From Patescibacteria group bacterium (GTDB taxonomy: Bacteria; Patescibacteriota; Doudnabacteria; UBA920), in assembly GCA_023484515.1 (NCBI GenBank), contig JAMDAY010000013.1:1-33011 (forward strand): a stretch of 33,011 nucleotides of DNA, read 5' to 3'. Of this stretch, positions 1 to 33,011 are shown in pieces (within the stretch, counting starts at the first letter, position 1; each line of letters opens with the position of its first letter). The translations under genes were made by a program, and so were the position numbers. A model generated the notes under the pieces. That model saw only the letters and a program-made list of their open reading frames with translations, had not been told where the DNA came from and did not search any database.

Positions 1-136
1 GTAATATGCTGGTAAGCCATGTAATTGTGGGTTTAATGGTAAAGTTTGTTGCTTTAACCATCTTACCTTAATTACTGGCCCTTTTTAATGCCTGCGGAGG
101 CGGTTGCACTTCAGATTAGAATTCGAGGACTACGTC
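1..136. other. Unassigned window edge
   Basis: No convincing coding region or RNA gene is visible. A small hairpin is possible near 36-61 (ATGGTaaAG paired with CTTTaACCAT). The stretch may be the tail of something that starts outside the window. Confidence 0.3.
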
Positions 137-165
137 TTGACAAAACTTTTAATGGCAGATATTAT
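137..165 (+). promoter_or_regulatory. Consensus sigma-70-type promoter
   Basis: A perfect -35 box TTGACA (137-142) is followed after exactly 17 nt by TATTAT (160-165), one mismatch from the -10 consensus. The predicted transcription start is about 172. A terminator lies about 130 nt downstream, so the unit is a short independent transcript. Confidence 0.7.
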
Positions 166-172
166 GACTGCA

Positions 173-265
173 ATGGACAAACATTCTTCCAATTCTGCTT
201 CTAAGGCCCTTAAGAGCCCGGCTGCCACTAAGGCAACCAAGCGCCTTTTGCGGCTGGAAGCATAA
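173..265 (+). CDS. Putative 30-aa basic peptide, leaderless (or a small RNA)
   Basis: I do not recognise this peptide. It reads MDKHSSNS..., is rich in Ser, Ala and Lys, and ends RLLRLEA. The start is chosen because the ATG lies 8 nt after a strong -10 box, at or next to the predicted transcription start, which would make the mRNA leaderless. An in-frame ATG at 152 falls inside the promoter and is unlikely. No SD is visible. A strong terminator follows 35 nt after the stop. The same DNA could instead encode a small RNA of about 150 nt; coding is inferred from promoter geometry, not homology. Confidence 0.4.
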   Translation: MDKHSSNSASKALKSPAATKATKRLLRLEA

Positions 266-299
266 CAGGATCCCCTCTCTAAGATTTCCCTAAATGCAA

Positions 300-325
300 C
301 CTCCCGCAAACCGGGAGGATTTTTG
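300..325 (+). terminator. Intrinsic terminator
   Basis: The stem CCTCCCG/CGGGAGG (300-306 and 312-318) has a 5-nt loop and is followed by ATTTTTGTT. It closes the short unit that starts at 172. Confidence 0.75.
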
Positions 326-424
326 TTGCCCATAATATGTTGCAGATCATATAAAACAAGATACTGCTTTTTCTTTCCAGTTTATGGAGATAAGATACAA
401 TCCCCGTAGGCTGGAGGGCAAAAG

Positions 425-703
425 ATGTTACATAAAAGCCAGCCCATTGAAGTGCTCGTTGATGGGCAATGTAAGCCGTTGGTTCAAGTTTTTTGCATTA
501 GCGGCTCGTTCGGCACCCTGATAAACTGGCAGACTGTGCAGAAAAATATAAGAAAACAGGAAAGCTTCACGATTTTCGAATATGGTGAAGGCGAACCTCA
601 GGCAGTAAGAGGAACGTTCTATACTATTGACGATTTCCGGGCAGCGGCAAACAGGCCGGGCTGCAGAGTTAAAATCAAAATCACGGGGAGGAAAATTATA
701 TAG
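425..703 (+). CDS. Hypothetical protein, 92 aa, SD-led
   Basis: I do not recognise the family. The start is fixed by GGAGGG at 413-418, 6 nt before the ATG, whereas most core genes here lack an SD. The protein alternates beta-like stretches (IEVLVDG, PLVQVFCISG) and ends in a basic KIKITGRKII tail. No signal peptide or membrane segment is apparent, so a small soluble mixed or beta-rich fold is likely. It is a single-gene unit followed 14 nt later by a long composite hairpin with a T-tract. A weak TACAAT at 396-401 could be its -10 box. The ORF on the opposite strand (428-766) is its shadow. Confidence 0.6.
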   Translation: MLHKSQPIEVLVDGQCKPLVQVFCISGSFGTLINWQTVQKNIRKQESFTIFEYGEGEPQAVRGTFYTIDDFRAAANRPGCRVKIKITGRKII

Positions 704-716
704 GAGAATTAAAACA

Positions 717-810
717 AAAGCGGGGCTTGTCGCTGTGGACAACCGAAGCAGGCGTTGACCTGCCAAAGGTTAGTCCGTCTGCTAGGAGCGACCAGGCCCG
801 CTTTCTTTTT
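717..810 (+). terminator. Long composite hairpin ending in a T-tract
   Basis: An outer helix pairs AAAGCGGGGCTTGTCGCT (717-734) with AGCGACCAGGCCCGCTTT (787-804). Inside it GGACAACC (737-744) pairs with GGTTaGTCC (768-776), and GCAGG (748-752) pairs with CCTGC (759-763). CTTTTT follows. It terminates the 425-703 gene but is much larger than a normal terminator and could be a stable RNA. Confidence 0.6.
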
Positions 811-827
811 GGTCTTGTTATTAAAGC

Positions 828-1014
828 GAAGGCAAGGGCGTCCTTCCGGGATTAGCCTACTAAAGCCAGATTATTGGGAGATGACGCACATCTGGGACAA
901 TCTTCCTTAAGTTTGGTTGATGATGATTATTATCCGGCAATTTAAAGACCGCTTATCCCAGATGTGAGTCATCACTGCCTCTAAAGCCTGTTTGTCCCCT
1001 AAAGGGTGCCTTCA
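828..1014 (+). repeat. CTGGGA-type structured repeat, copy 1
   Basis: The core arms GATGACGCACATCTGGGA (880-897) and TCCCAGATGTGAGTCATC (956-973) enclose a conserved 58-nt interior that includes TTAAGTTTGGTTGATG and TTATCCGG. An outer helix, GAAGGC near 828 with GCCTTC near 1008-1013, extends the element to about 187 nt. The interior is nearly identical to the copies at 13593-13690 (inverted) and 20378-20473. Confidence 0.75.
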
Positions 1015-1082
1015 TTGCCATTTCAACTGCATATTAACCATAAATAATACGTATTTCTTTGTTTGCTCCTATAGTTGTCCTT

Positions 1083-1110
1083 GTAGGGACAGGTCTAGAC
1101 CTGTCCCTAC
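1083..1110. repeat. 28-nt perfect palindrome (GTAGGGACAGGTCT arms)
   Basis: GTAGGGACAGGTCT is followed directly by its reverse complement. A half-copy, TAGACCTGTCCCT, recurs near 1160. From general knowledge, this resembles short palindromes that recur widely in CPR and other uncultured genomes and yield spurious proteins of the RSRPVPT type. Confidence 0.6.
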
Positions 1111-1277
1111 GCCTCTGATATCTGTGATCGGCTTGGCAATGGCTTCACCCAGCGCATACTTAGACCTGTCCCTGCGTCCCGGACGTTAGCGGCCTGTGTC
1201 GGTCCGCCTGCGGTGATCCGTGCCGTGGCCCTATACCGGAGCGCAGCGGCTGGCGCAGGGCTAATTTACCCTTCCCC

Positions 1278-1305
1278 TTGACAGCCTGTTTATAGCTGAT
1301 ATAAT
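1278..1305 (+). promoter_or_regulatory. Consensus sigma-70-type promoter
   Basis: TTGACA (1278-1283) and TATAAT (1300-1305) are both perfect and separated by 16 nt. The predicted start is near 1312. Confidence 0.75.
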
Positions 1306-1314
1306 AACCCTAAC

Positions 1315-1392
1315 ATGAACAGAATAATCTCTTCCCAGATAATTAGCATTATTACTCCGGCGCCGCTTGGCACGGGAAGAGTTTTGGTCTAG
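1315..1392 (+). CDS. Putative 25-aa Ile-rich peptide, near-leaderless
   Basis: The peptide MNRIISSQIISIITPAP... is not one I recognise. It lies between a perfect promoter and a strong terminator, with the ATG about 3 nt after the predicted transcription start and no SD. Five of its first thirteen residues are Ile and a GC-rich terminator follows, which superficially recalls amino-acid attenuation leader peptides. No biosynthetic gene follows, so attenuation is only a speculative alternative. The unit could equally be a small RNA of about 120 nt. Confidence 0.4.
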   Translation: MNRIISSQIISIITPAPLGTGRVLV

Positions 1393-1405
1393 CTTAAAAA
1401 CTCTT

Positions 1406-1434
1406 AACCCCGGGCCTAGCGGCCCGGGGTTTTT
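1406..1434 (+). terminator. Strong intrinsic terminator
   Basis: The stem CCCCGGGCC/GGCCCGGGG has a TAGC loop and is followed by TTTTTG. It closes the short unit that starts at about 1312. Confidence 0.85.
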
Positions 1435-1455
1435 GATTTTATGTACCAAATAATT

Positions 1456-1552
1456 GTGTCATTGCGAGGAATGCAGGGCTTAGTCTGCATGACGAAGCAA
1501 TCCTTGCCTTGGATTAGATCGCTTCGGTCGTCTGACTCCCTCGCAACGACAC
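1456..1552. repeat. TCATTGCGAGG-type palindromic repeat, copy A
   Basis: The ends GTGTCATTGCGAGG (1456-1469) and CCTCGCAACGACAC (1539-1552) pair with one mismatch. The interior holds GACGAAGCAATCC and GATCGCTTCGGTCG. This is the widespread repeat family whose translation gives spurious CHCEE...DEAI peptides; a second copy lies at 6268-6380. Confidence 0.75.
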
Positions 1553-1566
1553 CACGCACTTTGTGA

Positions 1567-1697
1567 CCGCAAAAATGGCAGCTTGTCTCCTCCCCCTCCC
1601 TCTTGAGAGCAAACCAAAGAGGTGTTGGAACAAATTAATAAATTGCCATTTTCGCGGCCAGAAAGCTAACTGGGCCGTACCAACTCCAAGGAGGTTG
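1567..1697 (+). promoter_or_regulatory. Structured 5' leader with SD-sequestering hairpin
   Basis: A 14-nt inverted repeat (CCGCAAAAATGGCA, 1567-1580; TGCCATTTTCGCGG, 1644-1657; one mismatch) encloses an inner CCTCTT/AAGAGG helix. CGG at 1655-1657 can instead pair in a second hairpin (CGGCCAG with CTGGGCCG). Finally CAACTCC pairs with GGAGGTTG and buries the AAGGAGG SD of the 1701 gene. Mutually exclusive helices upstream of an SD hairpin are the layout of a translational switch, but no known riboswitch is recognised. Confidence 0.4.
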
Positions 1698-1700
1698 TGT

Positions 1701-1955
1701 ATGATACACTTTAACGAAGAAGAAATAAAAGTCAACGTTTCTGAAGTGGCAGAAGGGGTGCAAGTGAACGGATCATTGAAAATCACGGTATGCTCAAAAC
1801 CGACCGTCCACCACCCTTTCTACTATATGGAATGCGTTGACACACAAGGCCGGCATTTTGCCGGACTTCGACCGCAGAACGATCCCATTGCCATCTTGCG
1901 GCGCTGCCGTTCTTCGGACAGCGTTGAGGTACTCGCCAGGGAGCAAAGCGCTTAG
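1701..1955 (+). CDS. Hypothetical protein, 84 aa, SD-led
   Basis: The family is not recognised. The ORF track opens at 1563, but AAGGAGG at 1689-1695 selects the ATG at 1701 (MIHFNEEEIKVNV...). The protein looks soluble and beta-rich, with alternating hydrophobic residues in EEIKVNVSEVAEGVQVNGSL, an FYYMECVD segment and a central HFAGLRPQND stretch. Its stop codon sits in the loop of the hairpin at 1938-1969, so the last codons double as the 5' arm. It is a lone gene in the accessory island, unlike neighbouring core genes in its strong SD. Confidence 0.6.
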   Translation: MIHFNEEEIKVNVSEVAEGVQVNGSLKITVCSKPTVHHPFYYMECVDTQGRHFAGLRPQNDPIAILRRCRSSDSVEVLAREQSA

Positions 1956-1969
1956 GCGCTTTGCTCCCT
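1938..1969 (+). terminator. Perfect hairpin overlapping the gene end
   Basis: AGGGAGCAAAGCGC (1938-1951) pairs perfectly with GCGCTTTGCTCCCT (1956-1969) around a TTAG loop that contains the stop codon. The following sequence (ATTAATTAT) is AT-rich but has no clear T-tract, so termination efficiency is uncertain. Confidence 0.5.
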
Positions 1970-1989
1970 ATTAATTATCATTGAAACGA

Positions 1990-2079
1990 GGGCCGTCCTC
2001 TGGGATTACTTATTTTAAGATCGGTAGACGATAGTCATAAACTAGCAATCTAAAAACTGTTTATCCCAGAGGGCGGCCC
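1990..2079. repeat. CTGGGA-type structured repeat, diverged copy 4
   Basis: The arms GGGCCGTCCTCTGGGAT (1990-2006) and ATCCCAGAGGGCGGCCC (2063-2079) pair fully, allowing one G-U. The interior keeps TTAAG and GCAATCTAAAAACtGttTAtCCCAG from the other copies. The outer arm sequence is entirely different from theirs but still self-complementary. Confidence 0.65.
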
Positions 2080-2111
2080 CCGTAAATGTTTAAACCCGAT
2101 GCCAAAAAAAT

Positions 2112-2140
2112 TTGACATCATTTTTATAAGGGTATAATAT
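2112..2140 (+). promoter_or_regulatory. Sigma-70-type promoter
   Basis: A perfect TTGACA (2112-2117) is followed by overlapping -10 candidates: TATAAT at 2133-2138 (15-nt spacer) or TAATAT at 2135-2140 (17-nt spacer). The latter places the transcription start at about 2147. Confidence 0.65.
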
Positions 2141-2147
2141 ATTGTTA

Positions 2148-2279
2148 ATGTATATAACCTTGCAAAAACTGGATATTTCCTTAACTTTGGGACTCCTTCT
2201 TAGCCTCGGCCTTTTGCTTATGCATGGCCTTTTAGGGGTTAGGAAAGAAGTTTTTGTAAAGATTAAATCCAAGCGATAA
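2148..2279 (+). CDS. Small single-span membrane peptide, 43 aa, leaderless
   Basis: MYITLQKLDIS is followed by a Leu/Gly-rich hydrophobic stretch (about residues 12-31, LTLGLLLSLGLLLMH...) and a strongly basic tail (VKIKSKR). This is a classic small membrane protein with a positively charged end, probably cytoplasmic. The ATG lies at or 1 nt after the predicted transcription start, with no SD. The unit has its own terminator 18 nt after the stop. The function is unknown; a membrane-active toxin-like peptide and a small regulatory membrane protein are both possible and cannot be separated from sequence alone. Confidence 0.5.
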   Translation: MYITLQKLDISLTLGLLLSLGLLLMHGLLGVRKEVFVKIKSKR

Positions 2280-2296
2280 TCCTTTCATAAACTTTT

Positions 2297-2325
2297 ACCG
2301 GCGCCTAAAAGGCGCCGGTTTTTTG
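2297..2325 (+). terminator. Strong intrinsic terminator
   Basis: The stem ACCGGCGCC/GGCGCCGGT (2297-2305 and 2311-2319) has a TAAAA loop and is followed by a run of six T. Confidence 0.85.
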
Positions 2326-2414
2326 TTTGTGGTTGCAAAAATGTTTATTTTTTAGCCGCCTTAAAGCCGCTCCCAATAAATATTTTTGTGAACACAATCT
2401 AAAAGGAGAGGACT

Positions 2415-2789
2415 ATGATCCAAAGGGTCGGAATAAAAATGGACGAAATGTACAAGAAAGGCCGTAAGGCTACATTTCAAATCGGCGAAATTGATGTAGA
2501 AGACATGATTGCAGAATACGAAAGCATCAACGTCAACGGCATCAAAGGCTGTCGAGTCCAGTTCGGCAAACTCAATATTGCCTTCTTCTTCAACATCAGC
2601 AGCGCCGTTGGTGCGGCTGGTGACGACGGAGAAACGCTGGAAGAACTGCAAGACGCCATTCGCTTGTTTGTTTCAAATAACAAACGGCAAACTGAACAAG
2701 AAAGATACCTGAACGAAAGGCGACGCGCTATAATCAGTATGGACAACAGCCTCAACCCGCTGCTGCCAATCTCCGCCGAATGCGTTTAG
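2415..2789 (+). CDS. Hypothetical protein, 124 aa, SD-led
   Basis: No family is recognised. AAGGAGAGG at 2402-2410 sets the ATG at 2415. The N-terminal two thirds looks mixed alpha/beta (ATFQIGEIDVEDMIAEYE, then RVQFGKLNIAFFF). The segment after the GAAGDDGETLEELQDAI loop looks helical and charged (NNKRQTEQERYLNERRR), suggesting a terminal helix or short coiled coil. No signal peptide or clear membrane span is seen. A small TTGTGaaCACAA inverted repeat lies just upstream and could be an operator. A terminator follows 55 nt after the stop. Confidence 0.6.
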   Translation: MIQRVGIKMDEMYKKGRKATFQIGEIDVEDMIAEYESINVNGIKGCRVQFGKLNIAFFFNISSAVGAAGDDGETLEELQDAIRLFVSNNKRQTEQERYLNERRRAIISMDNSLNPLLPISAECV

Positions 2790-2843
2790 CTATTTTACCC
2801 TCTCCCTGCCCGGTCAACCGGCCAAAGCAGGCCAGCACGCGCA

Positions 2844-2879
2844 GGCCGGCGGCTTACCAGCTCGCCGGCCTTTTTATTT
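2844..2879 (+). terminator. Intrinsic terminator
   Basis: The stem GGCCGGCG/CGCCGGCC (2844-2851 and 2863-2870) is followed by TTTTTATTT. It closes the 2415-2789 gene. Confidence 0.8.
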
Positions 2880-2908
2880 GCCTGATTCGCGTTAAACCGG
2901 TAACTTTT

Positions 2909-2944
2909 ACATTTCTCTCATGCTACATAGCATGAGAGAAATGT
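2909..2944. repeat. 36-nt palindrome P1 (ACATTTC...GAAATGT)
   Basis: The arm ACATTTCTCTCATGCTA is perfectly complementary to the arm after a 2-nt centre. It has a sister at 22751-22786 that differs by two adjacent base pairs changed on both arms. Confidence 0.7.
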
Positions 2945-2970
2945 ATAAATGGCCAGGATCCGGAAAACCT

Positions 2971-3001
2971 AAAAGGGCGGCCCGCCGAAGGCGGGCCGCC
3001 C
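2971..3001 (-). terminator. Terminator of the rplA transcript
   Basis: On the - strand GGGCGGCCCGCC pairs with GGCGGGCCGCCC around a TTC loop, giving a C(UUCG)G-type cap, and is followed by TTTTAGG. It lies 40 nt after the rplA stop and also separates the + strand island from the - strand gene block. Confidence 0.8.
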
Positions 3002-3040
3002 AATTTGATAACTTTGGAAACTTTACAAATTTGGCAAACT

Positions 3041-3724
3041 TTATGCTTTTACTTTTATCCCCGGACCCATGGTGGAATTTACGGTAATGGAAGCAATAAA
3101 CTGCCCTTTAACGGCTGCCGGTTTGCTGCGGATTACGGATTCGTAAAAAACTTTAAAGTTCTCCGCCAGCTTTGCGGTTTCAAAATTGCTTTTCCCGATA
3201 ACCTGGTGGATGTTGCCGGAATCGTCATTTTTAAAGTCCACCTTGCCGCCGGCTATTTCTTTTATTACCTGCCCGACATTGGCCGAAACCGTGCCGGTTT
3301 TGGGGTTAGGCATTAAGCCGCGAGGGCCTAAAATCTTCGCAATTTGGGCCAATTTTGGCATTAAGGAGGGTTCTGCCACGGCAATGTCAAAGTCGGTTTT
3401 TCCGGTTTCCTTAATCTTCTTAACCAATTCCTCTCCCCCGACCATTTCCGCTCCCGCTTCCCTGGCCTCTTTTTCCTTGGCTTCGGTCACAAAAGCCGCG
3501 ACTTTCTTGCTCTTGCCGGTCCCATGGGGCAAAGTGGCCATGCCGCGCACAGCCTGGTCGGTTTTTTTGGGGTCTATGTTAATGCGGATATGCGCTTCTA
3601 TGGATCCGGTAAATTTAGTATTGGCTGTCTTCTTGGCAAGTTCTACGGCCTCTTCCGGGCTATAAAGCTTATTACGGTCAACCAGCTCGTTGTTGGCCTT
3701 GACCCTCTTGGCAACTTTCGCCAT
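3041..3724 (-). CDS. rplA: 50S ribosomal protein L1
   Basis: L1 binds 23S rRNA at the mobile L1 stalk and assists E-site tRNA release; in many bacteria it also represses its own mRNA. The 227-aa product has the family length. It shows the LYSPEEAVELAKK N-terminus, the GTGKSKKVAAF segment, the hallmark LGPRGLMPNPKTGTV motif and the C-terminal FIASITVNSTMGPG. The track extends upstream to 3766, but MAKVAKRV at 3724 is the conventional start and AAGGAGA lies just before it; the extra residues come from the leader hairpin. Instead of following rplK directly it is separated by a slipin/membrane-protein pair. Confidence 0.97.
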   Translation of the reverse strand: MAKVAKRVKANNELVDRNKLYSPEEAVELAKKTANTKFTGSIEAHIRINIDPKKTDQAVRGMATLPHGTGKSKKVAAFVTEAKEKEAREAGAEMVGGEELVKKIKETGKTDFDIAVAEPSLMPKLAQIAKILGPRGLMPNPKTGTVSANVGQVIKEIAGGKVDFKNDDSGNIHQVIGKSNFETAKLAENFKVFYESVIRSKPAAVKGQFIASITVNSTMGPGIKVKA

Positions 3725-3738
3725 ATGTTTTCTCCTTC

Positions 3739-3766
3739 GTGGTAGACGATCTAAAAGATCTCCCAC
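3739..3766 (-). promoter_or_regulatory. Candidate L1 autoregulatory mRNA hairpin
   Basis: Upstream of rplA the mRNA folds as GUGG, then a GAUCU/AGAUC hairpin, then CCAC, with an asymmetric internal loop (GA opposite GUCUA). This helix, asymmetric loop, helix layout immediately before the rplA SD resembles known L1 binding sites that mimic the 23S L1 stalk. Assignment rests on position and shape only. Confidence 0.5.
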
Positions 3767-3857
3767 AAATAATTATTTAAAAATATAAAATAAAAAAAAT
3801 AAAAAAATTTATCCTTTGGAATTATTATATTTTTCAATTATTCTATTATTAAATTGC

Positions 3858-4301
3858 TTATGCCTCTTTTCTCGCCATTCTCCAATGATACCACCATACC
3901 GGGGAAGCTACGGCTATCATGGCTATGGCTTGCGCCGCGTCGCGCTGGCGCTGGGCCGCGCTATTTTCCTCGGCCTGCTTGCGCTGCTCAGCCAAGACTG
4001 TTTCGTCGCAGCTTATATTCTTGCTTCCGTCCGTATTAATCGCCGTGCACGAAGGATAACCGTAATACTGCTGGTCGGCTTTGGTAAACACCCACGCTTT
4101 AAGCGCCAGGTTAATAAGCATAATGGCGCCGACCACGGCGATTATTAAGGATATCACGGAAACCAAATAGAGATATGCTTTCTTTAAAGTCATATCGCTC
4201 CTTTCTTTTTGTTTTGCCGCCGCTATCACGGCAATAATGATTATTATGACCAGGCCGATGCCGAATAAAGGCAACAAGCCTAAAAATACAAGGTTTGTCA
4301 T
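3858..4301 (-). CDS. Small membrane protein, 147 aa (possibly DUF5671-like)
   Basis: The first hydrophobic segment spans about residues 3-29 (FLGLLPLFGIGLVIIIIIAV) and is followed by a basic loop. The second (about 42-68) starts with KKAYLYLVSVISLIIAVVG and ends with ALKAWVFTKAD. This arrangement resembles the DUF5671 membrane domain common in CPR genomes, although I cannot verify that. A loop with two Cys (YPSCTAIN, NISCDE) could form a disulfide. An Ala/Gln-rich helix and a possible third hydrophobic stretch (AIAMIAVASPVWWYHW) follow. The start overlaps the slipin stop as ATGA, so the two are probably translationally coupled and functionally linked. Confidence 0.75.
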   Translation of the reverse strand: MTNLVFLGLLPLFGIGLVIIIIIAVIAAAKQKERSDMTLKKAYLYLVSVISLIIAVVGAIMLINLALKAWVFTKADQQYYGYPSCTAINTDGSKNISCDETVLAEQRKQAEENSAAQRQRDAAQAIAMIAVASPVWWYHWRMARKEA

Positions 4302-5056
4302 TTCCTTTCGTTAGCCATAAAATTTTTAATGTCCGTGACCGTGCTCATGAACTGCGCCGGGAAAATAATGGTGGAATTTTTTTCAATGGCAATTTCCGAC
4401 ATTGTCTGCAAATTGCGCAGTTGCAGGGCTATCGGATGCTGCGCAATAATATCCGCGGCTTCCGACAATTTTTGTGAAGCCAAAAGTTCGCCTTCGGCCG
4501 CAATAATTTTGGCCCGCTTTTCCCTTTCGGCCTCGGCCTGCCTGGCCATGGCGCGCTGCATGTTTTCCGGCAGCTCTATGTCCTTTATCTCTACCACGGA
4601 AACCACCACGCCCCAGGGCTCGGTGTGCGTGTCCAAAACCTTCCGAATTTCCCCGTTTATAATGTCGCGTTCGCTTAGCACCTCGTCCAACTGGAACCTG
4701 CCCACAATATTCCTGACGGTCGTCTGGGCAATCTGGTTAATGGCGGACATGACGTTTTCTATGGCCACAATGCTTTTAACGGAATCTATTATCTTGTAAT
4801 AGGCCACTGCGGAAATGTCTACAGATACGTTGTCCTTGGTAATAATGCGCTGCGGTGGAATGGGCAAGGTAATGGTGCGCAAGTCCACCTTTTTTACCCA
4901 CTCTATATATGGGATAACCCATACCAATCCCGGGTCTTTCAGTCCCACAATTTTGCCGAACCGGAACACCACGCCTTTTTCGTATTGCTGCACAATGCGC
5001 AAGCCAGGCAAGATGATAAAAATGATAACCAGGAGAATGAGCCAAAGTATTGGCAT
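4298..5056 (-). CDS. Slipin / stomatin-like SPFH (band 7) membrane protein
   Basis: SPFH proteins form oligomeric membrane scaffolds and often work with a NfeD-type partner or protease. The 252-aa product has one N-terminal membrane anchor (ILWLILLVIIFIILPGL). The band 7 domain follows: QQYEKGVVFRFGK, GLVWVIPYIEWV, VDLRT, an ITKDNVSVDISAVAYYKI segment and the WGVVVSVVEIKDIELPE signature. A charged helix RQAEAEREKRAKIIAAEGE and the C-terminus come last. The track's 5104 start is a TTG without SD. I prefer the ATG at 5056 because a TATAAT lies at 5084-5079 on the - strand, giving a short leader. It overlaps the next gene by ATGA. No NfeD homologue is adjacent; the two-Cys membrane protein takes that place. 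Confidence 0.9.
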   Translation of the reverse strand: MPILWLILLVIIFIILPGLRIVQQYEKGVVFRFGKIVGLKDPGLVWVIPYIEWVKKVDLRTITLPIPPQRIITKDNVSVDISAVAYYKIIDSVKSIVAIENVMSAINQIAQTTVRNIVGRFQLDEVLSERDIINGEIRKVLDTHTEPWGVVVSVVEIKDIELPENMQRAMARQAEAEREKRAKIIAAEGELLASQKLSEAADIIAQHPIALQLRNLQTMSEIAIEKNSTIIFPAQFMSTVTDIKNFMANERK

Positions 5057-5078
5057 ATATTTGTTATTAATAATTTTT

Positions 5079-5084
5079 ATTATA
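5079..5084 (-). promoter_or_regulatory. -10 box for the slipin unit
   Basis: The - strand has a perfect TATAAT 22 nt before the preferred slipin ATG. The -35 region is poor (TATTGG with a 16-nt spacer), so this is a moderate call. Confidence 0.4.
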
Positions 5085-5227
5085 CACTTACTGACGATCG
5101 CCAATAGGTGGTATATTATTTTGGAATTTCCTTATTCAAGACTCTCCTGCACCGGGGACGTGCGTGCCGCTGAAAACTATACTACTATCCTGCGCGGCCG
5201 CGTTTTATCGTAGTAAGCAAAACCGGC

Positions 5228-5278
5228 TTAATCCACAACCTCAACCCGCATGCTACACGCGGTGCTGTCGATGATTCT
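5228..5278 (-). pseudogene. Remnant of a second rplK 3' end
   Basis: Read on the - strand the segment translates as RIIDSTACSMRVEVVD followed by a stop. The intact rplK ends [16 protein letters not shown] plus stop. About two thirds of the nucleotides match, many differences fall at third codon positions, and the match ends upstream at a palindromic element. It therefore looks like the tail of a diverged rplK copy lying just downstream of the current gene. Confidence 0.7.
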
Positions 5279-5280
5279 CC

Positions 5281-5323
5281 TTGATGACAGTCATCTGGGG
5301 CAGCCCCAGATGACTGTCATCAA
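5281..5323. repeat. CTGGGA-type repeat, minimal copy 5
   Basis: TTGATGACAGTCATCTGGGG (5281-5300) pairs perfectly with its partner at 5304-5323 around a 3-nt loop. The arms resemble those of the long copies (GATGACgcaCATCTGGG) but carry compensated changes, and the interior is missing. The hairpin separates the intact rplK end from its remnant. Confidence 0.65.
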
Positions 5324-5338
5324 TTCGGGAAATCCCGC

Positions 5339-5761
5339 TTAATCAACGACTTCCACACCCATGCTCCGGCAGGTGCCGCGGATAATTTTTTCCGCAGCTT
5401 CCAAGCTGTTGGCGTTTAAGTCCGCCATTTTCTTTTCCGCAATTTCGCTAATTTGCTTGGAAGTAATTTTGCCCACTTTGTTAAGCAAGGGGTTGGCTGA
5501 CCCTTTCTGCAAACCTATTGCTTTCATGATCAAGTTGGAAGCCGGCGGGGTTTTTAGAATAAAGTTGAACGACCGGTCTTCGTAAATGGTCATTTCCACG
5601 GGGATGATCATGTCCCCGCCCGCGGTTTTGTCGTTGAATTCCTTGACGAACGCGGCAATATTGACGCCGTGGGGTCCAAGGGCCGTACCAACCGGCGGCG
5701 CCGGCGTGGCCTTGCCCGCCGGAAGCTGGAGCTTTAAAACTGTCTTGATTTTCTTTGCCAT
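5339..5761 (-). CDS. rplK: 50S ribosomal protein L11
   Basis: L11 forms the base of the GTPase-associated stalk on 23S rRNA and helps elongation and release factors bind. The 140-aa product is of family length. It has [20 protein letters not shown] at the start, ALGPHGVNI with FVKEFND, the [13 protein letters not shown] strand, the linker before KTPPAS and the C-terminal RNA-binding [27 protein letters not shown] lies 3 nt before the ATG, so any promoter there is unclear. It is normally immediately downstream of nusG; here about 680 nt with a small membrane ORF and repeats intervene. Confidence 0.97.
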
Positions 5762-5769
5762 AATAGTAT

Positions 5770-5882
5770 AAAATTTCTAAATTCTAAAATCTAAATCCTA
5801 AACAAATTAGAAGCTCAAAGGTCAAATTTGAATATTTGAAATTTGAAATTGTTTAGAACTTAGAAATTAGGGTTTAGAGCTT
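5770..5882. repeat. AT-rich imperfect inverted repeat (TCTAAATTCTAAA type)
   Basis: TCTAAATTCTAAAATCTAAA on the left is mirrored by TTTAGAACTTAGAAATTAGG on the right, around TCAAATTTGAATATTTG. The same word family flanks the four-helix-bundle gene near 25207-25250 and 25613-25648. Confidence 0.55.
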
Positions 5883-5969
5883 AACCGAATTGTTATATAA
5901 TCAATTATATAATTCTTATTTTATTCTCATTTCAAGGTTGTTGAAGCCAGCTGTGAAGCAGGGAGAAAA

Positions 5970-6188
5970 TTATCTTTTTATTCTGTTAATTGTCTGTTCT
6001 ATTCCTATTCCTATCATACCAACCACAAACCAAATCGCAAGCAAAGGTATATAAGGCTCGGTACAATCGGAACAGCTTGTGGGTTGTGGCTTCCACCATA
6101 TTGAATAAATGATTAGACAAATAAACCCGAGTAGCCATATAGCAAACAAAGTTTTTTTGGTTTGATCTTTTGGTTTATCGTTTTCCAT
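5970..6188 (-). CDS. Small two-span membrane protein, 72 aa
   Basis: A charged N-terminus (MENDKPKDQTKK) precedes a first membrane span of about residues 13-32 (TLFAIWLLGFICLIIYSIWW). An external-type loop with CSDC follows, then a second span of about 48-66 (LLAIWFVVGMIGIGI) and a basic tail (NRIKR). The CxxC-like CSDC pair could form a disulfide. No family is recognised. There is no SD, and AT-rich TATAAA lies only 5 nt before the ATG, compatible with a leaderless or weak start. It sits between nusG and rplK with a repeat on either side and may be a late insertion. Confidence 0.55.
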   Translation of the reverse strand: MENDKPKDQTKKTLFAIWLLGFICLIIYSIWWKPQPTSCSDCTEPYIPLLAIWFVVGMIGIGIEQTINRIKR

Positions 6189-6267
6189 ATTTTTTTATAT
6201 TCTGGATCCCAGATATTTTTGCGGCCTGGCGATACATCAGCGCAAAAAAATCCGGAATGGCACAATG

Positions 6268-6380
6268 GGTGTCATTGCGAGCCATAAGTGCATCCGAATG
6301 GCGAAGCAATCTTTCATTAAGCGACAATAAGATTGCTTCGTCGCCCCTCGGATGCACTCGGGGCTCCTCGCAATGACACC
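6268..6380. repeat. TCATTGCGAGG-type palindromic repeat, copy B
   Basis: GGTGTCATTGCGAG (6268-6281) pairs with CTCGCAATGACACC (6367-6380). GTGCATCCGA pairs with TCGGATGCAC, and GCGAAGCAATCTT pairs with AAGATTGCTTCGTCGC, so the whole 113 nt forms one long hairpin. The - strand ORF 6175-6405 is a translation of this repeat, not a gene. Apart from this repeat the 6190-6440 gap shows nothing. Confidence 0.8.
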
Positions 6381-6444
6381 TGCGGAGCAGGCCAAGGGCC
6401 TGCACTACATCTGCGTCATCTGTTCCCTATCTGCGTATCTGCGG

Positions 6445-6990
6445 TTATATTTTCTTGACTTGCAAAAAATCCAATTCCACCGGCGTTTCCCTGCCGAAGA
6501 TGGTGACCATTACTTTTACTTTGCCGTGGCCTTCGTCTATTTCCCCCACCTTGCCTTCATAATCCTTAAACGGCCCGTCCGTAATTTTAACCAGGTCGCC
6601 AATGGCAAATTCCACCTTGAATTTCGGTTCTTCCACGCCCATGCGCTTTTGCAGATAATCCCATTCTTCGCGGGCAATGGGCGTCGGCACCGTGCCGGAA
6701 CCCACGAACCCGGTCACGTTGGGCGTGTTGCGCACCACATACCAGGAGTCGTCCGTAACTATCATGTCCACCAAAACGTATCCGGGGAAGATTTTTTCTT
6801 CCACGGTCGTGCGCTTGCCGTCTTTAATCTTAATTTTCTTCTCTTTGGGCACCATGGCGTCAAAAATCTTGTCCTGCATGTTTAAGGACTCTATCCTCTG
6901 TTTCAAATTGTAAGCCACGCTGTCTTCGTAGCCGCTGTAAGTATGCAAAACGTACCAATGACGTTCGCCGGTAACTTGTTGTCGTGCCAT
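6445..6990 (-). CDS. nusG: Transcription termination/antitermination factor NusG
   Basis: NusG binds RNA polymerase through its NGN domain and links it to ribosomes or Rho through its KOW domain. The 181-aa product starts HWYVLHTYSGYEDSVAYNL. It contains the VPKEKKIKIKDGKR and KIFPGYVLVDM segments of NGN and VRNTPNVTGFVG with the PTPIAREEW linker. The KOW motif is FAIGDLVKITDGPFKDYEGKV. No SD is visible before the ATG. It lies downstream of secE in the usual order, but with a membrane hydrolase-like gene in between. Confidence 0.97.
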   Translation of the reverse strand: MARQQVTGERHWYVLHTYSGYEDSVAYNLKQRIESLNMQDKIFDAMVPKEKKIKIKDGKRTTVEEKIFPGYVLVDMIVTDDSWYVVRNTPNVTGFVGSGTVPTPIAREEWDYLQKRMGVEEPKFKVEFAIGDLVKITDGPFKDYEGKVGEIDEGHGKVKVMVTIFGRETPVELDFLQVKKI

Positions 6991-7014
6991 ATGCCGCCGA
7001 TCTGGCGCGGATTA

Positions 7015-7635
7015 TTACGCTGATTTAACGCTGATATCGCTTTGTCCGCGCTTATCAGCATCGCCACCTGCGTGATTCCGCGATAATTTAATGTAAATAA
7101 TTAAGGCTAATAAAATTATTAATATTTCCAAATAAAATGTAACTGAATGAGAATATGACCTTAAAAATCCCAACCAAAAACTAAGAACCCCCTCGGATCT
7201 TGCCTCCATGCCGCCGGTAATAACGCTATGTGATCCGGGAATAATGGCATATAACTTATTATTAATCGGCCACAGCCACCTTACGCCATATTCTATAGAA
7301 TCCAACAAGAAATGCGACCAAGAAGCCAGCCAAACCAATAAACCTAAAATTCTATAAAAAGGTTTTTTTGCCAGAAAAAATATCAACAATCCTGCAATCA
7401 ACCAAAGCAGCGGAGTATGAGTCAGATATATCCGGTGATTGGCCACTGCGGGATTCACGGTCAGGCTGGAACTTTTATAAAAAGAATAAAATGTGTCCAA
7501 GTCTGGGGCAAAAGCCAGGAAAATTCCCCACCATACCAGCTTGTTTCTTTGCTTATCGGGCAGGCTTTTCGCTTTTCTGCCTAACAGGGCTTCGGCCGCC
7601 AAATAGCCGGCCGCCATGTGTCCCGGGGGCAGCAT
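7015..7635 (-). CDS. YdjM-type (PF04307) membrane metal-dependent hydrolase-like protein
   Basis: The 206-aa protein carries the pattern of the LexA-regulated, membrane-bound putative hydrolase family. It has PGHMAAGYL near the N-terminus, an AFAPDLDTF acidic motif (about residues 42-50), NHRIYLTHTPLLW (about 66-78) and SHFLLDSIEYG (about 107-117). These His and Asp residues would bind metal. Four or so membrane segments are visible, including LLIFFLAKKPFYRILGLLVW and a C-terminal FYLEILIILLALIIYI. Its start overlaps the secE stop (TAATG), so translation is coupled. The substrate is unknown. Confidence 0.8.
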   Translation of the reverse strand: MLPPGHMAAGYLAAEALLGRKAKSLPDKQRNKLVWWGIFLAFAPDLDTFYSFYKSSSLTVNPAVANHRIYLTHTPLLWLIAGLLIFFLAKKPFYRILGLLVWLASWSHFLLDSIEYGVRWLWPINNKLYAIIPGSHSVITGGMEARSEGVLSFWLGFLRSYSHSVTFYLEILIILLALIIYIKLSRNHAGGDADKRGQSDISVKSA

Positions 7636-7820
7636 TAGGCGCCTTTGCGGGTAAGGATAATTTCAAATGCTTTCAGCAAACCATAGTCCGCCGCTCCCAA
7701 AATGGCGGCAACTACCAGGCTGAATACTATGACAACCACGGTATACTTAATGGTCTCCTGCCTGGTAGGCCAAACTACTTTGGAAAGTTCGGTTTTGACT
7801 TCACCTAAAAATTTAAACAT
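7635..7820 (-). CDS. secE: Preprotein translocase subunit SecE
   Basis: SecE clamps SecY in the translocon. The 61-aa form is the short, single-span type. It has the amphipathic surface helix and signature EVKTELSKVVWPTRQETIKY followed by one membrane span (about residues 27-47, TVVVIVFSLVVAAILGAADYG). It is the first gene of the secE-nusG transcript and has a consensus promoter about 50 nt upstream of its ATG. The order secE-nusG-rplK-rplA is the conserved bacterial arrangement, here with insertions. Confidence 0.95.
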   Translation of the reverse strand: MFKFLGEVKTELSKVVWPTRQETIKYTVVVIVFSLVVAAILGAADYGLLKAFEIILTRKGA

Positions 7821-7877
7821 ATGATATTTTAATAAAGCTTGCCTTTTTTAAAAGGCCCTTTGGCCTTTATTTGGATT

Positions 7878-7906
7878 ATAATACCAAACCTCTCAACTTT
7901 TGTCAA
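7878..7906 (-). promoter_or_regulatory. Promoter of the secE-nusG transcript
   Basis: On the - strand TTGACA (7906-7901) is separated by exactly 17 nt from TATTAT (7883-7878), with start predicted near 7871. The -35 box overlaps the last codons of the response-regulator gene. The leader contains a small AAAGGCC/GGCCTTT hairpin (7851-7868). Confidence 0.75.
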
Positions 7907-8282
7907 ATTCCAAAACTTGGCCAATGCGCACCACCACCTGCTCCAGCTTGGTGTGGGCTTTTACGAAATAATCGGCCACTTTCAGCCCCTGCACCTGCAA
8001 AATATCCTTCTGGCTCCAAAGGTTGCTTAAAACAATGACGCGCATGCCGGAAATTGCCGGGTCAGGATAAGCCCTGAGCCTTTCTAATACCTTAAACCCG
8101 TCCAGCTTGGGCAGGAGCAAGTCCAGCAAAACCAGGTCGGGACGGTGGTTTAATATCATGGTAATTGCCTCCTCGCCGTCCGCAGCCTGGTAAACTTCCA
8201 AAGGAAGCGCGGCCAGTTTCCCTGCCATGGCATTCCTTAAATTTTCGTCGTCTTCCACTAACAAAATTTTTTTCTTTGCCAT
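7893..8282 (-). CDS. Single-domain response regulator (REC only)
   Basis: This is a 129-aa receiver domain without an output domain. The acidic pocket is Glu10-Asp11-Asp12, the phosphoacceptor is Asp54 in VLLDLLLPKLDG, the switch Ser is Ser86 in VIVLSN, and the conserved Lys is Lys108 in YFVKAH. Such CheY-like proteins act by protein-protein contact or in a phosphorelay. No histidine kinase is in the window. It lies upstream of the secE promoter, 17 nt after the double beta-domain membrane protein, and is probably cotranscribed with it. Confidence 0.93.
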   Translation of the reverse strand: MAKKKILLVEDDENLRNAMAGKLAALPLEVYQAADGEEAITMILNHRPDLVLLDLLLPKLDGFKVLERLRAYPDPAISGMRVIVLSNLWSQKDILQVQGLKVADYFVKAHTKLEQVVVRIGQVLEFDKS

Positions 8283-8299
8283 AATATAATTTGATAATT

Positions 8300-9160
8300 T
8301 TACTTCAGCAACAAATTCCGGTTAATGACGTTTTCCTGGCCGACTTTAATTGAAAAAGTCTTTTGCAGCTCTTTGTCTTCCCTGCTAAGACTCGTAGAAA
8401 TTTTTAACAAATACTTGCCCGGATCGGCCCTTAGGAAAAACTTTCCGTCAGCCATAATTTCCGCCTTGGCTATGGCCGTATCCGGCAAGAGCGGAAAACT
8501 TAACTCAACTAAGCCTTCGGAAGCGGGATTTTTATCGGAGCCTAAAAATACCCTTCCCCACCTGCGCGGTTTCGGTATGACCATAGCCAGAAAAAATATT
8601 GCTACGTAAAATCCCAATACCGCGTAAACAAAATTGGAGGGACTAAAAAAAATATGCACTAAGGCCAAAATCAACACAAACCAGAACAGCAAAGAAACCA
8701 GGCGACGCCACAAGTGTTCCCAAAAAGGGGAAAATTTTACCACTTGCTCCTTGGCCTTCTGGTTCCAGTCAAAATTAACGGGATCCATGGGAATATTGAA
8801 CGGCACCACGTCGGAATCTTCAGATATTTCAAAAAATTCCCCATGGTATAAATTTTCGTAAACGCCATCTTTGTTTCCCGAGACTTTTTGGGATGGAAAA
8901 GCGTAATTGCTTTTTCTCGGCAAAATTTTAAACTTGCCTGGCCAAACCAAAAAACCGTAACGTCCGGTTATGCCTGTTATGCAGGTTTCCGCCACTTTGC
9001 CGGTATGGGCGTTGACCAGCCTGACCACCACCGGGTCCAATGGCTGCTTGGTGACGCTGTCATAAACCGTACCCCAATATGCCTGTCCTTTGCGCAAGCC
9101 CGATAAAACCAAAAAACGGTCCAAATAATTATTAACAAAGATAAATAAATTGGAGAGCAT
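8300..9160 (-). CDS. Membrane protein with N- and C-terminal carboxypeptidase-regulatory-like domains
   Basis: In the 286-aa protein a hydrophobic start (NLFIFVNNYLDRFLVLSG) precedes a first beta-sandwich-like domain (about residues 26-125, GTVYDSVTKQPLDPVVVRLV and TGITGRYGFLVWPGKF). Two membrane spans follow (about 152-192, LVSLLFWFVLILALVHIFF and FVYAVLGFYVAIFFLAMVI). A second similar domain runs to the end (GLVELSFPLLPDTAIAKAEI, DGKFFLRADPGKYLLKIS). The TDxxGrFxF/pGkY pattern in both halves is that of CarboxypepD_reg-type folds. With two spans both domains lie on the same side of the membrane, perhaps outside. The ligand is unknown. Confidence 0.65.
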   Translation of the reverse strand: MLSNLFIFVNNYLDRFLVLSGLRKGQAYWGTVYDSVTKQPLDPVVVRLVNAHTGKVAETCITGITGRYGFLVWPGKFKILPRKSNYAFPSQKVSGNKDGVYENLYHGEFFEISEDSDVVPFNIPMDPVNFDWNQKAKEQVVKFSPFWEHLWRRLVSLLFWFVLILALVHIFFSPSNFVYAVLGFYVAIFFLAMVIPKPRRWGRVFLGSDKNPASEGLVELSFPLLPDTAIAKAEIMADGKFFLRADPGKYLLKISTSLSREDKELQKTFSIKVGQENVINRNLLLK

Positions 9161-9184
9161 ATTTTAAAATTAAGCCTGGAATTT

Positions 9185-10015
9185 TTATATTTTATTTTTT
9201 GCCACTTTCAGCACGTTTTCCAAAAGTTTGGCCACGGTCACGGGACCAACCCCGCCCGGCACCGGGGAAAGGAACGCCGCCTTGCCGCGGACCGATTCAA
9301 GGTCCACATCCCCCGCAATACCACCGTCAGATTCAGCCGTGCCTGCGTCAATAATAACCACACCTTCCCTGATATTATTGCCATTTATCAGTTTAGGTTT
9401 GCCGACTGCGCTAATTATAACGTCGGCTGCCTTTAAAATTTCTTCCGGTTTTTCCGTGGAACGCCTTACTATTTCCGGCTTTAGGCCCCTGGCTTCCAGC
9501 AGCGTCTTAACCGGCCTTCCCACCAATTCCCCCTGCCCGACAATTACGATACTTTTGTTTTGCAGGTCCATGTTTACCGAATCCAGCAAAGCCATAACGG
9601 CCGCAGCGGTAGGAAAGACCATGTAAGGCCGGCCGCTGTAAAATTTTTCACTGTTAACCCGCCCGATGCAATCCACGTCAATGGACGGATCTATGGCGTT
9701 AAGCACCGTTTGTTTTTCCATGGATGCGGGCAAAGGCAGTTGGACAATTAATCCGCACATATTCGGCTCGCTGCCGATTTTTTTAATTTCCTCCGCCAGG
9801 CCGGCGGCAGTTATGGAAGCCGGGTAGTCCGCCTGCCGGAATTTAAAGCCCACCCTCTCCGCGGCTTTGGCTTTCATCCTTACATACTGCGCCGAAGCCG
9901 GGTCGTCCCCTGCCAAGACATCGCAAAACACTGGCTGAAAAGGCAGTCGGGCCACTTCTGATTTTATTTGGTTTTGGATTTCTTTCGCTAACTTCCTGCC
10001 GTCAATAATTTCCAT
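9185..10015 (-). CDS. folD: Bifunctional methylene-THF dehydrogenase / methenyl-THF cyclohydrolase
   Basis: FolD interconverts 5,10-methylene-, methenyl- and 10-formyl-tetrahydrofolate with NADP. The 276-aa product is of family length. It shows the catalytic Tyr44-x3-Lys48 (YVRMKAKA), the CGLIVQLPLP motif, DVDCIGRVN, the dinucleotide-binding GQGELVGRPVKTLLEARG segment and the terminal PVPGGVGPVTVAKLL signature. The usual VGRS is VGRP here, as in many bacteria. It has its own promoter upstream and could run on into the 8300-9160 gene. No other folate gene is in the window. Confidence 0.97.
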   Translation of the reverse strand: MEIIDGRKLAKEIQNQIKSEVARLPFQPVFCDVLAGDDPASAQYVRMKAKAAERVGFKFRQADYPASITAAGLAEEIKKIGSEPNMCGLIVQLPLPASMEKQTVLNAIDPSIDVDCIGRVNSEKFYSGRPYMVFPTAAAVMALLDSVNMDLQNKSIVIVGQGELVGRPVKTLLEARGLKPEIVRRSTEKPEEILKAADVIISAVGKPKLINGNNIREGVVIIDAGTAESDGGIAGDVDLESVRGKAAFLSPVPGGVGPVTVAKLLENVLKVAKNKI

Positions 10016-10041
10016 AATGCAAAGTAAACTACAACAACCTT

Positions 10042-10068
10042 ATTATAGCAGATTTTATGTCATGTCAA
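10042..10068 (-). promoter_or_regulatory. Promoter upstream of folD
   Basis: On the - strand TTGACA (10068-10063) is followed by TATAAT after 15 nt (10047-10042), or by TAATAA after 17 nt. A copy of the GGGCGGATACTATC repeat word lies immediately upstream (10080-10094). Confidence 0.55.
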
Positions 10069-10152
10069 AATATAAATATGATAGTATCCGCCCGCTTTTT
10101 ACAGTAGTAGTTTGATAATCCGCAATCTTTCAATTTTCAATTATTAAATCTT

Positions 10153-12102
10153 TCAATTTTTGTTATACCTGTTTTCCGCCCACCATTTTAAGGCATCCTT
10201 GGCCACTGGCAAGGCTACGGCATTCCCTTCCCCGCCGGCTTCCACCAAAACGGTGACCACAATCTGCGGGTCCTCGTAAGGGGCATAAACCGTAAACCAG
10301 GCATGGGTTTTGTTCGGGTCGCTGCCGTCAAACTGGGACGTACCGGTTTTGCCGGCAGAAGTAACAGGCAAGGCATCCAACTGCCTGGCAGTGCCGCTGG
10401 TTACGGTCTGCCTCATTCCTTCCTGTACAATCTTAATATTGTCTTGTGACGCGATGTTGGAAACTAAAACCTGCGGCTGGTTTTGCCAAACCACGTTACC
10501 CTGCTGGTCCAGGGCTTTTTCCGCCACCTGCGGCTTAAAGCCGACTCCATTGTTGGCAATTATTGCCGTCCACTCCGCCACTTGCAGCGGCGTGACCAGC
10601 AAGTCACCCTGGCCAATGCCTAAATGGTAAGTGTCACCCAAATACCACTTGCCTTGCAAGGGGTCGTTGTCAAAATAATCCATTTTCCAGGCCGGGTCGG
10701 GAACCAGGCCGGGTTTTTCCCCCTGCACGTCAATGCCTGTAAGCTGCCCCAAGCCGAACTTGCGGAAGTATTCCGCCAACTTGTCGGGGCCCAGCCCTTG
10801 CATGGATCCGTTTGGGGATCCGCCAGCGACTTCGTAGAAAAAAATGTCGGAGCTCTGCGCAATGGCGCTGCGCACGGTCATTGGCCCCAACCCGCCGGGC
10901 TTCCAGCCGTGAAATTGATAGCTGGCCCCGCCGTATTGGTTCGGCACAACCAATACGCCATTATCGTTAATTACGGTGTTGGGCGTAATTACGCCTTCCT
11001 GCAAACCGGCGGTCGCGGTCATCATTTTAGAAGTTGATCCCGGAGGATAAGTACCGGAAAAGGCGCGGTTAAACAAAGGAAGATTTTTGTCGGTAAGCAG
11101 TTTCTGATAGTCTGCGTTTTTAATGCCATGCGCAAATAAGTTATTGTCAAACCCCGGCAACGAAAGCAATGCCAAAACCTGCCCATTTCTTGGATCCAAG
11201 GCTATTGCCGCGGCTTTCCTCCCCGGCATGCCTTTTTCCAGGCTATTATATAATTGCTCCTGCAGGCCCTTGTCTATGTTCAACACCAGAGTATCTCCCG
11301 GCAAAGGGCTGTCTTCGCCCAGCACTTTTTGCAAACGCCCGGCCGCATCCACTTCCACCAAATTCTGCCCGTTAATACCGTGGAGGTATTTTTCATAGGA
11401 AGATTCAATCCCCGATTTGCCGATAAAATCCACGCTGGCGTAAGCGTTTGCGTCCAACTCCTTTAAGTCGCCCGGGCTAACCAGGCCGGTGTAACCGAGC
11501 GTGTGCGAAAAAACCTGCGGGTCCAGATATTCCCTCACGGGAATTTTCTGCATGGAAAAACCCGGAAATTCCGCTGCCCTTGATTCAAACAAAATACTCT
11601 GTTCCTGGGGCATATCCTGTTTAATCACTATTGGCTCAATGGAATTTTTATTGGCCCTTTCTAAATCCCCCGAAATTTCCTTCGCATCCAGACCGAAAGT
11701 TCCGGCTAAATTTTTTACCATTCCGTCCAAACCTTCCTTTGGCAAATCAAAAGGAACCGCTACCAGGTTAAAGCTGGCGGTATTCTGGGCCAAAGTTTCC
11801 CCGTAACGGTCCTTAATTAGGCCGCGCGGCGCCAGTATGGTCTGGCTCCTAATGCGGTTATTTTCCGAAAGCAATCGGTAACCGGAACCGTTGATTATTT
11901 GCAGGTTGAACAGTTTGACTGACAGCGCCATAAAAGACAAAAATAGCGCAAGCCCCAGCCAGCGCAATTCCGGAGTCTTGCGCTCCCCGTTAAAGACGTC
12001 ATCCACGCGGCCCTGGGTATCTGCCGCGGATTCGTCCCAATCCAGGGGTTTTTTGCCGCCGCCTGGCCGGGAAGTTGTATATATTTCAAATGGATCCCTC
12101 AT
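10153..12102 (-). CDS. mrdA: Penicillin-binding protein 2 (elongasome transpeptidase)
   Basis: PBP2 cross-links peptidoglycan during lateral wall growth with RodA and MreBCD. The 649-aa product has a cytoplasmic tail, one membrane span (about residues 47-68), a dimerisation/pedestal domain (APRGLIKDRYGETLA motif) and the transpeptidase domain. Catalytic motifs are Ser356-Thr-Ser-Lys359 in PPGSTSK, Ser417-Ser-Asp419 (the PBP2-type SxD variant of SxN) and Lys585-Thr-Gly587. It follows mreD by about 40 nt with an AAGGG-like SD. No rodA follows, so its glycosyltransferase partner must be encoded elsewhere. Confidence 0.96.
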   Translation of the reverse strand: MRDPFEIYTTSRPGGGKKPLDWDESAADTQGRVDDVFNGERKTPELRWLGLALFLSFMALSVKLFNLQIINGSGYRLLSENNRIRSQTILAPRGLIKDRYGETLAQNTASFNLVAVPFDLPKEGLDGMVKNLAGTFGLDAKEISGDLERANKNSIEPIVIKQDMPQEQSILFESRAAEFPGFSMQKIPVREYLDPQVFSHTLGYTGLVSPGDLKELDANAYASVDFIGKSGIESSYEKYLHGINGQNLVEVDAAGRLQKVLGEDSPLPGDTLVLNIDKGLQEQLYNSLEKGMPGRKAAAIALDPRNGQVLALLSLPGFDNNLFAHGIKNADYQKLLTDKNLPLFNRAFSGTYPPGSTSKMMTATAGLQEGVITPNTVINDNGVLVVPNQYGGASYQFHGWKPGGLGPMTVRSAIAQSSDIFFYEVAGGSPNGSMQGLGPDKLAEYFRKFGLGQLTGIDVQGEKPGLVPDPAWKMDYFDNDPLQGKWYLGDTYHLGIGQGDLLVTPLQVAEWTAIIANNGVGFKPQVAEKALDQQGNVVWQNQPQVLVSNIASQDNIKIVQEGMRQTVTSGTARQLDALPVTSAGKTGTSQFDGSDPNKTHAWFTVYAPYEDPQIVVTVLVEAGGEGNAVALPVAKDALKWWAENRYNKN

Positions 12103-12143
12103 AGTTCCAGCCCTTAAAATTTAAATTTGATAATGCCTGGCAT

Positions 12144-12695
12144 TCACTTAATTTTCCTGAATTGAACGGATAAATATGCGATACCCCGCTTTACGGATTC
12201 TGCAAATAAATACATCGGGTAAAGCAGCAATAAATTATATACCAGTGAGATTAAGTATCCGCTCCTTAAAACCTTTCCATCCAACAGATACGCAGCCCAC
12301 CCCAGGCGGAAACACAGCAGGTTGTAAAACCAAATAAAAAAACTTAAGGCGGCAAGGCTTACAGCCAGGGCAGCGCTGTAATATTTCCAATTCATCTCAA
12401 ATACCAGCAAATGTCGGGACGACAAACGCAAAACCAGGCTAATAAGCAAAAAAGCCAGGGCAAAGCTGCCAAAAAACGTTGTTGATGAAAAATCCAGAAA
12501 CAAACCGGACAAAAAAGCAATTACTAGAAAATCCGCATTGTCTCTGGTTTCGCTATCGCCTCTGTCCAAAGAAAATAAGACCATAAAAAGCAATAACAAA
12601 TTCGGCATAACACCTTTTATCTGAAATGAGGAAAAAATTCCCGCGTTTAATCCCAGCAACAGGATTATGGCTAGCAGATAAATTAGGTATTTCAT
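12144..12695 (-). CDS. mreD: Rod shape-determining protein MreD
   Basis: MreD is an integral membrane elongasome subunit. The 183-aa product is almost wholly hydrophobic, with five to six spans, beginning KYLIYLLAIILLLGLNAGIF and including VMPNLLLLFMVLFSLDRGD and the family-typical FLSGLFLDFSSTTFFGSFAL. The call rests mainly on its position between mreC and PBP2 and this topology, since the family is poorly conserved. Confidence 0.9.
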   Translation of the reverse strand: MKYLIYLLAIILLLGLNAGIFSSFQIKGVMPNLLLLFMVLFSLDRGDSETRDNADFLVIAFLSGLFLDFSSTTFFGSFALAFLLISLVLRLSSRHLLVFEMNWKYYSAALAVSLAALSFFIWFYNLLCFRLGWAAYLLDGKVLRSGYLISLVYNLLLLYPMYLFAESVKRGIAYLSVQFRKIK

Positions 12696-12752
12696 AATCT
12701 CTTACGTAAATAAGATATGCGGGTCTTATGGCAACGAAAAATTCCATAAAAT

Positions 12753-13550
12753 TTACTTTACCGCAAACACGAATTCCAAACCGTTAAAATCTATGGGACT
12801 AAGCAGAGTGGCTTTTTTAAATAAATCGTTCGAGTTGGAAACCACTTCCCCGACTTCCCCGATTAGAATATTTTTTGGGATCCTGGAATCAATGCCGCCG
12901 GTCACTACCTGCCAGCCTTTGTCCGCGCTGTCACTCTGCGACAATTGGTCTAAAATTATGCCCGAACCGAAAGATCCGTTAACCACCCCGCTTGCCCCGG
13001 TCTTGCTTAACTTGGCGTCTGTAGTAAAATTAGAGCTGGTTATCAGCAAGGCTGTGCTGTATCCCTTGCCGGCGTAAATAATTTTCCCCACCAAAAAGCC
13101 CTGGGAAATTATCGCCTGACCTTCGCTTACCCCCCGGTCGGACCCGCAATTCAACACCAGGGTGTCGCTGGCGCCGAAAGGGTTCTGCGACATAACCGTG
13201 CAAGGAACAAGCGACAAGCCGGTGTTCGCCGCAAAGCCCAACTCTTTCCTTAGGGCTTCGTTTTCCCGCTTTTCCTGGTCAAACTGAACCAAGTCCTGCT
13301 GCAACTGGAAAACCTGCTGAGTCAGGGCGGCATTTTCTTTCGTAATTTTCCGCAGGTTATACGCCGTAGAAAAAAAATACTTTATTGGCTTGGCCGCTTT
13401 TGCAACCGCGTAAGTTACTGGCCGCGGGGAATTAATAAAAACCGTTTTCAAGGGATCCAGCCAGCCCTTGACTTGCATCAAAACCAATAAAGCCGTTATT
13501 ACCATAAAAGCGGAAAAAACGGCAAAAGTTTTTGTGTAGATAAATCTCAT
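12753..13550 (-). CDS. mreC: Rod shape-determining protein MreC
   Basis: MreC links the cytoplasmic MreB filaments to periplasmic PBP2. The 265-aa product has a short N-terminal membrane span (about residues 6-28, KTFAVFSAFMVITALLVLMQ) and a coiled-coil dimerisation helix (about 68-103, LRKITKENAALTQQVFQLQQ). Two beta-barrel domains follow, with the signatures DTLVLNCGSDRGVSEGQAII, GFLVGKI, GASGVVNGSF and ILIGEVGEV. The track start at 13562 is a TTG; the ATG at 13550 (MRFIYTK) fits better. A dispersed repeat separates it from mreB. Confidence 0.95.
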   Translation of the reverse strand: MRFIYTKTFAVFSAFMVITALLVLMQVKGWLDPLKTVFINSPRPVTYAVAKAAKPIKYFFSTAYNLRKITKENAALTQQVFQLQQDLVQFDQEKRENEALRKELGFAANTGLSLVPCTVMSQNPFGASDTLVLNCGSDRGVSEGQAIISQGFLVGKIIYAGKGYSTALLITSSNFTTDAKLSKTGASGVVNGSFGSGIILDQLSQSDSADKGWQVVTGGIDSRIPKNILIGEVGEVVSNSNDLFKKATLLSPIDFNGLEFVFAVK

Positions 13551-13592
13551 AAATATTCGCAAATATACAAATCCTCATGGAAGCCTTGAGCC

Positions 13593-13690
13593 TTGATGAC
13601 GCACATCTGGGATAAGCGGTCTTTAGATTACCGGATAATAATCACCATCAACCAAACTTAAGCAAGATTGTCCCAGATGTGCGTCATCAA
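13593..13690 (-). repeat. CTGGGA-type structured repeat, copy 3 (inverted)
   Basis: TTGATGACGCACATCTGGGA (13593-13612) and its complement (13671-13690) form a perfect 20-bp terminal helix. The interior, read on the - strand, matches copies 1 and 2 with only a few substitutions. It sits in the mreB-mreC gap and so would be transcribed within the elongasome mRNA. Confidence 0.8.
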
Positions 13691-13767
13691 CTTTCATCAA
13701 TAACTAACTTATACCGGTCATTCCCATAATAATCGGATCTCAATACCAATTTGTATATTTGTGATTG

Positions 13768-14820
13768 CTACTTTGGAATTTTTGCGAACTCCGTAGGAAC
13801 CAGTACGTCCTTTAAGGTTTCCAAATCTTCAACCACAACTCCCGCGCCCCTGGCCACGCAAGTCAGCGGGTCGTCAGCCACCACGATCGGCATGGAAGTC
13901 GCCTCGTGCACCAGCCGGTCCAAACCGCGCAGCAGCGCGCCGCCGCCGGCCAGAACGATTCCGTTGCGCATTATGTCCGAAATCAGTTCCGGAGGAATTT
14001 CCTCCACCACGCCTTTGATGCTGTTAACAATAATTTTCAAACTGTGCATCAACGCTTCCCGCACTTCGGTGTCGGAAATAACCACTTCCTTAGGCAAGCC
14101 GGAAACCAGGTCGCGGCCGCGCATAATAGCCTGCAGCGGCTCTTCCAGAGGATAGGCGCTGCCTATTTGGATTTTCACATCTTCGGCCGTGCGCTCCCCC
14201 AGGAGCAGGTTGTAATTTTCACGCGCATACTGGATAATGTTTTCGTTCATTTCGTCCCCGGCAATGCGGATACTTTTGGAAATGACAATGCCGCCCAGGG
14301 AAATGACCGCAATTTCCGCGGTTCCGCCGCCTATGTCCACTATCATGCTGCCTTGGGCGTCCTGCACGTTCAGCCGTCCGCCAATGGCCGCGGCCATGGG
14401 CTCTTCTATTAAATACGCGGCCGACGCCCCGGCGTTGGTGGCCGCGTCCACCACGGCGCGCTTTTCCACTTCGGTCACGCCGGAAGGGATGCCAATAACC
14501 ACGCGCGGCCGACGCAAAAACGCATAGGTCTGGGAATGGACCTTGTCAATAAAATAGCGCAGCATGGCCTCAGTCACCTCAAAGTCCGAAATAACGCCGT
14601 CCACCAGCGGCCTGGTGGCCACAATATGCGGCGGCGTGCGGCCGACCATGCGGCGGGCCTCCGCGCCAATGGCCAAAATCTGTTTTGTCCTCTGGTTTAC
14701 CGCCACAACGCTCGGCTCATTGATAACAATACCCTTGCCTTTTACGTAGACGAGGGTATTGGCCGTGCCGAGATCTATGCCGATGTCTTTGGAAAATTTT
14801 TTGTAGAAATTATTGAACAC
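13768..14820 (-). CDS. mreB: Rod shape-determining protein MreB
   Basis: This actin-like ATPase polymerises at the membrane to orient cell-wall synthesis. The 350-aa product is of family length. It has the phosphate-1 motif DIGIDLGTANTLVYVKGKG, the NEPSVVAV segment, the phosphate-2 motif MIVDIGGGTAEIAVISLGG, and the adenosine motif GIVLAGGGALLRGLDRL near the C-terminus. The start is GTG, 21 nt after the proS stop, so it is probably cotranscribed with proS. It implies a rod-shaped or elongating cell. Confidence 0.98.
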   Translation of the reverse strand: MFNNFYKKFSKDIGIDLGTANTLVYVKGKGIVINEPSVVAVNQRTKQILAIGAEARRMVGRTPPHIVATRPLVDGVISDFEVTEAMLRYFIDKVHSQTYAFLRRPRVVIGIPSGVTEVEKRAVVDAATNAGASAAYLIEEPMAAAIGGRLNVQDAQGSMIVDIGGGTAEIAVISLGGIVISKSIRIAGDEMNENIIQYARENYNLLLGERTAEDVKIQIGSAYPLEEPLQAIMRGRDLVSGLPKEVVISDTEVREALMHSLKIIVNSIKGVVEEIPPELISDIMRNGIVLAGGGALLRGLDRLVHEATSMPIVVADDPLTCVARGAGVVVEDLETLKDVLVPTEFAKIPK

Positions 14821-14841
14821 GGAAATAATTTAAATTTTGAT

Positions 14842-16071
14842 TTATCCGGGGAAAACTTCTGCCAATTTATCCATTTTTACCAGCTCTGATTTATCAGATG
14901 AACGTTTTTTTACCTCTATAGATTCCTGCGCTAAAGTCTTTTCCGAAACGACCGCGCGATACGGGATGCCTATCAAGTCCGCATCCGCAAATTTCTTGCC
15001 GGCGCTTACTTCCCGGTCATCGTATAATACCTCAATTTGCCGTTTTAATAAAGCCTGGTATATTTCTTCAACCTGTTTTTCCGCGCCTTTAAGGGCAAGC
15101 AAGTGGATTTTAAACGGCGCCACGCTCTCTGGCCAGATTATACCCTTGTCGTCATGGAATTTTTCCACTATTACGCCCATAAGCCGCGAAGTGCCAATGC
15201 CATAACAGCCCATAATTACGTCTTTCTTTAACCCTTCCCGGTCCGTATATGCCAAATTAAAAGCCTTGGAATATTTGGTTTTAAGCTGGAAAATGTTGCC
15301 GACTTCGCTTGCCGTAGTTTCGCGCCACGACGCTGACCCGCATGCCGTGCACTTTACCCCCTGTTCAAAAATTTCCTTATTTTTGGCTAAGCCGCACTTC
15401 CCGCACACGTAAATGGTGTCTTCGCCATTTTCTATCTCCACTTGGTATTCATGGGAAAATTTGGAAAACGTGCCGCCGCTGGCTTCCGTTAAAATTGCGT
15501 CCAAACCCATCCGCTTATAAGTTTTTTGGTAGGCCGGAATAGCCGCCTTGTCGTAATAGTTTTGCAGATCTTCTTCCGTAGCATGGAAGCTGTATAAGTC
15601 TTTCATGCGGAATTCGCGGCCCCGTAAAAGCCCGGATTTGGCGCGCGGCTCGTCGCGGAATTTGGTCTGAATCTGGTAAACGGCCAAAGGAAGGTCTTTG
15701 TAGCTGCTGATAATAGGCAGCGACGCCGGCGTGACAATTTCCTCATGCGTCGGGCCCAGAGCGTATTCGTTGCCATGTTGGGATTTAACTTTAAATAACA
15801 CATCCAGGCCGGCCCACCGTCCGGTTGCCAGCCAGTTGTCCTTTGGCTGCAAAGCCGGCATCAGCATTTCCTGTCCGCCAATATTGTCCATTTCCTCACG
15901 CACGATGTTTTCTATCTTATTCAAAACGCGCCAGCCCAGCGGTAAAAAAGTATACACTCCGGCCATCGCTTTTTGTACAAACCCGCCCTGTTCAAGCAAT
16001 TTGGCGTTGACTGACACGTCGTCTGACGGCGCGGTTTTGGAGGTTTTCAGAAAGTATTGCGATTGTTTCAT
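14842..16071 (-). CDS. proS: Prolyl-tRNA synthetase (compact, no INS editing domain)
   Basis: This is a class II synthetase charging tRNA-Pro. The 409-aa product is much shorter than the roughly 570-aa E. coli type because the cis-editing insertion between motifs 2 and 3 is absent. Motif 1 lies around GVYTFLPLGWRVLNKI, motif 2 at FRDEPRAKSGLLRGREFRMKDLYSF, and motif 3 at GCYGIGTSRLMGVIVE, followed by the anticodon domain (LYDDREVSAGKKFADADLIG). A Cys4 patch (CGKCG and CTACG) in the remaining insertion could bind zinc. The track start at 16086 is TTG; the ATG at 16071 is preferred. Its whole leader can fold as one hairpin. Confidence 0.95.
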   Translation of the reverse strand: MKQSQYFLKTSKTAPSDDVSVNAKLLEQGGFVQKAMAGVYTFLPLGWRVLNKIENIVREEMDNIGGQEMLMPALQPKDNWLATGRWAGLDVLFKVKSQHGNEYALGPTHEEIVTPASLPIISSYKDLPLAVYQIQTKFRDEPRAKSGLLRGREFRMKDLYSFHATEEDLQNYYDKAAIPAYQKTYKRMGLDAILTEASGGTFSKFSHEYQVEIENGEDTIYVCGKCGLAKNKEIFEQGVKCTACGSASWRETTASEVGNIFQLKTKYSKAFNLAYTDREGLKKDVIMGCYGIGTSRLMGVIVEKFHDDKGIIWPESVAPFKIHLLALKGAEKQVEEIYQALLKRQIEVLYDDREVSAGKKFADADLIGIPYRAVVSEKTLAQESIEVKKRSSDKSELVKMDKLAEVFPG

Positions 16072-16074
16072 ATT

Positions 16075-16132
16075 ATCCAGTGCCAATTTTTATGCAAATT
16101 AATTAAATATAGAATAAAAATTTGCACTGGAT
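16075..16132 (-). promoter_or_regulatory. 19-bp hairpin spanning the proS leader
   Basis: ATCCAGTGCCAATTTTTAT (16075-16093) and ATAAAAATTTGCACTGGAT (16114-16132) pair at 18 of 19 positions around a 20-nt AT-rich loop. On the mRNA the 3' arm ends 3 nt before the ATG, and the predicted transcription start is near the 5' arm. The leader is therefore almost nothing but this hairpin. Confidence 0.6.
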
Positions 16133-16134
16133 AA

Positions 16135-16162
16135 ATTATACCCTATTTTCAGCAATATACAA
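16135..16162 (-). promoter_or_regulatory. Promoter of proS-mreB
   Basis: On the - strand TTGTAT (16162-16157) is followed after 16 nt by a perfect TATAAT (16140-16135). The start is predicted near 16128. Confidence 0.6.
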
Positions 16163-16171
16163 AGCCAATAT

Positions 16172-16208
16172 TTAACGGCTCAACGGACAAAGGCCGTTGA
16201 GCCGTTAA
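16172..16208 (-). terminator. Hairpin after rseP, without T-tract
   Basis: TTAACGGCTCAACGG pairs perfectly with CCGTTGAGCCGTTAA around a 7-nt loop, 28 nt after the rseP stop and just before the proS promoter. The lack of a T-run makes it a weak terminator candidate; an mRNA 3'-end stabiliser is equally possible. Confidence 0.4.
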
Positions 16209-16235
16209 GCTGAATAACCGGACAAGTGGCAGCGT

Positions 16236-17393
16236 TTATCCTCCGAACAGCCGCCGAAAAACGTGCGTAACTCCGCCAAAGCCGTTAATGTCCTTTATGG
16301 TGACTAAAATCATTAAAAAGATTAAGGCCAAAAACCCTGCCGCATTGACCCATTGCTCCACCGCCTGGTTATTCCGCTTGCGGCGGATTTTTTCTATAAG
16401 CAGGAAAAGGATCCTGCCGCCGTCCAAAGCCGGAATGGGCAGAATGTTCAAAATGGCCAGGTTAATGGAAAGCAAACCGGTAAAGTTCAATAAAGGTATA
16501 AAACCCAAGGACGCGACTTCGCCAGTCAGTTGGGCAATCTTAACCGGCCCGCCGACTTCGCTAAGCGCCGCCTTGGAAGTGAAGAGGTGGTATACGCCCT
16601 GCACAATGACTACGGTCAAATTCGCAGCCCGCTCCACGCCCAGGCCAATAGCCGTATACCAGGGCACGCGCACCGTGCCCACTTCGGTCAGGCCAATGCC
16701 TGTAGGCCCTTCACCTTGCCGGGGAGAACTTTGCGATTGCACGTCTAAAGTCTTGGTCTCGCTGAGGCGCTTTACAATAAACTGGAAGTCCTTGCCTTTG
16801 TTGGCGTTAATATAGTCCTGCACCTGCTGGATATTTGTAAAGTCATGCCCGTCAATGGACAAAATTATGTCGCCTTCCTGCAGCCCGGCTTTTTGGGCGG
16901 GCATGCCGTCCGCAATGTAGCTAATGGCCGTCTGCTGGTTGGTAATGTGCGCGCGGGCCATGGCCGGGTCGCTCGGGTCAATTTCGCTGGTCACGCCGAC
17001 CGCGAATACAATGGAAAACAAAACGGCCGCCAGAATCCAGTTCATGCTGACGCCAGCGATTAAAGTGAAAAACCTGGACCAGAACGGCTTGTTTATAAAA
17101 CTGCGCGGGTCTTCTTCGCCTTCGTTGTTTTCGCCCAAAATTTTCACGAATCCGCCGAACGGGATCCAGTTAATGGAATAGACCGTATGCTCCTTGTCCA
17201 TTGGCTCGCGATGGCCCCAAACCCATTTAATTTTGCCGTCAATTTTCTGGATGCCCGCAATGCGGGGAGGAAACCCGAACCCGAACTCCTCTACTTTCAT
17301 CCCGCTCCTTTTGGCAACAAAAAAATGCCCGCCTTCATGGACGAGGACCAGGACGCCAAGGATAATGATAAAAATTATAATCGTTAAAAACAT
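16236..17393 (-). CDS. rseP: RseP/site-2 family intramembrane zinc metalloprotease
   Basis: Site-2 proteases cut membrane-embedded substrates such as anti-sigma factors and signal-peptide remnants. The 385-aa product has the zinc motif His19-Glu20-x-x-His23 (VHEGGH) in the first membrane span, then FGFGFPPR and a YSINWIPFGGFVKILGE loop. A PDZ domain follows (about residues 158-220, MPAQKAGLQEGDIILSIDG), and the third zinc ligand lies in LNILPIPALDGGR. C-terminal membrane segments follow. No rseA-like gene is nearby, so the substrate is unknown. It lies upstream of proS and downstream of frr, separated by a palindrome. Confidence 0.96.
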   Translation of the reverse strand: MFLTIIIFIIILGVLVLVHEGGHFFVAKRSGMKVEEFGFGFPPRIAGIQKIDGKIKWVWGHREPMDKEHTVYSINWIPFGGFVKILGENNEGEEDPRSFINKPFWSRFFTLIAGVSMNWILAAVLFSIVFAVGVTSEIDPSDPAMARAHITNQQTAISYIADGMPAQKAGLQEGDIILSIDGHDFTNIQQVQDYINANKGKDFQFIVKRLSETKTLDVQSQSSPRQGEGPTGIGLTEVGTVRVPWYTAIGLGVERAANLTVVIVQGVYHLFTSKAALSEVGGPVKIAQLTGEVASLGFIPLLNFTGLLSINLAILNILPIPALDGGRILFLLIEKIRRKRNNQAVEQWVNAAGFLALIFLMILVTIKDINGFGGVTHVFRRLFGG

Positions 17394-17418
17394 AAAAAAA
17401 ATTAATTATGAGGCGCGA

Positions 17419-17444
17419 ATCACGTCGTTCGCGAACGACGTGAT
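17419..17444. repeat. 26-nt perfect palindrome
   Basis: ATCACGTCGTTCG is followed directly by its reverse complement, with no loop bases. It lies in the frr-rseP gap next to an AT-rich inverted repeat of ATTAGGAATTATGGAA words (17445-17500). It may be a protein-binding site or a small dispersed element. Confidence 0.5.
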
Positions 17445-17505
17445 GGATTAGGAATTATGGAACTGCAGTAACTCTAATTCATAATTCCATATTCCTGATT
17501 CCTAT

Positions 17506-18063
17506 TTAAACCGTCATCACTTCCTTTTCCTTTTCCCCGGCCATCCGCTTAATTTCTTCGTTATATTTGTCCACCGTTTCCTGCAATTTTTTCTGGCCTC
17601 GGGCTAAATCGTCTTTGCTGATTTTCCCGTCGCTTTCGGCTTTTTTCATTTCTTTAATGACGTCTTCGCGCGCGTTTCTTACGCCAATTCTCGCTTTTTC
17701 CGCAATTTGCCCAACCAGCTTGACCATTTCCTTGCGCCGTTCCTCGTTTAAGGGCGGCAAAGTTATGCGGATTACCTGCCCGTCATTAGACGGATTAAAC
17801 CCCAAATTGGCCATTTGGATGGCCTTTTCCACGGCCTGGAGCTGGCCCTTGTCCCAGGGGCTTATGGTTAAAGTGCGGGCATCGCTCACCGTGACGGAAG
17901 CAATATGCTCAATGGGCATCTTGGACCCGTAACTTTCCACTTGCACGGTATTAAGCAGCGCGGGGTTGGCCCTGCCCGTGCGCACGCCGGACAATTCGTG
18001 CGCGTAATGTTCCAAGGCTTTTTCAAAATCCGGCTTGTGGTTCTGCAAAATTTGGTCTGTCAT
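17506..18063 (-). CDS. frr: Ribosome recycling factor
   Basis: RRF splits post-termination ribosomes together with EF-G. The 185-aa product is of family length and has the hallmarks HELSGVRTGRANPALLNTVQ, VESYGSKMPIEHIASVTV, LTISPWDKGQLQAVEKAI and LPPLNEERRKEMVKLVG. The long three-helix C-terminal part ends KEKEVMTV. There is no SD; the ATG is preceded by a very AT-rich inverted repeat (18066-18150). Confidence 0.97.
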   Translation of the reverse strand: MTDQILQNHKPDFEKALEHYAHELSGVRTGRANPALLNTVQVESYGSKMPIEHIASVTVSDARTLTISPWDKGQLQAVEKAIQMANLGFNPSNDGQVIRITLPPLNEERRKEMVKLVGQIAEKARIGVRNAREDVIKEMKKAESDGKISKDDLARGQKKLQETVDKYNEEIKRMAGEKEKEVMTV

Positions 18064-18065
18064 AA

Positions 18066-18150
18066 ATAATATTTAAAAATAAAATAATAGAAAAATAGAA
18101 GGATTAAACGCATATCTTTTTATTTTTATATTATTTTATTTTTAAATTAC
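18066..18150. repeat. AT-rich inverted repeat between frr and the BNR protein
   Basis: TTTAAAAATAAAATAATAG on the left mirrors TATTATTTTATTTTTAAAT on the right, around a loop with AAGGATTAAACGC. It could act as a terminator-like hairpin for the upstream gene 18154-19206. Confidence 0.5.
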
Positions 18151-18153
18151 CCC

Positions 18154-19206
18154 TTATTGCGCCGCGTAAATGCCGGCATACGCAATTTGCGGCAAAACGG
18201 GATCTATTAAAATATAATTCACATACCCCGTTGTGGCAAGGCTTTGGGTTTGCCATGTCCCTCCGCCGTTGGTTGACTTGTATATAGTTGAGCCGATATT
18301 GGTGAATACAATGTTGCTGCTGGCGTTGGATACCGCAACGGACACCGCGGCATTGCTGTCCTGCTTGACCGGCAAAGCCATTTTTTGCCAGGTTCGTCCG
18401 CCGTCCACAGTCTTATACAATCCGTTGCTGGCCGTAAGATACATCAAATTGGCAGACAGGGAGTCGGCGTAAAACTGGCTAAATGCGGATATGGTTTCGG
18501 AAGGCGCCGCGTAATTGGAATAGGAAGGTTTGGACAAATTGGCGGTTAAGTCGTCAAAACTGCCCGGCGTGGAAGAAGACTTAAACAATCCCTTGGTGCT
18601 GAGCAGCACGAACAACGAGCCGTTCTGCCATGACATTTCGTTTACCTTGTCGCTAAAGTTTGCCACCAGCCTCCAGGATATGCCGCTGTCGTCGCTTCTG
18701 ATTATATTGCCGGAACTGGTGCCAATGGTGATTTGATTGGGATTGGCGGGATTAAGTGCCAATGACCGCACCGCATTTTGGCCGGTAGGGTCGTTATAAA
18801 TTTCCTGCCAGGATCCCCCGCCATCCGAAGTTTTTAGCACTTTGCCCTGGTTTCCGAAATAGCCGGCGGCATAAATGACCTTTTCGTCCGCCGGACTGAT
18901 TGCAAAGTCGTAAACCGCAATCTTGGAAAGGATGTTGGCCCAACTGGCGGCCGAATCTTGGGATTTATAAAGCCCGCCGTTGTAGCTGCCGGCAAAGACC
19001 GTTTCGCGGTTTTGCGGGGAAAAAGCCAGCTTGGAAATGTCCAGGCCGGAAATAGTGGCATTCTTGCCGCCGGCAACGGCGTTGGAAAACTGCCAGTCCG
19101 CTCCCCCATTTACGGTTTTTACCACTCCCGCCGGCACGGCCTTTTGAAAAATATTGCAGCCGGCGGACAATAAAAATATTGCTGATATTAATATGATTTT
19201 TTTCAT
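18154..19206 (-). CDS. Lipoprotein with BNR/Asp-box beta-propeller
   Basis: The 350-aa protein starts with a lipoprotein signal (MKKIILISAIFLLSAGC, lipobox LSAG-Cys17), so it is exported and lipid-anchored. At least six Asp-box-like repeats follow: TVNGGADW, SQDSAASW, TSDGGGSW, SDDSGISW, TVDGGRTW and STNGGGTW. Each is at a regular interval and alternates with strand motifs such as VIYAAGYFG. This is the pattern of seven-bladed sialidase-like, sortilin-like or Ycf48/HCF136-like propellers. No sialidase Arg triad is evident, so a binding role is more likely than catalysis. Confidence 0.8.
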   Translation of the reverse strand: MKKIILISAIFLLSAGCNIFQKAVPAGVVKTVNGGADWQFSNAVAGGKNATISGLDISKLAFSPQNRETVFAGSYNGGLYKSQDSAASWANILSKIAVYDFAISPADEKVIYAAGYFGNQGKVLKTSDGGGSWQEIYNDPTGQNAVRSLALNPANPNQITIGTSSGNIIRSDDSGISWRLVANFSDKVNEMSWQNGSLFVLLSTKGLFKSSSTPGSFDDLTANLSKPSYSNYAAPSETISAFSQFYADSLSANLMYLTASNGLYKTVDGGRTWQKMALPVKQDSNAAVSVAVSNASSNIVFTNIGSTIYKSTNGGGTWQTQSLATTGYVNYILIDPVLPQIAYAGIYAAQ

Positions 19207-19357
19207 TTTGATTTATTTTTATGTTAATCTGCAGATTAGCTGATAATGCGGATACCTGCAAATATCGCCCGAGCGACATATGATGATCATTAAATAGTTA
19301 GCATTCGGGCAACTTCTGTAAATATCCGTATATTCGCATTAATCCGTAAATCCGTAG

Positions 19358-20194
19358 CTATATTTTCATAAACAACCCCTGCAGCAGCATTTTCCGGTTC
19401 TTGTTGGTGGCAAGCTGCCGCAAGGCTTCGGCCAGGGCAGATGAAATTTTATATTCTTTAGGATGGCCTTTTAACTGCCCGGCCTGCCAGTAATGCCAAT
19501 TTTCCAAAACCTGCCTTAAATCGCGTTCTTCCAAATCCGCCAGTTTTCCGATTGTTAACAGTTTTTCCGCCAAGGGCGCAGCTTTCAGGCGCTTTATTTG
19601 GCTGATATTTTCCAGTTGCCGTCCGGCAAAGTCCGGATCCTGCGCTAATTTTAGCAGGCGCGCCGGGGAGCCGAAGCTCAATTCTATTTTTTCCCGGTCC
19701 GCGCTTAGATTCCGGCTCTTGGCAAAATCTTCCAACTGCCCGCAGGTAAACAGGTTAAAATGCAAAACCTGGCAGCGGGAAATAATGGTCGGCAGCATCC
19801 GTTCCCTGGCAATTAAAATTATTACGGTGCTGGCAGAAGGCTCTTCCAAAGTTTTCAGCAAGGCGTTGCTGCTTTGCAAATTCAGGTTCTGGGCATTGTT
19901 GATTATGGCGACTTTTCTTTCTCCCAGAAAAGGTTTAAAGCCCAAGCGCGAAATAAACTCCTTGGCCAGGTCCATGGTAATTTCCCCTTCAACGTCCAGC
20001 ATCTGGAAATCGGCATGGCTTTCCGGTTTTTCCGCGTTTAAAATTTTGGCCGCAAATTCCAGGGCCAAAGTTTTTTTCCCCACCCCGTCCGGGCCTAACA
20101 TCATATAAGCATGCGGAAGTTTTCCGGATAGCAATTGTTTTTCCAAAATGGATTTGGCCGGCCCGTGGCCGAAGGTTTTCCAGGCTTGTTGCAT
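19358..20194 (-). CDS. holB: DNA polymerase III delta-prime-type clamp-loader ATPase
   Basis: This is a clamp-loader subunit that helps place the sliding clamp on primed DNA. The 278-aa protein has the AAA+ N-terminus GHGPAKSILEKQLLSGKLPHAY, a Walker A motif at residues 34-42 (GPDGVGKKT), the ALLKTLEEPS segment and the SRC motif (IISRCQVLHF). There is no zinc-finger Cys cluster, and the C-terminal domain is short and helical. It could be annotated as DnaX-like, but its length and lack of the Cys4 module favour delta-prime. It is a lone gene between the propeller lipoprotein and a repeat-rich gap. Confidence 0.88.
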   Translation of the reverse strand: MQQAWKTFGHGPAKSILEKQLLSGKLPHAYMMLGPDGVGKKTLALEFAAKILNAEKPESHADFQMLDVEGEITMDLAKEFISRLGFKPFLGERKVAIINNAQNLNLQSSNALLKTLEEPSASTVIILIARERMLPTIISRCQVLHFNLFTCGQLEDFAKSRNLSADREKIELSFGSPARLLKLAQDPDFAGRQLENISQIKRLKAAPLAEKLLTIGKLADLEERDLRQVLENWHYWQAGQLKGHPKEYKISSALAEALRQLATNKNRKMLLQGLFMKI

Positions 20195-20320
20195 AACAAA
20201 TTTTTACAGATTGATTATACCATTTTTAAAGTCTTGTATCAAAAATGCGGCTTTACGGAATATTGGCCGGCCTTTGGCTGGAATAAACTAATTCGGGAGA
20301 TGGCTGATCCCTTTCGGCAG

Positions 20321-20501
20321 TGAAGACGGCCTTTAAGGGGTTACCATGCTAAAGTAAGGCTGGTGATTAACATTGGGTGATGACGCACATCTGGGACAAT
20401 CTTCCTTAAGTTTGGTTGATGATGATTGTTATCCGGCAATCTAAAAACCGCTTATCCCAGATGTGCGTCATCACTGCCTCTATCCCGGAAGGGTGTCTTC
20501 A
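20321..20501 (+). repeat. CTGGGA-type structured repeat, copy 2
   Basis: The core arms TGATGACGCACATCTGGGA (20378-20396) and the complement at 20455-20473 are perfect. An outer helix TGAAGAC (20321) with GTCTTCA (ending 20501) covaries with GAAGGC/GCCTTC of copy 1. The element fills most of the 20195-20551 gene-free gap; otherwise nothing is seen there. Confidence 0.8.
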
Positions 20502-20551
20502 TCCTTTATCCGTACTAATCCGTATTCCGTAAAGACAGCAAGGCTGTTATT

Positions 20552-21115
20552 TTATTTACTGACTTTCACCACGCCCGTCGCTTCCGGGTTTAGCTGGTCA
20601 TAATACTTCAAGGTGCCCGGTTCAAGAAATTGGAACTGGTATCTGCCGCCGGGAGCAATGGCCTTGCCGGCATCAAAACCCGGATATTGGGACTGGACAA
20701 AATTAGGGTCGCTGGCCGGCCAAAAATTTGTATTGCTATTATTTTTAAAAATTACGTAGTCGCCCGCTTTAACATCTATCGGGCTCGGGGAAAATGCCGT
20801 GTCCGTATAAACAACTTCCACCACGGCAATGTCCGCGCCCAAGTCGCCTTCGTCGCCGCTGCTGAACACTCCTTGCGCGGGCTGGCCGGCTGCGGGATCC
20901 TGCCGGGACGGCTCCGGATTTTCCTGGCCGGAAGCCGCTTGCGGGGTTGCGGAAGCCAAATCCGGCGCGGCTTGTTCCGCATTTCCATTGTTATTACTTT
21001 CAATTCGGCTGTTTTCCGTTACCGGCGCCTGCGCCGGCTTTGCCGTTTTAAAATAGTAATAATAAGCGCCTCCGGCTATCAGCAAAATTGCCAAAATTAT
21101 GTAAAGGTATTTCAT
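20552..21115 (-). CDS. Membrane-anchored cupredoxin-like protein lacking copper ligands
   Basis: The 187-aa protein has an N-terminal membrane anchor (YLYIILAILLIAGGAYYYYF). A long Ala/Pro/Gln/Glu-rich linker (about residues 27-95) is followed by a C-terminal plastocyanin-like domain (VVEVVYTDTAFSPSPIDVKA, GDYVIFKNNSN, LEPGTLKYYDQLNPEATGVV). In copper-binding relatives the equivalent of YYDQLNPEATG reads like YYCxxHPxM and the Asn-rich turn carries a His. Here Cys, His and Met are replaced by Asp, Asn and Thr, so type 1 copper binding is unlikely. It may serve as an extracytoplasmic binding domain. Confidence 0.75.
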   Translation of the reverse strand: MKYLYIILAILLIAGGAYYYYFKTAKPAQAPVTENSRIESNNNGNAEQAAPDLASATPQAASGQENPEPSRQDPAAGQPAQGVFSSGDEGDLGADIAVVEVVYTDTAFSPSPIDVKAGDYVIFKNNSNTNFWPASDPNFVQSQYPGFDAGKAIAPGGRYQFQFLEPGTLKYYDQLNPEATGVVKVSK

Positions 21116-21160
21116 ATTTTTTTTCTTAATGATAAACTAATTATACCACCAATTTTGCTT

Positions 21161-21298
21161 ATGCGGAAAAAAATATTTGACGAGGCCGTAACCAAGGCAA
21201 AAAGACGGGAACTGAAAAAACGGCCGCGCATGAAAATGCACGGGCGGTCTTTGCTGCGCAACGGCGCCCATGCCGGAAAAAAATTGGCGTCGCGATAA
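21161..21298 (+). CDS. Small basic protein, 45 aa, upstream of miaA
   Basis: MRKKIFDEAVTKAKRRELKK is followed by RPRMKMHGRSLLRNGAHAG and a KKLASR end; nearly 40 % of residues are Lys or Arg. It stops 4 nt before the miaA ATG, so the two are surely cotranscribed. Similar short Lys/Arg-rich proteins are, to my knowledge, common in CPR genomes, sometimes next to miaA. Charge suggests nucleic-acid or ribosome binding, but the function is unknown. It is absent from the ORF track as a separate entry because of its length (the 20630-21298 ORF extends it falsely). Confidence 0.65.
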   Translation: MRKKIFDEAVTKAKRRELKKRPRMKMHGRSLLRNGAHAGKKLASR

Positions 21299-21302
21299 AT
21301 TT

Positions 21303-22283
21303 ATGGTTTCTAAGCAATCCGAAATTCCAAATCTAAAGCCTAAAGTTCTCATAATTGTCGGGCCCACCTCGTCCGGCAAATCCGAATTGGCAGTCAGGCT
21401 GACCAAGCGTTTTAACGGAGAAATAATTTCCGCGGACAGCCGGCAGATATATCAAGGCATGGACCTGGGGACCGGCAAAGTCCCGGGAAAGTGGAAGACT
21501 AACAATTTTCACGGCCGTGAAAATCGTTCGCTTTATATTTACAAGGGCATTCGCCATCATTTGATAGATTTTGTAAACCCAAAAAGGCAATATTCGGTTT
21601 CGTTGTTCCAAAAAAAAACGCAAAAAGCCATTGCGGATATTGCCCGGCGAGGCAGGCTCCCGGTTATCTGCGGCGGCACCGCGCATTGGATTGATGCGGT
21701 AGTTTACAAGCAACAAATCCCTGATGTCAAACCGGATTTAAAATTGCGCCGAAGATTGGAAAAGCTTTCAACCGACGGCTTATTCGCGCGAATAAGCCGG
21801 CTAGATCCCAATCGGGCAAAAATCATAGATAGGCATAACCGCCGCCGCCTGGTCCGCGCTCTGGAAATAGTACTGACCACGAAAAAACCTGTCCCCAACC
21901 TGTCCACTGTCCACTACTGTCCACTGTCCACTTTTAACGCGCTTTGGATAGGAATTACCCAACCGCAAGACGTTTTATACCAACGAATCGAAAAACGGCT
22001 CAAGCGGCGCCTTAAGGCGGGAATGATTAAAGAGATCCAAAAACTCCATAAACAAGGCTTGTCCTGGCGGCGTCTGGAAACCTTTGGCCTGGAATACCGC
22101 TTCGGCGCCCTTTATTTGCAAAAAAAGATTAGCCACGAAGAAATGCTTAAGCAGATGCTACTGGCCAACAAGCATTATGCCAAGCGCCAGCTAACCTGGT
22201 GGAAACGAAATAAAAATATCCATTGGATCACCGCCGAAGCGGAAGCAAGGAAATTGATTGAAAAATTTAAAGATGGCGAATAA
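21303..22283 (+). CDS. miaA: tRNA dimethylallyltransferase
   Basis: MiaA adds a dimethylallyl group to A37 of tRNAs reading UNN codons. The 326-aa product has the P-loop at residues 20-27 (GPTSSGKS), ISADSRQIYQGMDLGTGKVP, HHLIDFVNP, the GGTAHWIDAV motif, the Arg-rich NRRRLVRALEI and the C-terminal AKRQLTWWKRN. The track start at 21270 overlaps the preceding small gene; the ATG at 21303 is the natural start. Two repeat-derived insertions are visible: a palindrome coding for NFHGRE (21505-21524) and a TGTCCAC tandem coding for NLSTVHYCPLST (about residues 199-211). Confidence 0.95.
   Translation: MVSKQSEIPNLKPKVLIIVGPTSSGKSELAVRLTKRFNGEIISADSRQIYQGMDLGTGKVPGKWKTNNFHGRENRSLYIYKGIRHHLIDFVNPKRQYSVSLFQKKTQKAIADIARRGRLPVICGGTAHWIDAVVYKQQIPDVKPDLKLRRRLEKLSTDGLFARISRLDPNRAKIIDRHNRRRLVRALEIVLTTKKPVPNLSTVHYCPLSTFNALWIGITQPQDVLYQRIEKRLKRRLKAGMIKEIQKLHKQGLSWRRLETFGLEYRFGALYLQKKISHEEMLKQMLLANKHYAKRQLTWWKRNKNIHWITAEAEARKLIEKFKDGE
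21505..21524. repeat. 20-nt palindrome inside miaA (TCACGGCCGTGA core)
   Basis: ATTTTCACGGCCGTGAAAAT is a perfect palindrome in frame within miaA. The 12-nt core recurs in the palindromes at 30693-30730 and 31386-31403. Confidence 0.5.
21889..21931 (+). repeat. TGTCCAC tandem repeat inside miaA
   Basis: TGTCCAC occurs at 21901-21907, 21908-21914, 21918-21924 and 21925-21931, with a related CTGTCCCC at 21889-21896. All is in frame and adds a short loop to MiaA before the conserved LWIGI strand. Confidence 0.65.
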
Positions 22284-22317
22284 CGGCCACTTACCCAAAC
22301 CAAGGCTGCGCTATATA

Positions 22318-22364
22318 TTAACAAAAGGCAATTTATGCGCAGCGCATAAATCGCCTTTTGTTAA
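22318..22364. repeat. 47-nt palindrome downstream of miaA
   Basis: TTAACAAAAGGCaATTTATGCGC (22318-22340) pairs with the sequence at 22342-22364 at all but one position around a single central base. It has no T-tract on the + side and stands between miaA and the promoter of the next small gene. Confidence 0.65.
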
Positions 22365-22365
22365 C

Positions 22366-22418
22366 TTGAATCTTTTAAGGAATATATATATACTGCTTCC
22401 GAGAAGGAGGCGGTATAT
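22366..22418 (+). promoter_or_regulatory. Promoter and/or SD-sequestering hairpin of the 69-aa gene
   Basis: TTGAAT (22366-22371), a 17-nt spacer and TATACT (22389-22394) form a good promoter. In competition with this reading, ATATACTGCTTCC (22388-22400) pairs along 13 positions, including G-U pairs, with GGAGGCGGTATAT (22406-22418). That would bury the SD next to the ATG if transcription begins upstream. Confidence 0.45.
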
Positions 22419-22419
22419 C

Positions 22420-22629
22420 ATGGCGGTTCTCGAAGATGGTGTTGGTAGCAATTTCGCCGATCTCGAAACGGAAACCGAACACTTCGGTTTCCCTACCGGC
22501 CAGGCCATCGCCGATCATGGCCCCAGTCATCCGCCCAAAGACATGGCGGCGCTTCAGGTAGAAATTCCGATCAGGCACCCCGACACCGTCGCGCGTTTTG
22601 TGAGGGCGTCAGGATGCGACGACGACTGA
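22420..22629 (+). CDS. Hypothetical protein, 69 aa, SD-led
   Basis: The family is not recognised. The track opens at 22258, but the AAGGAGG at 22404-22410 selects the ATG at 22420 (MAVLEDGVGSNFADLE...). The product is acidic, with the ends FADLETETEH and GCDDD, and carries several His (ADHGPSHPPKD, IRHPD). It has no membrane segment. It ends in a TGA stop 8 nt before a composite hairpin, so it forms a single-gene cassette like those in the first island. Confidence 0.6.
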   Translation: MAVLEDGVGSNFADLETETEHFGFPTGQAIADHGPSHPPKDMAALQVEIPIRHPDTVARFVRASGCDDD

Positions 22630-22637
22630 CCCGCGGA

Positions 22638-22712
22638 CCTGCGGGGACGCAATGAGCAAGCCTAAAATTTATTGGGCAAACTCTTGCGCTCCCCGCAGGC
22701 GCTATTTTATTT
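22638..22712 (+). terminator. Composite hairpin ending in T-rich sequence
   Basis: CCTGCGGGGA (22638-22647) pairs with TCCCCGCAGG (22690-22699). Inside, GCAA, GAG and GCC segments can pair with TTGC, CTC and GGC around an AT-rich loop. ATTTTATTTTA follows. The layout resembles the long hairpin at 717-810. Confidence 0.5.
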
Positions 22713-22750
22713 TACCTATTTTGTCTATTTTTTCTCGTCTGCATTTTCTG

Positions 22751-22786
22751 ACATTTCTTGCATGCTATATAGCATGCAAGAAATGT
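22751..22786. repeat. 36-nt palindrome P2 (ACATTTC...GAAATGT)
   Basis: The arm ACATTTCTTGCATGCTA is perfectly complementary to the arm after a 2-nt TA centre. It is the sister of P1 at 2909-2944; the two differ at arm positions 9-10 (TG versus CT) with matching changes opposite. Confidence 0.75.
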
Positions 22787-22867
22787 TCCAAAAGGTAATT
22801 AAACATGAGAAAAATGCCGCAAGATTTACAGGCTGCAAAAATTACGGTAAACTTGCATAAAGGATTA

Positions 22868-22902
22868 CGAAACGCAAAACTTCGCGTTCCGCGATTTTTT
22901 AT
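22868..22902 (+). terminator. Attenuator-like hairpin before the CSD-like gene
   Basis: CGAAACGC and GCGTTCCG form an imperfect stem around AAAACTTC and are followed by GCGATTTTTTATT, 7 nt before the AAGGAGG SD of the next gene. A weak terminator directly before an SD could act as an attenuator. The stem is short, so this is tentative. Confidence 0.35.
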
Positions 22903-22920
22903 TCTACCAAGGAGGCAGCA

Positions 22921-23160
22921 ATGCCAAAATCCGTTGCCCCCGGACAAGTCAGGGCAGTGGTCAAACGGCGGGATTCAGGCCCCAAAGGGCCGTTTGCCTT
23001 TTGCAAGGCCGACGGTTTTATGAGGCTTATTACCTTTTCGCTCAACCCGCCCTGCTGGACGGAAAAAACCAAGCCCAAAAGAGGAGATGTAGTGCTAATT
23101 TCCGACTTTTCGGAAACACGGCACGGTTGGAGGGCGCACAAAGCCAGCTTTTGTTGTTAG
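22921..23160 (+). CDS. Small protein, possible divergent cold-shock/OB-fold domain, 79 aa
   Basis: An AAGGAGG at 22909-22915 sets the start. The layout recalls a cold-shock domain: GQVRAVVKRR (first strand), GPFAFCKADGFMRLITFS (in the position of GFGFI...DG...vFvH), then KPKRGDVVLISDF (P..Gd.V.F) and a final GWRAHKASF (G.rA..V). The aromatic RNP1/RNP2 residues are only partly kept (FAF present, FVH replaced by ITFS), so RNA binding is uncertain and the homology is inferred from pattern, not proven. It is a single-gene unit in the second accessory island. Confidence 0.55.
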   Translation: MPKSVAPGQVRAVVKRRDSGPKGPFAFCKADGFMRLITFSLNPPCWTEKTKPKRGDVVLISDFSETRHGWRAHKASFCC

Positions 23161-23211
23161 CAATATAGTATTACAGCCAACAGCCTACAAAAATCACAGG
23201 AGAAACCCAAA

Positions 23212-23565
23212 GTGGCCACATATAGCAGAAACAGCGAATACAGATACAGAGGAACCGCCAAGCAGCTTATTTGAGAAAGCGTAAAAATAGTTTTTGACCA
23301 CCTGCCGGCCGGGGCGGTTGTCAGTTTCCACGATCTATACACTTCGCTCAAGCCCGACATTTCCAGGATAATGAAAAAGGCCAGCGGAAACCCGAAATGG
23401 TCTCTTCGCTCCGATTACCTGCTCAGCACCCTGCATCACTCCCCCGGCCCCAAGCATTACTACTTCCTCATCTGCGGGAATGCCGTCAGCCGGATAACTT
23501 CCCCTTTGCAAATTACGCACTATCTCAAACCGCCGGCCAAAAGGCGTTTTAGGGGCAAACGGTAA
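23212..23565 (+). pseudogene. SD-led ORF interrupted by an in-frame TGA
   Basis: An ACAGGAG SD lies 8 nt before a GTG at 23212 (VATYSRNSEYRYRGTAKQLI). TGA follows at 23272-23274, after which the same frame stays open (ESVKIVFDHLPAGAVVSFHD...) to TAA at 23563-23565. Without the TGA the protein would be 117 aa. The ATG at 23371 listed in the track lacks an SD. TGA is a stop elsewhere here, so this is either a fresh nonsense mutation, a sequencing error, or readthrough. The 3' part looks like a soluble basic protein ending KPPAKRRFRGKR. No family is recognised. Confidence 0.5.
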
Positions 23566-23571
23566 CAGCAA

Positions 23572-23599
23572 AGCGGCGTTCCGAAACCGGAACGCCGCT
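23572..23599. terminator. Hairpin between convergent genes
   Basis: AGCGGCGTTCCG (23572-23583) pairs perfectly with CGGAACGCCGCT (23588-23599). It lies between the + strand ORF and the end of gatB and could end transcription from both sides; T-runs are poor on either side. Confidence 0.65.
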
Positions 23600-23610
23600 C
23601 ATAAATTTAT

Positions 23611-25206
23611 TTACGACAATTTTTGTTTAAGCAACTCGTTTATCACCTGCGGATTGCCCTTGCCTTTCAGTTCTTTCATGGTTTGACCAACTAAAAAGCC
23701 AAAAGATTTCTGCTGGCCGGCTTTATAATCTGCCACAGCCTTTTCGTTGGCCGCAATTACCCTGTCTACCGCTTCGCCAATGGCCGCTTCGTCGCTAACC
23801 TGGTGCAGGCCCAAATCTTCCACAATATTGCTAGGATCGCCGCCCTTTTCAAACATTTCCTTAAATACCTGTTTGCCCGCGCTGCCGGAAATTTTTCCCT
23901 GCTGGATCATTTTAAGCAGCTCGGCAAAGTTTTCGGGAGTTACGCGGCTTTCCGCGGGGTTAAGTTTGCTCTGGTTTAACAACGCGCTAAAGTCGCCAAG
24001 GCACCAGTTGGCCGCCTGCTTGATCAATAATTGCCGGTCTGTGGGGGAAGATACCATCTTCCCGTCATCCGGGCGGATAGTATCCGCCCCTACATCCTGT
24101 CCTATCCATTCATCAATCTCGCTGACCACGTCCTCAAAATAATAAGTCAGATCTTTCCAATTGGTCAAATTTTCTATAACGGCTTCGTCTAAACCGTATT
24201 CTTCGTTAAACCGCTTTCGCTTTTGCGCCGGCAGTTCGGGCAAGCCGGCGCGTAATTTTTCCAAATACTCTTTGGAAAAATGCAAAATGGGCAAATCCGG
24301 TTCCGGAAAATAACGGTAGTCGTTGGCTTCTTCCTTGGACCTTTGTTCAACTGTCACGCCTTCGCGCTCGTTCCATCCCATAGTTACCTGCTTGGGCGTG
24401 CCGCCTTCTTTTAAGATGTTTGTCTGGCGCTCAATTTCGTAATTTATGGCCGCTTCGGCAAATTTAAAGCTGTTAATATTCTTAACTTCCACTTTATAGT
24501 TCGGCAGCGTTGTCTCTCCGGGTTTTCTTACGCTGATGTTCGGCTCCACGCGCATGGTGCCTTTTTCCATGTCCGCTTCGCTGGCGCCCACGTAGCGGAT
24601 AATGTTGCGCAATTCCTGCAAAAACACGCGCGCCTCTTCCCCGCTTTCTATTTCCGGTTCGGTTACAATCTCCAGCAAAGGATTCCCGGCGCGGTTGTAG
24701 TCTACCAAAGAATAAGACAAGCCTTCGGGATGCACGTTTTTTCCCGCATCTTCTTCTAAATGAGCACGGGTTATTCCGATTCTCTTAATCTGCGTTTTGT
24801 AGTTAGCCGATTTATCGGCTGTTCCATTTGAGCCCATAAATGGGCTGGCTACGGGTAATTCAATATCCAAATACCCATTTCTTGATATCGGCTGATCGTA
24901 TTGTGAAATTTGGTAGCCTTTGGGCAAGTCGGGATAAAAATAGTGTTTGCGGTCAAATTTGCTCCATTCGTCAATTTGGCAGTTTAAAGCCAACCCGACC
25001 AGCGCGGCCAACCTGATCGCTTCTTTATTTGCCACGGGCAAAGTTCCGGGCTGGGCCGTAACGATTTCGTCTATATTCTTATTCGGCTCCTTCTCGTCCG
25101 GATCATTCGGCGCCGGCGAAAACATCTTGCTCTTGGTCGCAAGCTCAACGTGTATTTCAAACCCAATGACGGGTCTATATTCGGTTGAAGATTCAAACTG
25201 CTTCAT
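23611..25206 (-). CDS. gatB: Aspartyl/glutamyl-tRNA(Asn/Gln) amidotransferase subunit B
   Basis: GatB recognises misacylated tRNA and activates Glu or Asp for amidation with GatA-derived ammonia. The 531-aa product shows VIGFEIHVELATKSKMFSP, QPGTLPVANKEAI, the KHYFYPDLPKGYQISQYDQP signature, RAHLEEDAGK, DYNRAGNPLLEIVTEPE and the C-terminal YqeY-like tail ending KGNPQVINELLKQKL. It is somewhat longer than usual; part of the excess is an in-frame palindromic repeat at about residues 371-378 (VGADTIRP). It is the last gene of the gatC-gatA-gatB run. Confidence 0.97.
   Translation of the reverse strand: MKQFESSTEYRPVIGFEIHVELATKSKMFSPAPNDPDEKEPNKNIDEIVTAQPGTLPVANKEAIRLAALVGLALNCQIDEWSKFDRKHYFYPDLPKGYQISQYDQPISRNGYLDIELPVASPFMGSNGTADKSANYKTQIKRIGITRAHLEEDAGKNVHPEGLSYSLVDYNRAGNPLLEIVTEPEIESGEEARVFLQELRNIIRYVGASEADMEKGTMRVEPNISVRKPGETTLPNYKVEVKNINSFKFAEAAINYEIERQTNILKEGGTPKQVTMGWNEREGVTVEQRSKEEANDYRYFPEPDLPILHFSKEYLEKLRAGLPELPAQKRKRFNEEYGLDEAVIENLTNWKDLTYYFEDVVSEIDEWIGQDVGADTIRPDDGKMVSSPTDRQLLIKQAANWCLGDFSALLNQSKLNPAESRVTPENFAELLKMIQQGKISGSAGKQVFKEMFEKGGDPSNIVEDLGLHQVSDEAAIGEAVDRVIAANEKAVADYKAGQQKSFGFLVGQTMKELKGKGNPQVINELLKQKLS
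24071..24093. repeat. Palindromic repeat inside gatB (GGGCGGATA type)
   Basis: GGGCGGATA, a GT centre and TATCCGCCC form a 19-nt near-perfect palindrome, with CCTAC following, in frame inside gatB. GATAGTATCCGCCC recurs between mrdA and folD (10080-10093). Confidence 0.65.
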
Positions 25207-25250
25207 AAAAAGCTCTAAATTCTAAATTCTAAATAATTTCAAAATTCAAA
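25207..25250. repeat. AT-rich repeat (CTAAATTCTAAATT)
   Basis: CTAAATTCTAAATTCTAAAT words lie between gatB and the four-helix-bundle gene. They mirror TTTAGAACTTAGGGTTTAGA at 25618-25648 on the other side of that gene. Confidence 0.5.
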
Positions 25251-25253
25251 TAC

Positions 25254-25607
25254 TTAAGCTTTGGAAACAATGCTGCCAAAAATTTTCATCAACTCCGTAC
25301 ACTCCTGGATTAAGCGATCGCGCTCCTTAAGCTGCCGATCTTCGCAATAAACTAAATTCAACCAGTAAATGGTCTCTTTTGCTTCCTTACGGCAAATTTT
25401 TACCCTCATTAGAAAATCTTTCTTACTCAAACACTCACACGCCTCAATATAATTTGCACCTACCGAACCTGATGACCTGATTACCTGCTTGCCATCCTCA
25501 ATATTCCCGACTGTTCTTGGCAACTCCCTAACAAACAACCTTACATCTTTAGAAAATTTTAACGTCCTTTCCCCAAGATCATATATTTTGTTTTGAACTT
25601 GGTCCAT
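25254..25607 (-). CDS. Four-helix-bundle protein of the 23S-rRNA intervening-sequence type
   Basis: The 117-aa protein matches the S23/IVS four-helix-bundle family: an aromatic/charged first helix (KIYDLGERTLKFSKDVRLFV), RELPRTVGNIEDGKQVIRSS, the hallmark SGSVGANYIEACECLSKKDF, and RVKICRKEAKETIYWLNLV followed by a Glu/Leu-rich last helix. Homologues form pentamers and bind nucleic acid. They occur inside 23S rRNA insertions, or as Avd next to diversity-generating retroelements. Neither context is visible here. It is inserted between gatA and gatB and bordered on both sides by AT-rich repeats of the same word family. Confidence 0.92.
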   Translation of the reverse strand: MDQVQNKIYDLGERTLKFSKDVRLFVRELPRTVGNIEDGKQVIRSSGSVGANYIEACECLSKKDFLMRVKICRKEAKETIYWLNLVYCEDRQLKERDRLIQECTELMKIFGSIVSKA

Positions 25608-25612
25608 TAGTA

Positions 25613-25648
25613 TTTGTTTAGAACTTAGGGTTTAGAGTTTAGAACTTA
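25613..25648. repeat. AT-rich repeat (TTTAGAACTTAGGG)
   Basis: This is the inverted-orientation counterpart of the 25207-25250 words, between the four-helix-bundle gene and gatA. Confidence 0.5.
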
Positions 25649-27130
25649 CACCAAAGGGTGTTTTTTATGCCAATCCGTAGCCTGCTGATATGCATACCCC
25701 ACGTTAAAAATTTTCTGTTCCCCGAACTGCGGCCCGATAATCTGCAAACCCACGGGCAAACCGTCCAAGGAAGGCGCGTCCCCGTCCGAAGGCCGGGCAA
25801 AGCCGCAGGGGATGGAAATGGCGCACAAGCCCGCCAGGGAAGCCGGAATATTCAACTGGTCAGCAATGTAACCGTGCAAAGGATTGTCCGCCGCTGATCC
25901 CAATTTCGTGGCTACGGACGGCGTGGCGGGCGCCACCAGCACATCTACCTTTTTAAATACTTCGGCAAACTCTTTGATAATTAAACTGCGGACTTTTTGC
26001 GCTTTTTTATAATAGGCGTCGTAATATCCGGCAGACAATACATAAGTTCCGGTCATTATTCTCCTTTTAGCCTCATCGCCAAAACCTTCAGCGCGCGACC
26101 TGGTATAAACTTCCATTAAATCTTTTGCAGTTCCATGGACGGTGTGGCCGTAACGGATGCCGTCGTATCTTGCCAGGTTAGACGATATTTCGGATGGGCA
26201 AATAATGGCATAAACCATTTGCGCGTAACGCGTGGTAGGCAAGCTAACTTCTACGGTTTGCGCCCCCAATTTTTCCAACTCCTTAACAGCTTCCAAAACT
26301 TTCGCCTTTACGCCTTCTTCCATCCCTTCTATAAAATATTCTTTGGGGATGCCAATTTTAACCCCGTTTAAATTATTCTTGAAATTTTTAGCATAAGCAG
26401 GAACTTCAACCTGGCCGGTGGTGGAATCTTTGGGGTCTTGCCCGGCAATAATTTCCGTAATATGCGCCGCGTCTTCCACGGACAATGATAAAAATCCGAT
26501 GGAATCCAAGCTTGACGCCATGGCAATTACCCCGTAACGGCTTACGCGTCCGTAAGTCGGCTTGTAGCCGGTTACGCCGCAATGAGCTGCCGGATTGCGG
26601 ATGCTGCCGCCAGTGTCGGTGCCTAAGGCAAAAGGAGACAAGCCGGCGGAAACGGACGCGCCGCTGCCTGAGGAGGAGCCTCCTGTCAGCCTGGTTTTAT
26701 CCCAAGGATTCTTGGTGGGCCCGTAAGCCGAAGTTTCGCCAGAAGATCCGTGCGCGAACTGGTCTTGATTAAGCTTGCCTAACAAGACTGACTTTTGATC
26801 TTTCAATTTGCCAATAACCGTAGCATCGTAAGGCGGAATATAGTTATCCAAAATTTCGGACGCGGCAGTCGTTGGGATTCCTTTAGTTAAAAACATATCC
26901 TTAGCCGCATACGGAATGCCGCACAAAAAGGGATTTTCGCCGGGCGAAGCAATAAAGTCGTCCGCGGCTTTTGCCTGCTGAACGGCTTCTTCTTCGCTGA
27001 CCGTGATAAACGCGTTCAAGTCGCTCTTTTTTATGCGACCCAAAAAATACTTCGTTAATTCAACGGAGGAAATTTCTTTTTTATCCAGCTTTTCTCTTAA
27101 TTCGGTAAGAGATAAATAAGCAAAGTCCAT
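25646..27130 (-). CDS. gatA: Aspartyl/glutamyl-tRNA amidotransferase subunit A
   Basis: GatA is an amidase-family glutaminase that supplies ammonia to GatB. The 494-aa product has the Ser-cisSer-Lys triad Lys77 ([10 protein letters not shown]), Ser152 ([12 protein letters not shown]) and Ser176 ([11 protein letters not shown]), plus [17 protein letters not shown] and the C-terminal [19 protein letters not shown]. The track adds an upstream TTG codon; the ATG at 27130 is preferred. It is preceded by an AT-rich inverted repeat that separates it from gatC. Confidence 0.97.
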
Positions 27131-27134
27131 CAAA

Positions 27135-27245
27135 TATCAAATTACAAATTTCAAATGTCAAATAAAATCCTAATTTATAAATTTCAAAATTTATACTTTA
27201 GCCATTTGGCATTTATTTGAAATTGGAAATTGGAAATTTGACATT
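27135..27245. repeat. AT-rich inverted repeat between gatC and gatA
   Basis: AAATTTCAAATGTCAAAT on the left is mirrored by ATTTGAAATTGGAAATTTGACA-type words on the right. Such repeats recur at several gene borders in the window. Confidence 0.5.
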
Positions 27246-27249
27246 AAAG

Positions 27250-27531
27250 TCAAAGGATGGCTTTGACTTTATAATACCCGTCTTTCATTTCCGGCGCGTT
27301 TTTAAAAATTTCTTGATGGTTGTCCGCCGTTTCCACCTTGTCGTCTCGCTGAATGTTTTGCAGGCCGGTCACTTCAAAAACTTCCGGCACGTTGGCCGTG
27401 TCCACTTTTTTCAATTCTTCCACGTAATCCAAAATAGTGGAAAGCTGTTTTTGGAACTTTTCCACTTCTTCTTGGGACAACTGGATCCGCGCCAAATTGG
27501 CAATTTTTATTACTTCTTCACGGGTAAGCAT
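27250..27531 (-). CDS. gatC: Aspartyl/glutamyl-tRNA amidotransferase subunit C
   Basis: GatC is a small belt protein that holds GatA and GatB together. The 93-aa product starts MLTREEVIKIANLARIQLSQEE and has EKFQKQLSTILDYVEELKKVDT and the terminal KNAPEMKDGYYKVKAIL. The track opens 31 codons upstream in repeat sequence, which would be false. The ATG at 27531 lies exactly where transcription from the promoter at 27538-27566 should start, so the mRNA is predicted to be leaderless. Confidence 0.95.
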   Translation of the reverse strand: MLTREEVIKIANLARIQLSQEEVEKFQKQLSTILDYVEELKKVDTANVPEVFEVTGLQNIQRDDKVETADNHQEIFKNAPEMKDGYYKVKAIL

Positions 27532-27537
27532 AGGAGA

Positions 27538-27566
27538 ATTATATACAAAAAAACCAGCCGTGACAA
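27538..27566 (-). promoter_or_regulatory. gatCAB promoter giving a leaderless mRNA
   Basis: On the - strand TTGTCA (27566-27561), a 17-nt spacer and a perfect TATAAT (27543-27538) are followed after 6 nt by the gatC ATG. Confidence 0.65.
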
Positions 27567-27579
27567 GCGTTAAATAGAT

Positions 27580-27655
27580 TGAAAATTGAAAATTAAAAAA
27601 TTGAAAAATTATGGAAACCCCCAATTTTTCAATTTTTAATCTTTCAATCTTTTAA
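27580..27655. repeat. AT-rich inverted repeat at the end of secA
   Basis: AATTGAAAATTAAAAAATTG mirrors CAATTTTTAATCTTTCAATC across an ACCCCC-containing loop. It overlaps the end of secA and could act as a terminator. Confidence 0.5.
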
Positions 27656-30018
27656 CTTAGCTTCCCCTGCTGCCCCAAATGGACGAACAGCGAAGAAAGA
27701 AATTGCTTTTTGACGCCCATTTGCATTTGCGCGAACAAATTTTTGCTTTCCAGGGCATAGTCTACCAGCGGGTCTTCGGAAGCGTAGGAAAACATGTTTG
27801 CCTCTTCTTTTAAAATATCCATCAATTCCAAATGGCCGCTCCAATGGCTGTCTATTATCTCTAAGATTAAATTTTGGCTTGCCTGCCAGACTTCCGGTTC
27901 CTGCCTGATTTGCATAACTTTGTTTTCCAAAAATTCCGTCATTTTTTCCTTGACTTCGGCCATATTCCATTTTTTTGATTTTTTTTTGGCGCCCAGCATC
28001 TCCTTAAATTCCGTTTCGGGAATATCCAGCAAAAATATTTCGCGGAACTGCCGCGCGGCCAAAGCCGGGTCGTCCAAGCTAAAAATATGGCTGACCGTTT
28101 CCGAAAGACAATTTTTCAGGAATTGCAAAAATTCCGCTTCATTCTCCAAAAGCGACTCCCGTAAGTTATAAACCGCCTCGCGCTGGAAGTTTATTACGCT
28201 GTCATACTTGTATAGATAAATCCTGCTGTCATAATTTTTGCTTTCCACAAAATCCTGCGCCTTTTTAAAGGCCTCGTCCAACCCTTTGCCGGAAATGTAT
28301 TCATCTTCGGGAATGTCGTACTGTTCCATTATGTCTATTATTTTCTCGCTGCCGAACAACTGCATTATTTCGTCTTCCATGGAAATTAGGAATTGCGATT
28401 CTCCGGCGTCGCCCTGCCGGCCGCTGCGGCCAATAAGCTGGTCGTCTATGCGCCGCGATTCGTGCCGTTCCGTGCCCAGCACGTAAAGCCCGCCTTTTTC
28501 CGCAATGCCGGGGCCGAGCAGAATGTCGGTGCCGCGGCCGGCCATGTTGGTTGCCACGGTTATCATGCCTTCCTGTCCGGCTTTGGCGATTTTTTCCGCT
28601 TCGGCGCGGTGGTCGGCCGCGGTTAAAAGCTGGAACGGCAAGCCTTCGTTTTCCAAAATGCCCGCTACCAAATGGGCGACTTCCACGTTGCGGGCCCCTA
28701 TTAGCAAAGGCTGCCCTTTCTTGCTGATAAATTTAATTTTCTTTACCAGGCCTTCAAATTTCCCCTTTTGCGTCTTGAAAAACAGATCATGGTGGTCCTG
28801 GCGGATTACCGGCCGGTTAGTGGGAATTTGAATCACATCCAGCTTGTAAACTTGCGCGAACTCGTCGCGGCTGCGCATTACCGTGCCGCTCATGCCGGAA
28901 AGCTTTTCGTATTTGGGAAAAAAATTCTGGAACGTGATGGCCGCCGCGGTCCGGTCGGCTTCTTTTACCCTTACCTTTTCCTTGGCTTCAATGGCCTGGT
29001 GCACGCCGTCCGTAAACCTCCGGCCCGGCAGGACGCGGCCGGTAAATTCGTCCACTATTTCCACCCCTTCTTGGGTTACAATATAATCTCTATCCTTTTC
29101 AAAAAGAGTTTTAGCCCTAAGGCACACATCCAGATAGAAAACATACATGGGATTGTCCTTGGAAAATACGGGGTTGCCTAAAATCTGCTCCACTTTATTT
29201 AAGCCCGCATCGGTCATGGCCGCCTGCTTGTTTTTATAATCCACGGTGTAATCTTCGTCTTCTTTAAGCTGGTCCGCCACTTTGGTAAACAAGTCGTAAA
29301 AATTCCGCTCTTCTTCCATCGGCTCGGCAATAATCAGCGGCGTACGCGATTCATCTATTAAAATGCTGTCTATTTCATCCACAATGCCGAAATGCAAAGG
29401 ATGTTTGGCCCTTAATACCTTGTCCTTCCGCGAAAATACCAAATTATCCCGCAGGTAATCAAACCCCACTTCCTGGTTGGTCACATAAGTAATATCGCAG
29501 GCGTAAGCTTTTTGCCGGCCTTCGTTTTTCATTTGCGATGTCACAAAGCCGGTAGTTAACCCTAAAAAATTGAACAGCTTACTGTTTAAATTGGCGTCCC
29601 GTTCCGCCAAATAATCGTTAGTGGTAATTACATGAACGCCGTTGCCTTCCAAGGCGTTCAAATATACGGGCATGGTTTCCGTTAAAGTTTTGCCTTCCCC
29701 GGCCTTCATTTCCGCCACTTTGCCTAAATGGATTACCAGCCCGCCCAAAATCTGCACCGGATAAGGAGACTGGCCGAACACGCGGCGGGCCGCCTCATTA
29801 ACCACGGCAAAAGCCTGGACCAAAATGGAATTCATGGTCTTGCCTTTGGCCAAATCGTCCTTAAAAGCCATGGTAGCCAGTTTCAGTTCTTGGTCTTTCC
29901 AGCCTTTCAACTCTTCCCGTTCCCGCATAACCAATTTGACGCGGTATTCCAAATCATGAATGGCAACATTGTCAATATAGCGGTTGACTGACTCTTTTAA
30001 TTGTTCTGCGACATTCAT
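27652..30018 (-). CDS. secA: Preprotein translocase motor ATPase SecA
   Basis: SecA drives proteins through SecYEG. The 788-aa product has Walker A at about residues 107-111 (GEGKT in AEMKAGEGKTLTE), VITTNDYLAERDA, a Walker B-like VDEIDSILIDESRTPLI and TNMAGRGTDILLG. The arginine-finger region is RIDDQLIGRSGRQGDAGESQ. A helical scaffold/wing part follows (WSGHLELMDILKEE). The C-terminal zinc-binding linker is absent, and the protein ends LGQQGKLS. The track start at 30051 lies inside the upstream gene; the ATG at 30018 overlaps that gene's TGA as ATGA. Confidence 0.97.
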   Translation of the reverse strand: MNVAEQLKESVNRYIDNVAIHDLEYRVKLVMREREELKGWKDQELKLATMAFKDDLAKGKTMNSILVQAFAVVNEAARRVFGQSPYPVQILGGLVIHLGKVAEMKAGEGKTLTETMPVYLNALEGNGVHVITTNDYLAERDANLNSKLFNFLGLTTGFVTSQMKNEGRQKAYACDITYVTNQEVGFDYLRDNLVFSRKDKVLRAKHPLHFGIVDEIDSILIDESRTPLIIAEPMEEERNFYDLFTKVADQLKEDEDYTVDYKNKQAAMTDAGLNKVEQILGNPVFSKDNPMYVFYLDVCLRAKTLFEKDRDYIVTQEGVEIVDEFTGRVLPGRRFTDGVHQAIEAKEKVRVKEADRTAAAITFQNFFPKYEKLSGMSGTVMRSRDEFAQVYKLDVIQIPTNRPVIRQDHHDLFFKTQKGKFEGLVKKIKFISKKGQPLLIGARNVEVAHLVAGILENEGLPFQLLTAADHRAEAEKIAKAGQEGMITVATNMAGRGTDILLGPGIAEKGGLYVLGTERHESRRIDDQLIGRSGRQGDAGESQFLISMEDEIMQLFGSEKIIDIMEQYDIPEDEYISGKGLDEAFKKAQDFVESKNYDSRIYLYKYDSVINFQREAVYNLRESLLENEAEFLQFLKNCLSETVSHIFSLDDPALAARQFREIFLLDIPETEFKEMLGAKKKSKKWNMAEVKEKMTEFLENKVMQIRQEPEVWQASQNLILEIIDSHWSGHLELMDILKEEANMFSYASEDPLVDYALESKNLFAQMQMGVKKQFLSSLFVHLGQQGKLS

Positions 30019-30566
30019 AAATCCATAAAGTAATACGCTATCATATGGCAAATTATCAGGTGGACATCTTCTATCCTGCCCATGTGGGGATTTGCTACTT
30101 GAATATTTAATTGCGCGACTTGGCCCAGTTTGCCGCCGTCCCGGCCGGTTAAGGCAACGGTTTTGCAGCCGATTTGATTGCCGTATTCTACTGCTTTGAT
30201 TACATTCTTGGAATTCCCGCTGCCGGAAATTGCGATTACCGCATCGCCTTTTTGGGCAAAGTTCTTAAGCTGCTCCACAAACGCTTCGCGGTAATCCACG
30301 TCATTGCTATAAGCCGTCAAAGTCGGCATGTTGTCCGCCAGCGATATGACTTTGAATTTTTTATCTTTTTGAAAGCTTGCGCCTTTTACCAGATCGCAGG
30401 CAAGATGGGACGCCGTGGAAGCGCTGCCGCCATTGCCGCAGGTAAAAATTACGTGCCCGCTGTCGCGCGCTTCTTTTAATATTTCTACGGCTTGCTTAAT
30501 TTTTTTCAAATCAACCTGCCCCAATGCCCGCAGCAAATCCTCTTTATACTCTAAAAGAAATTGCAT
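30015..30566 (-). CDS. SIS-domain phosphosugar isomerase (GmhA/DiaA-like)
   Basis: The roughly 183-aa SIS protein has the sugar-phosphate loop TCGNGGSASTASHLACDLVKG and a second SIS motif AISGSGNSKNVIKAVEYG, with ALTGRDGGKLGQVA and a His-rich end (RIEDVHLIICHMIAYYF). This is the GmhA (sedoheptulose-7-phosphate isomerase) pattern; DiaA, a DnaA-binding relative, cannot be excluded. No other heptose genes are in the window. The track's start is TTG at 30578; I prefer the ATG at 30566, though neither has an SD. The TGA stop overlaps the secA ATG, linking the two translationally. Confidence 0.88.
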   Translation of the reverse strand: MQFLLEYKEDLLRALGQVDLKKIKQAVEILKEARDSGHVIFTCGNGGSASTASHLACDLVKGASFQKDKKFKVISLADNMPTLTAYSNDVDYREAFVEQLKNFAQKGDAVIAISGSGNSKNVIKAVEYGNQIGCKTVALTGRDGGKLGQVAQLNIQVANPHMGRIEDVHLIICHMIAYYFMDL

Positions 30567-30692
30567 TTTTTGTTTCAAATTAACTTGTTTTCAGTATTAT
30601 TTTACCACAAACATTTATTAACGCCAAATAGACCCGCGGGAATTCTAACCTGAAGCGCAACCGCCGCTAACCACACGTCCCCCACAAAGCCT

Positions 30693-30730
30693 TTCCTTCT
30701 TAAAATCACGGCCGTGATTTTAAGAAGGAA
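30693..30730. repeat. 38-nt perfect palindrome (TCACGGCCGTGA core)
   Basis: TTCCTTCTTAAAATCACGG is followed directly by its reverse complement. It ends 2 nt before the stop codon of the PaaX/Cas2-like gene, so it forms that transcript's 3' end. The AAATCACGGCCGTGATTT core recurs at 31386-31403. Confidence 0.7.
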
Positions 30731-30731
30731 T

Positions 30732-31259
30732 TTATTTCAAGCCAAAATGTTTTTTCAAATTTTGATCGTCATTAATTTCCTCAACCTTTAATAGGCGGAT
30801 ATAATCAACCAACCCCACAGTTTTTATATAAGTCACCGCTTCCCGATTTAAGGGGTAAGGACTTACAAAAACGCTGGCCTGCAATTTTGCAAAATTATTT
30901 CTTTTTAACAAACCACGTAATAAGTCACGTTTTTCTCTGGCTTTTTCTGGGATATCAAATATGAGCAGTCTCCATTTACCATCCCATTTGTCAATTTTTT
31001 TTACTCCTGCCTTCTGAATAAGCAACTCTAATTCACCTTTGGATGTCAATTTAATAAATTTCTCGTCACGTTTCCTTATCATTTTTATAAATCCCTGCCT
31101 TTTCAATGACGATACTGTGTTTTGAAATTTTTTTCTGGAACCATATAATTGTTCATAACGCCAGCTGGCCGAATATTCCAAAGGCCAACGAAACAGTCCG
31201 GTTGCCTCGCCGACCGCTTTTAAAAATTCGCTTGATAATGTTCCGTACTTTCTTGACAT
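30732..31259 (-). CDS. PaaX-type protein: winged helix plus Cas2-like domain
   Basis: In the 175-aa protein an N-terminal winged helix-turn-helix (about residues 30-85, QLYGSRKKFQNTVSSLKRQG, KFIKLTSKGELELL) is joined to a ferredoxin-like Cas2/PaaX domain (about 90-175). That domain contains WRLLIFDIPEKAREKRDLLR, FAKLQASVFVSPYP and TVGLVDYIRLLKVEEI. The FDIPE Asp is where Cas2 carries its metal-site Asp. Such proteins are common in CPR and are often mislabelled Cas2; no CRISPR array or cas genes are present, so a transcription regulator is more likely. TCACGGCCGTGA palindromes lie on both sides of the gene. Confidence 0.82.
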   Translation of the reverse strand: MSRKYGTLSSEFLKAVGEATGLFRWPLEYSASWRYEQLYGSRKKFQNTVSSLKRQGFIKMIRKRDEKFIKLTSKGELELLIQKAGVKKIDKWDGKWRLLIFDIPEKAREKRDLLRGLLKRNNFAKLQASVFVSPYPLNREAVTYIKTVGLVDYIRLLKVEEINDDQNLKKHFGLK

Positions 31260-31385
31260 ATAAACTAAAAACTTGACCTGCTATTAAGGCCCGCATATTA
31301 TCTTGAATAATTTTTGTTTTCAGTAAGCCCAAATTTATTCAACTGATTTTGCGGAGATCGATAGTAAAAATTATTTTCCTTCGTA

Positions 31386-31403
31386 AAATCACGGCCGTGA
31401 TTT
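31386..31403. repeat. 18-nt palindrome, possible operator
   Basis: AAATCACGGCCGTGATTT is a perfect palindrome 127 nt upstream of the PaaX/Cas2-like start. It has partial outer arms (CCTT and AAGG) that match the larger palindrome at 30693-30730. Confidence 0.5.
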
Positions 31404-31609
31404 ATTTAAGGATATCAAAATTCCATTTTCTAGACAACAAATAATAGGAATGCTGGACAGATTTGCTAAATGTCAACGCAAACAACAGTTTATGCCTTTA
31501 CGCTTCCCGTCTATCCGCATAAATTTGCTAATCTTATAAAATATTGCCTTGCTATATTTCCAGACCATTTCCAAATATTTCATCCTGCATTTTATTTTAC
31601 CCTAAAAAA

Positions 31610-31618
31610 TGCTATAAT
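31610..31618 (+). promoter_or_regulatory. Extended -10 promoter of lemA
   Basis: TGCTATAAT is a perfect extended -10 (TGnTATAAT) at 31610-31618; the -35 region is weak, as expected for that class. The leader of about 80 nt has a CCGTT/AACGG hairpin and an AAGGG 14 nt before the ATG. Confidence 0.6.
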
Positions 31619-31703
31619 TTAGGCATAACAATTAAAATAGCCTTAAAAAACCGTTGAGTTTTCCTTTAACGGACTTAGCGATCTTAAGGGATAATCAAAA
31701 TAT

Positions 31704-32252
31704 ATGTGGATAGCCATTATTGTAATTGTGGTTTTGGCAATAATTGCCGTAGCTTTATATAACGGCCTGGTTTCTTCCCGCAACCGCGTGGACGAAGCCT
31801 GGAGTGACATAGAAGTTCAGTTAAAAAGAAGGTATGACTTAATTCCGAACATTGTGTCAACCGTAAAAGGATACGCGGCGCATGAGTCCGGCGTATTTGA
31901 CCGCGTTACCCAGGCCCGCGCCGCAGCCATGGGCGCGAGCAATATGCAGGAAAAGCTGAAAGACGAAAATACGCTCTCCGGCGCTTTAAAAAATTTGTTC
32001 GCTGTGGCCGAAGCCTACCCGGACTTAAAAGCCAACCAGAATTTTTTGCAGTTGCAGGCGGAACTGACCGACACGGAAGACAAAATCCAGGCCGCGCGCC
32101 GCTTTTATAACGGCAACGTGCGCGATTACAACACCAAGATCCAGCAATTCCCGGGCAACATATTCGCCCCCATGGGTGGCTTTACCAAGCGCGAATTCTT
32201 TGACATAGACGAAAAAGGCCCGGAAGGCCAGCCTGTGAAAGTGGAATTTTAA
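31704..32252 (+). CDS. lemA: LemA family membrane-anchored protein
   Basis: The 182-aa LemA family member has one N-terminal membrane span (about residues 2-23, WIAIIVIVVLAIIAVALYNG) and an outer helical bundle. Signatures are NRVDEAWSDIEVQLKRRYDLIPNIV, VKGYAAHESGVFDRVTQARA, FLQLQAELTDTEDKIQAARRFYN and YNTKIQQFPGNIFA. LemA is often next to a membrane peptidase (HtpX) or TPM-domain protein, but neither is seen here. Its cellular role is not established. It has its own extended -10 promoter. Confidence 0.95.
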   Translation: MWIAIIVIVVLAIIAVALYNGLVSSRNRVDEAWSDIEVQLKRRYDLIPNIVSTVKGYAAHESGVFDRVTQARAAAMGASNMQEKLKDENTLSGALKNLFAVAEAYPDLKANQNFLQLQAELTDTEDKIQAARRFYNGNVRDYNTKIQQFPGNIFAPMGGFTKREFFDIDEKGPEGQPVKVEF

Positions 32253-32336
32253 TCCGCCTTAGCTCCGAGTGTAACCGCTCCCAGGGTGTCGAAATTGAAA
32301 AATAGGAGTTCAACTTGAATCTTAATTTCAACAAAT

Positions 32337-33011
32337 ATGCCATCAAGAGATTATCCGGCCCCTTCACAAGAGAAAACCACGCCGGAATCAGTGGAAACAA
32401 AAAGAGAAAATATTCAAGACCGCCTTTTTCGCATGCTGGATGAGCTAAATGCTGAATTTACTGCCAATGGGCTGGAGAAAGACAAGGAAACATTAACGGA
32501 AATCAAAAAAGAAATATCCCGGTTACCGAAAGAGTTCAAGGACAAGCATGGACAACTTAACGAAATAGTTAAGGAATTTGAAAACAGGGAGGCTACTTTT
32601 GATGAAGTCTATAACGGCTACCGGCCATCTACTCCGCAAATTCGCAGCCAAATTTTCAATAAATACCGCTATGATAAGGGACAGCAAAAATATTTAACTG
32701 ATTCCCGCCAAGTGCTTGTTTCTCTACGGACATCTGATCCTAACAACAGCGTTTACATTGGACGTTTAAAAAATCTTGGATCATATGGAAATTCGGAAGT
32801 AGGTTTAAAAACCGCCCTCCAAACCCGCGCTATCGAACCGGCTAACCATGGACTAAGTCCCCAAGCGGAAAAAATTTTCTTGGCAAAATTTGGCTTAATT
32901 CCAAATACTGGAGATGAAGAGTGGTATAGGGAACTTTTTCGCAAAGGCGAAACTCAGCCAGAAGATAAAGTTTTAGGATGGTATTCAGGAAACCATAAAA
33001 CAAGCGTGCCT
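32337..33011 (+). CDS. Hypothetical coiled-coil-type protein, partial at window end
   Basis: The frame is open for at least 225 codons and runs off the window, so it is not in the ORF track. The N-terminal part (about residues 20-80) is charged and helical (TKRENIQDRLFRMLDELNAE, LTEIKKEISRLPKEFKDKHG), suggesting a coiled coil. The later part is mixed (SPQAEKIFLAKFGLIPNT, DEEWYRELFRKGE). The family is not recognised. The ATG at 32337 has no SD. An AGGAG at 32304-32308 would instead serve a TTG at 32315 in another frame, which closes after about 42 codons. Confidence 0.6.
   Translation, partial: MPSRDYPAPSQEKTTPESVETKRENIQDRLFRMLDELNAEFTANGLEKDKETLTEIKKEISRLPKEFKDKHGQLNEIVKEFENREATFDEVYNGYRPSTPQIRSQIFNKYRYDKGQQKYLTDSRQVLVSLRTSDPNNSVYIGRLKNLGSYGNSEVGLKTALQTRAIEPANHGLSPQAEKIFLAKFGLIPNTGDEEWYRELFRKGETQPEDKVLGWYSGNHKTSVP

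Follow-up and report, generated by a model that had tools for sequence, protein, structure and literature searches.

The DNA preceding an orphan 84-aa ORF (1701–1955, plus strand) is best explained, with about even confidence, as a lineage-specific long imperfect palindrome; the ORF is of doubtful coding status, and its AUG would be statically paired if the region is transcribed. On this reading, the palindrome is of the kind that fills the intergenic gaps of this genome, and it directly precedes the orphan ORF and its Shine-Dalgarno sequence. A transcript would fold into a long hairpin and, after it, a helix in which the start codon is paired. The paired start codon would hold translation down, mostly in a static manner and presumably without a dedicated small-molecule or temperature sensor. 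The palindrome, its uniqueness and the abundance of similar ones are shown, whereas the paired start codon is a folding prediction, and transcription, translation and the lack of a sensor are inferred. The leader has no match in the other genomes searched and many similar repeats occur in this one, which leaves a switch function unproven and makes a heat sensor unlikely. The window refers to the whole stretch of 33,011 nucleotides that was analysed.

Architecture of the leader

The leader is dominated by two complementary arms on the plus strand, a left arm at 1559–1580 and a right arm at 1644–1665. The core of the repeat is composed of 1567–1580 (CCGCAAAAATGGCA) and 1644–1657 (TGCCATTTTCGCGG). 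The 14-nt inverted repeat of the original prediction is present, with the correction that 13 of the 14 positions are complementary, A1571 and C1653 forming an A·C mismatch, and that the core extends into 22-nt arms with 86% complementarity. Folding assigns the core pairs probabilities of 0.89–1.0. The arms enclose an inner loop region (1583–1641, plus strand) that contains the pyrimidine run CTCCTCCCCCTCCC and, in the minimum-energy structure, two weaker helices formed by 1583–1586/1638–1641 and 1598–1604/1617–1624.

None of 1000 shuffles of 1441–1700 yielded a repeat of this kind, and base composition alone therefore does not explain it. The sub-hairpin 1567–1660 has a folding energy z of −3.3. 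Taken as a whole, the leader has an ordinary folding energy, with z of −1.2 for 1560–1700 and −1.15 for 1540–1760; a z of −1.5 is reached by 21% of windows along the contig. The minus strand of the leader also folds (z −2.4).

Palindromic repeats in the genome

The window contains 27 inverted-repeat centres of the same grade as the leader, compared with 0–1 per shuffled window in 10 shuffles. The leader repeat is thus real, yet ordinary for this genome. Many of the centres are intergenic, and several lie directly upstream of genes, for example next to rplK, frr, proS and mreC. At least three types of repeat are present: the R1 family, the CATTGCGAG type (1456 and 6267), and AT-rich ones.

The R1 family consists of imperfect palindromes of ~111 nt, located at 872–982, 1980–2090, 13586–13696 and 20371–20481, with the sequence GGGCCGCCCTCTGGGAT...ATCCCAGAGGGCGGCCC and a GATGACGCACATCTGGGA subtype. 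With at most 150 candidates scored per genome, an R1 covariance model gives at least 137 strand-wise matches here, usually on both strands of a given place, compared with 0–2 per genome in 21 others from the organism's family. R1 therefore has the appearance of a dispersed hairpin repeat specific to the genus. The leader was rejected as a member: the model does not match it even with filters off, whereas 1980–2090 scores 113 bits. Palindromes of the CATTGCGAG...CTCGCAATGAC type are present in two copies, 1456–1552 and 6267–6381, the first of which directly abuts the leader. In addition, two related long near-perfect palindromes at 2905–2948 and 22750–22787 share the sequence ACATTTCT(C/T)(T/G)CATGCTA...TAGCATG(A/C)(G/A)AGAAATGT.

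Like dispersed intergenic palindromes of the REP/BIME kind, here R1 and the CATTGCGAG type, the leader is an intergenic imperfect inverted repeat of ~100 nt in the same genome. It differs from them in being single copy and unmatched by the R1 model. DNA searches of several hundred phylum genomes, viral contigs, plasmids and phages returned no relative or second copy, and a covariance model of the leader run over 60 genomes hit nothing beyond the query itself and its reverse strand. Single copy and outside R1, the leader is not established as a mobile repeat, a point against the palindrome reading.

The downstream ORF

The 84-aa ORF has a codon score of −0.067; the 5th percentile of real gene pieces is 0.116 and the 95th percentile of wrong frames is 0.056. 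Its codon usage is graded borderline, between real genes and wrong frames, and its own frame scores best of the six. Two similarly placed neighbours, of 92 and 124 aa, have codon scores that are more clearly coding. Most genes of the window have no Shine-Dalgarno sequence, and that of the 84-aa ORF, at −10.9 kcal/mol, is stronger than all others tested there, suggesting that the ORF is real and regulated. A 14-bp perfect hairpin (1938–1969, plus strand) spans its stop codon and is terminator-like with a poor T run. The frame is open through the leader from a GTG at 1563, but an N-terminally extended ORF was discarded, as its codon score of −0.51 resembles that of non-coding sequence.

No homologue of the protein was found in 98 relatives, 380 phylum genomes and 49 order genomes (the sets overlap), nor in the genome contigs, viral contigs, phages and plasmids, and no family in Pfam, PHROG or PADLOC fits it. 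Weak tblastn matches (E 0.002–0.05) were dismissed; on inspection, the strongest are out-of-frame or stop-containing, one example running antisense within a membrane-protein gene. The sole NCBIfam match is to ribosomal protein L31 (TIGR00105; 13.9 bits, E 0.043), under the cut-off of 38.35 bits. The canonical L31 is encoded on contig C31, and the ORF was not accepted as an L31 paralogue.

Predicted pairing of the start codon

The start codon is predicted to lie in a helix (1676–1703, plus strand) in which 1676–1686 pairs with 1691–1703. The Shine-Dalgarno sequence AAGGAGG (1688–1694, plus strand) is located partly in the apical loop of this helix. In the full leader, the AUG has an unpaired probability of 0.02 and the Shine-Dalgarno sequence a mean of 0.45. 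The final helix, which had been proposed to bury the Shine-Dalgarno sequence, thus buries the AUG and only half of the Shine-Dalgarno sequence.

A competing hairpin (1654–1678, plus strand; CGGCCAG...CTGGGCCG) is formed in folding by 1654–1661 and 1670–1678 with one bulge. To form, it needs the GCGG of the right arm and also 1676–1678, which otherwise belong to the start-codon helix. The alternative hairpin of the original prediction is thus possible and shares GCGG with the right arm, but it is minor in the full leader, with a basal pair probability of 0.01–0.05. Its basal pairs are rare because GCGG stays in the long repeat, leaving room for a shorter version of 4 bp. The competing hairpin prevails only if the 5' arm is missing or the fold is forced, the forced state lying 3.7 kcal/mol above the minimum. 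In that forced state, the long repeat loses no more than its basal GCGG pairs and keeps the inner 10 pairs intact.

Removal of the first 15 or 22 bases raises the basal pairs of the competing hairpin to 0.93–0.95 in folding. Once the 5' arm is removed, the unpaired probability of the AUG increases from 0.02 to 0.73. The Shine-Dalgarno sequence is equally accessible with and without the arm (0.45 vs 0.44). The coupling of the 5' arm to the AUG ranks first among the 31 starts of the window, and its size is matched by 0 of 150 full shuffles and by 1.3% of upstream-only shuffles, in which the last 46 bases were kept; these figures come from the folding of one sequence that was picked after the fact for looking complementary. 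The mutually exclusive states that had been proposed are thus retained for the basal helices, which couple the 5' arm to the AUG beyond the level of shuffles and other starts, but not for the inner 10 pairs, which persist. A switch is thus conceivable in the predicted architecture, but it would act on the start codon and not on the Shine-Dalgarno sequence.

Alternative explanations

The coupling to the AUG, which exceeds that of 30 other starts and 150 full shuffles, and the strongest Shine-Dalgarno sequence tested count against a merely static palindrome. They also speak for a private two-state translational leader, a live but less likely alternative. In the off state, the basal pairs 1567–1570/1654–1657 would be closed, leaving 1676–1679 free to pair with the AUG; in the on state they would open, the hairpin 1654–1678 would form and the AUG would be freed. 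A protein, small RNA or ligand acting at the large loop is proposed to set the state. The small energy gap between the states and a very strong Shine-Dalgarno sequence, unlike most genes here, are consistent with such a leader. However, the Shine-Dalgarno sequence is equally accessible in both states, the lack of relatives leaves no conservation or covariation to support it, Rfam offers no match, and no promoter was found. The static palindrome draws on the same lack of relatives for both leader and protein, and on the ordinary folding energy, the adjoining palindrome at 1456–1552, the low codon score and the missing promoter.

A further reading, in which the sequence is not a leader at all, is rather unlikely. 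The ORF would be unexpressed, or transcription would begin inside the repeat and leave the long hairpin out of the mRNA, and the palindrome would be inert DNA. A strong intrinsic terminator (1406–1431, plus strand) separates the leader from a perfect promoter at 1278–1305, and no convincing promoter was found in 1432–1700, where the best match is weak. The borderline codon score, the absence of a homologue and the folding of both strands also agree with inert DNA. Against it stand the strong and well-placed Shine-Dalgarno sequence, the best score of the ORF in its own frame, and the more clearly coding scores of the similarly placed 92- and 124-aa neighbours.

A working leader would add a private cis-regulatory RNA to a bacterium with a small genome, in which Shine-Dalgarno sequences are missing from most genes of the window. 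A leader that does not work would instead warn that genomes rich in palindromes yield leaders that look like riboswitches, and that such calls need relatives or probing.

Comparison with known regulatory RNAs

The leader had been suggested to have the architecture of a translational riboswitch or a thermosensor. Like the expression platform of translational riboswitches, it has helices that overlap, with the translation start sequestered in one of them, and in silico these mutually exclusive helices control access to the start site. It differs from riboswitches in that it has no recognisable aptamer and no conserved family, and in that the AUG changes rather than the Shine-Dalgarno sequence. 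Neither Rfam nor the structure-aware search of 60 genomes revealed a conserved aptamer shared by several sequences; the weak Rfam matches are all under the gathering score, and literature searches returned nothing specific. With no second copy and no relative that could display conservation or covariation, the riboswitch claim gains no positive evidence.

A thermosensor, which would melt on warming to expose the Shine-Dalgarno sequence and the AUG, is very improbable. The leader resembles RNA thermometers of the ROSE/fourU type in that the start codon sits in a helix beside the ribosome-binding site. Unlike them, it is predicted to stay closed below about 60 °C, and it matches no Rfam thermometer. 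From 15 to 50 °C, the predicted access is 0.43–0.47 for the Shine-Dalgarno sequence and 0.00–0.09 for the AUG, which opens only at 60–70 °C. This flat profile, with no opening of the start region in the physiological range, argues against a thermosensor.

A ribosomal protein L31 leader was considered because of the weak TIGR00105 match of the downstream ORF. However, that match is sub-threshold and the downstream gene does not encode L31; L31 is encoded by a separate gene of this genome, and no Rfam leader matches.

Neighbouring leaders and transcription units

The 124-aa ORF is also preceded by a long hairpin (2325–2397), located just before its Shine-Dalgarno sequence (region 2325–2414). The left arm of this hairpin opens with TTTGTGNNNGCAAAAATG, a motif shared with the 84-aa leader, and exact matches to it occur in the genome at these two places only. 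The similarity of the 5' motifs is reached in 5 of 1000 shuffles by the best 18-mer and in 87 of 1000 by local alignment, and the common motif is therefore only a lead. The 84-aa and 124-aa proteins are not similar. A lineage-specific translational control leader, possibly common to the 124-aa ORF and freeing or pairing the AUG rather than the Shine-Dalgarno sequence, is regarded as improbable.

Region 1–2900 contains three Shine-Dalgarno-led ORFs (92, 84 and 124 aa), none of which reaches the threshold of a family in Pfam, NCBIfam or PADLOC. In 3000–33011, most ribosomal, cell-shape and secretion genes have no Shine-Dalgarno sequence, and a −10-like hexamer often lies just before the start. 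Three strong sigma-70-like promoters (TTGACA...TATAAT type, 10–12/12) are found in the units 137–262, 1278–1392 and 2112–2279. Each is located ~7–10 nt before the ATG of a 25–43-aa ORF, which is followed by a strong terminator. Such units resemble leaderless transcripts that encode very small proteins.
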